Of a DNA stretch of 58,417 nt, positions 1-58,417 are shown piece after piece. Source of the DNA: an uncultured Bacteroidales bacterium (GTDB taxonomy: Bacteria; Bacteroidota; Bacteroidia; Bacteroidales; Bacteroidaceae); NCBI GenBank assembly GCA_945787885.1, contig CALZJF010000013.1, positions 1-58,417 of the forward strand, given 5' to 3'. Positions within the stretch are counted from its first letter, which is position 1. Every line of letters starts with the position of its first letter. Both the position numbers and the translations under genes were made by a program. Under the pieces are notes generated by a model. That model did no database searches. It had not been told where the DNA came from and was given only the letters and a program-made list of their open reading frames with translations.

Positions 1-53
1 CAAGTAAAACAGAAACACTGCCTTACATTGAAAACTAATTTATAGAACCTACC
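1..53 (+). mobile_element. MITE copy 1 (right end only)
   Basis: The window opens inside this element. The visible 53 bp match the right end of the six complete copies and finish in GAACCTACC, followed by TAAA, which fits the 4-bp A/T-rich target duplication seen elsewhere. The left part lies outside the window. The end of the element is 14 bp from the GTG start of the MATE gene, so the element forms most of that gene's visible upstream region. Confidence 0.85.
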
Positions 54-67
54 TAAAAAAAACTACC

Positions 68-1378
68 GTGCACAGACGCATCCTCTCCATCACCATCCCC
101 TCCATCGTCAGCAATATCACGGTGCCGCTGCTCGGACTTGCTGACACCGCCATCACGGGGCATCTCGGCAGTGCCGCCTATATGGCAGCCATAGCCATCG
201 GCACCTCGGTGTTCTCCACCTGCTACTGGATATTCTCCTTCCTGCGAATGGCCACTGGCGGACTGACGGCACAGCGCTTCGGAGCCTCCGACTGGAGCGG
301 CGCACGCCTGTGCCTGAAGCGAGCCATGCTGGTGGCGCTCGGGGTGAGCGCTGGCATCCTGCTCCTCCAACAGCCCCTCGCCACATTCGCACTGAACCTG
401 ACGGACGCTTCGGGCGAGGTGCGCACGCTCGCGCTCCTCTATTTCCGCATCTTGGTATGGGGCGCGCCTGCCAGTCTCGCGCTCTTTGCCCTCAACGGGT
501 GGTTCATCGGCATGCAAGATGCCCGCTCACCGATGTGGGTGGCACTCACGCAGAACGTTGTGAATGTGGCGCTGAGTGCGGGCCTCGTCTTCGGCGCAGG
601 CTGGCGCATTGAGGGTGTGGCCACGGGTACGCTCGTCGCACAGTGGACGGGCTGTGCGCTGGCTGCCACGCTGGCTCTCCGCCGCTACCGACGGCTCCGC
701 CTGCAGGCAGACGGCAGGCGGATTGAACGCGTCACGTGGAGACGCTATTTCAGCGTCGGACGCGACATCTTCTTCCGCACGCTTTGCCTCGTCAGCGTCA
801 TGTTCTCCTTCACCATCTTTGGCGCACGCATGGGCGAAACGGTGCTGGCAGCCAATGCCATACTCATGCAGTTTTTCCTCTTCGTCAGCTATTTCATGGA
901 CGGCTTTGCCTATGCTGGCGAGGCTCTGGGCGGACGTTTCTTGGGGAGCGGCGAGCGCGGAGCCTTTAGGGTGCTACATCGCGCCCTCTTCGTCTGGGGC
1001 ATTGCCATGGCGGGCCTGTTCACCCTCTTCTTCGCTCTTGCCGGCGAGGGAGCAATCGGTATGCTGACGAATGTTGAGGCGGTGCGTCAGGGTGCCGTGC
1101 GCCTGTTGCCCGTGGCGATAGCCGTGCCCTTTGTCAGCATCGCCACCTTCATCTACGATGGGCTCTTCATCGGCATTACCGCCACGCGCGAGATGTTTCT
1201 GAGCACCGCCGTTGGCACACTTGGCTATTTCGCCCTCACGGCCCTCTGTGCCGACCTGCCGCTGATGCCTCCCGCATGCTGGCTTTGGGCCGCCTTCCTG
1301 CTTTACCTCGCCCTTCGCGGCAGCGTTCAGGCGTGCCTGCTGCCAAGAATAGTCAGGAGGAAGTTCCCGGAGGGATGA
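68..1378 (+). CDS. MATE family efflux transporter
   Basis: Predicted inner-membrane antiporter of the MATE family (436 aa), which exports cationic drugs or metabolites using an H+ or Na+ gradient. The N-terminus has the family pattern IPSIVSNITVPLLGLADTA followed by ITGHLG, and about twelve hydrophobic segments in two halves are visible. The GTG start places this motif at the expected distance from residue 1, and no ATG precedes it. A MITE end lies 14 bp upstream, so native regulation may have been displaced. It converges with an ATPase/nuclease gene across a shared hairpin at 1417-1454. The substrate cannot be predicted. Confidence 0.9.
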   Translation: MHRRILSITIPSIVSNITVPLLGLADTAITGHLGSAAYMAAIAIGTSVFSTCYWIFSFLRMATGGLTAQRFGASDWSGARLCLKRAMLVALGVSAGILLLQQPLATFALNLTDASGEVRTLALLYFRILVWGAPASLALFALNGWFIGMQDARSPMWVALTQNVVNVALSAGLVFGAGWRIEGVATGTLVAQWTGCALAATLALRRYRRLRLQADGRRIERVTWRRYFSVGRDIFFRTLCLVSVMFSFTIFGARMGETVLAANAILMQFFLFVSYFMDGFAYAGEALGGRFLGSGERGAFRVLHRALFVWGIAMAGLFTLFFALAGEGAIGMLTNVEAVRQGAVRLLPVAIAVPFVSIATFIYDGLFIGITATREMFLSTAVGTLGYFALTALCADLPLMPPACWLWAAFLLYLALRGSVQACLLPRIVRRKFPEG

Positions 1379-1416
1379 GGCGTTGCATTTATAAAGCATT
1401 TTGCATAGATAAAAGT

Positions 1417-1459
1417 AAGGGGTGTCCTGTACGAAACGTACGGAACACCCCTTTTGCGC
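1417..1459. terminator. Bidirectional terminator between MATE and ATPase genes
   Basis: Hairpin with outer arms AAGGGGTGT and ACACCCCTT and an inner perfect stem GTACG-AAA-CGTAC, followed by TTTTG on the plus strand. It lies between two convergent genes and can serve both. Confidence 0.75.
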
Positions 1460-1478
1460 TTGCTGCTTCAGCCGTGTG

Positions 1479-3074
1479 TCAGTTTTTCTCAAGCCGTTCG
1501 ATCTTGCAGGTGTGCTGCTTCGTGGCTTTGTCGTAGTTGATGCCCACGAGGAGCATATCGCCTGCATATTCCGCTATCTTCGTCGGATGATTCTTTCGCT
1601 TTATCTGGGCGATGGCAGTGTCGGCAGAATGGCTGAACTTGAGTTCGATGATGAGCGCGGGCTTCGCGACATGGCGGCGCGGAATCATGACGAGGTCGGC
1701 GTAGCCCTTGCCCGTGGCATATTCGCGATGGACGATGTATTCATTGCGCGCCCAAATGTAGGCGATGGTGAGCACGCAGGCGAGCGAGTTCTCATCGTTA
1801 TAGGAGAGAATGCTGGTGTTTTCGTCGTGTGCGCGGTCGATGGCCCGTGCCACTGCCTCTTCGTTGCCCGCCGTGGTGGCTTCGAGGAGGGATTTGGAGT
1901 CTTGAATGGTCTTGGCAACAGACACCCACGACGTGGCTTTAATGGCTTTGTTCATCTCGTCGGCCACCTCCTTGTTGGGGATATAGCACACTTGGTGCTC
2001 ATAGTCATAGGTGAGATAACCAAGGTGTATCAATACGGTGAGAACATCATCTTTGCTTCTTACGATGCGCATGTCGTTGAGAAATCCCGTCGTATCAACA
2101 TCCACGTGCTCTCCTGCAAGCATACGGATGATGTCGTCCTTCAGACCTTCGAAGTTCATCTCGATGTAAGTCTTCACCGAGTCGTAGGCACTGGTGGTAG
2201 TCCAGTAGCTTTGGCAAGAACCGCGCTTCAGGGCTTTCATGACGGAGTAAGGATTGTAGATTGACGGCTCACGCCCGATGATATATCCGTCATACCACAT
2301 TTTTAGAGTCTCCAGGTTGAAATCTTTCCTGTCAGCACCATGCCGCCTTGCTAAAGCCTCCACCTCCTCTCTTGTGAAGCCATAGCAGGATGCTAAGAAG
2401 GCAGGATCTACCATTGAATATTCGCAGAAATTATTTAGTGCCGATTCTGTGTCGTATTTCTTGATGGGCAGAATGCCCGTGAGATAGGCTCCGGCAAAGA
2501 CTCTGCTTGAACTGAATCCCTTGAAGAGGCGTCGCAGCAAATCTACGTATGCCGTGGTGATTTGCGTGTCGTCGCCCATTTCCCGCAATATGGCATCCCA
2601 TTCGTCAATGATCATCATGAAGTGTTCGCCCGTGCTTTCGCTGATGCTGCAGAGCACATCCATCAGGTCGTCGTCTTCCCGTCTCGTAATCTGTGGGAAC
2701 TCTGCTAAAATATCATTGATGACTTGGGCTTGCATTCGCCTGACAATGTCTCGTTCCCCTCTGTATTTGGTGGTGAACTCGGTCATGTCGAGGCATATCA
2801 CATAGTACTTGTTGAGGTGCGCCTCAAACGACTCAGCCTTTTCTGCCTCCAAACCCTTGAACAGCTCTCTCGAATCGCACGATTTGTCATAGTAGGCACA
2901 CAGCATCTTCGCCGCCATCGACTTGCCAAAGCGGCGGCAGCGCGTCACGCAACTATAGCAATCCTCGGTATTGAGTGTGGCGTTGATGAGGGGTATGAGT
3001 GAAGTCTTGTCAACGTATTCCTGATTGACAATTTTTCTGAAAGCCAGATTGCCTTGGTTGATATATCTGCCCAT
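1479..3074 (-). CDS. AAA-ATPase-like / PD-(D/E)XK protein, trailing copy
   Basis: 531 aa, of the large Bacteroidales family that joins an N-terminal AAA-ATPase-like domain to a C-terminal PD-(D/E)XK nuclease-like domain (the DUF1703-type architecture). The P-loop region reads CRRFGKS (about residue 45-55), Walker B reads MIIDEWD, and the nuclease signature is D(x)n ELK near residue 480 (YADLV...IIELK). The family's biological role is not established. It lies 97 bp behind a sister gene. The C-terminal ~139 codons (1479-1895) and the ATPase core (about 2455-2960) are almost identical in DNA to the sister, whereas 1896-2454 is strongly divergent. The region aligning with the sister's -7 box reads TATCATTC, so this copy probably has no promoter of its own. 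Confidence 0.85.
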   Translation of the reverse strand: MGRYINQGNLAFRKIVNQEYVDKTSLIPLINATLNTEDCYSCVTRCRRFGKSMAAKMLCAYYDKSCDSRELFKGLEAEKAESFEAHLNKYYVICLDMTEFTTKYRGERDIVRRMQAQVINDILAEFPQITRREDDDLMDVLCSISESTGEHFMMIIDEWDAILREMGDDTQITTAYVDLLRRLFKGFSSSRVFAGAYLTGILPIKKYDTESALNNFCEYSMVDPAFLASCYGFTREEVEALARRHGADRKDFNLETLKMWYDGYIIGREPSIYNPYSVMKALKRGSCQSYWTTTSAYDSVKTYIEMNFEGLKDDIIRMLAGEHVDVDTTGFLNDMRIVRSKDDVLTVLIHLGYLTYDYEHQVCYIPNKEVADEMNKAIKATSWVSVAKTIQDSKSLLEATTAGNEEAVARAIDRAHDENTSILSYNDENSLACVLTIAYIWARNEYIVHREYATGKGYADLVMIPRRHVAKPALIIELKFSHSADTAIAQIKRKNHPTKIAEYAGDMLLVGINYDKATKQHTCKIERLEKN

Positions 3075-3171
3075 GAGAATGATACGAAAGAGTGTGGAAA
3101 AATGGTGTGTGATGAGGAATGAATGTCAGTAGAACGTGGACTTTTGCCTCCCCCAATCCTTCAGCCGTGTG

Positions 3172-4752
3172 TCAGTTTTTCTCAAGTCGTTCGATCTTGC
3201 AGGTGTGCTGCTTCGTGGCTTTGTCGTAGTTGATGCCCACGAGGAGCATATCGCCTGCATATTCCGCTATCTTCGTCGGATGATTCTTTCGCTTTATCTG
3301 GGCGATGGCAGTGTCGGCAGAATGGCTGAACTTGAGTTCGATGATGAGCGCGGGCTTCGCGACATGGCGGCGCGGAATCATGACGAGGTCGGCGTAGCCC
3401 TTGCCCGTGGCATATTCGCGATGGACGATGTATTCATTGCGCGCCCAAATGTAGGCGATGGTGAGCACGCAGGCGAGCGAGTTCTCATCGTTATAGGAGA
3501 GAATGCTGGTGTTTTCGTCGTGTGCGCGGTCGATGGCCCGTGCCACTGCCTCTTCGTTGCCCGCCGTGGTGGCTTCGAGGAGGGATTGGGAGTTCTCCAA
3601 TGTCTTTGCCAGTTGCCACCAACTCGTGGTGGTGACGGCATTGTTCATTTCGTCTGCCACTTCCTTGTTCGGGATGTAGCATTTGTAGGTGGTGCGGTCG
3701 TATGCCAAGTAGCCAAGATGAATCAGCACGGTGAGGACATCGTTCTTGCTGTTTATCACCCGCATATCGTTCTGGAAACTTGTAGTAATCACGGGGACGC
3801 TCTCTCCTGCGAGCATACGGATGATGTCGTCTTTCAGACCATCGAAATTCATTTGTATATAAGTCTTCACCGAGTCGAAAGCCCCCGTTGTCGCCCAATA
3901 GCTCTGATACCATTCGTTGTCAATGGCTCTCATCACGGAATAGGGGTTGAAGATATGCGCTTCGCCTCCAATGCGATAACCGTCATACCATCGCTCCATT
4001 TCCGTGATGTCCATGCCGTGTTTCCTGCATAAAGCCTCCACTTCCGCGTGGGTGAAGCCGAGGGCAGCAGCCATCTTGCCGGGACTGATCATTGAATACT
4101 CACGGAAATTGTTGAGCGCCGACTCGGTATTGTATTTCTTGATGGGCAGAATGCCCGTGAGATAGGCTCCGGCAAAGACTCTGCTTGAACTGAATCCCTT
4201 GAAGAGGCGTCGCAGCAAATCTACGTATGCCGTGGTGATTTGCGTGTCGTCGCCCATTTCCCGCAATATGGCATCCCATTCGTCAATGATCATCATGAAG
4301 TGTTCGCCCGTGCTTTCGCTGATGCTGCAGAGCACATCCATCAGGTCGTCGTCTTCCCGTCTCGTAATCTGTGGGAACTCTGCTAAAATATCATTGATGA
4401 CTTGGGCTTGCATTCGCCTGACAATGTCTCGTTCCCCTCTGTATTTGGTGGTGAACTCGGTCATGTCGAGGCATATCACATAGTACTTGTTGAGGTGCGC
4501 CTCAAACGACTCAGCCTTTTCTGCCTCCAAACCCTTGAACAGCTCTCTCGAATCGCACGATTTGTCATAGTAGGCACACAGCATCTTCGCCGCCATCGAC
4601 TTGCCAAAGCGGCGGCAGCGCGTCACGCAACTATAACGTTTTTCGGTGTTGAGTGTGGCGTTGATGAGGGGTATGAGTGAAGTCTTGTCAACATATTCGT
4701 GAGCGATGATGTCGCTGAAATCACTATTGCCTAAATTGATATATCTGCCCAT
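3172..4752 (-). CDS. AAA-ATPase-like / PD-(D/E)XK protein, leading copy
   Basis: 526 aa, same two-domain architecture as the neighbour: P-loop CRRFGKS, Walker B MIIDEWD and a C-terminal D...ELK nuclease signature. I chose the ATG at 4752 because the sister begins with the same MGRYIN; a longer in-frame start exists at 4914 but its extension does not look coding. The -7 box TATTTTTG lies 46 bp upstream on this strand. This gene is promoter-proximal in the pair. The central block (about 3589-4132), which links ATPase and nuclease, differs from the sister while both flanks match. The cellular target is unknown; defence, mobile or stress roles are all possible. Confidence 0.85.
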   Translation of the reverse strand: MGRYINLGNSDFSDIIAHEYVDKTSLIPLINATLNTEKRYSCVTRCRRFGKSMAAKMLCAYYDKSCDSRELFKGLEAEKAESFEAHLNKYYVICLDMTEFTTKYRGERDIVRRMQAQVINDILAEFPQITRREDDDLMDVLCSISESTGEHFMMIIDEWDAILREMGDDTQITTAYVDLLRRLFKGFSSSRVFAGAYLTGILPIKKYNTESALNNFREYSMISPGKMAAALGFTHAEVEALCRKHGMDITEMERWYDGYRIGGEAHIFNPYSVMRAIDNEWYQSYWATTGAFDSVKTYIQMNFDGLKDDIIRMLAGESVPVITTSFQNDMRVINSKNDVLTVLIHLGYLAYDRTTYKCYIPNKEVADEMNNAVTTTSWWQLAKTLENSQSLLEATTAGNEEAVARAIDRAHDENTSILSYNDENSLACVLTIAYIWARNEYIVHREYATGKGYADLVMIPRRHVAKPALIIELKFSHSADTAIAQIKRKNHPTKIAEYAGDMLLVGINYDKATKQHTCKIERLEKN

Positions 4753-4797
4753 GATATTTTTGGTTGGTTGCAAGAGAGATAAGCCCATAATTCGCAG

Positions 4798-4805
4798 CAA
4801 AAATA
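4798..4805 (-). promoter_or_regulatory. -7 box of the leading ATPase/nuclease gene
   Basis: Minus-strand TATTTTTG fits the Bacteroidota TAnnTTTG box. No clear TTTG is seen at -33. The aligned site before the trailing copy (3077-3084) reads TATCATTC, so the box is lost there. Confidence 0.5.
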
Positions 4806-5186
4806 CGAAAAAGCGTGGAAAAGTGATGACTTTTGGGGAAAGAATGTCGGAAGAATGTGGTTTTAGCACAGCGTTTAATAGGAATGAGCGTCCTGTTGCA
4901 GCATAGAGGCGCATTGCATGGAGGCTGGCTTTCTATGCGAAAATCCGTATTCTTCATGTCTTCTGTGAAATAGTGCCTGTCGTGCCCCTTTTTTCTCATG
5001 CCCTTCGTATCTCCTATATATATAGATGAGTAGGGGCGTGGGAAAAGTGGGGACATGAATCTCTGCAATGCGAGTTTTTATTGGCAGAAACACCCAAGAG
5101 CAAAGATAAGATTGGTCAATTATGGTCACTTTTATGCTAAAATTGCGCTAAAATGGCACATTTTTGCAAAAAACTCATCAAAGAAT

Positions 5187-5218
5187 GTTGGAGAAAACGC
5201 AATAAAAACATACTTTTG
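5187..5218 (+). promoter_or_regulatory. Promoter of the SusC/SusD operon
   Basis: GTTG (-33 type) at 5187-5190, a 20-nt spacer, then TACTTTTG at 5211-5218. This predicts a leader of about 155 nt before the SusC ATG. The leader shows no recognisable riboswitch. Confidence 0.65.
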
Positions 5219-5382
5219 CCACCGAAAATCTTGATAACCTTGATAAGAATGGCTAACGCGACCCCTTTCTTTTCACCCTTGTTTTTCTGAATTTATTGCA
5301 CGCTGCATGCCTCTGTATAGCGAATGTTGCAGCAGAGGTGTGTGGCAAAGACAACACACATACACACTAATTCATCACTAAT

Positions 5383-8300
5383 ATGATTAAACGTATAAAG
5401 ACTGTCAGCATTATGCTGCTCCTCATGGGTCTTCCCGCAGGCGCAGCATACGCAGAGAGCTCTCTCGTAGAGACTGTCGAAATCGTACAGCAGACCAGTG
5501 CCGCTACGGGTACTGTAGTAGATGCCACCGGCGAACCCCTTACCGGCGCTTCCGTCGTTGTAAAGGGAACTACTAAGGGCGCCATGGTGGATGGCGAAGG
5601 CAAATTCTCCATCTCGGGCGTTCGGGGGGGGCAAATTTTGCATATCTCATTTATAGGATACGCCTCTCAAGACGTAAAATGGGAAGGACAACCCCTTAAC
5701 ATCGTACTTGAGGAAGATAACAATACCCTCAACGAGGTTGTTGTAACCGCTCTTGGTATCAAGCGTCAGGCGCGTTCGCTGGGTTATTCTACTACAAGTG
5801 TGAGCGGTGAGGACTTTGCTATGGCTCGCGACCTTAACGTGGGTAATGCACTCTCTGGTAAAGTGGCCGGTGTAAGCGTCAGCGGAAACTCTACTGGTTC
5901 CGGTGGTTCTTCGCGTGTTATTATTCGTGGTGCCGCCTCTTTGACTGGAAACAATATGCCTCTCTACGTCATTGACGGCGTACCTTATGATAATACTAAC
6001 CAGGGCTCCGCAGGAACTTGGGGAGGTATGGACCTCGGCGACGGTTTGAGCAACATCAACCCTGATGACATTGAGAGCATGCAGGTGCTCAAGGGTGCTG
6101 CTGCATCTGCCCTCTACGGTTTCCGTGGAGGTAATGGCGCTATTCTGATTACCACCAAGAGCGGTAAGAAGGGTAAGCCCATGAGCATTGAGTTCAACAA
6201 CAATATTACTTTCAACAAAATTTACGACTACCGCGATTTCCAGACTGTTTATGGACAGGGAACCGACGGTAAGCGTCCTACTACTGCTGATGCAGCTAAA
6301 GAAACCGAGACCAGCAACTGGGGTGAGGTGATGCAGGGACAAAAAGCTGTGAACTGGCTCGGCAATGAATATGCTTATAATTACGTAAATAACTGGAATA
6401 ACTTCTATCGCACGGGTATTGATGAGACTGCCAGCGTGAGCATCAGCGGTGCAAGCGATAAGGTCCAGTATCGTTTCGGCGTGACGAATTTGGCACAGAA
6501 GGGTATTCTGCCCAACTCAGGACTGAGCCAGCAGACTATCTCTATGAACACTACTTATGACATTCTGAAGAACCTTCACTTGAATGTCACTGCCAACTAT
6601 GTGTTCGACAAGAGCAAGGGCCGTTCAAACCTCTCTGATGGTAATGGTAATACCAACGCCTCGTTGCTCTATCATGCCAATTCCTTCGATATTCGTTGGA
6701 TGAAGGGTGATGGTGAATGGGGAACGAATGCCGATGGTTCTGAAATGATTTCGGGTAATAACGTTTATTTCAACAACCCTTATTGGCTGCAGTATCGTAA
6801 GACGAACGACATGAACCGCAACCGTCTGACGGGTGCCATGAATCTTCGTTGGGATATCACTGACTGGCTCTATGTGCAGGGTGCCGTTCAGCGCGATGGA
6901 TATAACTACGACTTCAAGCAGGTGCAGCCCATTGGTGCAGCCGCTGACCCCGCAGGATGGATGTCGGAGTACGAGAAGAGCTACTCGGAAATGAACATCA
7001 ACTATCTCCTCGGTTTCAACAAGACTTGGGGCGATTGGAATGTTGACCTCAGCCTTGGCGGTAACCGTCAGCGCAACATCACCAAGGTCTTCTATGTGAC
7101 TGATGGTGGTCGCCCCTTCGTGGTTGATGGTCTTTGGAGTCCCAACAACCTTTCTGACAAGCGTTCGAAGAAGGAGTATAGCGAGTATCGTGTGAACTCT
7201 GTATATTTCACCGCAGACTTCGGATGGCGTAACCAAGTCTTCCTCAATGTCACCGGACGTAACGACTGGTTCTCCACTCTCGCTCCCGAAAGCAATAGTT
7301 ATTTCTATCCTTCCGTAACCCTCAGCTGGGTATTCTCTGACAGCTTCAAGCATGGCGAGAACTTCACTTTCGGAAAGCTCCGTGCAAGCTGGGCTTCAGC
7401 ATCTAATGGTACGAGTCCCTATCAGAACCTGCTGCTCTATAAGTTGCGCGACTACACCGTGAACGGACAGAACATGGTGACCCAAAACAACGGCAATCGT
7501 TATCCTAATGCCAACCTCAAGCCCGTGCGCATCACGGAATATGAAGTCGGTCTGAACCTCGCCTTCTTCAACAACCGCCTGAGCTTCGATATGGCTTACT
7601 ATGTGAAGAATACGAAGGACGATATCGCCGTCATCTCCACCAGTAGCACAAGCGGTTATAGCAGCATGGTTGCCAATGTCGGCGAAATCCGCAATGATGG
7701 TATCGAATTCATGGTAGATGCTACTCCCGTACGCACCTCCAACTTCACTTGGAATACCACTTTCAACTGCGCTTACAACAACTCTGAGGTGAAATATCTC
7801 GGTGAGGGCGTTGAACAGCTTTCGATTGATGGCGCATCTTCTCGTTCAGGAGGTGTTACTGTTCGTAACATCGTCGGTGAGCGCTACGGTATGCTCTACG
7901 GCTATAAGGCTAAACGTGACGAGAACGGCAATCTCCTGCTCAAGGATGGTCTGCCCCAGAGAGAGGAGACACAGTCCATACTCGGATGCGGCGTGTATAA
8001 GTTCACGGGTGGATGGCGTAATACTCTTACCTACAAGAACTTCAGCCTCGGATTCCTCCTCGACTTCAAGGCGGGTGCCAAGCTGTTCTCCGGAACGAAC
8101 CTCAGCCTTTATGGAAATGGTCTCCACAAGAACACGCTGGAGGGACGTCTTGGATTTGACGACCCCAATGCCAAGAATTTCGTGGCACAGGGTATCGATG
8201 AGGCCACAGGTCAGCCGAACACAGTTGCTGTGCGTGCTCAGGACTACTGGGGACAGTGGGGCGAAATTGGTGAAGAATTTACCTACAATGCCAGCTTCAT

Positions 8301-8532
8301 CAAACTCCGCGAGCTGACCTTCGGCTATGACTTCACCTCTCTCCTTCAGAACCAGAAGGTGGTTAAGGGGCTTAGTCTGAGTCTCGTAGCTCGCAATCTT
8401 TGGACCATCATGAAGCACACGCCCAATATCGATCCTGAGGCAGCCTACAACAACTCGAACGGACAGGGTCTTGAACTCAACGGTTACCCTGCAACCCGCA
8501 ACGTCGGTTTCAACCTCAATATTAAGTTCTAA
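5383..8532 (+). CDS. SusC/RagA-type TonB-dependent outer-membrane transporter
   Basis: 1049 aa; imports a ligand across the outer membrane with its SusD lid, driven by TonB. In order: signal peptide ending near AYAES; a carboxypeptidase-regulatory-like domain (TGTVVDATGEPLTGASV, about 40-115); the SusC signature with a TonB box near NEVVVTALG; a plug domain (about 125-260, with VIDGVPYDN and ALYGFRGGNGAILITTK); and a 22-strand-type barrel ending NLNIKF. The length is normal for SusC. SusD follows after 24 bp. No glycosidase, sulfatase or sigma/anti-sigma gene is adjacent, so this is not a typical polysaccharide locus; the ligand could be a protein, peptide or cofactor. Confidence 0.95.
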   Translation: MIKRIKTVSIMLLLMGLPAGAAYAESSLVETVEIVQQTSAATGTVVDATGEPLTGASVVVKGTTKGAMVDGEGKFSISGVRGGQILHISFIGYASQDVKWEGQPLNIVLEEDNNTLNEVVVTALGIKRQARSLGYSTTSVSGEDFAMARDLNVGNALSGKVAGVSVSGNSTGSGGSSRVIIRGAASLTGNNMPLYVIDGVPYDNTNQGSAGTWGGMDLGDGLSNINPDDIESMQVLKGAAASALYGFRGGNGAILITTKSGKKGKPMSIEFNNNITFNKIYDYRDFQTVYGQGTDGKRPTTADAAKETETSNWGEVMQGQKAVNWLGNEYAYNYVNNWNNFYRTGIDETASVSISGASDKVQYRFGVTNLAQKGILPNSGLSQQTISMNTTYDILKNLHLNVTANYVFDKSKGRSNLSDGNGNTNASLLYHANSFDIRWMKGDGEWGTNADGSEMISGNNVYFNNPYWLQYRKTNDMNRNRLTGAMNLRWDITDWLYVQGAVQRDGYNYDFKQVQPIGAAADPAGWMSEYEKSYSEMNINYLLGFNKTWGDWNVDLSLGGNRQRNITKVFYVTDGGRPFVVDGLWSPNNLSDKRSKKEYSEYRVNSVYFTADFGWRNQVFLNVTGRNDWFSTLAPESNSYFYPSVTLSWVFSDSFKHGENFTFGKLRASWASASNGTSPYQNLLLYKLRDYTVNGQNMVTQNNGNRYPNANLKPVRITEYEVGLNLAFFNNRLSFDMAYYVKNTKDDIAVISTSSTSGYSSMVANVGEIRNDGIEFMVDATPVRTSNFTWNTTFNCAYNNSEVKYLGEGVEQLSIDGASSRSGGVTVRNIVGERYGMLYGYKAKRDENGNLLLKDGLPQREETQSILGCGVYKFTGGWRNTLTYKNFSLGFLLDFKAGAKLFSGTNLSLYGNGLHKNTLEGRLGFDDPNAKNFVAQGIDEATGQPNTVAVRAQDYWGQWGEIGEEFTYNASFIKLRELTFGYDFTSLLQNQKVVKGLSLSLVARNLWTIMKHTPNIDPEAAYNNSNGQGLELNGYPATRNVGFNLNIKF

Positions 8533-8556
8533 GTACCGCTTATTCGTGAAATCAAT

Positions 8557-10377
8557 ATGAAACACATTCTTAAATATACCTTGGCGGCATCAGCACTTCT
8601 GTTTGCTGCCACAAGTTGTAGCGATTTCGGTGATGTAAATATAAATCCCGAATCGTTGAATGAAGGAAACGTTCCCATGAAGAGCGTATTCTCCAACGCC
8701 CAGCACCAACTTTTGGGTTCCGACTGGGATGGTTGGCGTAACCAGTGCATTTATGCAGAACAGTGGATGCAGCACACCTGCTCGGCTGACTGGTGGTGGA
8801 GCTATGGCTATGGCTACTCCTTCTCCGATGGCTACTCTGCTGCTTTCTGGGATGGTATCTACAGTGGTGACCGTGGTGCCGTACGCGATGTGACTACAGC
8901 TCTTGACAAGTGGAAGGATGATGCTGCTCATGCTGTAGATTACCAGCTGGCACGCATCACTCGCGTACTTTGCATGAGCCGTCTTACCGATGCCTATGGC
9001 GACCTTCCCTACTTCGAGGCTGGACGTCCTGCACTCAATAACTATCCCAAGTATGACACGCAGCAGGCTGTCTATCTTGACATGCTCAAGGAACTTGATG
9101 AGGCTTATCAGGCACTTCCGCAGAGTGGTAGTGCTGAGATGCAGAAGGCAGACATCTACTATGAAGGCGATGTTGCTAAGTGGCGCAAGTTTGCCAATAG
9201 TCTGATGCTCCGTCTGGCTATGCGTCTTACCAATGTGGAGCCTGAAACAGCAAAGAAATATGCTGAACTCGCCTCCAAGCGTGAGCTCATCAAGGACTGG
9301 ACTGACAACTGCGTCCTTAACCATCCTGATGGCAACGTGAACAACGACTCTGCTGAGCCCGTGGCCAAGATTTACGCCCATTGCGATCCTGGGGCAGGAT
9401 TCCTCAGCCGTACCTTCGTTGAGACGCTCCAAAATGCTGGCGGACCTGCCGACCCCCGTCTTGGTATGGTCGGTTCGTTCATCGCTACTGGAAAAGTGGA
9501 AGCTGGTATTACCGATGCCAACAACTATCAATACGGCTCTATGCGTGCTGCCGACCAGGTGGGTCTGCCGCTCTCGGGCTCCTGGAACCGCACGAGCAAC
9601 TGGTTCGTAGGGCGTTATGCAGAAATGGCAGTTCTCTGTGGCGACAAGGATTCTCAGGATGCGGCTCTTGAGGACTTCCGTGCCAACCGCAAGAACCACT
9701 ATTCTACCATCGGACGTTACAGCTATTCCGACCCTTGTGCCCCGACTTTCATCTGCACAGCCGTCCAGACTCGTCTGGCACTCGCAGAAGCCATCCTGCG
9801 CGGTTGGGCAAATGGCGATGCCGCTGCTGAATATGCTGAGGCCATCCGTCAGGGTGTTTACCAGTTCCAGCAGTTCCCCAAGGCCGACAAATTTTATAAA
9901 ACTGCCCTTGATGACAACGACCTCGAGGCATACGTAGCCGACAAGCTGGCTAAGTTCAACGCCAAGGATGCAGAGGGCAAGTACAGCATGATTGGTACTC
10001 AGTATTGGATAGCATGTTTTGCTGACTCTTACGAGACCTTCGCCAACTGGCGTCGTACGGGTTATCCCGAGCTTATTCCGATGTATGACTATCAGTCAAC
10101 GCTTGATGGTCACGAGATTGAAATTGGCCAGTATTCTACAGAGGGTGCTATTCCTCGTCGCTTCACCTATACCATGGACGAAGGCAATGTAAACGAAGCC
10201 AACTATAACGAGGCTGTGGCACGTCTGCTGAAGACGGTTGACGCTGACCGTACGAGTGCCAAGGTAGGCAACTCCTTCTATACTCGCGTATGGTGGGACA
10301 GCCGCACTCTGAAGAAAAACGAAAAGGCTCCTAAGGAACCTTGGAATGGCGTTATTCCTTTCCACGGATTCGAATAA
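8557..10377 (+). CDS. SusD/RagB-like nutrient-binding lipoprotein
   Basis: 606 aa. Surface lipoprotein that caps the SusC barrel. The signal peptide ends in lipobox FAATSC with the acylated Cys at about residue 21, followed by SDFGDVNINPE. The pattern (NPE near the N-terminus, AQWM-type aromatic stretch, YGDLPYFEAG, YPKYDTQQAVY) fits the SusD-like_2 subgroup rather than classical starch SusD. It is translated just after SusC and followed by a strong GC hairpin at 10467, so SusC/D may be transcribed at a higher level than the two genes downstream. Confidence 0.93.
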   Translation: MKHILKYTLAASALLFAATSCSDFGDVNINPESLNEGNVPMKSVFSNAQHQLLGSDWDGWRNQCIYAEQWMQHTCSADWWWSYGYGYSFSDGYSAAFWDGIYSGDRGAVRDVTTALDKWKDDAAHAVDYQLARITRVLCMSRLTDAYGDLPYFEAGRPALNNYPKYDTQQAVYLDMLKELDEAYQALPQSGSAEMQKADIYYEGDVAKWRKFANSLMLRLAMRLTNVEPETAKKYAELASKRELIKDWTDNCVLNHPDGNVNNDSAEPVAKIYAHCDPGAGFLSRTFVETLQNAGGPADPRLGMVGSFIATGKVEAGITDANNYQYGSMRAADQVGLPLSGSWNRTSNWFVGRYAEMAVLCGDKDSQDAALEDFRANRKNHYSTIGRYSYSDPCAPTFICTAVQTRLALAEAILRGWANGDAAAEYAEAIRQGVYQFQQFPKADKFYKTALDDNDLEAYVADKLAKFNAKDAEGKYSMIGTQYWIACFADSYETFANWRRTGYPELIPMYDYQSTLDGHEIEIGQYSTEGAIPRRFTYTMDEGNVNEANYNEAVARLLKTVDADRTSAKVGNSFYTRVWWDSRTLKKNEKAPKEPWNGVIPFHGFE

Positions 10378-10466
10378 TCGTTTTTGGCGACAAGGATTTA
10401 TCAATTCCTGTTAGACTAAGGATGAGATTGTCAGTCCTTGTTCTCCACTTAATGTTTTGACAGCGA

Positions 10467-10500
10467 CCCCCGGTTTCATCTTATATGATGGCACCGGGGG
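10467..10500 (+). terminator. GC-rich hairpin after susD (terminator or attenuator)
   Basis: Arms CCCCCGGT and ACCGGGGG enclose a second small stem (CATC/GATG). The following T content is modest (gattgctgttt), so it may only attenuate transcription into the membrane-protein gene. Confidence 0.6.
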
Positions 10501-10561
10501 GATTGCTGTTTATCTGTTTCCTGTTCCTGAAGTTCCCCCTCTTCCCTTTATTTTTTACGCT

Positions 10562-12301
10562 GTGCTACATTTCTTTTCCAGTTCGCGTTTCAATCTGCTG
10601 CTGGCACTCTTGGTGCTGTTGCTGTTGCAACTATTCTGCGCCTACGATTTCCTCTATGCTGAGCAGTTCAGCTTCTTTCGTTTCTCAGCCGACTATGCTG
10701 CTTCCATGCTCCTCCATCCTGGCGGCGCGGTGGAATATGCGGCACAGTTTCTATGTCAATTCTATTACTATCGTTGGGCAGGACCATTCATCGCCTCCCT
10801 CCTCTTCTTTCTGATGGCTGAGGGTCTCAGCGTGCTGTCGCATCGGCGTTGTCCATTCTTCTGTGTGGCAGCGGCGTTGCTGGTGGCTGTGCTGGAGACG
10901 GTGGTCCACTATCCCATGGCTGCTACGCTTTCCATACTTGCTGCCGTATGGCTCACGGTGGTGTATCTGCGTATGGGAAGTGTGTTGGAAAGCCGGCTTT
11001 CTGCACCTTGGAACCATTGGCAGCATTTTTTTCGACTCATCTTCTACCTGATTCTCTACTATTGGCTGGCAGGCTATGGATGGGCTCCTGCAAAAGACGC
11101 ACTGCATACGTGGACGCTGAGTCGTTATGCCACAAGTTTTCTGCAAGTGCCTGCCGCTGCTCATCTGCTTCCTGTATGCTATGTGGTAGTGCTGCTGCTT
11201 GCATTGGGCCGGCGTTGGAGTACGTCGGTTCTCATAGATGACTGGCTGACGCGTGGACGTCGCTGGCGCGGTGTCTCGTTGCGCAGTGTGGTAGTCGATG
11301 TTGCACAGATTCTTCTTGCTTTTTGCCTTGTTGCGATATATTATGTGCAGACGCATCCAGCAGATGAGTGTAAGCTGAAACGCCTTGATGTCATGCGGTG
11401 GCATGAACAGTGGAACCGCATCCTTCTGGAACCTCTGCCGACATGGGAACGTCCTGTTTATGCCTGCTACAAGAATTTAGCACTTGCCAGTCGTGGCAAG
11501 TTGGGCGAAAGCCTCAATCTCTTTCCGCAGGGCGGCCCTGAAGGGCTGTGGATGCCCTGGCGCGACACTCGGCAGCAGGCCGACCTTCTTGCCGACATCT
11601 TTTGGGTGCAGGGCAATGTGGCGATGGCGCAGAAGATGGCTTTCAATGCCATGAGTTTCCATCCTTCAGGATTGTGTCCGCGCCATTTGTTGCGCTTGGC
11701 AGAGACGAATTTGGCAATGGGCAACGACGCTGTAGCTGAGAAATACCTGAATTTGCTTGATGATACGTTCGTCTATGCCGACCAAGCGCGTTGTCTCCGC
11801 AAGTTTGTGGGTCATCCTGAGCGTTTGAAGGCTGATGCGCGCCTCTCGATGGCTCATCGTTGCCTGACGACCGATGAACTGCTAACCAACGACGAGCTCG
11901 GAGATTTGCGCCCCATCATGGCAGCTAACCCTGCTGCGCGGGGAGCTCGCGACTATTACGGGGCTTACCTCCTCCTCTCAGGGCAACTTGAGGAGTTTCG
12001 CTATTTCATCGACCACTACTGCATTTTCCCCTTCAATCCTGCGTCTTCCGATGCTGCTCCGTTACGGCCTGCGGAAGCCTATGCAGATGGGCTTCCCCGC
12101 AGTTTTCAGGAGGCTCTTGTCATGATGCTTGACGAGGCCGACGATGTTCGCTACGGCATCAACCCTGAGGTGCGGCAGGATTTTTCTGCTTTTCGTCAGT
12201 TGCTTGAGGATTCCGGAGGAAATGTGTCTGCCATTCCCGAGCGTTTCTACAGCACATATTGGTTTTATTCCTTTACACAATCAAAAGCCCACAGGCAATG
12301 A
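10562..12301 (+). CDS. DUF6057-like multi-pass membrane protein
   Basis: About 580 aa from the chosen GTG. A first TM helix (NLLLALLVLLLLQLF) is followed by DFLYAEQFSFF, then an HPGGAVEYAAQF segment and several further TM helices up to about residue 260. The C-terminal half is soluble, with TPR-like alpha-hairpins (ADLLADIFWVQGNVAMAQKM, then LAMGNDAVAEKYL). This pattern resembles the uncharacterised DUF6057 family. The frame stays open back to a TTG at 10457, but that start lies in front of the hairpin at 10467, so I prefer 10562. The stop overlaps the next gene's ATG (ATGA), indicating translational coupling to the CxxCH propeller. Function unknown. Confidence 0.75.
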   Translation: MLHFFSSSRFNLLLALLVLLLLQLFCAYDFLYAEQFSFFRFSADYAASMLLHPGGAVEYAAQFLCQFYYYRWAGPFIASLLFFLMAEGLSVLSHRRCPFFCVAAALLVAVLETVVHYPMAATLSILAAVWLTVVYLRMGSVLESRLSAPWNHWQHFFRLIFYLILYYWLAGYGWAPAKDALHTWTLSRYATSFLQVPAAAHLLPVCYVVVLLLALGRRWSTSVLIDDWLTRGRRWRGVSLRSVVVDVAQILLAFCLVAIYYVQTHPADECKLKRLDVMRWHEQWNRILLEPLPTWERPVYACYKNLALASRGKLGESLNLFPQGGPEGLWMPWRDTRQQADLLADIFWVQGNVAMAQKMAFNAMSFHPSGLCPRHLLRLAETNLAMGNDAVAEKYLNLLDDTFVYADQARCLRKFVGHPERLKADARLSMAHRCLTTDELLTNDELGDLRPIMAANPAARGARDYYGAYLLLSGQLEEFRYFIDHYCIFPFNPASSDAAPLRPAEAYADGLPRSFQEALVMMLDEADDVRYGINPEVRQDFSAFRQLLEDSGGNVSAIPERFYSTYWFYSFTQSKAHRQ

Positions 12302-13815
12302 AGATGCTACGACGTACATACTTCCATCTGTTAATTGTTGTTTCCCTCGCCGTTTCGGGCGTATTCATGGCATCGTGTGAGCAGAGCAAAGTGCCCACGG
12401 CAACGAATATTAGCAGAACCGTCCCCCGAATCTATCCCGACTATACCCATGTCACCATTCCTGCCAACATCGCTCCGTTGCGTTTCAAACTTTGTCGGCC
12501 CGAGCTGTATGATGCCGCAGTGGTAGCCTTCTATTGCCGCGAATTGGGCGATGCGCCGTTGATGGTAGAGAAGGCCGATGGTGACGGACGTTTCCTCTTC
12601 GGTAAGGACGATTGGCACGAGATGCTCTCTCCCCTGCGAGGAAAACAGTTGGAGGTGGTCATTTTCACCCGTAAACGCGATGCTTGGACGCAGCATCAGC
12701 CCTTCACTCTTGATGTGGCTCGCGAGGACATTGACTCTTGTCTGGTATATCGACTCCTTCCGCCAGGTTACGAGTTGTGGTTTGAGATGGGCATCTATCA
12801 ACGCTGTCTGACGGATTTCACGGAGACTGCCATTGCCCAAAACACTCTGACCGATCACAACTGCATGAACTGCCATTCGTTCTGCATGCAGAGCCCAGAC
12901 ACAATGATGCTTCATATGCGTGCTGCTCACGGCGGAACATACATCCTGACAAATGGAAAAATCAAGCGTGTTGATGGGCATTTGAGTAATGAAATTCCTC
13001 AGATGGTCTATCCTTCATGGCATCCTTCAGGACGTTTTATCGCATTTTCTACCAACGACACCCACCAGCGCTTCCACATGCGCAGCAAGAATCGCATCGA
13101 AGTCTTCGACCGTAAGAGCAGTGTTTTCGTCTATGATGTAAAGAATCATCGTCCACTTCAGTCGCCCCTGATGTCCGACAGTCTCTGTTATTCCACGTTC
13201 CCGACGTTTTCGCCCGATGGTCGCACCCTCTATTTCTGTGCAGCTCAGCGTGTCGATAGCCTTCCTGCCGATTATCGTCAAGTGCGCTATAGCCTTTGCA
13301 GCATTTCCTTCGATGCCGTCTCTGGCACTTTTGGCCATCAGGTGGATACCCTGTACAGCACTTACACCACGCGTATGGCAGGCGTGCCGCAGGGGCATAG
13401 CGTTAGTTTCCCCCGTGTAAGTCCTGACGGTCGTCATCTTGTGTTCACCCTGAGTCGTTATGGCAATTTCAGCATCTGGCATGCAGATGCCGATCTTTAT
13501 CTTCTTCGTCTTTCTGATGGCAGCATGGCTCCGCTTCGTGCTGCCAACAGCGCGAATGTGGAGAGTTATCACAGCTGGAGCCATAACAGTCGTTGGCTGG
13601 CATTCAGTAGCCGCCGCGACGATGGTTTGCACACGCGCCCCTATTTCACCTATATCGACACTTTGGGACATTGCCGCAAGGCTTTCATGCTGCCACAGTC
13701 CGACCCATCGTTCTATGATGTCTTCACCCTTTCCTACAACATTCCGGAATTGGTGCGTCGTCCTGTCAAGGCTACTCCGCACGACTTTGCCAACGCCGCT
13801 CGCCAGGCCCCATAG
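12298..13815 (+). CDS. Lipoprotein TolB-like beta-propeller with a CxxCH motif
   Basis: 505 aa. The signal peptide ends in lipobox FMASC. An N-terminal beta domain precedes a conserved C189-M-N-C192-H193 in the sentence HNCMNCHSF, which has the form of a c-type haem attachment site. PD40/TolB-like blades follow (YPSWHPSGRFIAFSTN, FPTFSPDGRTLYFCA, FPRVSPDGRHLVFTLS, YHSWSHNSRWLAFSSRR). Its start overlaps the stop of the DUF6057-like gene. The likely location is the periplasm or outer membrane. It may hold a haem or another metal, or the motif may be structural; no cytochrome maturation gene is in the window. It is the last gene of the SusC/D operon, ending before a strong terminator. Confidence 0.8.
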   Translation: MKMLRRTYFHLLIVVSLAVSGVFMASCEQSKVPTATNISRTVPRIYPDYTHVTIPANIAPLRFKLCRPELYDAAVVAFYCRELGDAPLMVEKADGDGRFLFGKDDWHEMLSPLRGKQLEVVIFTRKRDAWTQHQPFTLDVAREDIDSCLVYRLLPPGYELWFEMGIYQRCLTDFTETAIAQNTLTDHNCMNCHSFCMQSPDTMMLHMRAAHGGTYILTNGKIKRVDGHLSNEIPQMVYPSWHPSGRFIAFSTNDTHQRFHMRSKNRIEVFDRKSSVFVYDVKNHRPLQSPLMSDSLCYSTFPTFSPDGRTLYFCAAQRVDSLPADYRQVRYSLCSISFDAVSGTFGHQVDTLYSTYTTRMAGVPQGHSVSFPRVSPDGRHLVFTLSRYGNFSIWHADADLYLLRLSDGSMAPLRAANSANVESYHSWSHNSRWLAFSSRRDDGLHTRPYFTYIDTLGHCRKAFMLPQSDPSFYDVFTLSYNIPELVRRPVKATPHDFANAARQAP

Positions 13816-13863
13816 CCCGGCGTGACTGTATGTGATGAAAAAAAAGCCTATGGGTCAAAGAAG

Positions 13864-13911
13864 TTCCCCAGCGTAAGGCCTCGCGCCTTTCGCTGGGGAA
13901 TTTCGTTTTCT
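13864..13911. terminator. Strong terminator after the propeller gene
   Basis: Perfect outer stem TTCCCCAGCG/CGCTGGGGAA with an inner AAGGC/GCCTT stem, followed by TTTCGTTTTC on the plus strand. The 177 bp from here to the SDR stop holds nothing else that I recognise. Confidence 0.85.
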
Positions 13912-14088
13912 TATGTTGAGTGAATCTTTGCTTTGTGCTTCCCGCCATTGCCGTAGGCAGAGCAGGAGCCTGAAGCGCAGGGATTACCCATGAATGCCGT
14001 AATCCGTGGGAAAAAGAAAGCTCTTAGTGGTGAGCGAAAAGAGGGGCGATGGGGGAATCTGCCGTCAGAAGCTCCCCAGCAGCTGAGA

Positions 14089-14850
14089 CTATGCGTCTTC
14101 GCGGTGTATGATGGAGCCCGAGGCCTGATGGGTGGCGAGGACGAGCACTTCGGCAATCTGCACGTGGGCAGGAGCCGAGGCCACATAGTATGCCACGTCG
14201 GCAATGTCAGTGCCCGTCAGAGGCTGAATACCCTGATACACCTTGTCGGCACGTTCGTTGTCGCCGTGGAAACGCACGCGGCTGAAGTTCGTCTCCACGA
14301 GTCCGGGCTTGATGTTCGTCACGCGCAGGGCAGTCTCTGCCACGTCGATGCGCAGACCGTCAGTGATGGTCTTCACGGCAGCCTTCGTGGCGCAATAGAC
14401 ATTGCCTCCGGCATAGGCAGCATCGCCTGCCACACTGCCGATGTTGATGATGTGGCCGGCATTCCGTGCCACCATGCCTGGGACAATCAGGCGCGTCATC
14501 GTCAGCAGACCCTTGATGTTCGTGTCAATCATCGTGTCCCAGTCCGCCATGTCGCCCTCATATTCCTTTTCCAGTCCGAGTGCCAGTCCGGCGTTGTTGA
14601 TGAGGACATCGGGGGTGGCCCAGTCCTCGTCCAGACTTTCTACAGCCGCCTTTGCTGCTGCTGCATCGCGGACATCGAAGACGAGCGAGCGAACTTCCGT
14701 GCCATTCGCTTCGAGAGCCGTCTTCAAGGCTTCAGTTTTTTCCGCGTTGCGCCCCGTGATGATGAGGCGGTAACCGCCTTCTGCGAATTTTCTTGCGCAG
14801 GCTTCGCCGATGCCACTGGTGGCCCCGGTGATAAATGCAGTTTTCTTCAT
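14089..14850 (-). CDS. SDR family NADP-dependent oxidoreductase (YdfG-like)
   Basis: 253 aa, the usual classical SDR length. Rossmann motif TGATSGIG at residues 8-15, NNAG near 86, the catalytic Ser in IGSVAG and the YxxxK pair in VYCATK. The C-terminal pattern (PGLVETNFS followed by an RFHGD segment) is like the YdfG branch, which oxidises L-allo-threonine, serine and 3-hydroxy acids with NADP. Monocistronic. A minus-strand TACTTTTG box at 14903-14910 gives a leader of about 45 nt. Substrate inferred from similarity only. Confidence 0.9.
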   Translation of the reverse strand: MKKTAFITGATSGIGEACARKFAEGGYRLIITGRNAEKTEALKTALEANGTEVRSLVFDVRDAAAAKAAVESLDEDWATPDVLINNAGLALGLEKEYEGDMADWDTMIDTNIKGLLTMTRLIVPGMVARNAGHIINIGSVAGDAAYAGGNVYCATKAAVKTITDGLRIDVAETALRVTNIKPGLVETNFSRVRFHGDNERADKVYQGIQPLTGTDIADVAYYVASAPAHVQIAEVLVLATHQASGSIIHREDA

Positions 14851-14902
14851 GTTTCTCTGAATGTAGAATTGAAAATGGATGCGCCATTAGCATCCTGACA
14901 GG

Positions 14903-14910
14903 CAAAAGTA
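14903..14910 (-). promoter_or_regulatory. -7 box of the SDR gene
   Basis: Minus-strand TACTTTTG, a perfect TAnnTTTG match; the -33 element is weak. Confidence 0.5.
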
Positions 14911-15017
14911 AACATAAATTTGAGAAACTCACCCCTTTCGGCTGAAATATCTGTGGTCAAATCAGGGCAATGCCCGTTTTCATCGGCAGTGTGCTTTCAG
15001 AAAAACGTATTTTATCC

Positions 15018-15025
15018 TATATTTG
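15018..15025 (+). promoter_or_regulatory. -7 box for the TerB-like gene
   Basis: TATATTTG on the plus strand. It predicts a leader of about 200 nt that contains the AT-rich repeats at 15133-15194. Confidence 0.45.
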
Positions 15026-15132
15026 CTGTGCGAAGGTGGGGCTGCGGATTGGCAGAAGGGCTCTTGTGCGGGCTGAACCTCTTGCGCTCGCCTTGCGCAC
15101 AGCCTTCCTTTCGCATACACTGAGCAGGGCGC

Positions 15133-15194
15133 ATGGCATACATGTATATATAATGGCATACATATATGCGCATGGCATACATATATATATAATG
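15133..15194 (+). repeat. Three 19-20 nt ATGGCATACATRTATAT-type repeats
   Basis: The unit ATGGCATACAT plus a run of TA dinucleotides begins at 15133, 15153 and 15172. The array lies in the presumed leader of the TerB-like gene, 42 bp before its ATG. Confidence 0.7.
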
Positions 15195-15235
15195 AGTAGC
15201 CTGCTTGTCATACACAGTAGCGAAGCTGACCACAG

Positions 15236-16585
15236 ATGTTAGAACGAATACAACGAATAGCATTGGCGCGCGTGTTGTCTGACCTCATCGAGGCTGACTT
15301 CATCGTAGAAGAAAAGGAGATGGACTTCTTCGAGGAGGCCATCTCCAAGGATGGTTTCTGCATCAGCGAAGCCATGCTCATCGAGGCCAAGCGCATGGAT
15401 TTTGCCAAGGCGATGGCGATTCTCAAGGAGCTGGATGGGCCGACGAGAGACGCGCTTGTGGAAACGCTGAAACGCCTATCGCTCTCCGACGGGACGTGCG
15501 TGCCGCTCGAAGCCATCCTGATATGCTGCGTCGATATGGCCTTGCGCGCGGATGCCCATGTGCTCTCTGTGCCGACGGGGAGCATCAGCATCGAAAACAT
15601 GACAGCCATCTATGTGGAGCATGCCGACGGGACGGCGACTGACGCTGCCATACGCGAGAGTCTGCCGCAGATAGAGGCAGAGTTGGCGCGGGCTGGTTTT
15701 GATTTCGTATATATCCCCGCCGTCGCCCGCGACTTCCGTGCGCTGGGGGCGGACTATCTGCACAAAGTGGTGAAGTATATGATACCCTCCGCCTCCGCCT
15801 CTCGCATCGACGATGTCTGCCAGAGCCTGTGCAGTCTGAGCACGGCGCGCTTCTGCCGCGACCTGCTCTGCCGGAAGATGGGCATTTGCCTGACAGACCG
15901 CACGCCATCGTTGCTCATCAAAGTCAATGAGTCAGACCTCATTGATGCCTTTGGCAACGACGATGCCGAGCGGACGAGGTTCAGCAACTTCCTGCAAGTG
16001 GGGCTGACCGAAGAGGCGCTGCCGACAATCCTGCGCCTGACGAGCGCTTACCGCACAATGATAAATGCAGAAATCTATGCGAAACCGCGGCCGGCGAGCC
16101 ACAAATTTCTCTATTCCGGCTTCCACCGTTCGCTCTTCGACCTGATAGCCTACGGCAAGGAGGCGAAGGCATGCCGGCTCGTGTTTGACTTTTCTGCCCA
16201 TGCGGCTAAGGTATGTTTCGAGACGGAGGATGGCAGCGAGCGCATCGTGCTGAAGCTCAGTCCGCAGGAAGCCGTGCTCTACCTGATGATTGCCCGGAAG
16301 TCAGTGGAGGGCGATGGGCTCGACTGGCGCGAACACCTTTCAAAAACAGAAAAACAAGCCTTGCTGCACGAATACAACCTTCTCTATCGCCATGTGGGCA
16401 AGGGCAACAGCGTGAGCGAATATAAGGACCGAACCCAAACCCATCATATCAAGACGCGCATCAAGGTCTTGACGGGGATAGCTAATGCTGAAATGTTCAT
16501 CCCGGAGCATGTGAGGCAGGGCGCCAAGTCGTTCTACCGCATCAAGGCCACGCGCGATTGGGTAAGGTTCATCTTGCCCGTTTGA
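15236..16585 (+). CDS. TerB-like domain protein with uncharacterised C-terminal part
   Basis: 449 aa, no signal peptide or TM segment, so cytoplasmic. Residues 1-105 are helical and show the two-repeat acidic pattern of TerB-like domains (SDLIEADFIVEEKEMDFFEE, then LSLSDGTCVPLEAIL with an aDG-x-E-type metal-binding look). The middle (about 125-200) has an alternating pattern. The C-terminal ~130 residues are basic and resemble a winged-helix or nucleic-acid-binding region (KTRIKVLTGIANAEMF). I do not recognise the full-length family. It stands alone between the SDR and calcium ATPase genes. A stress or signalling role is inferred only from the TerB likeness. Confidence 0.65.
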   Translation: MLERIQRIALARVLSDLIEADFIVEEKEMDFFEEAISKDGFCISEAMLIEAKRMDFAKAMAILKELDGPTRDALVETLKRLSLSDGTCVPLEAILICCVDMALRADAHVLSVPTGSISIENMTAIYVEHADGTATDAAIRESLPQIEAELARAGFDFVYIPAVARDFRALGADYLHKVVKYMIPSASASRIDDVCQSLCSLSTARFCRDLLCRKMGICLTDRTPSLLIKVNESDLIDAFGNDDAERTRFSNFLQVGLTEEALPTILRLTSAYRTMINAEIYAKPRPASHKFLYSGFHRSLFDLIAYGKEAKACRLVFDFSAHAAKVCFETEDGSERIVLKLSPQEAVLYLMIARKSVEGDGLDWREHLSKTEKQALLHEYNLLYRHVGKGNSVSEYKDRTQTHHIKTRIKVLTGIANAEMFIPEHVRQGAKSFYRIKATRDWVRFILPV

Positions 16586-16766
16586 TGAGTCGTCCCCGTG
16601 TTCCTCCCCGATAGGCTGGGGAATGCGATACTGTATGAGGGCAAACGCGCTGTTGGGTCAGTGTTTGCTGCTGAGTTTGCCTTTGAAATCCTTTTTTTCA
16701 TCCGTTCCAATCTTCTGAAAATCACCGTTTTGGGCAGGCCTGAAGCGTGCTGCCGGTGCGAAAGCC

Positions 16767-16925
16767 CTGAGCTTCGCGCCCCTGCTGCAGGGCTTCTGCT
16801 CTCCGATTGACCATTTTCGCCCCAAAAAGTGATTGTTTCCGCCCCTTAAAGCGGCCATTTTCACCCCTCTATATGATTACTCTGCCCGCTCAAAATGGTC
16901 AGTCTGGGATGAGGTGCGCTGTCGG
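16767..16925 (+). repeat. 22-nt-period element, copy 1
   Basis: Leader 16767-16807 (starts CTGAGCTTC, contains CAGGGCTTCTGC). Six-base boxes follow at 16808 TGACCA, 16830 TGATTG, 16852 CGGCCA, 16874 TGATTA and 16896 TGGTCA, each separated by exactly 16 nt with a C-rich centre such as TTTTCGCCCC. The trailer contains GCGCTGTCGGA. It lies about 100 bp upstream of the calcium-ATPase promoter. Confidence 0.85.
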
Positions 16926-17007
16926 ATGCCTGAGCATGACCGTCGAAAATGGGGCATCGTGCATACAAAAAATCGCAAATACCGCCGTTTCCAACGTTGT
17001 AATTCTC

Positions 17008-17037
17008 GTTGAAAACGTGGGATATGTCGTAATTTTG
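17008..17037 (+). promoter_or_regulatory. Promoter of the calcium ATPase gene
   Basis: GTTG at 17008-17011, an 18-nt spacer, then TAATTTTG at 17030-17037. The ATG follows 40 nt later. Confidence 0.6.
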
Positions 17038-17076
17038 CAGCCCGAACAAGAAAATAATTTACATCACCTACCTGCT

Positions 17077-19848
17077 ATGCGAAAGAAACGAAGCTTTTTA
17101 CATCAGTGTCTGTTCGACAATTCCGAACAAGTGGCCAACGGAAAAGGCAAGAACCTCATACCGCCTCCCGAACGTGAACCTTTGTGGAAAGCCTATATGG
17201 AGAAATTCAAGGACCCCCTGATCATGGTCTTGCTCGTGGTGTTCTGCTTCTCCATCGTCGTAGCCCTCTATGAAGCCTTCTATATGGGGCAAGGCACGAA
17301 GATTCTGCTTGAGCCCCTCGGCATCCTCTCAGCCCTGCTGCTTGCCACGGGCGTGGGTTTTATCTTCGAGGTGAAGGCAGAACGAGAGTTTGAGGTGCTG
17401 AACACCGTGAAGGACCGCCGCCCCATCAAGGTCTATCGCCGCTTCATGGAAGACGGGAAGGAGAAGATACGCATCCGCGAGGTCAGGAAGCACGATGTCT
17501 GCGTGGGCGACTATGTGTATCTGGAGAATGGCGACGAGATACCAGCCGACGGGCGTTTGGACGAGACGAACGCCTTCATCGTAGATGAGTCGAACTTCAC
17601 GGGCGAGCCTTATGCCCGGAAGTCGGCCTACGAAGCGGAGTTCGAGCAGGAAGCCACGTTCCCCCCGAACATGATCTTGCGCGGCTCGACCGTCATCGGC
17701 GGAACCGCCATCTACCACGTGGAGCAGATAGGCATGGACACCGTAGAGGGAAAGGGCGTGGCGAAGACGCAGGAGGGCAGTGAAGTGGAGACGCCCCTCA
17801 ATCAGCAGTTGGACTCGCTGGGGCGCACGATTTCCAAGCTCAGCTTCATCATAGCCGCGCTCATCGTCGTCGGCAGAATGGTGTATTTCTTCTTCTTCGA
17901 CGGCAATGCCGCCAACAATCATTCGTGGTTGGAAATAGCCGAGTTCGCTCTGGGTTCGGTCATGCTCGCTGTCACGCTGGTGGTAGTGGCCGTGCCTGAG
18001 GGCTTGCCCATGAGCGTCACGGTGAGCCTCGCCCTGAGCATGCGGCGGATGCTGAAGGAGAAAAACCTCGTCCGCAAGCTCCACGCCTGCGAGACGATGG
18101 GCGCGACGACCGTCATCTGCACGGACAAGACGGGCACGCTGACGCAAAACAAGATGACCGTCGTAGAGCATGACTTCTACGGCGAAGAGGCTGCGAAGCG
18201 CATACAGCGCAACATCGCCATCAATTCCACGGCGGAAATCTCGCTCGACGACAGTGGGAAGGAGAAGCCGCTGGGCAACCCCACGGAGGGAGCCCTGCTG
18301 GCATGGCAGAAGACGCTGGGCGTGAACTATGAGGAACTGAGGCATCTATACGAAATAGGCCACGGCGAACCCTTCTCCACGGAGAAGAAATACATGAAGA
18401 TGGAGTTTGAAGCCAAGGCCGGCGCAGCGCTTCCGCGCGAGGAACGGCACGTCAGATACGTGAAGGGTGCGCCGGAGATTGTATTGGACATGTGTGAGGC
18501 GATAGCAGGTGGGGCAGAGAAGGCCCATGTGCTGTCAAGGCTCGCGGAATATCAGTCGAAAGCCATGCGTACGCTGGCGTTTGCCTCGCAGCATGAGGCC
18601 GACGGCACATGGAGCCCACTGACGTTCGATGGCATCGTCGGCATCGCCGACCCCGTGCGCGAAGATGTCAGGGAGGCCATCGCTGACTGTACGCAGAAGG
18701 CGGGCGTGAGGGTCATCATCGTGACGGGCGACACGCAGGGCACTGCCAACGAGATTGGCCGGCAGATAGGACTCCTGGAGCGCGATGAGCAGCAGCAGAC
18801 CATGACGGGCGATGCCTTCGAGAAGCTCTCTGACGAGGAAGCCCTGCGGCTGATAGCGCGCCCGGACTTCAAGCTCATTTCGCGCGCCCGGCCCGACGAC
18901 AAGGCCCGGCTCGTGACCTTGCTGCAGAGGCAGGGACAGGTGGTGGCGGTCACGGGCGACGGGACGAACGATGCCCCTGCCCTCAGCAAGGCGCAGGTGG
19001 GGCTCTCCATGGGCGACGGAACATCGCGAGCCAAGGAAGCCAGCGACATCACCATCATCGACAATTCCTTCAGCAGCATCGTGAGGGCCATCATCTGGGG
19101 GCGCTCCTTGTATCAGAACATTCAGCGCTTCATCCTCTTCCAGATGACCATCAACATCTGCGCCTGCCTCATCGTGCTGATAGGCGCGTTCACGGGACTC
19201 GACTCGCCGCTGAACGTGACGCAGATGCTCTGGGTGAACCTCATCATGGACACCTTTGCTGCCATGGCACTCTCTTCGCTGCCTGCCAACAAGCACGTGC
19301 TCTACGACAAGCCGCGCGACCCCAACAGCCATATCGTCAACCGACGGATGGCCGCGCAGATAGTAGGCGTAGGCGTGCTTTTCTTCCTCATACTGCTCGG
19401 CATGTGGCAATTGCTGTGGCACTGCGACATCTCTGCCGTCTCCGAGCTGCTCTGCACCGAGAAGCTGAAACTCTTTGCCACGGGCATCTTCGACCTCAGC
19501 AAGAGCAAGCCGCATCTGAGCCTGTACGAACGGAGCGTCTTCTTCACATTCTTCGTTCTCATGCAGTTCTGGAATCTCTTCAATGCCAAGTATTTCAGGA
19601 CTTCACGGAGCTTGCTCCAGGACATCTGCGGCGCATTGCGGCGCGATGCTGAGGTGAAGACCTCGTTCAGTGTCAGTTTCATCGGCATCGCCCTCGTCAT
19701 CTTGGTCGGACAGGTCATCATCGTCAGCTTTGGGCAGGAGATGTTCGGCGTGTCTCCTCTTTCCGCGGCGGACTGGGGCTGTCTCCTGCTGCTGACCTCG
19801 CCTGTGCTCATCCTCGCTGACATCGTGCGATGGATAAGGAATCTGTGA
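17077..19848 (+). CDS. PMCA-type calcium-translocating P-type ATPase
   Basis: 923 aa. Inner-membrane pump expected to export Ca2+ using ATP. Visible: first TM pair (about 45-115); actuator loop with the FTGEP motif (DESNFTGEPYARKS); PEGLP in TM4; phosphorylation site DKTGTLTQNKM (about residue 348); hinge TGDGTNDAPAL; and six C-terminal TM helices. The frame is open back to 16807, but that stretch runs through the 22-nt repeat element and the promoter, so I start at ATG 17077. Length and motifs are complete. The metal is assigned from family resemblance. Confidence 0.93.
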   Translation: MRKKRSFLHQCLFDNSEQVANGKGKNLIPPPEREPLWKAYMEKFKDPLIMVLLVVFCFSIVVALYEAFYMGQGTKILLEPLGILSALLLATGVGFIFEVKAEREFEVLNTVKDRRPIKVYRRFMEDGKEKIRIREVRKHDVCVGDYVYLENGDEIPADGRLDETNAFIVDESNFTGEPYARKSAYEAEFEQEATFPPNMILRGSTVIGGTAIYHVEQIGMDTVEGKGVAKTQEGSEVETPLNQQLDSLGRTISKLSFIIAALIVVGRMVYFFFFDGNAANNHSWLEIAEFALGSVMLAVTLVVVAVPEGLPMSVTVSLALSMRRMLKEKNLVRKLHACETMGATTVICTDKTGTLTQNKMTVVEHDFYGEEAAKRIQRNIAINSTAEISLDDSGKEKPLGNPTEGALLAWQKTLGVNYEELRHLYEIGHGEPFSTEKKYMKMEFEAKAGAALPREERHVRYVKGAPEIVLDMCEAIAGGAEKAHVLSRLAEYQSKAMRTLAFASQHEADGTWSPLTFDGIVGIADPVREDVREAIADCTQKAGVRVIIVTGDTQGTANEIGRQIGLLERDEQQQTMTGDAFEKLSDEEALRLIARPDFKLISRARPDDKARLVTLLQRQGQVVAVTGDGTNDAPALSKAQVGLSMGDGTSRAKEASDITIIDNSFSSIVRAIIWGRSLYQNIQRFILFQMTINICACLIVLIGAFTGLDSPLNVTQMLWVNLIMDTFAAMALSSLPANKHVLYDKPRDPNSHIVNRRMAAQIVGVGVLFFLILLGMWQLLWHCDISAVSELLCTEKLKLFATGIFDLSKSKPHLSLYERSVFFTFFVLMQFWNLFNAKYFRTSRSLLQDICGALRRDAEVKTSFSVSFIGIALVILVGQVIIVSFGQEMFGVSPLSAADWGCLLLLTSPVLILADIVRWIRNL

Positions 19849-19905
19849 AGAATCGTCAGTTTAGTTGTCTTTCCATCAGTTTGTCTGCTTATCTTATTCA
19901 TTCAC

Positions 19906-19989
19906 CTGTTTTTCTTATTGGTTTATCTGATTATTTTATTAGCTTAGCTGTTTTTCTTATTAGTTTATCTGTCTTTCTAATCTGTTTAC
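19906..19989 (+). repeat. T-rich 42-nt imperfect tandem duplication
   Basis: A unit beginning CTGTTTTTCTTATT occurs at 19906 and 19948, and the sequence upstream to about 19870 carries further related TTATCTG/TTTGTCTG pieces. It fills the gap between the calcium ATPase stop and the ATG at 19996. Confidence 0.6.
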
Positions 19990-19995
19990 CTGAAT

Positions 19996-20397
19996 ATGAT
20001 ACAAGTGTTTACAAAGGAATGGGAAATCACCAAGAACTACATCTTTGATGTGACATCGAAAGCAAGTGTGATCAATCTGGATTGGCACGATTTTGAACAT
20101 CGCGCCCAGGCGGGACGTCCCGTCGTAGCAGTGAAGGTCGATGAACCTTTGGCGTTTTCAGAGCTGATGTCGGAAGGCATCGGGTTGGCGAAGCAGCACA
20201 TTCGCGGCACGCTGTCAAGCCTGATGATAGTGGCAGCCAGCAAGCCTGGCGAAGACCTCATGATGGAGGAGCTGGGAGGCGTGGGCGCAATCTTGAATGA
20301 GTTTGCCGATGAAGGCGTAGATATCGCCTGGGGCCTTCTGGAGACGGAAGACATTGAGCACAATCATTGCGTCACGGTCTTCGCGTTTGAGAAATAG
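19996..20397 (+). CDS. Small protein resembling the FtsZ C-terminal domain
   Basis: 133 aa, cytoplasmic. Residues about 55-133 follow the FtsZ C-terminal (tubulin sandwich) pattern: an ISEGIGLAK-like helix, then a strand SSLMIVAA, a loop and helix GEDLMMEELGGVGAIL, NEFADEGVDIAWGLLE, and a final strand HCVTVFAFEK, parallel to the FtsZ order of NITG, EVNEAAEII, A-DPDANIIFGA and RVTVIATG. There is no GTP-binding GGGTG segment, so it cannot act as a complete FtsZ. The ATG follows a T-rich repeat region. The function is unknown; interaction with a tubulin-like polymer is a guess. The 465 bp after it hold no gene that I can support. Confidence 0.6.
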   Translation: MIQVFTKEWEITKNYIFDVTSKASVINLDWHDFEHRAQAGRPVVAVKVDEPLAFSELMSEGIGLAKQHIRGTLSSLMIVAASKPGEDLMMEELGGVGAILNEFADEGVDIAWGLLETEDIEHNHCVTVFAFEK

Positions 20398-20862
20398 CCG
20401 TGTGCGACGCCAATTCCCCTCAGTGAAAAATCGTAGTCGCCTATATGCTGCAAGTGTTTCCTGTAAGTTTTTTTAGCTTCAGGATGCTTGTATGGCTCGC
20501 TGGTGGCGGACTATGATGATCGTAGTATCAATATATGGGAGCAAATTTATTACGACTATATGTTTTAGCCCCTATGGTATGCTGAATGATGAGGCGGAAG
20601 TAACTCCCCCCTTCTATCATGCTTGGTGCAAAAATAATATGGCGAAGCATCCGGAGTGATGTCCGCTCCTGCGTCACGGTAGCTCTTTGCCCCTGCCCCT
20701 ATACGCCGTAATACGAAATGAAGAGTGGCACGGGGCTACATTCTTGGCCTTTTCAGTCAAATGTGGCTGGTTTTGACGTTTGCTTCATGAAGAAATCGAG
20801 ATTTTCGGGTGAAGATATGAGGTTTTCTCACGGCAATAGCGTATATTTGCATCATCTTTTTA

Positions 20863-21051
20863 GGTAGGTTCTATAAATTAGCTTGCGATGTATTTGCGAC
20901 TATCGTGCCGTAGGCTTTTGTTTTTCACGAGGGAGCGTAGCGGGCTACGTGACTGAATGAAAGACAAAAAGATACGGTGCGAGAGGCGTGAAGACATCCA
21001 AGTAAAACAGAAACACTGCCTTATATTGAAAACTAATTTATAGAACTTACC
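20863..21051 (+). mobile_element. MITE copy 2
   Basis: 189 bp, GGTAGGTTCTATAAATTAG to CTAATTTATAGAACTTACC, with the internal CGTAGC-GG-GCTACG hairpin. Flanked by TTTA on both sides (20859-20862 and 21052-21055), an exact 4-bp target duplication. It lies upstream of the YccF gene. Confidence 0.95.
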
Positions 21052-21179
21052 TTTAGAATATGTCGGATAAAGAAGGGCAATCACAAAGGCAGTTGCGCGG
21101 TGAGTGTCTGTCAATATCCGGCAGCAGGCCTGCGAAGACTATTGGCAGGCAGCAGAGAGAAATAAAAAAGCACAGCAGT

Positions 21180-21557
21180 ATGCGAATGATTGGAAATCTA
21201 TTGTGGTGGATCTTCGGGGGTCTCGAAGCTGCCATCGGCTATTTCACGGGAAGCCTGGCCATGGCAATCACCATCGTCGGCATCCCCGTGGCGTTGCAAA
21301 CCTTCAAGATAGGTTTGCTGTGTCTGTGGCCTTTTGGTGCGGAGGTGAGGGAAACGCACAGCCCAGTGGGCTGCATCCGCCTTCCGCTCAACATTCTTTG
21401 GATTATCTTCGGCGGGCTGTGGGCATGCCTCATGCACATCTTCTTCGGCGTGTTGCTCTTCATCACCATCATCGGCATCCCCTTTGCCAAGCAGCATTTC
21501 AAGATGGCCGGCTTGGCTCTCGCTCCCTTCGGCAAGGACGTTGTCTTGCATCTATAA
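21180..21557 (+). CDS. yccF: YccF domain-containing membrane protein
   Basis: 125 aa. Two copies of a YccF repeat with four hydrophobic segments; each repeat carries a G-IPVA/G-IPFA pattern (TIVGIPVALQTFKI and TIIGIPFAKQHFKM) followed by PFG. I start at ATG 21180 (MRMIGNLLWWIFGG), which matches the family's usual beginning. An in-frame ATG at 21060 would add 40 polar residues. The family is widespread but uncharacterised, located in the inner membrane. The next gene follows after 49 bp. Confidence 0.88.
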   Translation: MRMIGNLLWWIFGGLEAAIGYFTGSLAMAITIVGIPVALQTFKIGLLCLWPFGAEVRETHSPVGCIRLPLNILWIIFGGLWACLMHIFFGVLLFITIIGIPFAKQHFKMAGLALAPFGKDVVLHL

Positions 21558-21592
21558 TGCCCTGATTTCAGGGCGATTCCTATAACTCTTAA

Positions 21593-21600
21593 TATTTTTG
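21593..21600 (+). promoter_or_regulatory. -7 box just before the small HTH gene
   Basis: TATTTTTG ends 6 nt before the ATG at 21607. If used, transcription would begin at or next to the start codon and give a leaderless mRNA. No clear -33 element is seen. Confidence 0.35.
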
Positions 21601-21606
21601 AACACT

Positions 21607-21786
21607 ATGGACGCAAAAGAAAAAGTATTAGCTACGATGAAGGAGGCTGGCACGCCTCTGAATGCAGGGAAAATTGCAGAACTCAGCGGCCTCGATCGCA
21701 AGGAAGTCGATGCTGCCATGAAGCAGTTGAAGGCAGAGGGCGCCATCGTCTCTCCCGTACGTTGCAAGTGGGCTCCTGCTGAATAG
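21607..21786 (+). CDS. Small winged-helix/HTH protein
   Basis: 59 aa. A compact HTH of MarR/ArsR-like pattern: [23 protein letters not shown] (helices 1-2), then [19 protein letters not shown] (recognition helix) and a short wing, [13 protein letters not shown] 21607 is preferred over an in-frame TTG nine bases earlier. It is followed by a strong terminator. I take it as a DNA-binding protein of a small Bacteroidales family; its target is not known. Confidence 0.75.
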
Positions 21787-21804
21787 TCCCGTCTTGCAGC
21801 GCAA

Positions 21805-21872
21805 ACAGCGGATGACACTGCGGCGGGGGACTCCATGTTCCTCAGCCAGCAGTGTCATCCGCTGTGTTTTTT
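21805..21872 (+). terminator. Strong terminator with a 17-bp perfect stem
   Basis: Left arm 21805-21821 (ACAGCGGATGACACTGC) is exactly complementary to 21849-21865, followed by GTTTTTT. It closes the YccF/HTH unit. Confidence 0.9.
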
Positions 21873-21904
21873 GATGAAGTATATGCCCCTCGGAATGCCG
21901 CCGA

Positions 21905-22059
21905 CGGCAGTTTTCCTCCCGGGCTGACCACTTTGAGGGCGCATCGTGATGACTTCTGGGGGCAAAACTGGTCAAATCGAGGGGCGAAAGTCATCACATC
22001 ATGGGGGCAAGATGGCCATTTGGAAAGCAATGGCCCTGAAGTAGGGGCGTGAAGCTCAG
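21905..22059 (-). repeat. 22-nt-period element, copy 2
   Basis: Read on the minus strand: leader 22059-22019 (CTGAGCTTCACGCCCCT...), then boxes at plus coordinates 22013 TGGCCA, 21991 TCATCA, 21969 TGGTCA, 21947 TGATGA and 21925 TGACCA, all exactly 22 nt apart. The trailer contains GCCGTCGG. The leader matches copy 1 at about 32 of 41 positions without gaps. It lies between the terminator at 21872 and the YaaA gene. Confidence 0.85.
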
Positions 22060-22118
22060 TATTCCGCCCCATCTGTGTGCTTCGTTCCTGCCCCACGGCA
22101 GGCGTTTCCGAAGGGCTT

Positions 22119-22880
22119 TCACCTCGCCTCGCGCACAAAATGAGGGAAGGCATCGTCGCCCAGCGTAGGGGCAAAGATGAAGCCCTCATGCGAGAAAGCC
22201 TGCAGCTCCGAGGGCAGTGAGAGTTGATGCTGGACGATGAACCGAACCATCGCTCCGCGGCAAGCCTTCGCCCATACCGCCTGCATCTTCATGCTGCCGT
22301 CTGGCCGGCGAACATAAAAGAGCGGATGGACCACGCGCAGGGCTTGGCATACGCGCCTCCAATCGAAGAGGTGCTCATATTCTTCGGTAGAAAGATGAAT
22401 GAGTACGCCGTCGTCAGCCCGCACACTGTCTATGAGCAAGTCGGTCAGAAGGTCTTTCCAAAACTGTCTGATGGGTTTGTCGCGAGTAGCTTCGAGCACC
22501 ACGTTTTGCTCCATGCGGTAGGGCACGATGCCATCGAGCGGACGGAGCAGGCCGTAGAGGAAACACGTAATCCAAAGGTGATGTTGTGCAAACTCCAATG
22601 CCGTTTCGCTGAGCGATGCAGCCCGCAGATGCTTGTATGCCTGACCGTTGTAGGCGAGCAGGGCAGGCAGCTTGGTGGCAGACTGGAAGTTTTGAAAACG
22701 CAGCCAGTTCTCAGCCGCGAGTTTGTGGCTGCATTCCAACTGTTGCGCCAGTTCTTCTACAGTCAGTCGAGCCATCTCCGTAGCCAGTTCGTTGGCTGTA
22801 GCCTGAAACCGTGGTGTGGAGCGAGGCTGAAGAGAGGCGTGATTGAACATGATTTTAGCGTTGGCTAATAGTATCTGCAT
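22119..22880 (-). CDS. yaaA: Peroxide stress protein YaaA
   Basis: 253 aa, full length for the YaaA/DUF328 family, which lowers free iron and DNA damage during H2O2 stress and binds DNA. Family signatures visible: ANELATEMARLTVEEL, AYNGQAYKHL, LYGLLRPLDGIVPYRMEQ and the C-terminal KACRGAMVRFIV, FSHEGFIF. Cytoplasmic. The start ATG at 22880 lies 17 bp from MITE copy 3, so the native promoter may be displaced or supplied by the element. Monocistronic. Confidence 0.93.
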   Translation of the reverse strand: MQILLANAKIMFNHASLQPRSTPRFQATANELATEMARLTVEELAQQLECSHKLAAENWLRFQNFQSATKLPALLAYNGQAYKHLRAASLSETALEFAQHHLWITCFLYGLLRPLDGIVPYRMEQNVVLEATRDKPIRQFWKDLLTDLLIDSVRADDGVLIHLSTEEYEHLFDWRRVCQALRVVHPLFYVRRPDGSMKMQAVWAKACRGAMVRFIVQHQLSLPSELQAFSHEGFIFAPTLGDDAFPHFVREAR

Positions 22881-22896
22881 AGGTTTTTTCTTTTGA

Positions 22897-23082
22897 GGTA
22901 AGTTCTATCAATTAGCTTGCGATGTATTTGCGACTATCGTGCCGTAGGTTTTTTTTCACGGGGGAACGTAGCGGGCTACGTGACTGAAAGAAAGACAAAA
23001 ACCTACGGTGCGAGAGGCGTGAAGACATCCAAGCAAGACAGAAACACAGCCTTATATTGAAAACTAATTTATAGAACCTACC
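22897..23082 (+). mobile_element. MITE copy 3
   Basis: 186 bp, three bases shorter than the others near the central hairpin. Flanked by TTGA on both sides (22893-22896 and 23083-23086). The left end faces the yaaA start codon. Confidence 0.95.
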
Positions 23083-23296
23083 TTGAGGTTCTTGACGGGA
23101 AATGGGCAATGACGGGGGGCAGTGATGAATGGAAGGAAGGAAAATGCCGGTTGGGCATGGGCAAAATTACATTGTTTGGCCGTAACTCCCAAATTTTTTC
23201 ATGGCAGAGAGGTGCGGTTCCGCTGTCACACCCCTTCGCGCACGCAGCATTCACCCCTTCCGGCAACAGTTCGACGGCGAAAAAACACATAGTCAT

Positions 23297-23347
23297 GTAA
23301 ATTTTACGCAGAAAGTTTTTCCGTTTCTTCAGAAACATCTATCTTTG
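23297..23347 (+). promoter_or_regulatory. Putative NrtR operator plus promoter of the macro-like gene
   Basis: Perfect palindrome GTAAATTTTAC at 23297-23307, then 32 bp, then the -7 box TATCTTTG at 23340-23347 continuing into CGGCGTAG. The same parts at the same distance occur before the NrtR-NUDIX gene at 26443-26493, which suggests shared control. Confidence 0.55.
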
Positions 23348-23437
23348 CGGCGTAGTTTCAACGCAACAAGACCATCGTTTCGCCCAATCTCTGTCTCAGG
23401 AGAACGGCTTTTGAAAACAAACCTAAAATAGTATTAT

Positions 23438-23824
23438 ATGTACGACAGAAGATTTACACCAGCGAGAATCACCTCGCTTGCCGAGAACGAGATATTCGTC
23501 TTTGGCAGCAATTTGGCAGGTGCCCACGGCGGCGGTGCAGCGTGGGTGGCCCATGCGCATTTTGGTGCCGTGTGGGGCAAGGGCGTCGGTCTTTACGGAC
23601 GCTCCTACGCCATACCTACCATGCAGGGTGGGGTGGAAACCATCCGCCCCTATGTCGATGAGTTTATCCTGTTTGCCAAGACCCATCCGCAGCTCACTTT
23701 CCTCGTCACACGAATCGGCTGCGGCATAGCAGGCTTCCGCGACTGGGAGATTGCGCCCCTATTCAAAGCCGCGCTCGACGTTGAGAATGTGATTCTGCCC
23801 GAAGAGTTCGTGGAGAATATGTGA
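23438..23824 (+). CDS. Macro-domain-like protein (A1S_2505-type)
   Basis: 128 aa, cytoplasmic. It shows the glycine-rich pattern FVFGSNLAGAHGGGAAWVA, then GKGVGLYGRSYAIPTMQGG and FLVTRIGCGIAGF, which matches small proteins annotated as A1S_2505-family with a macro-like fold. Macro domains bind ADP-ribose and related nucleotides; ligand binding here is inferred. The stop overlaps a GTG in front of the HD gene, so the two are probably cotranscribed. The operator upstream resembles that of the NrtR-NUDIX gene, a regulator family whose known effectors include ADP-ribose. The 350 bp upstream hold only the promoter region. Confidence 0.8.
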   Translation: MYDRRFTPARITSLAENEIFVFGSNLAGAHGGGAAWVAHAHFGAVWGKGVGLYGRSYAIPTMQGGVETIRPYVDEFILFAKTHPQLTFLVTRIGCGIAGFRDWEIAPLFKAALDVENVILPEEFVENM

Positions 23825-23865
23825 GGATGCGGAATAGTCAGGCTGATAGCAAAATAAGCAGCGAT

Positions 23866-24474
23866 ATGAAGGAAACAGCATTCAGAGAAGCCGTGGACAG
23901 CCATGCCGAAGTGCTGGCCCAAATACGTGAGAGCGCGCATACGCTTCATGCCAGTGTCAATCAGACGTATGACAAGGTGCATCCCTATGGCCTGCATCTG
24001 GACATGGTGGCAGATGCTGTCAGGAAATACGGGTATGCCGTGTGCGAGACGGAGGATGACATCGTCTTGCTATATTTCGGGGCTTACTATCATGACAGCA
24101 TAGAGGATGCGCGGCTGACGTACAACGACGTGAAGCGCAGGGCCATGCAGTGGATGAACGACGCGCAATCACGCATGGCAGCAGAGATAGTGTATGCCCT
24201 GACCAACGAGAAAGGGCGTACGCGCGAAGAGCGGGCCAACGATAAATATTATCAGGGCATTCGCGCAACGCCCTATGCGCCCTTCCTCAAATTGGCAGAC
24301 CGCTTGGCTAATATGGCGTATTCCGCGCGTCGTGGCAACGATACGAATGCCCGGATGAAACACGTCTATCAGGCAGAACTGCCGCACTTCCTCGCCGCAA
24401 TCCGGGCAGAGCAAACCGATGTGCGCTACAGTTTGCCCGAGGACATGGTGAGAGAACTTGAAAACCTACCTTAA
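23866..24474 (+). CDS. HD-domain (p)ppGpp-hydrolase-like protein
   Basis: 202 aa. Metal-dependent HD phosphohydrolase with the RelA/SpoT-Mesh1 arrangement: an early His (GLHLDMVADAV), HDSIED within FGAYYHDSIED, and KLADR within LKLADRLANM. No synthetase domain, so it would be a stand-alone hydrolase of (p)ppGpp or a related nucleotide. I start at ATG 23866; GTG 23821 and ATG 23827 in the same frame are alternatives. The stop codon TAA lies inside the TTAA target duplication of MITE copy 4, so insertion happened exactly at the gene's end without changing the protein. Confidence 0.8.
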   Translation: MKETAFREAVDSHAEVLAQIRESAHTLHASVNQTYDKVHPYGLHLDMVADAVRKYGYAVCETEDDIVLLYFGAYYHDSIEDARLTYNDVKRRAMQWMNDAQSRMAAEIVYALTNEKGRTREERANDKYYQGIRATPYAPFLKLADRLANMAYSARRGNDTNARMKHVYQAELPHFLAAIRAEQTDVRYSLPEDMVRELENLP

Positions 24475-24663
24475 GGTAGGTTCTATAAATTAGTTTTCAA
24501 TGTAAGGCAGTGTTTTTGTTTTACTTGGATGTCTTCACGCCTCTCGCACCGTATCTTTTTGTCTTTCATTCAGTCACGTAGCCCGCTACGCTCCCTCGTG
24601 AAAAACAAAAACCTACGGCACGATAGTCGCAAATACATCGCAAGCTAATTTATAGAACCTACC
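24475..24663 (-). mobile_element. MITE copy 4
   Basis: 189 bp, inverted relative to copies 2, 3, 5 and 6. Exact TTAA duplication (24471-24474 and 24664-24667). It sits between the HD gene stop and 9 bp before the phosphatase ATG. Confidence 0.95.
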
Positions 24664-24672
24664 TTAATAGAT

Positions 24673-25155
24673 ATGCTTATGAGTTACAAAGTATGTTTTG
24701 TCTGTACGGGCAATGCCAGTCGCTCGCCCTTTGCGGAATGTGTGACGCGGAAACTGCTGGCGGATGCTGGCATGGAGAACATAGAGGTGTATTCGCTGGG
24801 CACGCTCGACTGGGGCGAAAACCCGCGTGAGGCGGCAATGGCAGACGTGGCGAGAGAGCTGGGCTACGACTTGGACGGCACGACGACGGCGATGACACGC
24901 GAGCGACTGCTGGCAGCTGATGTGATTATCTACTTCGAGCCAGCGCATCGCGATGCCCTGACAAGCGCATTGGACTATGACCGTTGGAGTCGGCTCGTGG
25001 CCTTCAATCGCATTGCCTTCGGCGAGGAGGGCTACGTGGCAGACCCCCACTATCAGTCGGCCAGCGTCTATCGCCGTGTGGCAGAGCACATTGAGAGCGG
25101 TTGCAAGCGCCTGATAGAGAAATGGCGGCAGCAGCCCCCCGTGCCGCAAGGCTGA
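24673..25155 (+). CDS. Low-molecular-weight protein-tyrosine phosphatase family protein
   Basis: 160 aa. Phosphatase loop CTGNASR (C-x5-R) at about residues 11-17 and the general-acid Asp in VADPHYQSASVY near the C-terminus, both at family positions. Cytoplasmic; expected to act on phosphotyrosine proteins or low-molecular-weight phosphoesters such as phosphoarginine. The start is 9 bp past MITE copy 4; a second ATG two codons later is equally possible. Before the insertion it was probably in one unit with the macro-like and HD genes. Confidence 0.9.
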   Translation: MLMSYKVCFVCTGNASRSPFAECVTRKLLADAGMENIEVYSLGTLDWGENPREAAMADVARELGYDLDGTTTAMTRERLLAADVIIYFEPAHRDALTSALDYDRWSRLVAFNRIAFGEEGYVADPHYQSASVYRRVAEHIESGCKRLIEKWRQQPPVPQG

Positions 25156-25275
25156 GAGGCGGACAGGGGGATGCCACTACACTTCTCAGCCCTCGGAGGC
25201 AAAATATTTTCAGGAAAAGGTGATAGAAAAGGTTACTTTTCAGCTTCTTTTTACATAAAGACATGAACCACTAAA

Positions 25276-25464
25276 GGTAGGGTCTATCAATTAGCTTGCG
25301 ATGTATTTGCGACTATCGTGCCGTAGGTGTTTGTTTTTCACGAGGGAGCGTAGCGGGCTACGTGACCGAATGAAAGACAAAAAGATACGGTGCGAGAGGC
25401 GTGAAGACATCCAAGTAAAACAGAAACACTGCCTTACATTGAAAACTAATTTATAGAACCTACC
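25276..25464 (+). mobile_element. MITE copy 5
   Basis: 189 bp, flanked by TAAA on both sides (25272-25275 and 25465-25468). It ends 17 bp before the VWA gene ATG. The 120 bp between the phosphatase stop and this copy contain nothing I recognise. Confidence 0.95.
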
Positions 25465-25481
25465 TAAAAAAAGTTGATAGC

Positions 25482-26219
25482 ATGGAAACCGAAAAGAAAA
25501 AACAAGAAGTGAAGAAGACGCAGGTATTCAATGTGATTATCCTTGACCGTAGCGGCTCGATGAGCAGTATTCGCCAAGCAGCTGTTGATGGCTTCAACGA
25601 AACGCTGGCAGGCATTCAGAAGGCGCAGGAGCGTTTTGCGGAGACGCAGGACCATTTCGTTTCGCTCGTGACATTCTGCAGTTGCGAGACACGCCACGTC
25701 TTCGACAAGACCCCCGTGGCAAATACGCGTTCGCTGAGGATGGAGGATTTCATGCCTTGTTGCTGCACGCCGCTCTATGATGCCATGGGCTTCACCCTCA
25801 CCGCCATGCGTCGCCACGTGAGCGAGATGGAAGATGCCGTGGTCGTCGTGACCATCATCACTGATGGTATGGAGAATGCCTCGCATGAATATGATGGCGC
25901 TGCCATCAAGGGGCTGGTGGAAAGCCTGCGCAAGGAGGGATGGACCTTCACCTATATGGGGGCCAATCAGGATGCAGTGGAAGTGGCAAGGCATCTTTCC
26001 ATCCGAAATTCCCGCAACTTTGCCTATAGCCAAGAGGGCACGCGGGAAATGATGGCGAAGGATGCCTGCACGCGCATGAACTTCTTCACGCGCCTGTGGG
26101 ATATGAAGAAGCGTGAGATTGAAGATGGTGAGGCAAACATGACGGTCGAACAGCGTCGCAATGCTTATACCTGCATGGCTGACAGTGCGTTTGATGAAGA
26201 GGAAAGCAAGGACGCATAG
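25482..26219 (+). CDS. VWA-domain protein
   Basis: 245 aa, cytoplasmic (no signal). Complete MIDAS set: DRSGSMS at about residues 22-28, the Thr in CCCTPLYD and the Asp in ITDGMEN. The C-terminal part (about 165-245) is helical with charged repeats. Such VWA proteins bind Mg2+ and act as protein-interaction platforms, often with AAA ATPases; an AAA ATPase lies 1.3 kb downstream but is not adjacent. The start is 17 bp past MITE copy 5, so the original promoter is separated. It ends before a strong terminator. Confidence 0.88.
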   Translation: METEKKKQEVKKTQVFNVIILDRSGSMSSIRQAAVDGFNETLAGIQKAQERFAETQDHFVSLVTFCSCETRHVFDKTPVANTRSLRMEDFMPCCCTPLYDAMGFTLTAMRRHVSEMEDAVVVVTIITDGMENASHEYDGAAIKGLVESLRKEGWTFTYMGANQDAVEVARHLSIRNSRNFAYSQEGTREMMAKDACTRMNFFTRLWDMKKREIEDGEANMTVEQRRNAYTCMADSAFDEEESKDA

Positions 26220-26279
26220 CCACCTCAACGGGGCATGCCGACCATGATGAAACAGCAGGGCAGAGCATGTGATGATGGA

Positions 26280-26332
26280 GAAGACCGAGTGCGATGCCAA
26301 AGCCGTTTGCGCATTGTGCTCGGTCTTCTTTT
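26280..26332 (+). terminator. Terminator after the VWA gene
   Basis: Perfect GAAGACCGAG/CTCGGTCTTC stem, extended by imperfect GCGATGC/GCATTGT pairing, followed by TTTT. Confidence 0.85.
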
Positions 26333-26442
26333 GGGGAAGGAGGCGGGCTGTTCGGCCATCGTAGCTGTACAGAACCGTATGGGAAATGGCGGGAAGAAAA
26401 GCGCGAAAAGTGTGGAAACGACGAAGAAATCACAAAAGTCAT

Positions 26443-26493
26443 GTAGATTTTACGCAAAAAACTTGGAGGATTCGCTGAAAGACTCTACTTTTG
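26443..26493 (+). promoter_or_regulatory. Putative operator plus promoter of the NrtR-NUDIX gene
   Basis: GTAGATTTTAC at 26443-26453 (one mismatch from the palindrome before the macro-like gene), then 32 bp, then TACTTTTG at 26486-26493 followed by TGGCGTAA. A CTTG lies 20 nt upstream of the -7 box. This is consistent with autoregulation. Confidence 0.6.
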
Positions 26494-26519
26494 TGGCGTA
26501 AAAATAACATGAGAGCATC

Positions 26520-27233
26520 ATGAACGAAAGTGAAAGTTCTGAAAAAGACTTGAAATACTGCTACAGATACCCCCATCCCAGCGTCACGACCGACTGTGTC
26601 ATCTTCGGATTCGATGGTACGAAGCTCAAGGTTTTGCTCATTGAGCGAGGCGTTGAACCCTTCCGCGGGCGATGGGCCTTCCCCGGTGGCTTCATGAGAA
26701 TGGACGAAAGTGCGGAGGAAGGCGCGCGCCGCGAATTAGAAGAGGAGACGGGGCTCACGGGGGCATACATCCGTCAGTTCCACACCTTCACCGCACCGCA
26801 TCGTGATCCCCGTGAGCGCGTCGTCACCATTGCATTCTATGCGCTGGTCAGGATGCAGGATGTGAAGGGCGGCGATGATGCTGCCGATGCCCAATGGTTT
26901 TCCCTTGACGAAGTGCCGCAATTGGCGTTTGACCACGACCAAATCCTGCGTCGTGCTGAGCAGGCATTGAGGCAGCAGATTCATTTTGAGCCCATCGGCT
27001 TCGAACTGCTCCCGGAGGCTTTTACCATCAAGGAATTGCAGAACCTCTATGAGGCAATACTCGATGTGCATTTCGACCGTCGCAACTTCTACAACAAGAT
27101 GCGTCGGCTGGAAATGCTCGAGCAGCTGGAAGAAACGGCCAACCCTTCGCGAAAGAAGGAAGCCTTCCTCTTCCGTTTCAACAAGTCAAAGTATGACGAA
27201 CTAAAGCAAAAAGGTTTCCGTTTGGAATTTTGA
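26520..27233 (+). CDS. NrtR-type NUDIX transcriptional regulator
   Basis: 237 aa. Residues about 20-155 form a NUDIX fold with a near-complete NUDIX box (GGFMRMDESAEEGARRELEEETGL). Residues about 165-237 form the winged helix of the NrtR family (FTIKELQNLYEAIL, then FDRRNFYNKMRRL). NrtR proteins repress NAD or sugar genes and respond to ADP-ribose or related ligands, mostly without catalysis; the box here (GxnREL-EET) is intact enough for hydrolysis to be possible. The upstream site shared with the macro-like gene points to a small regulon. A 263-bp gap follows. Confidence 0.88.
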   Translation: MNESESSEKDLKYCYRYPHPSVTTDCVIFGFDGTKLKVLLIERGVEPFRGRWAFPGGFMRMDESAEEGARRELEEETGLTGAYIRQFHTFTAPHRDPRERVVTIAFYALVRMQDVKGGDDAADAQWFSLDEVPQLAFDHDQILRRAEQALRQQIHFEPIGFELLPEAFTIKELQNLYEAILDVHFDRRNFYNKMRRLEMLEQLEETANPSRKKEAFLFRFNKSKYDELKQKGFRLEF

Positions 27234-27436
27234 ACAGGGGCGGCGGGGCAGCATCCCCCCACATTCTCCTTTCCCCCTCTTCTCCCCCCTCACGATTTTC
27301 CATGGGTAAACCTGCGAGCGATGCTCAAATGCAAAATTTCAGGTGCAGATTTTTTCAGGCGGCGTGATAGTGCAGGGCGTTTTTCCCCCTCTCTGTCTAT
27401 AGAAGCCTCGGAAAATCTCCCCCGCGGACAGTGAAA

Positions 27437-27467
27437 GGCGGTGTGGCCTGCAATAAGGGCTACCGCC
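27437..27467 (+). promoter_or_regulatory. Leader hairpin and Shine-Dalgarno before the AAA ATPase
   Basis: Stem GGCGGT/ACCGCC with inner GCC/GGC pairing, 30 nt upstream of the ATG. It is followed by GAGGAGG at 27482-27488, an unusually good ribosome site for this genome. The gap from 27234 to 27436 shows no gene. Confidence 0.4.
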
Positions 27468-27496
27468 CTAATATTAAAGATGAGGAGGACAAGAGA

Positions 27497-28480
27497 ATGA
27501 AAAAAAGTCAGACAGAAAAAGAATGGTTGCGCCGCATGGCAGAAAAGGCGGCAGACCCTCAAACAGAGAAGCAGAACACCTCAGCTGCTGAGAGCACGCC
27601 CCAGAAGTCCGTGCCGAAGAAGAAGAAGAGAGGTGGATTTAAGGCAGTGGCAGGCATGCACGCGCTCAAGCAGTTCGTCACGGAAGGCTTTATCAATGTG
27701 CTGAAGAACATGGAGTGTGCTGAAGCCTATGGCATCAAGCCCCCCGCCATGTTGCTGTATGGCCCGGCAGGTTGTGGCAAGACGTTCTTTGCCGAGCGTA
27801 TGGCAGAGGAGGTTGGCATCAATTTTATGAAAATCGTCCCCGACGATTTGGCAAGCACTATGGTTCACGGCACGCAGGAGAAAATCGGCGAAGTGTTTCG
27901 TAGAGCAGAGAAGAAGGCTCCCACGATACTTTTCTTCGATGAGTTTGATGCCATGGTGCAGAAGCGTTCGGGCGATTCCAATAATCGCCACTATGACAAT
28001 GAAGTGAATGAATTTCTCTGCATGCTCAATGAGGCTTCGTCGCGCGGCATCTACGTCTTGGCTGCCACGAACCATCCTGAGCGTATCGACAAAGCCGTGC
28101 TGCGTCCGGGGCGCATTGATGAGATGGTCTATATCGACATGCCCGATGTCGAGGCGCGCAAAAGCCTCTTCGAACTTTCGCTGTCGAAGATTCCCGCTGC
28201 GGCCGACATCGACTTCGTTCGTCTGGCAGAGCTGACCGCTGGCTACAACTGCAGCGACATCTGCTACATCGTACAGTCGGCTGCGCGCAAGATGTTCAAT
28301 GCCAGTGTGGCCATTTCTCCCGAAGAGCGTCAGCCTGTCAGCCAGACGTTGCTCGAAGAGATTATCTCCCGCCGTTCGCCATCGGTGAAGAGCAGCGACC
28401 TTTTTGAGTTTGAGCGCATCCGTAAGGAGTTTTCACCGAAGGATGAAGGCCAGAAGGCTTCCACTATTGGCTTCCTCTAA
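27497..28480 (+). CDS. AAA-family ATPase (VPS4/FtsH-like core)
   Basis: 327 aa, cytoplasmic. A charged N-terminus (about 1-50, Lys-rich KKKKR) precedes a single AAA module: Walker A GPAGCGKT, Walker B ILFFDEFD, sensor-1 ATNHPERID and an arginine-finger region RPGRID; the second region of homology is intact. No protease or TM domain. ATG 27497 with GAGGAGG upstream is preferred over an earlier start at 27431 that would run through a hairpin. The two YbjN-like genes follow; the three probably form one module in which the ATPase remodels an unknown client and the YbjN-like proteins act as adaptors or chaperones (inference). Confidence 0.88.
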   Translation: MKKSQTEKEWLRRMAEKAADPQTEKQNTSAAESTPQKSVPKKKKRGGFKAVAGMHALKQFVTEGFINVLKNMECAEAYGIKPPAMLLYGPAGCGKTFFAERMAEEVGINFMKIVPDDLASTMVHGTQEKIGEVFRRAEKKAPTILFFDEFDAMVQKRSGDSNNRHYDNEVNEFLCMLNEASSRGIYVLAATNHPERIDKAVLRPGRIDEMVYIDMPDVEARKSLFELSLSKIPAAADIDFVRLAELTAGYNCSDICYIVQSAARKMFNASVAISPEERQPVSQTLLEEIISRRSPSVKSSDLFEFERIRKEFSPKDEGQKASTIGFL

Positions 28481-28590
28481 GGCAGCAGCGCAGAGTTGCC
28501 ATGTATCTTTGAGCTGGGGTGGGGCGTGCGTGCGGTGCGAAGGCCTCTCTCGCCCTCGCGCGCAGTCTCCATGCCCGCGTTTTGCCAGTA

Positions 28591-28615
28591 GAAGACTCTT
28601 GTGGGGGGAGTCTTC
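28591..28615 (+). other. Perfect small hairpin in the AAA/YbjN gap
   Basis: GAAGACTC and GAGTCTTC flank a G-rich loop. There is no T tract, so it is not a standard terminator; it may be a processing or stability element. A TATCTTTG box lies about 90 bp upstream, within the same gap. Confidence 0.4.
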
Positions 28616-28654
28616 GAAAGTTGAATGTCACATTATATATATAGGAAAAGTAAG

Positions 28655-29251
28655 ATGAAAGAAAAAATCGTGGAAGCCCTCAGAGATTTGGGCTTCATTC
28701 TGGAAGAAGTGTCAGGCATCGGCTACCATTTCAAATTTGAAGCCGTCAATATGTTCTATCTCAACTCTGAGGACGAGAAGTTCGTGAGCATCATTGTTCC
28801 GGGCATTTTTGAGACAGAGCACAGCGATATGGAAGTGGTTTACAAGACCATGGAAAAAGTAAACTCTACGTTGAAGTACGTCAAGGCATATCTGTGGAAC
28901 GATTCCATCACCCTGACCTATGAGCGTGAGATGTTTGGCGAAGAAAATCTGGAGGAAATGCTGGGCAGCATGATTGTGCAGCTGGAGTCGGCCCTGCGAT
29001 TTTCGCGCAATGTCATCGAGACACTTCAGAACGAAATGAACGATGCCGACGCCGACGATGAGGCTGACGATGCCGATGTGGAGGAAATGGATGCTGACGA
29101 TGAAATCAGTCTTGCAGAAGAAGAAATAAAGGAACTTCAGTCAGACACCGAAAGCGCACTCCTTGAGGATGCGGACGATTCTGATGCCGACGAGACCGAC
29201 GACGACGAGGCTGCCGATGATTCTGACAATAAAGACGACAACAAAGCATAA
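28655..29251 (+). CDS. YbjN-like protein with acidic tail
   Basis: 198 aa. Residues 1-125 have the type III secretion chaperone-like/YbjN pattern (helix KEKIVEALRDLGF, beta strands YHFKFEAVNMFYL, FVSIIVPGIF, VKAYLWNDSITLTYERE, then the long helix LEEMLGSMIVQLESAL). Residues 130-198 are almost entirely Asp, Glu, Ala and Ser, so a disordered acidic tail. I start at ATG 28655; an in-frame start 30 bp earlier is weaker. The next gene, a relative without the tail, begins 15 bp after the stop. Confidence 0.75.
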   Translation: MKEKIVEALRDLGFILEEVSGIGYHFKFEAVNMFYLNSEDEKFVSIIVPGIFETEHSDMEVVYKTMEKVNSTLKYVKAYLWNDSITLTYEREMFGEENLEEMLGSMIVQLESALRFSRNVIETLQNEMNDADADDEADDADVEEMDADDEISLAEEEIKELQSDTESALLEDADDSDADETDDDEAADDSDNKDDNKA

Positions 29252-29266
29252 TCCCCTCCCCGCGCC

Positions 29267-29665
29267 ATGAATAATATTGAATTGATAAAGGACGTCGTCG
29301 AAGAAATCGGTCTCAGACCGCGCTTCGACGAGGATGGCGACTTGGTAGTTCGCTATCAGTTGAAGACGATTTTCTTCTTTGCCGACGAAGAATCATCCTT
29401 TGTTTCGATGGCTATGCCTCGCATTTACAAAGTGAAGGAAGGCGAAGAAGCCCTTGCGTTTGCCGTTTGCAATAAGCTGACGCGTGACATCAAGTTGATT
29501 AAGTTCTATCTTGAAGAGACGCTGGCTGACGTTTCTGCCAGTTGCGAGTTTTACTTTTCCGACCGCGAAAGCCTGAAAGGCTCCATAGAGCAGGCCTTCC
29601 GCGTGATGGGCGTGGCTAACACCGCTTTCTTCAAAGCGAAAGAAGAACTTGAAGAAGACGAATAA
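29267..29665 (+). CDS. YbjN-like protein without tail
   Basis: 132 aa. Same fold pattern as the preceding gene: IELIKDVVEEIGL, then DLVVRYQLKTIFFFADE, FVSMAMPRIY, IKLIKFYLEETLADVSASCEFYF and the final helix LKGSIEQAFRVMG. It looks like an old paralogue that could form a hetero-oligomer with its neighbour. It probably shares a transcript with the AAA ATPase and ends before a strong terminator. Confidence 0.75.
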   Translation: MNNIELIKDVVEEIGLRPRFDEDGDLVVRYQLKTIFFFADEESSFVSMAMPRIYKVKEGEEALAFAVCNKLTRDIKLIKFYLEETLADVSASCEFYFSDRESLKGSIEQAFRVMGVANTAFFKAKEELEEDE

Positions 29666-29673
29666 AGAGGAAG

Positions 29674-29719
29674 GAAGGGAGACGATGCCATTTTTCGTAG
29701 CGTTCTCCCTTCTTTTTTT
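29674..29719 (+). terminator. Terminator after the AAA/YbjN module
   Basis: GAAGGGAGA/TCTCCCTTC stem followed by TTTTTTTG. Confidence 0.85.
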
Positions 29720-29772
29720 GCACAACATTATCAAACATACACTCATATTCCATTATCCATCATGTATCCATC

Positions 29773-30621
29773 ATGAAAAAGATGAAAAAACTCCTTCTTT
29801 TGCTCTTTGCCGGCGTCTGCGTTGCCTGCCAGTCTGATCAGACGGAGCGCATTTTGGCCCAAATCATCTCCGTTCTTCCTGAAGAGGAGCCTGCGGTTGA
29901 AGAAATCCTCACAGCAGATGCTGACACTGGCATCATCGTTCAAGCCACTGACTATCCTTTCTGCGTCCGCGAGGTTGAGGGCGACCAAATTCTTTTGCGC
30001 GGTTCGTACGCCGTCTGCTACGATGCCGCTAACAAGATTCCGCGATGGGTGGAATGGATATTGACCGCAGAGCACACCACGGGCAATCAGCCCCGTCTCA
30101 ACAATTTCCTGCCCGACGAAGATGTGGCAGAGCCGCGTGCAGAACTGGCAGACTACAAAGGTTCAGGCTTCGACCGCGGTCATATGTGTCCGGCAGGCGA
30201 CAATAAGTGGGGCTATGAGCCTATGCGCGAGTCATTTCTCCTCACCAACGTCTGTCCGCAAGACCAAAATCTCAACTCCGGCGATTGGAATGAGCTGGAG
30301 AGTCAGTGTCGTGAGTGGGCGAAGCAGTATGGCGAACTCTACATTGCCTGCGGCCCCATCTTGCGCAAAGCAAAGGGACGCACCATCGGAAAAAATCGTG
30401 TGCGTGTGCCCGAAGCTTTCTTTAAGGTTGTGCTCTGCCCGAGTGGCACGCCCAAAGCGTTGGGCTTTATCTACGAGAACAAACCCTGCAACCGTCCACT
30501 CTCTGCCTACGTCGTGACGGTGGACGAAGTGGAGCGGCAGACAGGACTCGACTTCTTCCCCTTCCTCGACAAAGCCGTAGAGGCTCAGGTGGAAGCCTCC
30601 GCCCGTCTGGAAGACTGGTGA
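29773..30621 (+). CDS. DNA/RNA non-specific endonuclease, lipoprotein
   Basis: 282 aa. The signal peptide ends in a lipobox of type GVCVAC (Cys about residue 19), so the protein is exported and lipid-anchored. The catalytic core has the beta-beta-alpha-metal motif DRGHM (FDRGHMCPAGD, about residues 135-145) and the Asn of LTNVCPQDQNLN, as in Serratia NucA-type enzymes, which cut DNA and RNA with Mg2+. Likely role: nucleotide scavenging or degradation of extracellular DNA. A second ATG three codons in is possible. Monocistronic between two terminators. Confidence 0.9.
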   Translation: MKKMKKLLLLLFAGVCVACQSDQTERILAQIISVLPEEEPAVEEILTADADTGIIVQATDYPFCVREVEGDQILLRGSYAVCYDAANKIPRWVEWILTAEHTTGNQPRLNNFLPDEDVAEPRAELADYKGSGFDRGHMCPAGDNKWGYEPMRESFLLTNVCPQDQNLNSGDWNELESQCREWAKQYGELYIACGPILRKAKGRTIGKNRVRVPEAFFKVVLCPSGTPKALGFIYENKPCNRPLSAYVVTVDEVERQTGLDFFPFLDKAVEAQVEASARLEDW

Positions 30622-30673
30622 TTCCCCCATTCCCTCTCTAATTTTCCCGTGGCAGTCTGACGATTCCACACAG

Positions 30674-30724
30674 AAAAAGCCCTTTCCCCTCTCTACGACA
30701 GCGCGTAGGTGTGGGGGAAAGGGC
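30674..30724 (-). terminator. Terminator of the small wHTH gene
   Basis: Arms GCCCTTTCCCC and GGGGAAAGGGC with an inner CTACG/CGTAG stem; TTTTT follows on the minus strand. Confidence 0.8.
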
Positions 30725-30813
30725 AAAAAAATAGAGGTAGAGAACCATGCTTCAAGTTGGGGGCAAGTGTTCTCAGCCTCATGTAGTGTTGTTGCAGGAA
30801 GTTTCTCCAGCGA

Positions 30814-31017
30814 TTACTTCAGGGTGACGGTGATGTCTTTCTCCACTTCTTCAGTGGCAATTTTGCCTTCGCGTGCCAGCCAGCCCAGACCGAGGAAGAG
30901 CTCCTTGTCGTTGAGCTTACCGGCAGCCTTCTTCAAATCCTTACCCGTCAGGGTTCCCTGCTCGTTCAGTGCGTTCCAGATTTTTCCAGCGATGACGCCA
31001 GCCTTTTCGTTAATCAT
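30814..31017 (-). CDS. Small winged-helix protein (DUF2582-type)
   Basis: 67 aa. Pattern AGKIWNALNEQGTLTGKDLKKA, then DKELFLGLGWLAREGKI and a wing ITVTL, which is the short Bacteroidales winged-helix family formerly DUF2582. Cytoplasmic; presumably DNA-binding, target unknown. A minus-strand TACCTTTG box at 31080-31087 gives a leader of about 60 nt. A strong hairpin follows the gene. Confidence 0.85.
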   Translation of the reverse strand: MINEKAGVIAGKIWNALNEQGTLTGKDLKKAAGKLNDKELFLGLGWLAREGKIATEEVEKDITVTLK

Positions 31018-31079
31018 CTTGATGAGTTTTTGATGTTTGGTAAAATATGGAGAGGGTGAATCCTCTCTGATTGACGCTG

Positions 31080-31087
31080 CAAAGGTA
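31080..31087 (-). promoter_or_regulatory. -7 box of the small wHTH gene
   Basis: Minus-strand TACCTTTG fits TAnnTTTG; no clear -33 element. The region from 31090 to 31400 shows no gene. Confidence 0.45.
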
Positions 31088-31415
31088 GCGATTTCTCAGA
31101 GAAGGGGATGATGAAAATTCAGGAAATCAGTGATTTGCGCCATGGCGTCAGAAGTTTTTGAAATACTCACGTTCCAAAACTATGTCGGCTTTGTGGTTTT
31201 CTTCTTTCTCTTGGCATAGTTTTTGCTTTGGGCGCGTTTTCTAATCTAATACATTCTCCTCCTTCGGCTAAATTCCCTCTCATCGTTGAGGTCTTCCAAG
31301 CACGTGCCGTGCATTTCTCGCCGAATATTATTCCTCCCCATTTGTGGAAATCCTCTTTCTTTGTACATGATTTTGAGACAAAGATAGGGCGGCGGTGCAA
31401 AAAGTGATTATTTTT

Positions 31416-31447
31416 TTTGCACGAAAAGTGATAACTTTGTATTTTTG
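31416..31447 (+). promoter_or_regulatory. Promoter of the carboxynorspermidine synthase gene
   Basis: TTTG at 31416-31419, a 20-nt spacer, TATTTTTG at 31440-31447: a near-ideal Bacteroidota promoter. A second box, TAACTTTG, overlaps just upstream at 31432. It predicts a leader of about 200 nt that contains a triple 22-nt repeat. Confidence 0.75.
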
Positions 31448-31544
31448 CGCTGTAAAAATAGGTGAAGAGAGAGGGATGCGAGCATAAACTGCGCTCACAC
31501 CGCTCTCTCCTCCATATCGTCGGGGGGCTTCAAGCAGACATATT

Positions 31545-31610
31545 CTTTCCTGCAAAGCCCTCATCGCTTTCCAGCAAAGCCCTCATCGCTTTCCTGCAAA
31601 GCCCTTATCA
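31545..31610 (+). repeat. Triple 22-nt tandem repeat in the leader
   Basis: Three consecutive units CTTTCCNGCAAAGCCCTYAT plus two bases (31545, 31567, 31589), differing at one to three positions. The array lies in the untranslated leader, 46 bp before the ATG, and is unrelated in sequence to the dispersed 22-nt-period elements. Confidence 0.85.
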
Positions 31611-31656
31611 AAAGCAGACATCTATTAAATATTCATATAATAATACACGAAACAAA

Positions 31657-32892
31657 ATGGGAAAGGTGCTTATCATCGGTGCCGGAGGCGTAGCCACCGT
31701 AGCCGCCGTAAAAGTAGCCAAGAACGCTGACGTCTTCAGCGAAATCATGATTGCCAGCCGCACAAAGTCAAAGTGCGATGCCATCGCCAAATATATCAAA
31801 GACCAAGGTCTCCGCGCAGACATCCAGACTGCGCAGGTGGATGCCGACGAAGTGCCGCAGCTCGTAGAGCTCTTCAACGCCTTCAAGCCCGACCTCGTCA
31901 TGAATCTCGCCCTCCCTTATCAAGACCTCACCATCATGGAGGCTTGTCTGCAGACGGGGTGCAACTATCTCGACACCGCCAACTATGAGCCGAAAGACGA
32001 GGCGCACTTTGAATATTCCTGGCAGTGGGCATACCGCGAGCGTTTCGAGAAGGCCGGGCTCTGCGCCATACTCGGTTGCGGTTTCGACCCCGGTGTGACC
32101 TCCATCTTCACCGCCTACGCTGCCAAACATCATTTCGATGAGATTCAGTATCTCGACATCGTCGATTGCAACGCCGGTAATCACCACAAAGCCTTTGCCA
32201 CCAACTTCAATCCTGAAATCAACATCCGCGAAATCACCCAGAAAGGTCTCTACTATGAGAACGGCAAATACATTGAGACGGAGCCGATGGAGATTCACAA
32301 GACGCTCAATTATCCCAACGTCGGTCCGCGCGAAAGCTATCTGCTCCACCACGAAGAGATAGAGAGCCTCGTCATCAACTATCCCACCATTCGCCGCGCA
32401 CGCTTCTGGATGACCTTCGGACAGCAATATCTGACGTATCTCGATGTCATCCAGAACATTGGTATGAGCCGCATCGACGAGATTACCTATAAGGCTCCCA
32501 AGGCCGACGGCACAGGCATGGAAGAAGTGAAAATCGTGCCCCTGCAGTTCCTCAAGGCCGTACTCCCCAATCCTCAGGACCTCGGCGAGAACTATGACGG
32601 CGAAACCTCCATCGGTTGCCGCATCCGCGGTCTGCGCGATGGCAAGGAGCACACTTACTACGTCTATAACAACTGCTCACATCAGGCAGCCTACGAAGAG
32701 ACGGGCATGCAGGGCGTGAGCTACACCACGGGCGTCCCTGCCTGCATCGGTGCCCGAATGTTCATGCTTGGACTTTGGAATAAGCCCGGCGTACACAATG
32801 TCGAAGAGTTCGACCCCGATCCCTTCATGGAAGAGCTCAACAAGCAGGGACTTCCTTGGCATGAGTTGCACGATGTTGATCTCGAACTCTAA
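31657..32892 (+). CDS. Carboxynorspermidine synthase (saccharopine dehydrogenase family)
   Basis: 411 aa. Rossmann motif VLIIGAGGVATV at residues 4-15, DTANYEP and the family-typical FDPGVTSIFTAYA. This pattern matches the carboxynorspermidine dehydrogenase/synthase branch, which condenses a diamine with aspartate semialdehyde using NADPH to make carboxy(nor)spermidine, the polyamine route common in Bacteroidetes. The partner decarboxylase is not in the window. I start at ATG 31657; an upstream in-frame ATG at 31462 would cross the tandem repeat. recA follows after 224 bp. Confidence 0.88.
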   Translation: MGKVLIIGAGGVATVAAVKVAKNADVFSEIMIASRTKSKCDAIAKYIKDQGLRADIQTAQVDADEVPQLVELFNAFKPDLVMNLALPYQDLTIMEACLQTGCNYLDTANYEPKDEAHFEYSWQWAYRERFEKAGLCAILGCGFDPGVTSIFTAYAAKHHFDEIQYLDIVDCNAGNHHKAFATNFNPEINIREITQKGLYYENGKYIETEPMEIHKTLNYPNVGPRESYLLHHEEIESLVINYPTIRRARFWMTFGQQYLTYLDVIQNIGMSRIDEITYKAPKADGTGMEEVKIVPLQFLKAVLPNPQDLGENYDGETSIGCRIRGLRDGKEHTYYVYNNCSHQAAYEETGMQGVSYTTGVPACIGARMFMLGLWNKPGVHNVEEFDPDPFMEELNKQGLPWHELHDVDLEL

Positions 32893-32961
32893 TATGTAGG
32901 TATAATAAGTAGGCAATGAAAATTATTCTATAGTAAATATCGTAAGAATGATAAAGAATTG

Positions 32962-32969
32962 TATGTTTG
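32962..32969 (+). promoter_or_regulatory. -7 box upstream of recA
   Basis: TATGTTTG fits TAnnTTTG, giving a leader of about 140 nt. I could not identify an SOS-type operator by eye. Confidence 0.4.
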
Positions 32970-33116
32970 AACCCTCTCTCTGGCGCAAGTTTTAGCCTTG
33001 AAGACAGTCGCATGGCCTGCGCTGTGCTCCTTTATTTCAAGCCTAAGACCTGCATCCAAGCAGGACATTCAAGCATAAGACTAATTTTCATTACCAGCTT
33101 TCTCCTGAATTTTATC

Positions 33117-34259
33117 ATGGCAAAGAAAGAAAAAGCCGCTCCCGCTGCTGCGGCAAACGTCAAACTGGCAGCCCTGCAGACTGCCATGTCGAAGATAGAG
33201 AAACAGTTTGGCAAGGGCTCCATCATGCGCCTTGGCGACCAGACACGCCAGCAGATAGAAGTCATCCCCTCTGGCTCCATCAAGCTCGATGCAGCCCTTG
33301 GCGTAGGAGGCTATGCCCGTGGGCGCATCATCGAAATCTATGGTCAGGAGTCGAGCGGTAAGACCACGCTCGCCCTCCACGCTATCGCCGAATGCCAAAA
33401 GCAAGGCGGATGTGCCGTCTTCATTGATGCTGAGCATGCGCTCGATACCCACTATGCCGCCTCGCTTGGCGTAGATATCGACTCCCTCTACCTCGCCCAG
33501 CCCGACAATGGCGAACAGGCCATGCAGATTGCCGATCAGGTCATCAGCTCCGGAGCCGTAGATATCATCGTCATCGACTCCGTCGCCGCCCTCACTCCCA
33601 AGGCAGAAATCGAGGGCGAGATGGGCGAGAACAAGGTCGGACTCCAAGCCCGCCTCATGAGCCAGGCACTGCGAAAGCTCACCGCCACCATCTCCAAGTC
33701 GAAGACCTGCTGCATCTTCATCAATCAGACGCGCGAAAAGATTGGCGTCGTGTATGGCCCCTCTGAGACCACGGCGGGAGGCAATGCCCTGAAGTTCTAC
33801 GCCACCATGCGACTGGAGGTGAAGCGCGGCACTCGCCTCAAGGATGGCGACAACGAGTATGGCTACACCATGCGCGTACGCATTGTGAAAAACAAGGTGT
33901 CGCCCCCCTTCAAGTCATGCGAACTCGAGATTATCTATGGGGCAGGCATCTCCCTCATGGGCGAAATCATCGACCTTGCCGAAGACTTCGACATCCTCAA
34001 GAAGAGCGGCTCATGGTATAAATACAACGACCGCATGATAGCCCAAGGGCGCGAGAAGCTGCGGGCCTATCTCGAAGAGCATCCCGATGAGTGTCGTGCC
34101 ATCGAGACCGCCGTGCGCGTCGCCCTCAGCGGAGCCAATGGTGTGGCAGATGAGGGCGGAAATGCCGCCGTGAGCAGTCCGGCGCCCGACCTCGACGAAG
34201 ACTTCGATGGCGAACTGCCCGACGTAGAAGGCATCGACCCCGACGAACTCACCTTTTGA
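33117..34259 (+). CDS. recA: Recombinase RecA
   Basis: 380 aa. Complete RecA: N-terminal polymerisation motif, Walker [15 protein letters not shown] (about residues 76-89), the catalytic Glu region FIDAEHALD, Walker [13 protein letters not shown], loop L1 [21 protein letters not shown] in two parts, loop L2 with NQTREKIGV, and an acidic C-terminal tail ([12 protein letters not shown]). Catalyses strand exchange and LexA-type co-proteolysis. ATG 33117 (MAKKEK) is the conserved start; the frame is open back to 32967 but that extension overlaps the promoter. The following hairpin at 34276 is its terminator. Confidence 0.98.
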
Positions 34260-34275
34260 TTACCTACTTATGCCG

Positions 34276-34336
34276 ACAGACATCCGCACCGCAGCCCCCT
34301 CCCCCTTGCCTGTGGTGTGGATGTCTGTCTTTTTTC
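34276..34336 (+). terminator. recA terminator
   Basis: Perfect ACAGACATCC/GGATGTCTGT stem plus CACC/GGTG, followed by CTTTTTT. It ends 25 bp before the MgtC gene. Confidence 0.88.
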
Positions 34337-34360
34337 TCTCTAAGCTTCCCCTCCTTCTCC

Positions 34361-35011
34361 ATGCACACGCTCTCAGAAATCTCCCTCCGTCTCCTCATAG
34401 CCCTGCTATTGGGCGGTGCCATCGGCATAGAGCGCGAATACCGCTCTAAAGATGCCGGCTTCCGCACCCATTTTCTCGTAGCATTGGGGAGCGCATTGTT
34501 CTGCATCGTTTCGCAATACGGCTTTGGCTTCGACCTCAAAGACTCCTCGCGCGTGGCAGCGCAGGTGGTGTCAGGCATCGGATTCTTAGGAGCCGGCACC
34601 ATCATCTTCCAGCGCAACATGGTGCGCGGCCTGACCACGGCGGCAGGTCTGTGGGTGACGGCAGCCATCGGACTGACGTGCGGAACGGGCATGTATGCCG
34701 TAGCAGCCATCGCCACCGCCATGGTCCTCCTCGGCCTTGAAATCCTCAACGCTGCCATCCCGCAGATTGGCACCACCACCGTCGTTCTCCGCTTCTCCGC
34801 CACCACGATAAAGGAGGTGGAGCAAGTGGTGGAACAGGCAAAGCAAGACAGCATCGAAATCTACGCCTACGACCTCAAGCCTCGCACTACCCCCACCGCC
34901 ACTGCCTATGACGTACGGCTTGAGATGAAGATGCGCCATCGCAAGCACGACGAGATTTTGCTCGGATATATGCATCAGTTCAGCGGCGTCACCATCACGA
35001 GTATTGAATAG
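34361..35011 (+). CDS. MgtC/SapB family membrane protein
   Basis: 216 aa. Four to five TM helices in the first 130 residues with the family motifs GGAIGIEREYRSKDAGFRTH, GIGFLGAGTI and GLTTAAGLWVTAAIG. The C-terminal ~80 residues are an ACT-like soluble domain. MgtC-type proteins modulate Mg2+ homeostasis, phosphate uptake or ATP synthase. I start at ATG 34361; the open frame extends to 34256 but that part overlaps the recA terminator. No Mg2+ leader element was recognised. Confidence 0.9.
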   Translation: MHTLSEISLRLLIALLLGGAIGIEREYRSKDAGFRTHFLVALGSALFCIVSQYGFGFDLKDSSRVAAQVVSGIGFLGAGTIIFQRNMVRGLTTAAGLWVTAAIGLTCGTGMYAVAAIATAMVLLGLEILNAAIPQIGTTTVVLRFSATTIKEVEQVVEQAKQDSIEIYAYDLKPRTTPTATAYDVRLEMKMRHRKHDEILLGYMHQFSGVTITSIE

Positions 35012-35082
35012 GCACAAGGGGCAATATTCCCCGCACAGCCAACTATTCCCGCAACTGCAAACCATCCATCAACGAATAAAGT

Positions 35083-35259
35083 ATGAAAGTATTCCGTAAA
35101 CTTCTGGCACTATTGGGCATAGCCCTTCCATTCAGTTTTGTCTGTCCGGCAGCGTCGTGCTGTATTGTTGCACAACGTTCGGCAGCTTCCGTTTCGCAGT
35201 TGTCAGAAGATGCCGTTAATGTTCAGTGGCTTCAAAATTGCCGTTTCCACGCCGCGTGA
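35083..35259 (+). CDS. Small ORF with signal peptide, possibly truncated
   Basis: 58 codons. The start ATG at 35083 is followed by a clear signal-peptide pattern (KVFRKLLALLGIALPFSFV) and then about 35 polar residues without recognisable features (CPAASCCIVAQRSAAS). The stop lies 10 bp before the first box of 22-nt-period element copy 3. This may be a genuine short secreted protein, or the start of a longer gene cut off by that element. No promoter was seen. Confidence 0.4.
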   Translation: MKVFRKLLALLGIALPFSFVCPAASCCIVAQRSAASVSQLSEDAVNVQWLQNCRFHAA

Positions 35260-35269
35260 CATCGGAAAG

Positions 35270-35364
35270 CGGCCGTTTTCGCCCCTCCATGTGATGACTT
35301 TTGGGGGCGGAAATGATGACTTTTCGGGGCGAAAATGGCCACCGGGGAGGCGGAAGCTCTGACG
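35270..35364 (-). repeat. 22-nt-period element, copy 3
   Basis: On the minus strand: leader from 35364 (TCAGAGCTTCCGCC), then boxes at plus coordinates 35336 TGGCCA, 35314 TGATGA, 35292 TGATGA and 35270 CGGCCG, exactly 22 nt apart. The first and last spacers are reverse complements (TTTTCGCCCC and GGGGCGAAAA), so this copy can fold into a long hairpin. Confidence 0.85.
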
Positions 35365-35422
35365 AAAACAAAAAAAGTGCGCCGGCACAGCCCCATCAGG
35401 GCGTGCCGGCGCACTCTTTTTA

Positions 35423-35612
35423 GGTAGGTTCTATCAATTAGCTTGCGATGTATTTGCGACTATCGTGCCGTAGGTTTTTGTTTTTCACGAGGGAGCGTAG
35501 CGGGCTACGTGACTGAATGAAAGACAAAAACCTACGGTGCGAGAGGCGTGAAGACATCCAAGCAAGACAGAAACACTGCCTTACATTGAAAACTAATTTT
35601 ATAGAACCTACC
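35423..35612 (+). mobile_element. MITE copy 6
   Basis: 190 bp (one extra T near the right end), exact TTTA duplication (35419-35422 and 35613-35616). It lies 58 bp past 22-nt-period element copy 3, and its right end is about 110 bp from the stop of the 35723 gene. Confidence 0.95.
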
Positions 35613-35722
35613 TTTATGGCAAGGAGGAGCGGGAGCGTGCTGAACGCGGCTCTCCCCTGTGGGGGAAATCGGGGCTGGGCTATGGCGAGGGCGGAGCGCG
35701 GTATGGCGGCGAGGCGTCACCA

Positions 35723-36364
35723 CTACAGCTCGTCGGCGCGAATGCCCATGGCAGCCATGATGCTGAAGCCGAGCAGAGTCTGGCGGAAGTCTGTGCCGCT
35801 CAGGGGAACCATGGTGAAGAGCACGATGTCTTTGCGCGGCAGGATGATGCGCTTGCCGTCGGCATCCACCATCGGGCTTCCATCGGCGTTCTTCGGTTGC
35901 GGCGGACGGGCGCAGAGCTGCTGGATGTCGGCCGTCAGACTGCGGCTTTCAGCGGAAGTGCCGTCGAAGTCTGCCACGACCATGATGCGCTCAATGGCTG
36001 CATCAAGGAGGAGCGCCTCGAAGCTCTCTTTGTAGAAGTCGGGGAGCGTTGTCACGCGTTCGATGGGACATGCCGCCATGGTGAACTCTCCGAGGGCATC
36101 GCTGAACGCCTTGCCGTCGAGCTGGGCGGCGAAGTTGCCGGGGGCGAAATGGCTGAGGACTTTCATTTCCCGAGGGTGGATGAAGATGGCTTGCACCTCA
36201 TTGTTGCCCGCTGACAGTCCGGCATCGAGGGCGCAGCAGACGAGCCATTGAGCCAAGTCGGCCTTCGGCAGCTGCCGGCCGATGGCAGGTTGCAGATTTG
36301 CCGCAAGATGGGCGGCCACGCGGTCCAGATATTCCGCGTCGATGAGCAGGACGTTCGGACTCAT
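35723..36364 (-). CDS. Conserved Bacteroidales protein of unknown function (DUF6621-like)
   Basis: 213 aa, cytoplasmic. Begins [16 protein letters not shown], with later segments [35 protein letters not shown] and [13 protein letters not shown]. The DxD-like [10 protein letters not shown] beginning recalls NYN/PIN-type proteins, but I cannot confirm a nuclease. It resembles Bacteroidales proteins annotated as DUF6621. I start at ATG 36364, whose ATGA overlaps the stop of pepT and indicates coupling; an ATG three codons earlier exists. Function not established. Confidence 0.75.
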
Positions 36365-37596
36365 GCCTGCCATGATTTTTGTGCCGTGATGCGCACGATG
36401 CCCACCACCACCTCGCAGGCTTTCTCCAGATTCGGGATGGGGAGGAACTCGTGAGGCCCATGGAAATTCAGTCCGCCAGCGAAGATGTTGGGGCAGGGCA
36501 GTCCCATGAAGGAAAGTTGTGCGCCGTCGGTTCCGCCGCGTATGGCCCTCACCTTCGGCTCAATGTCGGCGGCGGTCATGGCCTCGCGGGCGATGTCGAT
36601 GATGTGGAGGGCAGGCTCAATCTTCTCACGCATATTGTAGTATTGGTCTTTCAGCGTGAGGCGGAATGTCCCTTCGCCGAACTGGCGGTTCATGCCTTCC
36701 ACGAGGCTCTCCACGAGGCGTTTGCGCGCCTCGAAGCGCGGGCGGTCATGGTCGCGGATGATATAGCTGACGGTGGCTTTCTCCACGCCGCCTTCAATGC
36801 CCGTCAGATGGAAGAAGCCCTCGTAGCCCTCCGTAGTGGCAGGAGTTTCCATGGGCGGCATGCGGTGAATGAAGTCGGCTGCGAGGAGAGCGGCGTTCAC
36901 CATCTTCCCCTTGGCGTAGCCCGGATGGACGCTGACGCCCGTGATGTCCACTTTCGCACTGGCGGCATTGAAGTTTTCAAATTCTATCTCGCCGCGCTCG
37001 CCGCCATCCATGGTGTAGGCCCACTGGCAGCCGAACTTCTCGACGTTGAAATGATGGGCTCCCATGCCGATTTCTTCGTCGGGATTGAACGCCACGCGCA
37101 CCTTTCCATGCTTGATTTCAGGATGCGCGATGAGATATTCCATGGCTGTGACGATGGCTGCTATGCCCGCCTTGTCGTCGGCACCGAGGAGCGTGTGGCC
37201 ATCCGTGACGATGAGGTCTTCGCCCACGTGGTCGAGGAGTTCGGGGAAGGTGGCCACATCGCTGACGATGCCCGCCTCGGCGTCGAGCACGAGGTCGCTG
37301 CCGTCGTAGGCTCTGACGATGCGGGGCTTCACGTTGGCTCCGCTGGCATCCGGACTGGTGTCTAAATGGGCGATGAAGCCAATGGTGGGGATGGGCTCGT
37401 TGGTGTTGGCAGGGAGAGTGGCATAGACGTAGCCCAGTTCGTCCATTTCCACTTCGGAAAGTCCGAGTTCCTGAAGCTCGCTGACGAGGTGCTGCGCCAA
37501 GAGGAATTGCTTCGCCGTGCTGGGAGTAGTGGCGGAAGTTTCGCTACTCTGCGTGTCGAAGGCGGTGTAGCTGATGAATCTGTCGATGATATTCAT
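36361..37596 (-). CDS. pepT: Peptidase T (tripeptide aminopeptidase)
   Basis: 411 aa, the normal PepT length. M20B metallopeptidase with two zinc sites: first ligand and catalytic Asp in [10 protein letters not shown], bridging Asp in [12 protein letters not shown], catalytic Glu pair in NPDEEIG, Asp in [10 protein letters not shown], and the last His in [10 protein letters not shown]. The dimerisation domain lies at about 205-320. Removes N-terminal residues from tripeptides in the cytoplasm. It is coupled to the downstream unknown gene and divergent from GH84. A TAATTTTG box lies at 37642-37649 (minus). Confidence 0.96.
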
Positions 37597-37641
37597 AGTG
37601 TTTTAGGCTTGTTATTGACGTTTTGTTCTGTCAGATGTGTG

Positions 37642-37649
37642 CAAAATTA
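37642..37649 (-). promoter_or_regulatory. -7 box of pepT
   Basis: Minus-strand TAATTTTG, a perfect TAnnTTTG match, 46 bp upstream of the ATG. Confidence 0.5.
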
Positions 37650-37671
37650 CTAAAATCTGCATTGAAAATGC

Positions 37672-37701
37672 TTTGTGAACAGGAAAAAAAGCGTATTTTT
37701 G
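37672..37701 (+). promoter_or_regulatory. Promoter of the GH84 gene
   Basis: TTTG at 37672-37675, an 18-nt spacer, then TATTTTTG at 37694-37701. The leader carries a small CAGGGG/CCCCTG hairpin at 37710-37727. Confidence 0.65.
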
Positions 37702-37789
37702 CTGCGTATCAGGGGTAATCTCCCCTGTTACGAGGGCGGTCGCCTTTGTCTGGCAGCCTCTTTTCCTGAATAAAAAAAACTATTCTAAT

Positions 37790-39997
37790 ATGAAGAAAAC
37801 ACTATTCCTCTCCCTTGCCCTCTTGGGCAGTATGGCTCCCGCTGCGCAGGCGCAGGTGAGTCTGGTAAATCCCGTTCCGCATCGTGTAGAGACTGCGGGG
37901 ACGCTGCTTGCTGCCCCAGAGGCTTGGCAAGCGGAGGTGTTGAAGTCCGTGCCGGCGTATGTGGGTGCAGCCATTGCCGAGGCAGGCATAGAGCAGCGGG
38001 CAGACGCCCCCTTCCGCCTGAAGGTGGGAACTGCGGGCGATAAGGCTCTGGCAAAATACAGGAAGCGCGTGCCCGCCGTGGCAGAAGGCTACTATCTGGA
38101 GGTGACGCCGCAGGGAGCCGTCGTGGTCGGGCGCGATGGGCGCGGAGCCTACTATGGCGTGCAGACACTGCTGCAGATGATGGGGGAGGGACGTCTGGAA
38201 GTCTGCCAAATCGAAGACTATCCCGATGTGGCCTTCCGCGGCAGCATCGAGGGCTTCTATGGCCGCCCCTGGAGCCATGAGCATCGCCTGCGCCAGTTGG
38301 ACTTCTATGGGCGCAACAAGATGAATGTGTATATCTACGGTCCGAAGGACGACCCCTACCACCGCGCCCACTGGCGGGAGCCTTATCCTGCCGATGAGGC
38401 TGCGCGCATCAAGGAGCTCAACGAGCGCGCCCAGCTGCGGGGCGTACACTTCTATTGGGCCATCCATCCGGGCATGGACATCAAATGGACGGAGGCAGAC
38501 CGCCAGCATCTCGTGGAGAAACTGGAGAAGATGTACGCCCTCGGCATACGCTCGTTCGCCGTCTTCTTCGATGATATCTGGGGCGAGGGGGCGAAGGGTG
38601 AAAACCAGGCAGCGCTGCTGAACTATGTCGATGACGTCTTCGTGAAGAAGCATGGCGATGTGGCTCCCCTGCTGCTCTGCCCCACGGAGTACAACCGTTC
38701 GTGGAGCTCCGACGAGAGCCCCTATCTCAAAGCGTTGGGCGAGGGGCTGCACGAGGGCATCGAGGTGATGTGGACGGGCAACACTGTGGTCCACAATATC
38801 TATAAGGAGGGCATGGAATGGATTAACGCGCGGCTGAAGCGCAAGACGTACATCTGGTGGAACTATCCCGTCTCCGACTTCGTCCGCGACCGCATGCTGC
38901 TCGGCCCCACGTATGGCAACGACCTCGACATTGCCGGCCTCATGAGCGGCTTCGTCAGCAATCCGATGCAGTATGCCGAGAGTTCGAAAGTCAGCCTCTA
39001 CAGTGTGGCCGACTATACCTGGAACATGGCTGCCTACGACTGGAAGACATCGTGGGAGAAGGCCCTCAAAGACCTCCTCCCCTCTGAAGCCTCCGCACTC
39101 CGCACGTTCGCCATGTATAACGAAGACCTCGGCCCCAACGGTCATGGCTTCCGCCGCGACGAGGGGCGCGAGATGGCCGAAGACTGCCGCCTCGCCGCTG
39201 AGGGGGATGCCCGCGCTGTAGAAGAGATGGCAGCACAAAGCACGCTGCTCATAGCCGCCGCCGACCGTCTGCTGCGCTGCGAGGAAAATCCGCTGCTCAT
39301 CGACGAACTCCGCCCGTGGCTCACGCAGGCGAAGGTCGTGGCAGAATATGGCCTGACGGTGTGCGCCATGAAGACGGCACTCGACAACGGGTGGGGAGAG
39401 CCACAGTTTGCCGACCTCTACCGGCATGCGCGCGACCTCAAGAAACTGATGTATGACAATGAGAACGACCCTGCACAGCTGCACGAATACCAGACGGGGA
39501 CAAAGCTCGCCACACTCCGCTATCTGCCTGCCATGAACAGCCTCTTCGCCTTGCTGGTGGAGCGGTATAACCGGCAAAGCGGTGCTGCTCTGGAGGTTTC
39601 GAGCGATTATGCGCCCTTCCACATAGAGAGCAGTGTAGCGCAACTGGCGCAGTTGCCCCTCGTGGCAACGGGGACGGAACTGAAGGTGACGCCTTCGAAC
39701 GAGGTCATCAAATGGGCTCCGGACAGCTATTTCACCATCACGTGTGAGCGGCCGACGCGGCTGGCTGGCATGGACTTCAACTTCGGGCACCACGGAGCTG
39801 CTGCCGACTTCCGCTTGGAGGTGAGGGAGGAAAGCGGCGAATGGACGAACATCGGACTGCTGCACTACGGCGATACGGACGAAGTGGTGCATACGACGGA
39901 TGAAATCAGCGGAAAGGTGGTCACCGCTATCCGGCTGACGAACGTCAGCGGCGGCGAACTGCAATACTATTTCCGCTCCTTCCGCGTGAGCCGATGA
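37790..39997 (+). CDS. GH84 beta-N-acetylglucosaminidase (O-GlcNAcase-like)
   Basis: 735 aa. Signal peptide (cleaved near AQAQV), an N-terminal hexosaminidase-like domain (about 25-140), then a GH84 TIM barrel with GSIEGFYGRPWS, MNVYIYGPKDDPYH and the catalytic Asp-Asp pair in FAVFFDDIWG (about residue 260). Substrate residues of the family appear in CPTEYN, VMWTGN and WWNYPV. A helical and a beta-sandwich (F5/8-like) region follow. Exported enzyme that removes terminal beta-GlcNAc from glycans or glycoproteins, as known for Bacteroides and Clostridium GH84. It fits host-glycan use together with the sialidase at 44858-47974. Confidence 0.94.
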   Translation: MKKTLFLSLALLGSMAPAAQAQVSLVNPVPHRVETAGTLLAAPEAWQAEVLKSVPAYVGAAIAEAGIEQRADAPFRLKVGTAGDKALAKYRKRVPAVAEGYYLEVTPQGAVVVGRDGRGAYYGVQTLLQMMGEGRLEVCQIEDYPDVAFRGSIEGFYGRPWSHEHRLRQLDFYGRNKMNVYIYGPKDDPYHRAHWREPYPADEAARIKELNERAQLRGVHFYWAIHPGMDIKWTEADRQHLVEKLEKMYALGIRSFAVFFDDIWGEGAKGENQAALLNYVDDVFVKKHGDVAPLLLCPTEYNRSWSSDESPYLKALGEGLHEGIEVMWTGNTVVHNIYKEGMEWINARLKRKTYIWWNYPVSDFVRDRMLLGPTYGNDLDIAGLMSGFVSNPMQYAESSKVSLYSVADYTWNMAAYDWKTSWEKALKDLLPSEASALRTFAMYNEDLGPNGHGFRRDEGREMAEDCRLAAEGDARAVEEMAAQSTLLIAAADRLLRCEENPLLIDELRPWLTQAKVVAEYGLTVCAMKTALDNGWGEPQFADLYRHARDLKKLMYDNENDPAQLHEYQTGTKLATLRYLPAMNSLFALLVERYNRQSGAALEVSSDYAPFHIESSVAQLAQLPLVATGTELKVTPSNEVIKWAPDSYFTITCERPTRLAGMDFNFGHHGAAADFRLEVREESGEWTNIGLLHYGDTDEVVHTTDEISGKVVTAIRLTNVSGGELQYYFRSFRVSR

Positions 39998-40057
39998 GAA
40001 TGAGCAGGAAATAGAGGCTGACTTCTATGCTATTGCATATCTGAAAACATCCAATAA

Positions 40058-40107
40058 AAGCGTTAGACGTAGGGGAGAGATTCCCTGCATCTAACGCTTC
40101 TCTTTTT
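40058..40107. terminator. Bidirectional terminator between GH84 and HAD genes
   Basis: AAGCGTTAGA/TCTAACGCTT stem with inner GGG/CCC, followed by CTCTTTTT on the plus strand and TTTTATTGG on the minus strand. Confidence 0.85.
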
Positions 40108-40145
40108 ATGGTAGGTTCTACCTTGTGTGTGCGCAGAACCAACTG

Positions 40146-40970
40146 TCAGTGGGCGAGGATGAGCTGTTCGATGGCATAGGCCACGCCGTCTTCATCGTTG
40201 CTCTTCGTGATGAACTGTGCGGCAGCCTTCAGGCGTTCAGTGGCATTCGCCATCGCCACGCCCACGCCCGCCAGCTGAATCATGGTGAAATCATTGTCGG
40301 CATCACCGCACGCCATGAGGCAGGCAGGCGAAGCACCGTGGCGACGGAGGATGATGTCGAGTCCGCTTGCTTTGTCGATGCCCTTCGCCACGACTTCGAG
40401 AAAATAGGGTGTGGAGCGGCAGACCTCCAAGCAATCGCTGAAAGCTGCCCTCATGTGCTGCTCGCCCTCTGCCAGAAGTTCGGGGGGGGCCGTCATCAGG
40501 CATTTGACGGGAGGTTCGGGGAGCGACAGCAGGACCTCTGACAAATCGGCGACTCCCTCCACGGGCATGTGGTTGATGGCAGAGTTTTTCAGGATATAGG
40601 GGTCAGAAGGATGTTCGGTGATGATGTTTCCGCCGCGGTATGACAGCAGGGAGAGGGCCATGCGCCGCGCCTCTTGGCAAATGTCTGATAGGAGTTCGCG
40701 CGGCAGTGTGCGGCGGAAGAGGCATTCGCCCGTGTGGAGGTCGGTCACTTCGCCCCCGTTGTATGCCAAGGCGTAGCCACCCGTTTCGCGGAGCTTCAGG
40801 AGTTCGACGATGGGCGCAATGCCAGGGACGGGGCGTCCGCTGGCGATGATGAGCGTCACACCCCGCGAGCGTGCCGCCTGCAGAGCTTGCAGGGTGCGGG
40901 GCGTGATGCGTTTGCGGCTGTCGGTCAGTGTGCCGTCGAGGTCGAGGGCGAGGAATTTTATACGTTGCAT
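40146..40970 (-). CDS. Cof-type HAD-IIB phosphatase (YidA-like)
   Basis: 274 aa. Motif I DLDGTLT at residues 9-15, motif II IIASGRP, a large C2b cap, motif III Lys in AKGIDKASGL and motif IV GDADNDFTMI. Cytoplasmic sugar- or nucleotide-phosphate phosphatase; the specific substrate cannot be told. Its start overlaps the yfcE-like gene by 13 bp. Last gene of a minus-strand operon that runs from 43749. Confidence 0.92.
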   Translation of the reverse strand: MQRIKFLALDLDGTLTDSRKRITPRTLQALQAARSRGVTLIIASGRPVPGIAPIVELLKLRETGGYALAYNGGEVTDLHTGECLFRRTLPRELLSDICQEARRMALSLLSYRGGNIITEHPSDPYILKNSAINHMPVEGVADLSEVLLSLPEPPVKCLMTAPPELLAEGEQHMRAAFSDCLEVCRSTPYFLEVVAKGIDKASGLDIILRRHGASPACLMACGDADNDFTMIQLAGVGVAMANATERLKAAAQFITKSNDEDGVAYAIEQLILAH

Positions 40971-41500
40971 TCGCTGATGATACTGCCGTCTAAGCGGTGG
41001 ATGCGCGCCACACCATCGCAGAGCGTGGCGAAAGTGGGGATGCCTTCGCCCTTCGGGAAGGTGGGGCTGCCGGGATTGATGATGAGTGTGCCTTCGGGAG
41101 CGTGGGTGAAGCCCTGCAAATGGCTGTGGCCATGGATGATGGCGTGGTAGTTCCCCTTCGGAAGTGCCTGCGCATGATAGTGGTGGCCATGGGTGAGGAA
41201 GAATCGCCGTCCGGCATCGACAAGGATGGTGTAATCGGCCATCATGTCAAAGGCAAGCAGCATCTGATCGACTTCAGCATCGCAATTTCCGCGCACGGCG
41301 ATGATGCTGTCTGCCCGACTGTTGAGCAGCTGCACCACGCGCTTGCAGTCCATGCCCGGCGGCAGGCTGTTGCGTGGCCCATAGTAGAGGATGTCGCCCA
41401 GGAGCAGGAGGGCATCGAAGTGCTGGGCATCGTAGAATCGGAGAATCTCCTCCAAGGGGCCGGGGGCTCCGTGGAGGTCGGAGGTGATAAGATAGCGCAT
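40958..41500 (-). CDS. yfcE: YfcE family phosphodiesterase
   Basis: 180 aa. Calcineurin-like metallophosphoesterase: TSDLHG, LGDILYYGPRN, VRGNCDAEVD, LTHGHHYHA and IIHGHSHLQGF give the full set of metal ligands. The order and length match YfcE, a Mn2+-dependent phosphodiesterase. Cytoplasmic. It overlaps the HAD gene downstream and follows a thioesterase after 22 bp. Confidence 0.93.
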   Translation of the reverse strand: MRYLITSDLHGAPGPLEEILRFYDAQHFDALLLLGDILYYGPRNSLPPGMDCKRVVQLLNSRADSIIAVRGNCDAEVDQMLLAFDMMADYTILVDAGRRFFLTHGHHYHAQALPKGNYHAIIHGHSHLQGFTHAPEGTLIINPGSPTFPKGEGIPTFATLCDGVARIHRLDGSIISECNV

Positions 41501-41522
41501 GAGACGATGAGGGTGGGGGGAT

Positions 41523-41921
41523 TTATAGTTGGAAGATTTCGTTCAGCATCTGGCAGTTATGGAGCTTGCCCTGATGGAGCACCACGGTGGTGACCTCGGC
41601 GGTGAACACCAAACGCTCATCGCTGGCGCGATAGATATCTTGCAGGAAGATGTATTTTATGCCATCGCGCTTGAGATTGACGGTGCAGATGAACTCATCG
41701 CCACTGCGGAGCGGCTGCTTGTAGTGCATCGTGATGCGCGCCACGACGGGGTCGTAGCCTTCGGCGTGCATCTGCGAGAAGCTGACGCCGCGCGAAATCA
41801 GAAATTCATGGCGGGCATGTTCGGTGTAGTGCTGGTAATTGGCATTATTGACGATGCCTTGCAGGTCGCACTCATAGTCGCGCACCTTCAGGCGGATAGA
41901 GAAGAGGGCTGGCTTTATCAT
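41523..41921 (-). CDS. Hot-dog acyl-CoA thioesterase (FadM/YbgC-like)
   Basis: 132 aa. Signature VRDYECDLQGIVNNANYQHY (the catalytic Asp within the DxxG-NNANY pattern) followed by the long helix HARHEFL and strands YDPVVARITMHYKQPLRSGDEF. Cytoplasmic tetrameric hot-dog fold that hydrolyses acyl-CoA. I start at ATG 41921; the open frame reaches 42050 but the extension is not conserved-looking. It lies between the M50 protease and yfcE in one operon. Confidence 0.92.
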   Translation of the reverse strand: MIKPALFSIRLKVRDYECDLQGIVNNANYQHYTEHARHEFLISRGVSFSQMHAEGYDPVVARITMHYKQPLRSGDEFICTVNLKRDGIKYIFLQDIYRASDERLVFTAEVTTVVLHQGKLHNCQMLNEIFQL

Positions 41922-42006
41922 GGTGTGTAAATGTTTTCTCAGAGAGTTACGGCAGGGAGTAGCCCAGAGGTTGGGTGGTATGGCCTCCCTCCCCACGGGC
42001 AGGGGC

Positions 42007-43206
42007 TTAATTCGTGGAGGCTGAACCTTGGCTTTTTGCCAGGGCATCAATGTCTTCTGTCATCTTTTCAGCCATCCTCACCTCGCCGGGATAGGGGAAT
42101 TTTGATTTTCGGGATTTCAGGAGTTGCAGATATTGGGAGGCAGCCTCGACGTCGCGGCGGAAGAGCAGCTCGTAGGCATAGAGGATGACGCATTTGCCTG
42201 CAGAATATTTGCTGTTCTGCCGGAGATGGCGTTCGAGCTCCTTCGTCCAGATTTTCTCTATGACCTCCTTTCGGGCAGACGTCAGGAGTTCGATGAGAGT
42301 GCGCTCGCCGTTGAACTCCAGACGATAGAGGGGCGGCAGCTGCTCCTCATGGGCGGCAATGTCTTCTGCCACTGCGTGCGCCTCGGCATATTTCCCTCCG
42401 TCTTCCAGGCGGCAGAGCCAGAGCAGGCGTTGCGAGACGTCAAAGATTTCATCGGGATGTTCCAGCGGTTTGTCGTCGAACCATTCTGCGGGCATGTCCT
42501 TCACGCGGACGCCGCGGTTTTGGGCATCGACGACGAGGAGCGTGGAGGCGAAATAGCGACGATAGGCAGGCCGACGCTTCAGGAGCATGATGTTGCGACC
42601 ATCGTTGCTCAGACCGTTCAACTTCAGGGGGAGTCCGTTCATGAAACCCATAAAGCCCCCCACGAATGCCATCATGATGAGGAAAGCCGTCAGGACGATG
42701 CCGCAATCGAAGGTGCGGAGCAGGAGCAGACTGGCTGCAACGAGGAAGAGATTGACAAGGACACCGCCTGCATTGTACCAGAAATAGGGCGTTGCCTCTG
42801 AGGCGGACGGGGGCAGCATGATACATTGCCCCATGGTGCCTGCTATGTTGTAGCGTCTGAGGCGCAGGCCGCCGGCTTCCTTCACCACCATCCAGCAGAA
42901 GACGCGGAAGGAGGAGAAGCGATACTTCGTCAGCAAGCCGAAGAGCAGATGGCCTGCCTCGTGGAGAATGGTGTGGAGCACGAGGCAGACTGCAAGCGAT
43001 AGGATGGAGATGACGATGCTCAACGCCAGGAACCACCAGTCGATGCCTTCATCGGCCGAGGACGCGGGGGCAGCATCGTCAGAGCCTGCCAGAAGAAATA
43101 TGAGCTTGACGCCACCGAAGCCCACGGCGGCTCCGACGAGCATTTGCAGCAGAATTTTCAGGGCTTTCAGGATTTTCTGGACTTTCATGATTCTTGGGAC
43201 TTTCAC
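42007..43206 (-). CDS. M50-like membrane metalloprotease with helical C-terminal domain
   Basis: 399 aa. About six TM helices in the first 210 residues; zinc motif HEAGH in LHTILHEAGHLLFGLLTKY (about residues 82-86), and a third-ligand-like segment NGLSNDGRN after the last TM, as in site-2 protease relatives. Residues about 230-399 are soluble and helical with a TPR-like look. An intramembrane protease role is possible, but no substrate such as an anti-sigma factor is adjacent. A second ATG six codons in is an alternative start. The phosphoesterase gene lies 27 bp upstream. Confidence 0.82.
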   Translation of the reverse strand: MKVPRIMKVQKILKALKILLQMLVGAAVGFGGVKLIFLLAGSDDAAPASSADEGIDWWFLALSIVISILSLAVCLVLHTILHEAGHLLFGLLTKYRFSSFRVFCWMVVKEAGGLRLRRYNIAGTMGQCIMLPPSASEATPYFWYNAGGVLVNLFLVAASLLLLRTFDCGIVLTAFLIMMAFVGGFMGFMNGLPLKLNGLSNDGRNIMLLKRRPAYRRYFASTLLVVDAQNRGVRVKDMPAEWFDDKPLEHPDEIFDVSQRLLWLCRLEDGGKYAEAHAVAEDIAAHEEQLPPLYRLEFNGERTLIELLTSARKEVIEKIWTKELERHLRQNSKYSAGKCVILYAYELLFRRDVEAASQYLQLLKSRKSKFPYPGEVRMAEKMTEDIDALAKSQGSASTN

Positions 43207-43233
43207 GGAAGGAGGGGAATGGGAGGAGGGGAG

Positions 43234-43749
43234 TCAGCGATGAAGTTCGATGACTTCCAGCTCGCCGAAACGGTGGCCATCGACGCTGACGCGTACGAGC
43301 GTTCGCACCGTTTGCCATCCTTGCAGTCCCGCTGCGCCGGGATTGATGTGGAGCATGGGGCAGTGGGGATGGGCGTTAGGGCGCAGACCGGGGTCTGACA
43401 TGACCTTGAGGATATGGCTGTGGCCATCGACGAAGAGGTGTGGGGGATTTTGCAGGAGATAGCGCAGTGCAGAACGGTCGTACCGCCCGGGGTAGCCGCC
43501 GATGTGCTTGAGCAAAATGTCGGCCTCTTCGCAGCGGAAACGCAACACCTCGGGGAACATTCGGCGGACATCGCCCGAATCGATGTTGCCGTGGACGGCG
43601 CGGAGGGGAGCTATGGCTGCCAGACGTTCCGCAATGTCGAGGGTGCCGATGTCGCCCGCGTGCCAAATTTCATCGCACGACTGGAAGTATTCCGCATAGC
43701 GGTCGTCCCAGTAGCCGTGGGTATCTGATAGTATGCCGATGCGCCGCAT
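43234..43749 (-). CDS. MJ0936/YfcE-like metallophosphoesterase
   Basis: 171 aa. Calcineurin-like motifs GILSDTHG, HAGDIG, VHGNID, KHIGGYPG (in place of the usual THG) and FVDGHSHI. A second, distinct phosphoesterase in the operon, closer to the MJ0936 type than to YfcE. Cytoplasmic. It appears to be the first gene of the minus-strand operon 43749-40146. Confidence 0.92.
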   Translation of the reverse strand: MRRIGILSDTHGYWDDRYAEYFQSCDEIWHAGDIGTLDIAERLAAIAPLRAVHGNIDSGDVRRMFPEVLRFRCEEADILLKHIGGYPGRYDRSALRYLLQNPPHLFVDGHSHILKVMSDPGLRPNAHPHCPMLHINPGAAGLQGWQTVRTLVRVSVDGHRFGELEVIELHR

Positions 43750-43800
43750 AGTAGGGATGATTCTTTAGCAGAGGAGGGAAAAGTGTTGGGGAAAGGGCAA

Positions 43801-43834
43801 AAAAAGAAGGCAGTAGGGGTAGGCTACTGCCTTC
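43801..43834 (-). terminator. Terminator of the 43860 lipoprotein gene
   Basis: Perfect GAAGGCAGTAG/CTACTGCCTTC stem (43806-43834), followed by T residues on the minus strand (43801-43805). Confidence 0.85.
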
Positions 43835-43859
43835 CGAAATGCAGTAGGGGGAAGGGGAA

Positions 43860-44552
43860 TTATTTTACAACGCCCGAGTAGGTGATGTTTACGGGGTTGG
43901 TGTAGTTCTCGCCGTAGTAGATAGTCAGGTTGAGGTCGAGCTTTTTCTCCGTTGCGGTAGCCGATGTGATATATACGGTGGCAGCATTGTATGCCTTGCC
44001 ATTGACGGTGCAGGTGCAAGTGCCGTTGAAACCGCTGTAGTCCGTCAGACTCATGCTCGACGTTCCGCCTTGATGCTGCAATCCGAGATTGGCGATGACG
44101 ATTTGGCTGACGGCGATATTGCTGCCTACATTATAGGCATCAATGGTGAGTGCTGCCGTATTGCTCTCTGCGAAGGTCTTTGCATTCGTGGTCAGCGATG
44201 TTGTCACCGTGGGTGTGGCCTTTCCGATGGAATTGTAAGCCATGGGTTCGTAGGTTCCGGAGAGAGCCTCTACGGTGGCTGTGCCGCTATAGTTGTACGT
44301 GACGCCCTGCGAGCGCAAGGATTTCAGTACCTCGATGGCCACGGTGCCCAGTTCGCCATACTTTGAATTGCTCTTCAGCATATCTTGGAGAGCCGTGCCG
44401 ATGGCAGTTGTTACGCTGGTGCCTCCGCCCGTGGCTACCTGATTGATGTAAGCATTGGCGAGGGTGTTGCCTGCAGAAGAGAGGTCGCATGAGGAGAGCA
44501 TGATGCTGCTGCCAGCGAGGAGGAGCAGCGCGGGGAGTAATGTCTGTTTCAT
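43860..44552 (-). CDS. Lipoprotein of unknown function (DUF4923-like)
   Basis: 230 aa. The signal peptide ends in lipobox IMLSSC (Cys about residue 21). Mature part: SAGNTLANAYINQV helix, Ser/Thr-rich linker, then a mostly beta region (TYNYSGTATVEALSGTYEPMAYN to the end). Looks like a small Bacteroidales outer-membrane or periplasmic lipoprotein, comparable to DUF4923 members; no catalytic residues are seen. ATG 44552 is chosen because it gives the signal peptide; the open frame extends to 44675. A TAACTTTG box lies at 44652-44659 (minus). Confidence 0.7.
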   Translation of the reverse strand: MKQTLLPALLLLAGSSIMLSSCDLSSAGNTLANAYINQVATGGGTSVTTAIGTALQDMLKSNSKYGELGTVAIEVLKSLRSQGVTYNYSGTATVEALSGTYEPMAYNSIGKATPTVTTSLTTNAKTFAESNTAALTIDAYNVGSNIAVSQIVIANLGLQHQGGTSSMSLTDYSGFNGTCTCTVNGKAYNAATVYITSATATEKKLDLNLTIYYGENYTNPVNITYSGVVK

Positions 44553-44651
44553 AAAAAAAGGGGAGTTTGGATAGATAGTTGTCAGAGATTTGTGGCAGTT
44601 TGAACTGCTTTTTGCAAGAAACCTCAAAAGGTGTATAAGGATGTGTTGCTG

Positions 44652-44659
44652 CAAAGTTA
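44652..44659 (-). promoter_or_regulatory. -7 box of the lipoprotein gene
   Basis: Minus-strand TAACTTTG fits TAnnTTTG; leader of about 95 nt. Confidence 0.5.
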
Positions 44660-44776
44660 CTTTTTTTTTCGGCAACGCTTGCGGATGTTGGGATAAAATC
44701 TGCCAGTAAGGCTTTCTGTGGGACGTATATCGTGGTCAGAAATAACAGGAAGTGGCTGATTTCCCATCTTGGGCAC

Positions 44777-44814
44777 AAAAAAGCAGGCTTCAGAATGCGC
44801 ATTCTGAAGCCTGC
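44777..44814 (-). terminator. Terminator of the sialidase gene (32-bp perfect palindrome)
   Basis: 44783-44814 is fully self-complementary (GCAGGCTTCAGAATGC and its complement, no loop), followed by TTTTTT on the minus strand. Confidence 0.85.
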
Positions 44815-44857
44815 TGAAGCCTATGAATAGGCGAAGAGTATGGCGGCAGTGGAGGAT

Positions 44858-47800
44858 TTACGGGTTCACCACCTTCTTGCCATTGACGATGTAGATGCCG
44901 CGACGTGTGGGGAGAGCCTGCATGCGGCGACCATCGAGCGAGAAGATGCCCGCCTCAGAAGCAGCGGCATCATGGATTTCCGGCTGGCAGATGCCTGTGA
45001 CGATTTGTTTCGCCTTTTCCAGGTCGGCAGCGACGTTGGGGTTCTCAATCAGTTGCCAGCAGCTGCCCGCGTCGGTGCTTGTCCATACGCTGATGGGAGC
45101 AGCCAGCTGCGGCGAAGCGCAGAGCCAGTCGCGCAGACCGCCCGAGGTGGAGAAGGCAAAACCGTTTGAGAGCTCCTCGACCATGACAGGGCTACTCTTG
45201 CTGAAGGAGGCATTGCGCGTGCCACCGTCAGTACCCACGACGAGGCATTGCTCGTTGCCCATGTTGAAGAGATAGTAGAGGCCAGCATCTTCAAAGAGCA
45301 TCCAGCTGCAGTTCGGGTCTGCATGGTTCACCTCAAGGGAGAAGTTCGGGTTGCTTAGCGCATGGCCGGCATCGCCCACCATTTCGCCTGCCCAAAGCAT
45401 CTCTTCGCTAAACTCGGGAGCATAGATGGCCTTGGCGGTGAAGTTGGGGCAATAGAGCACGTAGGTCTTTTCAACATCTACGTCAGATAGCTTCGTCACC
45501 GTAGCACCGAGCGGCTGCACATCTTTATTGAGCACGCGGACCTCCTTGCTATAGGCCTCGTTGGACTGGTCATCGACATCGACGAAGGTGCCAGCAGGCA
45601 CGGTCAGAAGATATTTGCCCGGAGCAAGCGGCTCGGTGTAGGTCAGCACCGCCGTCTTGTTCTCGCAGGCGATGGTGGCACTGACGTTGTCGCAAAGTTC
45701 AACGCTTTCGGTCGTTGCTGTCACAGCCTTGTTGAAAGTGAGCGTCAGTTGCGCATCGTCGGCCTCGGCAGCGATGACGGTCAGGGGGAGAATCGTGATT
45801 GAGGGGTCGTATTCCAAATCGTAGGTGTAGAGGTCGTTGGTGATGTCCTCCACGGTGTAGTTCTTATAAGCGATGGTGTAGCCGCCGCCGCCCGTTCCGC
45901 AGAAGGTCTCTTCCTCATAGATGAAGCCGATGGTCTTGTCAGATTGCAGCGTCATTGTGCTGTATGCCGAACCAATCTTCGAGACGGTGTGATAACCATC
46001 CCAGTTGGCAGCGAAGTGGGCCGGCGTGTCGTAGGAGGAAGTCTCGCTGAGGTCTTTATAGAAAATGCTGACGTTTGTACGTCCGCTACCGCGTGGCAGC
46101 GACTGGAGCGCAATCCAAGTCTTCTTGTTGTCGGCCTTGCGTACGACGGGGAGCATTTGGATTTCGCCGTTGCAACCGTTGTTGGCGGTCACACCCTTAT
46201 TGGCACTGCTGGAAAGTGCATGGGTAGCCCATTTACCCTCAGCCTTGTCAGCATCGGTGAAGGAGAAGATGTTGAAATAGCGTCCTGCACCGTTGCGGCT
46301 GGAGATGACGAGGTTGCCGTTCGGCAGTTCCTCCACCTTCGGTTCGTCGCCTCCCGGAACGGGGCTGACATCAGCACCTCCAAGGAAGTCCCACGTCTTG
46401 CCGAAATCGTCAGAGTAGAGCACCCAGTTGGCGGTCTGCGTCTTGTTGTAGCTGGAGCCAGCGCAGTAGAGGCGATAGTAGTCGCCCACCTTCGTGTAAC
46501 GGCTCTGGTGAATCTTTCCACTGCCGACGAACCATCCAACGATAGGGCCATACTTCGATTCATCAAAGCGCGAATAGATGAATTCCTCGTCAATGTAGTC
46601 AGGGCCTGTCCAAGTTTGGCCGTCATCGTATGAATACCAGCGTGCCCATCCTTGATGGTGAGTGCGGCTGCCTTGGAAGAAGTTGGGCGTACCCGAGCAG
46701 CTTACCACCATGATGGCATTGCTCTCGCGGTCAGCGACGATGCAGGGGTCGCCGAATCCCGCTTCCTGATGTCCAGCCGTGGTGTTGCCGTCACCCGTCA
46801 TGTTGGCAGGCTTGATGATTTCGCCCCAATTCTGACCATTGTCGGCTGAGGTACGGACGTGGAGGTCCACACGTCCAGAACCGATGTCGGCACGGCTCGG
46901 ACGATAGTCAGCCATTGCCACGAGAATGCCGTTCTTCGTGGTCGTGATGGCAGGGATGCGGTAGGGAATGGCACTCGTAGAAGGCGTCTCGAAGATGTTG
47001 TATTGCCATTCTGGTGCTACGAGCGAGCGTTTCATCCATACTACGAGGTTTTCAAACGTCACACCTTTATTGGCACCAGAGATGGTCATGGCGTAATTCT
47101 GCTCAGCCAACTCCGTCAGACAGACGTGCTGCGTGGTGGCACTCGGGTTATAGACCGTACCATCGGCCAGCGTGAGCTTCACAAGGCTCGATGCACCATC
47201 GACAAAAGCGAGGTCGAAACTGAAACCGCCAACAACATACTTCGAGTCGGAAGTCTGGAATCCGAAGCTCGATGTGTTGGCGGTGCCGCCGTAGCAAGTG
47301 ATATTCTTGCCCGTGTAGGTCATGTTGTTGGCACTGGCTGTGACGAGCAGATTGGCGGGTGAGCCAACGGTGCTCGTCCATGCAGAAGCCCACGTCTTGT
47401 TGGGGTTGGAAACCGTCCAGACTCCTGTTTCACTCGTTACATCGAAGGCCTTTGCAGCCCAGTTGAAGACGACGCTTGAGCCGCCATCTTGGTTGGAAGC
47501 CCAGAATGCCAGGATGTTGTCGCGATTGTTCAGGGCATAAGTGGTGCCATGTTCGAAGACGTAAAATTCTTCTCCCTCCTCGGGGTTGAGGTTAGAGGCA
47601 GGCTTGAGGTCCCAGCTGGCGGTGTAGCCACTGGGCACCGCATCTTTCTTCACCATGTGGGCATAGGTGCTTCCGCCGTCCTTACCCGTCATGGTGGTGC
47701 TGGCTGCGAGCACCATGTCAGGGCCGGCAGCTTTGTTGTAGAGGGTGTAGCTGCCGTCGGCGTTTGCCTCTCTATACCAGAGGTCTCTGTCGGTCAGTGT

Positions 47801-47974
47801 AGTCGAAGTGCTCGTCAGGTCAATACGGCTTTCCGTGCCATCGGTGGAGAGATAGTAGCCCGAAGCGGCTATCTGCATCGTTTCCCAGTCAATGCCCGTG
47901 GGCCAAACTTCTTCAGCCCAGGTCGGCACGAATCCGCTCATGGTCAGCGCGGCGAGTGCAATGAAGTGTTTCAT
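44858..47974 (-). CDS. GH33 exo-alpha-sialidase, secreted (T9SS-type tail)
   Basis: 1038 aa. Signal peptide ending near TWAEE. Residues about 25-330 form carbohydrate-binding-like beta domains. The six-bladed sialidase propeller begins with the arginine motif IPYRIPAI (about residue 335) and shows Asp boxes SADNGQNW, SYDDGQTW and SDDFGKTW. A C-terminal Ig-like region (about 720-840) and a ricin/jelly-roll-like part follow. The final ~30 residues (GIFSLDGRRMQ, GIYIVNGKKV) look like a type A T9SS sorting tail. Exported; releases terminal sialic acid from host glycans. No nan catabolic genes are in the window. Confidence 0.93.
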   Translation of the reverse strand: MKHFIALAALTMSGFVPTWAEEVWPTGIDWETMQIAASGYYLSTDGTESRIDLTSTSTTLTDRDLWYREANADGSYTLYNKAAGPDMVLAASTTMTGKDGGSTYAHMVKKDAVPSGYTASWDLKPASNLNPEEGEEFYVFEHGTTYALNNRDNILAFWASNQDGGSSVVFNWAAKAFDVTSETGVWTVSNPNKTWASAWTSTVGSPANLLVTASANNMTYTGKNITCYGGTANTSSFGFQTSDSKYVVGGFSFDLAFVDGASSLVKLTLADGTVYNPSATTQHVCLTELAEQNYAMTISGANKGVTFENLVVWMKRSLVAPEWQYNIFETPSTSAIPYRIPAITTTKNGILVAMADYRPSRADIGSGRVDLHVRTSADNGQNWGEIIKPANMTGDGNTTAGHQEAGFGDPCIVADRESNAIMVVSCSGTPNFFQGSRTHHQGWARWYSYDDGQTWTGPDYIDEEFIYSRFDESKYGPIVGWFVGSGKIHQSRYTKVGDYYRLYCAGSSYNKTQTANWVLYSDDFGKTWDFLGGADVSPVPGGDEPKVEELPNGNLVISSRNGAGRYFNIFSFTDADKAEGKWATHALSSSANKGVTANNGCNGEIQMLPVVRKADNKKTWIALQSLPRGSGRTNVSIFYKDLSETSSYDTPAHFAANWDGYHTVSKIGSAYSTMTLQSDKTIGFIYEEETFCGTGGGGYTIAYKNYTVEDITNDLYTYDLEYDPSITILPLTVIAAEADDAQLTLTFNKAVTATTESVELCDNVSATIACENKTAVLTYTEPLAPGKYLLTVPAGTFVDVDDQSNEAYSKEVRVLNKDVQPLGATVTKLSDVDVEKTYVLYCPNFTAKAIYAPEFSEEMLWAGEMVGDAGHALSNPNFSLEVNHADPNCSWMLFEDAGLYYLFNMGNEQCLVVGTDGGTRNASFSKSSPVMVEELSNGFAFSTSGGLRDWLCASPQLAAPISVWTSTDAGSCWQLIENPNVAADLEKAKQIVTGICQPEIHDAAASEAGIFSLDGRRMQALPTRRGIYIVNGKKVVNP

Positions 47975-47988
47975 GGTTCTTTAGGTAT

Positions 47989-48045
47989 GATATATAAATA
48001 TAGGTGTGATATATAAATATGGGTATAATATATAATGTACGCGCG
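47989..48045 (-). repeat. AT-rich 19-nt repeats next to a CG run
   Basis: GATATATAAATAT followed by RGGTRT begins at 47989 and 48008, and a third imperfect unit begins at 48027. An alternating CGCGCGCG run follows at about 48039. The block starts 15 bp upstream of the sialidase ATG, inside its leader. Confidence 0.65.
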
Positions 48046-48109
48046 CGCGAGGAAGAGAAGGGTGTGTGAGAGTCCCTTCGTCTTTCCGTGCGCGATGTTT
48101 TGCCGTGGG

Positions 48110-50062
48110 TCATTTGCTCACCTCATCTACACCCTTGATGCTTGCCAAGAGTTTCACCGCTGCGCGGAGCTCTTCGGCAGAGTGGACGGTGTAGCCGATG
48201 GTGCAATCGAAAATTTCATCCTTCGTCTCAATATTCATGTTGCTCATCGAGATATGGAGTTTGTCGCTCATGCAGTTGACGATGTCTTGCAGAAGTCCAT
48301 CGCGATCGACACCACGGATGTGAGTCGTCACGGGATATACGCGCTCCTCGCATTCGGGGAAGAGGACATTGCGAATGCGGTCGCCCTGCTGTGCGGCTTG
48401 ACTGATGACATGACGGCAGTCGCGACGGTGGACAGTGACGTTCTTGTCGTCTTCGCAGAAACCGATGACCTCATGTCCGGGCAGGGGCTTGCAGTGTTCG
48501 CAGCGGCGATAGCGTCCTGCCATTTCAGGATGGCAGAGAGGCTTGAGGAAATTTTTGGCCTTGTAGGTCTTTACCCATGCGAACCATTCGCCATGCGGCT
48601 GTCGGTCAGGGTTTTCGCCAATCTCTACGCAGTCGCCATGTTGCAGTACCGCCTTGAGCGATTGCAGACGTCCGTTGATGCGTGCATATTGCGCGTGTTC
48701 GCCCTTTCCGATTTCGAAGGCGTAGTCAAGCGCAGTGCCGCCTCGCGGTAGCTGTGTGGGAGTGCCTGTGGGGTCATAGACGGTGATGTCCTCGCTGTAG
48801 AGCGTAGAGACGACACTGTCCATGAAGAGCGTGTCGGTGTTCTTCTCCGAAATATCCTGGAGCATCATCTTAAACTTGTCGATCCAGCGATAGGTGCGCT
48901 CCCTGTTCTGGTTGCCGTCCATGTTTTCGGCATGCTGCCCGTCAGAGGTCTCGCGGCGTTCCTCTTCGATGTAGTCAAGGATGAGACCGAGGCGCGCCCG
49001 CTCCACCATGTGTTCCGAAGAGATATGAATCTCCTCCCAGATACCTTTGTCGCCGAGGAGCTGAATATGCAGACTCTGATAGCCATTTTCCTTCGGGTAG
49101 TCGATGTAGTTTATCATGGAGCCCGGACGCTCTTTGAAGTGGTCCGTCAGGATGCTGTAGATTTTCAGGCTGATGGCTTTCTCCTTCTTTTCCTTTTCGT
49201 CAGGCACTCCAGTGGGGAGTTCCACTTCGTTAGAGTCGTAGATGAGGCGAATGATGTAGCGGTAGTCCACGTGGTGGAAGTCGCGTCCGCTGTGTCGCAT
49301 GGACTGATAGATGCTGTAGGGCTGTCGCCATCTGACTTCCGTCCGGACGTTGATGCCGCGCTTTTGGAAGATGCGCACGAGATGGTCGGTGAAGTCATTC
49401 AGATGGTCGCTGTTTCTCACCTGGTCTTCCTTGAGCAGATGGCTGAGACGCTCGAAACGGTCGGGGCAGCGATATTTGAAGGAGAGGTTTTCGAGTTCGC
49501 GGCGCACGCTGTGGAGTCCGAGACGATTGGCGAAGGGGGCATAGAAATAGTCCGTTTCGCCCGCAATCTTCATCTGTTTCTCCGGCTTCATGCTGGCGAG
49601 GGTGCGCATGTTGTGCAGGCGGTCAGCGAGCTTGATGAGCACGGCGCGGATGTCATATTGGAGCGATTTCAGCAGTTGGCGGAAATTGTTCTCCTGCACA
49701 GAATCTTCGTTGTCTGTACATTTGCGTTTCGTGACGACATCTACCAGAAAAGCCACATCATCGCCGAAGCGTGCGCGAATCTCTTCAATGGTATGAGGAG
49801 TGTCCTCCACCACATCGTGCAGAAACCCCGCGATGATGGGGTTCGGACCCAGTTGGAGTTCGAGAGCAATGATGCGCGCCACGGCCACGGGGTGAATGAT
49901 GTAGGGCTCGCCGCTTCTGCGACGTTGGGGCGCATGGGCATCATGAGCAAAGGCGAAGGCATCGCGAATGCGTGCAATGTCTTCTTCAGATGTTTTGTCA
50001 GCAATCTGTGCAATCATGTCATCGACTTGGTTGCACACGAATTTTTCATAGTCAGTAGCCAT
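48110..50062 (-). CDS. RelA/SpoT-family (p)ppGpp synthetase/hydrolase
   Basis: 650 aa. HD hydrolase domain complete: HPVAVARI, FLHDVVEDT, IKLADRLHNM (residues about 55-155). Synthetase domain (about 235-360) is recognisable by YPKENGYQSLHI, but the usual EVQIRT motif reads EEIHIS, and the surrounding helix differs from the canonical AE-G-AAHW. TGS domain (YDPTGTPTQLPRG), a Cys-rich ZFD-like segment (CEHCKPLPG to HRRDCRHV) and a C-terminal ACT domain follow. Best read as a SpoT-like enzyme with strong hydrolase and doubtful synthetase activity. A TATATTTG box lies at 50148-50155. Confidence 0.93.
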   Translation of the reverse strand: MATDYEKFVCNQVDDMIAQIADKTSEEDIARIRDAFAFAHDAHAPQRRRSGEPYIIHPVAVARIIALELQLGPNPIIAGFLHDVVEDTPHTIEEIRARFGDDVAFLVDVVTKRKCTDNEDSVQENNFRQLLKSLQYDIRAVLIKLADRLHNMRTLASMKPEKQMKIAGETDYFYAPFANRLGLHSVRRELENLSFKYRCPDRFERLSHLLKEDQVRNSDHLNDFTDHLVRIFQKRGINVRTEVRWRQPYSIYQSMRHSGRDFHHVDYRYIIRLIYDSNEVELPTGVPDEKEKKEKAISLKIYSILTDHFKERPGSMINYIDYPKENGYQSLHIQLLGDKGIWEEIHISSEHMVERARLGLILDYIEEERRETSDGQHAENMDGNQNRERTYRWIDKFKMMLQDISEKNTDTLFMDSVVSTLYSEDITVYDPTGTPTQLPRGGTALDYAFEIGKGEHAQYARINGRLQSLKAVLQHGDCVEIGENPDRQPHGEWFAWVKTYKAKNFLKPLCHPEMAGRYRRCEHCKPLPGHEVIGFCEDDKNVTVHRRDCRHVISQAAQQGDRIRNVLFPECEERVYPVTTHIRGVDRDGLLQDIVNCMSDKLHISMSNMNIETKDEIFDCTIGYTVHSAEELRAAVKLLASIKGVDEVSK

Positions 50063-50147
50063 AGTTCAAATCGTTTTTCGTCAGTCCCGTCAGCGCAGCC
50101 GTGCTCGGAGGTTGCGCCTTCGGCAGTTCATCGAGAGTTTAACAGCG

Positions 50148-50155
50148 CAAATATA
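50148..50155 (-). promoter_or_regulatory. -7 box of the RelA/SpoT gene
   Basis: Minus-strand TATATTTG; leader of about 85 nt. The 210 bp further upstream show no gene. Confidence 0.5.
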
Positions 50156-50364
50156 AGACTAATTCTATACACGCGTGGCATAAAGTGATGGAAAAGGAGG
50201 GATAATTCTTTGTTTTCTGTATAGAATTTGCGTCGTTTACTTTGGTTTTTATCTTTCGCTGTCTCCAGTCGCAACTCGGCAATAGCCCCGAATCAGCTCT
50301 GCTCCGCGCTCGCTGTTCTCCTCAGTTGGCTTCGCCTTCTTGCCATGGCAGTGTTTTCAGACAA

Positions 50365-50415
50365 AAAAGAAGCAGGACAGCCATGCCTTTCGGGCGGAAG
50401 CTATCCTGCTTTTTA
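50365..50415 (-). terminator. Terminator of the 1059-aa secreted protein gene
   Basis: AGCAGGA/TCCTGCT stem extended by imperfect pairing; TTCTTTTTT follows on the minus strand. Confidence 0.8.
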
Positions 50416-50454
50416 ATAGTCGTTCAGGTCAGAAGCCTGATTGGGGTCATATCC

Positions 50455-53400
50455 TTACTTGCCGAGCATCACCTTGGTGGCGTTGCCGTTGCTGCCCTTG
50501 ACAATGTAAGCTCCGCGCTTGAGCGATGCAGCGCGGACATCAGACGTCACCTTGCGTCCGCTCATGTCGTAAACCTCGGCGTTGGCGTCGGCAGCGGTGT
50601 TGATGTTGCTGATGCCGTCAGGCTGACTCTTGCCGAAGCTGACGGTGAATACGACATCGCTCTCGTCCCATCCCATGCAGGTGGGCACGGCAACCACATA
50701 TTCGCCGGCTTCAGTGGCTTCAAGCTTCAGCGTGGTGGTGAATTCCGTGCCTTCAGAGACGACTTTGCTCTCTGCCACAACGGTATTGAGGTCGCTGACG
50801 CTGTAGATGCTCACGTTGGCGTAGGTCTTGCCCGTAGCTTTGAGTGAGAATGTGCCTTCTGACGGGATGTTGAGGTAATACCAGTTCTTGTAGTTGCTGT
50901 TGGGTTTTACTGCTACCGTCCATTCTGCACCGTTCTCAGTCGGGATAGCCGGCAGTTCGCAGAATGCGTACTCAGTAGCCGTGAGGTGATATTGCGTTTC
51001 GTCGAGCGTCTGGGTCTTGATCTTGTAGGTCTGCTCTGCGGTGCAGGGAGCCGTCAGGATGAAGCCTTCCGTGGCAGAGCCGTTGGTCCACTTGTAGTAG
51101 TCGTCGGCAGGACTCATTACGTACATGGCCGTAGAAGAGTAGGTTTCCTCGTTATACTGATAAGGCATGTCGGTGCGGATGTCGATGATGCCGTTCTTGG
51201 AAGTGGTGAAGCTGAAGTAAGTCTCCGTTCCGACGCCGGCAGGCACGTCTGCCATCTCGCCGCTTGTGAGCACGATAGGTTCGTCTTCAGTCGTGCCGGG
51301 CACTGTGGCGTCCTTCTCAAATGTGACGGTGAATGTCGTGCCTTCTCCATTGTAGCCCGGGCAGTTGGTGAGTGCCACGGCATATTCGCTGGCGGCGTCA
51401 GCATGGAAGGTCAGTGTGGTATAATATACGCCTTCGCTTGAGAATACGTCGGTACTTGCCACCGGAGAGCTCAGGTCGCTGGTGCTGTAAACCTGGAAGT
51501 CGGCGTACGATTTGCCTTCTGCATAGAGCGTGAACTTACCAGCCTTCGGAATGTTCAGATAATACCAGTCCTTATAGTTGTTGTTGGTCTTCACAGGCAC
51601 GTCGAGCGTAGCACCCGTCTCCGCAGGAATGGCAGGAAGCTCGTCGAAGGCATATTCCGTAGCCGTGAGCTTGTACTGAGTGTCGTTGAGTGTGAAGGTC
51701 TTGATGTAGTAGCTCACGCCTGCTTCCGTGGGAAGAGTCGTGATATATCCCTCGGCAGAGCCGCTTACCCATGAGTACCAACCATCATTTGCAGTCTTGT
51801 ACTGCATGGAAGAAGCCTGATACGTGTTGTAGTCATACTCGTAAGGCATGTCGGTGCGGAGGTCGAGAATGCCCCTCTTGGTCGTCGTAAAGCCATAATA
51901 CGTGGTCTTGAATGCCTCAGCCGGAATGTCGGCAGAAACTCCGTTCTCAAGCTTGATGGGGTTGGCCTCGATTTCGCCCTCTTTCACATCTATCTCCGAG
52001 AGGGTGAATGTGCCCTCCGTAGCGATGTTCTGGATGTAGAACACGTAGGTCTTGCCTTCGGCAGCAGCAATCTTGTAGCCAGTGCCGTCAGACGTTATAT
52101 CATAGCTTTCATACGAATTGGCACTCTTGGGGAATGACATCGTGGTCCAGGCATCGCCCGTATCTACCTTGAGGAAGCAACCCTTCGTCGCAGTGTATTT
52201 GTAGTAGGTGCTACCAGCCTTCAGCGTGTTTTCGCCCAGATTAGCCTGAATGGCAGTCAGATATTCAGCGCCGGCAGGAATCTCCGTAAAGGTGAGCTTG
52301 AACGAAACGTTCTCGGCGTTGTAGGAATTGACGGTGAGGATATAAGACTTGCCGTTCTCCACGGGCACCTTCATGTCGCTGTTTACGTAGGCGAGCTGGC
52401 TGCCCGTCTCTTCGTCATTGAGGATGAGCGACGTGCTGGATACGCCGTCAATGGTGTAATTGACGTTGGCATACATCGCCGAAGTGAAGTCGGCAGGCAC
52501 GGTGAACTTGTAATACGTTGCGCCGGCGAAGCCCGGTGTGCTGTATTCCGCGTCGGCAACAATTTCCTTCGGATATGTCTTGGCATCGCCGGGCTGGAGG
52601 TCTTCTTCCTTGACGGTTATCTGCTCGTCGGCAGCCGTGGCCTCAGTCTTCACGACGGCGAAGTAAACCGTGCTCAGCGGCTCTTCGTATTCGCTGTCAG
52701 TGCCAATGCGCTTGCGCATGGAGACGCAGCCGTTGCTCGTAGTGAAGGCGTAGCCCGTGCATGATGTGAGGAACACGGCCTTGCCGGATCCGAGGTTGGC
52801 ATCAGAAGTGATGGTCACGAAACCGTCGGTCTTTGCGATGTCATACTGATACCAGTAGGTGCCAGCGGCGGCGGGCAGTGTGAAAGTGCCGTCGGTAGAG
52901 GTGAAGGGGTTGTTGCAGCTTGCGCCTTCGGAGTCGTCCACGGACACCACCTTGATATGGTATGGCGATGTGCCGCCGTTCTGAAGCGTAAGGATGTAGG
53001 TGACGCCTGCCTCCACGGTGTAGGGATAGTAGGTGCCCTCCGCGGGGTCATTCTGTGCGAGCGCATTGAGATCTTCTTTTTCGCCTTCACAGCCTACGCT
53101 GATGTACTTGTACGAAGAATAGCCGTCGATGAAAATCTTCACGTTGCCCGATGTCTCTGGCTGGAACGTGGCGTACGCCAGGCTTGTGTAAGTAGTGTTG
53201 TCGTAGTGAGAGTTGAGATAAGTTGATTTCTCCGTTACGAGCACAGCATCGTCGCACGTGGCACCGCCTTCAAAGTCATCGTTCGTCTCTTCTACTGTCA
53301 CCTTAAATTCTCCGCCCTCGCTGTACCAATCGCTTACGTAGATAAGTACCTTCTGCGAGGCGGGAATGGCATAAGTGAATGCGCTCCAGTCGTTGTTGGG

Positions 53401-53634
53401 AGTGCTGCCGAGGTTCTGACCGCTTTCGTCGCTTACTGTCACATTGGCATATTTGCCGAAATCAAGTGTGAGATACACATTTGATGTAGATGGCGCAGTG
53501 TAGGTGTAATAAGTGCTTCCGCTATAGACGTTGACTTCCGTCGTATTGAGTTCCAACGGATTGTCTTGCGTTTGCGCAAATGTTACGCCACAAATCAGCG
53601 CCATCATGAAGAAAAGGAATGTAAACTTCTTCAC
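50455..53634 (-). CDS. Large repetitive secreted protein with T9SS-type tail
   Basis: 1059 aa. Signal peptide ending near TFAQT, followed by eight or so beta-sandwich-like repeats of about 110-130 residues, each with a YY-x-FT/YT strand (YYTYTAPS, YYKFTVPA, YYKYTATKG, YYGFTTTK, YFSFTTSK). Two neighbouring repeats near the C-terminus (starting ADIPAEAFKTT and ADVPAGVGTET) are close copies, including RTDMPY and LTATEYAF. The end (AEVYDMSGRKV, GAYIVKGSNG) fits a type A T9SS sorting tail. No catalytic motif is visible; adhesin, glycan-binding or structural surface protein are all possible. Well-formed promoter at 53709-53740. Confidence 0.8.
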   Translation of the reverse strand: MKKFTFLFFMMALICGVTFAQTQDNPLELNTTEVNVYSGSTYYTYTAPSTSNVYLTLDFGKYANVTVSDESGQNLGSTPNNDWSAFTYAIPASQKVLIYVSDWYSEGGEFKVTVEETNDDFEGGATCDDAVLVTEKSTYLNSHYDNTTYTSLAYATFQPETSGNVKIFIDGYSSYKYISVGCEGEKEDLNALAQNDPAEGTYYPYTVEAGVTYILTLQNGGTSPYHIKVVSVDDSEGASCNNPFTSTDGTFTLPAAAGTYWYQYDIAKTDGFVTITSDANLGSGKAVFLTSCTGYAFTTSNGCVSMRKRIGTDSEYEEPLSTVYFAVVKTEATAADEQITVKEEDLQPGDAKTYPKEIVADAEYSTPGFAGATYYKFTVPADFTSAMYANVNYTIDGVSSTSLILNDEETGSQLAYVNSDMKVPVENGKSYILTVNSYNAENVSFKLTFTEIPAGAEYLTAIQANLGENTLKAGSTYYKYTATKGCFLKVDTGDAWTTMSFPKSANSYESYDITSDGTGYKIAAAEGKTYVFYIQNIATEGTFTLSEIDVKEGEIEANPIKLENGVSADIPAEAFKTTYYGFTTTKRGILDLRTDMPYEYDYNTYQASSMQYKTANDGWYSWVSGSAEGYITTLPTEAGVSYYIKTFTLNDTQYKLTATEYAFDELPAIPAETGATLDVPVKTNNNYKDWYYLNIPKAGKFTLYAEGKSYADFQVYSTSDLSSPVASTDVFSSEGVYYTTLTFHADAASEYAVALTNCPGYNGEGTTFTVTFEKDATVPGTTEDEPIVLTSGEMADVPAGVGTETYFSFTTSKNGIIDIRTDMPYQYNEETYSSTAMYVMSPADDYYKWTNGSATEGFILTAPCTAEQTYKIKTQTLDETQYHLTATEYAFCELPAIPTENGAEWTVAVKPNSNYKNWYYLNIPSEGTFSLKATGKTYANVSIYSVSDLNTVVAESKVVSEGTEFTTTLKLEATEAGEYVVAVPTCMGWDESDVVFTVSFGKSQPDGISNINTAADANAEVYDMSGRKVTSDVRAASLKRGAYIVKGSNGNATKVMLGK

Positions 53635-53708
53635 GTGCGTAAATTTTTTGAGTGATAATTGTTTGAAAATGGATGATTTGGTTTAGTTTTTGTCTTTTTT
53701 AACAGCCG

Positions 53709-53749
53709 CAAAAGTAGGGATTATTTCCCAAACGCACAAACGTTTGTGA
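53709..53749 (-). promoter_or_regulatory. Promoter with overlapping palindrome
   Basis: On the minus strand: TTTG (53740-53737), a 20-nt spacer, TACTTTTG (53716-53709). The -33 TTTG is part of the 14-bp perfect palindrome CACAAACGTTTGTG at 53736-53749, which could be an operator. The stretch 53750-54063 shows nothing else that I recognise. Confidence 0.65.
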
Positions 53750-54069
53750 GCTTTTTTCTGTGTTTTTGACGTAAAAATAGATGTTTTGTAGAAAAATTTC
53801 TGCAAAATCTTACAGATTGACACATGCTGCCAGAGACTGTCATTCATGGCTGCTGCCTATTATATATGGTGATATTCAGTGTAAGTCCTGTTCGAGTAGT
53901 GTTTTTCAGACTGATAAGTCACAGGCATCCCTTCATCCAAGGAAGTAAGCGATAGGTTTGCGCATTAACGTCTGTTGGCAAATATGGAGAGGGTAAATGT
54001 TAATTGCCGTTAAATAATTGATTCCAAAACTCCGTTTTAATCTCGAAAAATCCCCATCGTTTCAAAAAT

Positions 54070-54258
54070 GGTAGGTTCTATCAATTAGTTTTCAATGTAA
54101 GGCAGTGTTTCTGTTTTACTTGGATGTCTTCACGCCTCTCGCACCGTATCTTTTTGTCTTTCATTCAGTCACGTAGCCCGCTACGCTCCCTCGTGAAAGA
54201 CAAAAACCTACGGCACGATAGTCGCAAATACATCGCAAGCTAATTGATAGAACCTACC
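54070..54258 (-). mobile_element. MITE copy 7
   Basis: 189 bp, inverted orientation like copy 4. Flanked by AAAAAT on both sides (54064-54069 and 54259-54264), so its duplication reads as 6 bp, or 4 bp plus chance in an A-rich target. No gene begins immediately next to it. Confidence 0.93.
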
Positions 54259-54446
54259 AAAAATTTTTTTACGCTTGCATAGACAGCCGTGCAGAACTGT
54301 TAGAACCGAACTTTGGAAATGCAAATCAACCAATTTTAATCCGCAAAATCCTATAATGCCAGCCTTACCCCTTGTCTTGCTATCTGAAATCCCTGAAAAT
54401 GCCATTTGCGGACAGATGAAACACTGTGTCCCGGAGTGGAGAAACA

Positions 54447-54580
54447 GAGATTCTCGCTTGTCCTGCAGAGCTTCTGCCTTCCAAGTGACCACATTCAGCC
54501 CTCAGAATGGTCACTTCTACCCCTCAAAGTAATCATTCTTGGGCTAAAAATGATTAGTTTGAGGCTAAAAGCACTGTCGG
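54447..54580 (+). repeat. 22-nt-period element, copy 4
   Basis: Leader 54447-54485 (GAGATTCTCGCTTG..., CTGCAGAGCTTCTGCC), boxes at 54486 TGACCA, 54508 TGGTCA, 54530 TAATCA and 54551 TGATTA (steps 22, 22, 21), and trailer GCACTGTCGGA as in copy 1. It is the most diverged copy. The following 54581-54915 shows nothing I recognise. Confidence 0.8.
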
Positions 54581-54918
54581 AAAATCAAAAACAGCCCTCA
54601 AAAAAGGGGAAATGCGGTAAAATGAGCCTTTTTCGAGCCAAGAATGGGGGAGAATGACTGACGAAATGCTCAAAATGCCTGTATATGCCCATTGCATATA
54701 GCAATATTGCGTGTTCGTTTCTCTGTTTTCAGGGGCAAACCGTCATGTTTTTTCTTCTTTTCAAGTGTTAAAGGGTGTTAATAGTCTTGGGCGCGTTGCA
54801 GTGCCGATAGCGAGAGAATAGGATAAGCTCCCTCGTGATGAAACAGCGAGAATGATGCAGAATAAGGAGACGTTGAGCTTTTTTAAGCCAATAATAGCAC
54901 TTAAAGCGTTGATTCTGT

Positions 54919-54949
54919 TTTGCTTTTCAGCGAATTATCACTAATTTTG
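54919..54949 (+). promoter_or_regulatory. Promoter of the first ATPase/nuclease gene of pair 2
   Basis: TTTG at 54919-54922, a 19-nt spacer, TAATTTTG at 54942-54949: a perfect match to the Bacteroidota consensus. The aligned region before the second copy (about 56730-56760) reads GAAATTTAG at the box and lacks the TTTG. Confidence 0.75.
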
Positions 54950-54974
54950 CATCGTGGAAATAAAGCATACGACT

Positions 54975-56702
54975 ATGAGCCATGTGAAACAACTCCCCTA
55001 CGGAATATCAGACTTTGAGACCGTCATGCAGGATGGTCTCTATTACGTGGATAAGACCATGTACATTCCCCTGTTGGAGGACCAGCCCCGCAATCTCATG
55101 TTCATCCGTCCTCGGCGCTTTGGCAAGAGTCTGCTGCTGAGTATGCTCAAGACCTACTACGACAAAGCCAAGAAGGACAAGTTTGAGGAGCTGTTCGGTT
55201 CGCTTTGGATAGGGCAGCACCCCACGCCGCTGATGGGCAGATATGAGGTGATGCACCTTGACTTCTCCCAGATAGGTGGGACGATTGACGAATTGCCAAG
55301 GCGGTTTGATGATTTTCTCGCCCGTAAGCTGAATGCGTTCGTCAGGAAATACGCTTCTGACTATCCTGACTATTTCATCAAGGAGTTCTTTGAAGCAACA
55401 TCCGGCAACGACAAGCTGACCATGATTACCACCACGGCCAACGACCTTCGCATCCCGATGTATCTCATCATCGACGAGTACGACAACTTCACCAATGTGG
55501 TGCTGAGCGAGAAGGGCGAGGAGGTATATCATCAGATGACGCATGCCGAGGGTTTCTATCGGGATGTTTTCAAGAAGTTCAAGGGGACGTTCGAGCGGAT
55601 TTTCTTCACGGGCGTAAGTCCCGTGACGCTCGATGACCTCACCAGCGGCTTCAACATTGGCTGGAACATCACCACATTGTTCTATTTCGACAAGATGCTT
55701 GGCTTTTCCACGGAAGAAGTGCGCGAGATGTTTGCCTATTACAAGGATGCAGGGTCTTTGTATGCCGACTGCGACATTGAGGCTATGATAGAGGAAATGC
55801 GACCTTGGTATGACAACTACTGCTTCTCTGAGGAATCTCTTGGCGATGAAAATCGTGTGTTCAACAGTGACATGGTGCTGTATTACTTACGCAACTATAT
55901 TATGTACAAGTCTGCCCCCAAGGTCATGCTCGACCCTAACACCAAGACGGACTACAACAAGCTGAAGAAACTCATACAGCTCGACCGTCTCGATGGTGAC
56001 CGCAAGGGCATCCTGCGCCAGATAGCCGAAGAAGGCGAGATAGTTTCGGAGATTGTCCCCTCTTTCCCCGCTTCTGCGTTAGTGAAGCCTGAAATGTTCA
56101 TCAGCCTGCTGTTCTATTACGGCATGCTGACCATCAAGGGAACGTATGGACCGCAGTACGTCCTCGGCATTCCCAACAACAATGTCAGGATGCAGTATTA
56201 CAATTTCCTCATGGAGAACTATGCGCCGGTATGTGGGATTGACACCAAGAATCTTGTTACGATGTTTACCAGCATGGCCGTTGGCGGCAACTGGCTCGAT
56301 GCCCTGCAATACCTGTGTGACTGCTACAAGCAACTCTCATCCGTGCGCGACTCCATCGAGGGCGAACGAAACATCCAAGGCTTCTTCATGGCCTACCTCA
56401 GTCTGTGCAGCTATTACATCACCGCGCCGGAATTGGAGCTCAGTCATGGTTTCTGCGACTTCTTCCTGCTGCCCAATATGACGCACTATCAGGCCGGCCA
56501 CAGCTATATCATAGAACTGAAATATCTTTCCAAGGCAGACTACAGCGAAGAGAAAGCCCGCCGGCAATGGCGTGAGGCCGTGGAGCAGACAGGTCACTAT
56601 GAAGCAGCCCCGAAAGTGGAAGCCCTGCGGCAGGGAACCCAGCTCCATAAAATCATCATCCAGTTCTGCGGATGGGAAGTGATACGCATGGAGGAGGTTT
56701 AG
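54975..56702 (+). CDS. AAA-ATPase-like / PD-(D/E)XK protein, pair 2, first copy
   Basis: 575 aa from ATG 54975 (a GTG 21 bp earlier is in frame). P-loop RPRRFGKSLLLSML at about residues 50-63, Walker B LIIDEYDNF, and the C-terminal nuclease signature CDFFLLP...YIIELK with a following QW/GHY helix. Same general architecture as the genes at 1479-4752 but a separate subfamily with little direct identity. It has a consensus promoter. The DNA is almost identical to the next copy from the start to about 55660 and again from about 55926, but differs clearly between. Role not established. Confidence 0.87.
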   Translation: MSHVKQLPYGISDFETVMQDGLYYVDKTMYIPLLEDQPRNLMFIRPRRFGKSLLLSMLKTYYDKAKKDKFEELFGSLWIGQHPTPLMGRYEVMHLDFSQIGGTIDELPRRFDDFLARKLNAFVRKYASDYPDYFIKEFFEATSGNDKLTMITTTANDLRIPMYLIIDEYDNFTNVVLSEKGEEVYHQMTHAEGFYRDVFKKFKGTFERIFFTGVSPVTLDDLTSGFNIGWNITTLFYFDKMLGFSTEEVREMFAYYKDAGSLYADCDIEAMIEEMRPWYDNYCFSEESLGDENRVFNSDMVLYYLRNYIMYKSAPKVMLDPNTKTDYNKLKKLIQLDRLDGDRKGILRQIAEEGEIVSEIVPSFPASALVKPEMFISLLFYYGMLTIKGTYGPQYVLGIPNNNVRMQYYNFLMENYAPVCGIDTKNLVTMFTSMAVGGNWLDALQYLCDCYKQLSSVRDSIEGERNIQGFFMAYLSLCSYYITAPELELSHGFCDFFLLPNMTHYQAGHSYIIELKYLSKADYSEEKARRQWREAVEQTGHYEAAPKVEALRQGTQLHKIIIQFCGWEVIRMEEV

Positions 56703-56783
56703 CCGGAAAATTTCATGTAGAAGCCATTTCGCCTCTCAGCGAATCATCAGAAATTTAGCATCGTGGAAATAAAGCATACGACT

Positions 56784-58417
56784 ATGAGCCATGTGAAACA
56801 ACTCCCCTACGGAATATCAGACTTTGAGACCGTCATGCAGGATGGTCTCTATTACGTGGATAAGACCATGTACATTCCCCTGTTGGAGGACCAGCCCCGC
56901 AATCTCATGTTCATCCGTCCTCGGCGCTTTGGCAAGAGTCTGCTGCTGAGTATGCTCAAGACCTACTACGACAAAGCCAAGAAGGACAAGTTTGAGGAGC
57001 TGTTCGGTTCGCTTTGGATAGGGCAGCACCCCACGCCGCTGATGGGCAGATATGAGGTGATGCACCTTGACTTCTCCCAGATAGGTGGGACGATTGACGA
57101 ATTGCCAAGGCGGTTTGATGATTTTCTCGCCCGTAAGCTGAATGCGTTCGTCAGGAAATACGCTTCTGACTATCCTGACTATTTCATCAAGGAGTTCTTT
57201 GAAGCAACATCCGGCAACGACAAGCTGACCATGATTACCACCACGGCCAACGACCTTCGCATCCCGATGTATCTCATCATCGACGAGTACGACAACTTCA
57301 CCAATGTGGTGCTGAGCGAGAAGGGCGAGGAGGTATATCATCAGATGACGCATGCCGAGGGTTTCTATCGGGATGTTTTCAAGAAGTTCAAGGGGACGTT
57401 CGAGCGGATTTTCTTCACGGGCGTAAGTCCCGTGACGCTCGATGACCTCACCAGCGGCTTCAACATCGGCTGGAACATCACCACCAAGCGGGCGTTCGAT
57501 AAGATGCTCGGGTTCTCCACGGAGGATGTGCGCGAGATGTTTGCCTATTACAAGGATGCAGGTTCTCTGTCTGCCGACTGCGACATCGAGGCCATGATAG
57601 CAGACATGAAGCCGTGGTATGACAATTATTGCTTCGCTAAGGAATGCTTGGAAGAACCCAATCGCGTGTTCAACAGCGACATGGTGCTGTATTACCTGAG
57701 GAGCTATATCGAGGATGGGCACGCCCCGGAAGTCATGCTCGACCCTAACACCAAGACGGACTACAACAAGCTGAAGAAACTCATACAGCTCGACCGTCTC
57801 GATGGTGACCGCAAGGGCATCCTGCGCCAGATAGCCGAAGAAGGCGAGATAGTTTCGGAGATTGTCCCCTCTTTCCCCGCTTCTGCGTTAGTGAAGCCTG
57901 AAATGTTCATCAGCCTGCTGTTCTATTACGGCATGCTGACCATCAAGGGAACGTATGGACCGCAGTACGTCCTCGGCATTCCCAACAACAATGTCAGGAT
58001 GCAGTATTACAATTTCCTCATGGAGAACTATGCGCCGGTATGTGGGATTGACACCAAGAATCTTGTTACGATGTTTACCAGCATGGCCGTTGGCGGCAAC
58101 TGGCTCGATGCCCTGCAATACCTGTGTGACTGCTACAAGCAACTCTCATCCGTGCGCGACTCCATCGAGGGCGAACGAAACATCCAAGGCTTCTTCATGG
58201 CCTACCTCAGTCTGTGCAGCTATTACATCACCGCGCCGGAATTGGAGCTCAGTCATGGTTTCTGCGACTTCTTCCTGCTGCCCAATATGACGCACTATCA
58301 GGCCGGCCACAGCTATATCATAGAACTGAAATATCTTTCCAAGGCAGACTACAGCGAAGAGAAAGCCCGCCGGCAATGGCGTGAGGCCGTGGAGCAGACA
58401 GGTCACTATGAAGCAGC
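56784..58417 (+). CDS. AAA-ATPase-like / PD-(D/E)XK protein, pair 2, second copy (cut by window end)
   Basis: At least 544 codons; the frame continues past the window edge. It repeats the previous gene at an offset of exactly 1809 bp, including about 30 bp in front of the start. The divergent block is about 57469-57734 (for example NITTKRAFDKML instead of NITTLFYFDKML, and RSYIEDGHAPEVM instead of RNYIMYKSAPKVM). P-loop, Walker B and the D...ELK motif are intact. The promoter boxes of the first copy are degraded here, so expression would depend on read-through across 81 bp, or the copy may be silent. Confidence 0.87.
   Translation, partial: MSHVKQLPYGISDFETVMQDGLYYVDKTMYIPLLEDQPRNLMFIRPRRFGKSLLLSMLKTYYDKAKKDKFEELFGSLWIGQHPTPLMGRYEVMHLDFSQIGGTIDELPRRFDDFLARKLNAFVRKYASDYPDYFIKEFFEATSGNDKLTMITTTANDLRIPMYLIIDEYDNFTNVVLSEKGEEVYHQMTHAEGFYRDVFKKFKGTFERIFFTGVSPVTLDDLTSGFNIGWNITTKRAFDKMLGFSTEDVREMFAYYKDAGSLSADCDIEAMIADMKPWYDNYCFAKECLEEPNRVFNSDMVLYYLRSYIEDGHAPEVMLDPNTKTDYNKLKKLIQLDRLDGDRKGILRQIAEEGEIVSEIVPSFPASALVKPEMFISLLFYYGMLTIKGTYGPQYVLGIPNNNVRMQYYNFLMENYAPVCGIDTKNLVTMFTSMAVGGNWLDALQYLCDCYKQLSSVRDSIEGERNIQGFFMAYLSLCSYYITAPELELSHGFCDFFLLPNMTHYQAGHSYIIELKYLSKADYSEEKARRQWREAVEQTGHYEA

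Follow-up and report, generated by a model that had tools for sequence, protein, structure and literature searches.

A dispersed, probably MITE-like element nearly private to one Bacteroidales genome, with a 22-nt tandem array of boxes that read as decayed TGATCA sites

The stretch of DNA analysed here, 58,417 nucleotides from an uncultured Bacteroidales bacterium (hereafter the window), carries four copies of a dispersed, mostly intergenic element that consists of a leader, about four six-letter boxes spaced at 22 nt and a trailer. The element is present in some 150 copies in its genome and nearly private to it; the consensus of its boxes is TGATCA, GATC is depleted from them, and GATC is avoided in the parts of the genome that were examined. 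On balance, we favour the reading that this is a non-coding, MITE-like and lineage-specific element built around a few GATC sites in tandem, the boxes being decayed forms of TGATCA. The element would have multiplied in one Bacteroidales lineage, probably moved in trans, with a central tandem array built from an ancestral 22-nt unit close to TGATCATTTTCACCCCTCAAAG and usually comprising four boxes. Copies would have settled on either strand, irrespective of the direction of genes, and diverged afterwards, while GATC avoidance would have driven the loss of GATC from the TGATCA boxes, mostly through a single change. The 22-nt spacing would mainly be a remnant of the tandem repeat.

All four window copies were detected with R1, a sequence-only profile derived from an alignment of 24 of the first 30 loci, with the window copies left out (E = 4.7e-26, 5.8e-21, 5.1e-20 and 2.7e-15). 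Since a profile trained on 24 loci outside the window recovers every one of them, they are not chance resemblances, and the four dispersed copies reported by the initial annotation are real. Copy 1 is located on the plus strand at 16710–16990 (profile matches 16710–16884 and 16879–16990), with its leader at 16769–16807 and five boxes at 16808–16901 (16808 TGACCA, 16830 TGATTG, 16852 CGGCCA, 16874 TGATTA, 16896 TGGTCA), all steps being 22 nt. Copies 2 and 3 are on the minus strand, as judged from leader and CCCC. Copy 2, identified by direct reading and a profile match, spans 21901–22113 with five boxes at 21925–22018, again all 22 nt apart (21925 TGACCA, 21947 TGATGA, 21969 TGGTCA, 21991 TCATCA, 22013 TGGCCA). 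Copy 3 (35244–35366) has four boxes at 35270–35341, with 22-nt steps throughout (35270 CGGCCG, 35292 TGATGA, 35314 TGATGA, 35336 TGGCCA), and one of its array units is reversed in the CCCC/GGGG sense. Copy 4, on the plus strand, is in two pieces: a 5' piece at 53991–54068 (profile positions 64–152) is truncated by a near-palindromic 189-bp hairpin repeat of a separate family, foreign to the box element and inserted on the same strand at 54070–54258, and the remainder follows at 54257–54819 (positions 146–718 of 719). Its array, 54486–54556, has steps of 22, 22 and 21 nt (54486 TGACCA, 54508 TGGTCA, 54530 TAATCA, 54551 TGATTA). Read directly, the four copies thus contain 18 boxes and 14 steps, 13 of 22 nt and one of 21 nt, exactly as first claimed. 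Also confirmed were the leader described at that stage and its counterpart, a trailer of the GCTGTCGG type, with the longest copies reaching far beyond them. Most boxes fit the forms then listed, TCATCA and TAATCA being reverse complements of two of them; TGATTG and CGGCCA/CGGCCG fall outside that list. Tandem Repeats Finder, at a score of 30, reported copy 3 alone among the four, missing copies 1, 2 and 4 because their units have diverged.

We then determined the extent of the family in the host genome (2.70 Mb, 91% complete, in 96 contigs of which the window is number 13). With copy 1 as query, BLAST returned 41 places at E ≤ 1, and R1 gave at least 154 matches at E ≤ 1, with 150 of 1025 first-look candidates scored. 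For detailed comparison, 145 loci (30 returned by the R1 genome scan and 115 fetched) together with the window provided 149 best matches, or 148 distinct copies after removal of one duplicate (L183 = L182); second matches at one place, overlapping ones and those on the opposite strand were left out of this count. In standard orientation, reading the CCCC strand, a leader ending in approximately GAGCTTCGCGCCCCTTCTGCAGAGCTTCTGCTTYCCAAG is followed by boxes and spacers and then by a tail of approximately GAGACGAAATGTGCCGTCGGAA. Four units were parsed in 123/148 copies, three in 16, five in eight and six in one. A full-length profile, iterated from seven long copies, has 719 positions; core position 401 is covered by 191/197 matches and the outer parts by 7 to 19, a low coverage that is partly search bias as the copies were collected by their core. 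The 5' flank alone as query found 10 places, eight at known cores (seven copies, by comparison of coordinates) and two without a core. One core is common to subtypes with differing outer parts. At contig ends of this genome (e.g. C82, C12, C37, C29, C59 and C18), copies were seen by eye within a few hundred bases of the end, where near-identical repeats next to them perhaps broke the assembly.

Across 586 boxes, the commonest letters of the columns spell TGATCA, a word found intact in only nine, and TGATCA is also the word closest on average to all boxes (mean Hamming distance 1.41), with 359 of them one step away. Mismatches to the central GATC, from zero to four, were found in 10, 453, 115, 7 and 1 boxes, against 134, 247, 158, 43 and 4 expected from independent columns. 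The 453 single changes were dominated by A2>G (138), C4>T (104), T3>C (67), G1>A (60) and G1>C (55), with C4>G (11), A2>T (11), T3>G (3), T3>A (2) and A2>C (2) being rarer; transitions accounted for 369 of them. These are counts of boxes and not of events: in one subfamily, with steps of 22, 22 and 21 nt, boxes 2 to 4 mostly have their words in common, so many losses were inherited. The vocabulary TGGTCA, TGACCA, TGATTA, TAATCA and TCATCA would arise because GATC is avoided, mostly at one change per box, from ancestors whose boxes, we infer, carried TGATCA intact. In a scan of the profile by 168 four-letter windows, those two with a GATC consensus were at 2 versus 41.9 and 4 versus 36.7 expected (0.05 and 0.11 of expectation), and the next with more than 10 expected was TCGA (0.38). 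The ratio of an AAAG window was lower than that of the GATC windows, but on few cases (0 versus 4.4 expected). Against the decay reading, three spacer windows (CCTA, CTAA and TAAA) were also depleted (0.12–0.20) in the analysis that gave the mismatch counts, which we tentatively ascribe to two alternating spacer forms.

Depletion of GATC was also apparent beyond the element. The window contains 27 GATC against 225 expected from trinucleotides (0.12), and other loci of the genome contain 187 against 1462 (0.13). In portions of 5.6–40 kb each, the ratio was 0.18, 0.39, 0.47 and 0.49 in genomes of the same genus (G262, G004, G055 and G104) and 0.28, 0.60 and 1.03 in genomes of other genera (G205, G045 and G042). 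Two other words were also scarce: CTAG was almost absent (0 versus 103 expected in the window, 9 versus 708 elsewhere in the loci examined), and GGCC was at about half of expectation in both. A full-length copy in G205, a genome of another genus, reads TGGTCA, TGATCT, TGATCA and TGGTCA, with GATC intact in two of four boxes. This is weaker proof of the ancestral state than a copy in a GATC-tolerant host would be, because G205 itself avoids GATC (26 versus 92 expected, 0.28), and both copies in G262, from the same genus as the host, lack GATC, which also argues against the decay reading. The avoidance may be caused by GATC-directed methylation or restriction. According to a survey of prokaryotic GATC avoidance (PMC4687349), hosts with GATC-directed systems underrepresent GATC, which was the case in 38/42 instances with methyl-directed systems; the counts there are genome-wide, whereas the loss described here is box by box within one repeat family. 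Three protein families were searched for in the host genome, namely Y1_Tnp, DpnII and MethyltransfD12. MethyltransfD12 gave one match above cut-off (G000:C23:35961–36632), and the protein belongs to the Dam family (TIGR00571 above cut-off; top PDB match 2dpm, the DpnII methylase). The DpnII endonuclease had no Pfam match in this 91% complete genome. On the same contig (L191 827–2202), the predicted methylase gene adjoins a frame of 158 aa that gave a winged-helix match and has, by eye, an HNH-like end, making it a possible candidate for the restriction partner of the methylase.

We further investigated the occurrence of the family in other genomes, using R1 at E = 1e-4 with Infernal's stricter filters. 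Only 2/58 genomes of the genus matched, the host itself and G262 (two copies); G237 and G262 were counted as one genome, being identical in places and sequence coordinates. Across the taxonomic family, 3/399 genomes matched, the third being G205 with its single copy, next to which lies a putative frame that reads like FtsX. Five weak R1 matches (E 0.002–0.009) in G003, G009, G021 (two) and G025 were treated as chance. A pattern scan of GTDB contigs found one contig, from the MAG uncultured Bacteroidales bacterium SRR11551383_bin.10, which from the matching places is taken to be G262. Many copies in one lineage and single copies outside it fit an element that multiplied there.

With regard to mobility, the element is short, non-coding and present in many copies (at least 154 matches), as expected of a MITE. 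Stop-free stretches in the 719-nt consensus reach 106 codons at most, and crude ORFs of 150 aa or more, called by length only, are overlapped by 22/148 cores. At 12 overlapping copies 18 ORFs were listed, of which 10 were scanned; seven had a Pfam match and three had none, and no transposase was among these matches. One subtype has imperfectly inverted ends (TAAGTAGGTAAG...AATTAGTTT), the two end consensuses agreeing at 19/24 letters counted by hand. Both ends scored above the cut-offs in 18/148 copies, with spans of 219–438 nt, and above the control maximum in 12. No convincing target-site duplication was found in these 18 copies of one subtype over the many lengths and offsets tried, the best being 2 bp (0.28 versus 0.09), and the ends are not sharp. 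Orientation to flanking genes was even (++ 29, -- 23, +- 23, -+ 24) among the 99 classifiable of 148 copies, with 27 at edges and 22 over crude ORFs omitted. Taken as a MITE-like element, it is most likely non-autonomous and now decaying, and its copies would have arisen by transposition in trans.

The regular spacing can be read differently. The 22-nt steps could be held in place by a DNA-binding protein that reads the near-palindromic boxes (AAATGRYCATTT) as a phased array of operators, 22 bp being about two turns and setting all boxes on one face of the helix. The refuting condition set by the initial annotation did not arise, as many further copies exist and keep the spacing across the 148 collected: without any spacing penalty, 362/444 steps were 22 nt, 77 were 21 nt and one was 23 nt, while random starts gave a flat spread, and a first count with a penalty on non-22 steps gave nearly the same outcome. 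One subfamily of 50 copies, that mentioned above, nevertheless tolerates a third step of 21 nt, 40 of its chains reading exactly 22, 22, 21. With these 50 copies excluded, the array had 0.013 indel events per substitution (24 events, 97 copies) and the leader 0.015 (9, 58), while the 5' flank had 0.034 (22, 47) and the tail 0.030 (21, 53). Substitutions relative to the consensus were, in the same order, 0.265, 0.262, 0.398 and 0.384. Leader and array are therefore quieter than the outer parts, in favour of operators, but this holds for the array no more than for the box-free, non-repetitive leader, and the constraint on the 22-nt period as such that had been proposed at the outset gains no specific support from this comparison. 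Decay alone does not predict a quiet leader and array, with the caveat that this very part supplied the profile by which the copies were collected, and selection on the core as a whole is possible. A preliminary result, in which array and flanks had equally frequent indels, was discarded as most of its 82 array events were the one deletion common to the 21-nt subfamily. Sequence conservation gave a similarly mixed picture. In 16 copies of the other subfamily (distinct from the 21-nt subfamily), pairwise identity was 0.92 and 0.96 in boxes 2 and 4, above the flat level of the spacers (0.73–0.81), the 5' module (0.76) and the leader (0.75), whereas boxes 1 and 3 were at 0.72 and 0.79; mean mismatch of box 4 was likewise 0.075 versus 0.166 in one subfamily. 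Over the 62 copies with steps of 22, 22 and 22 nt, however, mean mismatch was 0.18–0.245 in boxes and 0.252 in spacers, and boxes are on average conserved no better than spacers, exceptions aside. Together with the lack of orientation to genes, this makes operators a rather unlikely explanation.

A structured RNA or single-strand hairpin unit, with boxes 1 and 2 and boxes 3 and 4 pairing, seems very improbable. Arrays did fold more stably than their dinucleotide-shuffled versions (mean z of -2.45 for the CCCC strand and -1.43 for the other; 74/148 copies used), and among single folds of the window copies 54447–54580 reached z = -4.88 on the minus strand and -2.70 on the plus strand and 35244–35366 reached -2.34 on the plus strand, the remaining five of eight lying between -1.63 and +0.82. 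Palindromic boxes by themselves yield such folds, however, and real copies folded no better than copies with boxes swapped among them (z +0.81, +1.53, +1.00 and -0.04 in four tests; 40 and 62 copies), so the folding option of the initial annotation was dropped. In 36 box-pairing tests |z| was up to 3.32: complementarity of pair 1–2 was, in both groups, slightly above that of shuffled pairs (z about 2), 2–3 was below and 1–4 was below in one group; this apparent pairing of neighbouring boxes was not supported by the swapped-box folding energies. The RNAalifold consensus of 24 copies was -1.53 kcal/mol, Rfam had no match within the window, and the even gene orientation also speaks against an RNA. 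The palindromic cores and the large number of short copies, mostly between genes, would be in keeping with REP/BIME-like repeats mobilised by a Y1 (RAYT) transposase, but units here are in tandem, the element is some 200–700 nt long, and the sole Y1_Tnp match in the 91% complete genome is below the family cut-off and contains a stop, so that we regard this origin as extremely improbable. Iterons close to 22 bp in length occur in several plasmids, GATC being present in some of them, and a single core under differing outer parts could be a decayed replication or mobilisation module of a plasmid or phage, an iteron-like GATC array scattered over the chromosome. We consider this quite improbable, as blastn of window positions 54257–54819 found no match among 72,556 records of plasmids and 50,697 of phages (E = 1e-5) and IMG/VR viral contigs had no match to two patterns.

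A bolder form of the preferred MITE-like reading, unlikely in our view, is that the core was formerly a working iteron-like array, with four methylatable TGATCA sites 22 bp apart on one helical face that served to mobilise or regulate the element, and that nearly 600 such sites were disarmed after it multiplied in a GATC-destroying lineage. If true, the host's own anti-GATC pressure would have erased the control sites of a dispersed element, leaving a site-by-site record of restriction-site loss by a genome. Under the preferred reading itself, since a repeat family offers one site in many copies side by side, the 586 boxes form a parallel record of GATC loss, the unit's remaining letters serving as internal control, from which it can be asked which changes rid a genome of a restriction site, how fast, and whether in each copy or in a master. 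They also carry a warning that odd, discrete words in a repeat motif can reflect avoidance of a short site and not binding specificity.

The initial annotation knew of no described family with this layout. The exact layout was indeed not found in open PMC text, but a near one was: the BrickBuilt MITE of Porphyromonas gingivalis (PMC4596501), the nearest described layout found there. As described in that report, BrickBuilt is also dispersed in a member of the Bacteroidales, strictly intergenic there and mostly so here, has a leader and a tail around a head-to-tail array whose period is close to two helical turns, occurs in partial copies, and is confined to one species and close kin. It differs in its unit (23 nt versus 22 nt here, its 23-nt sequence being set apart by length only), its number of repeats (1 to 22.8, versus four units in 123/148 copies) and its copy number (19 versus some 150), and its terminal repeats, GAGACCTTTGCA and kin, resemble those of IS5-family elements (PMC4596501). 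The element described here does not belong to BrickBuilt: leader and tail do flank its array, but a 23-nt step occurs in 1/444, and each of three BrickBuilt end sequences was perfect in 0/125 copies, with mean scores equal to the control. The recognition site of the Caulobacter methylase CcrM is GANTC, not GATC. The CcrM-associated intergenic repeat (CIR; PMC10969869), a strictly intergenic MITE named after that DNA methylase, is likened to the present element by description alone, apart from sequence and layout.

The near-palindromic repeat that interrupts copy 4 represents a second dispersed family, mostly 189 bp long with ends GGTAGGTTCTATMAATTAGYTT, and the window contains further members at 20863–21051, 22897–23082, 24475–24663 and 25276–25464. 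Its ends occurred 401 times in the genome versus 0 for the reversed pattern, and 36/50 end pairs in the fetched loci span exactly 189 bp. An exact, A+T-rich 4-bp target duplication was found in 70% (9% expected), and the family looks like a young MITE. Other tandem arrays were also observed. Those at window positions 19878–19992 and 31545–31609 have periods of 21 and 22 nt and printed units unlike the box element, and at locus L083 a second array of about 21 nt, of GTCCGTCAGAGACTTGAAAAC type, lies in the tail directly after the box array.
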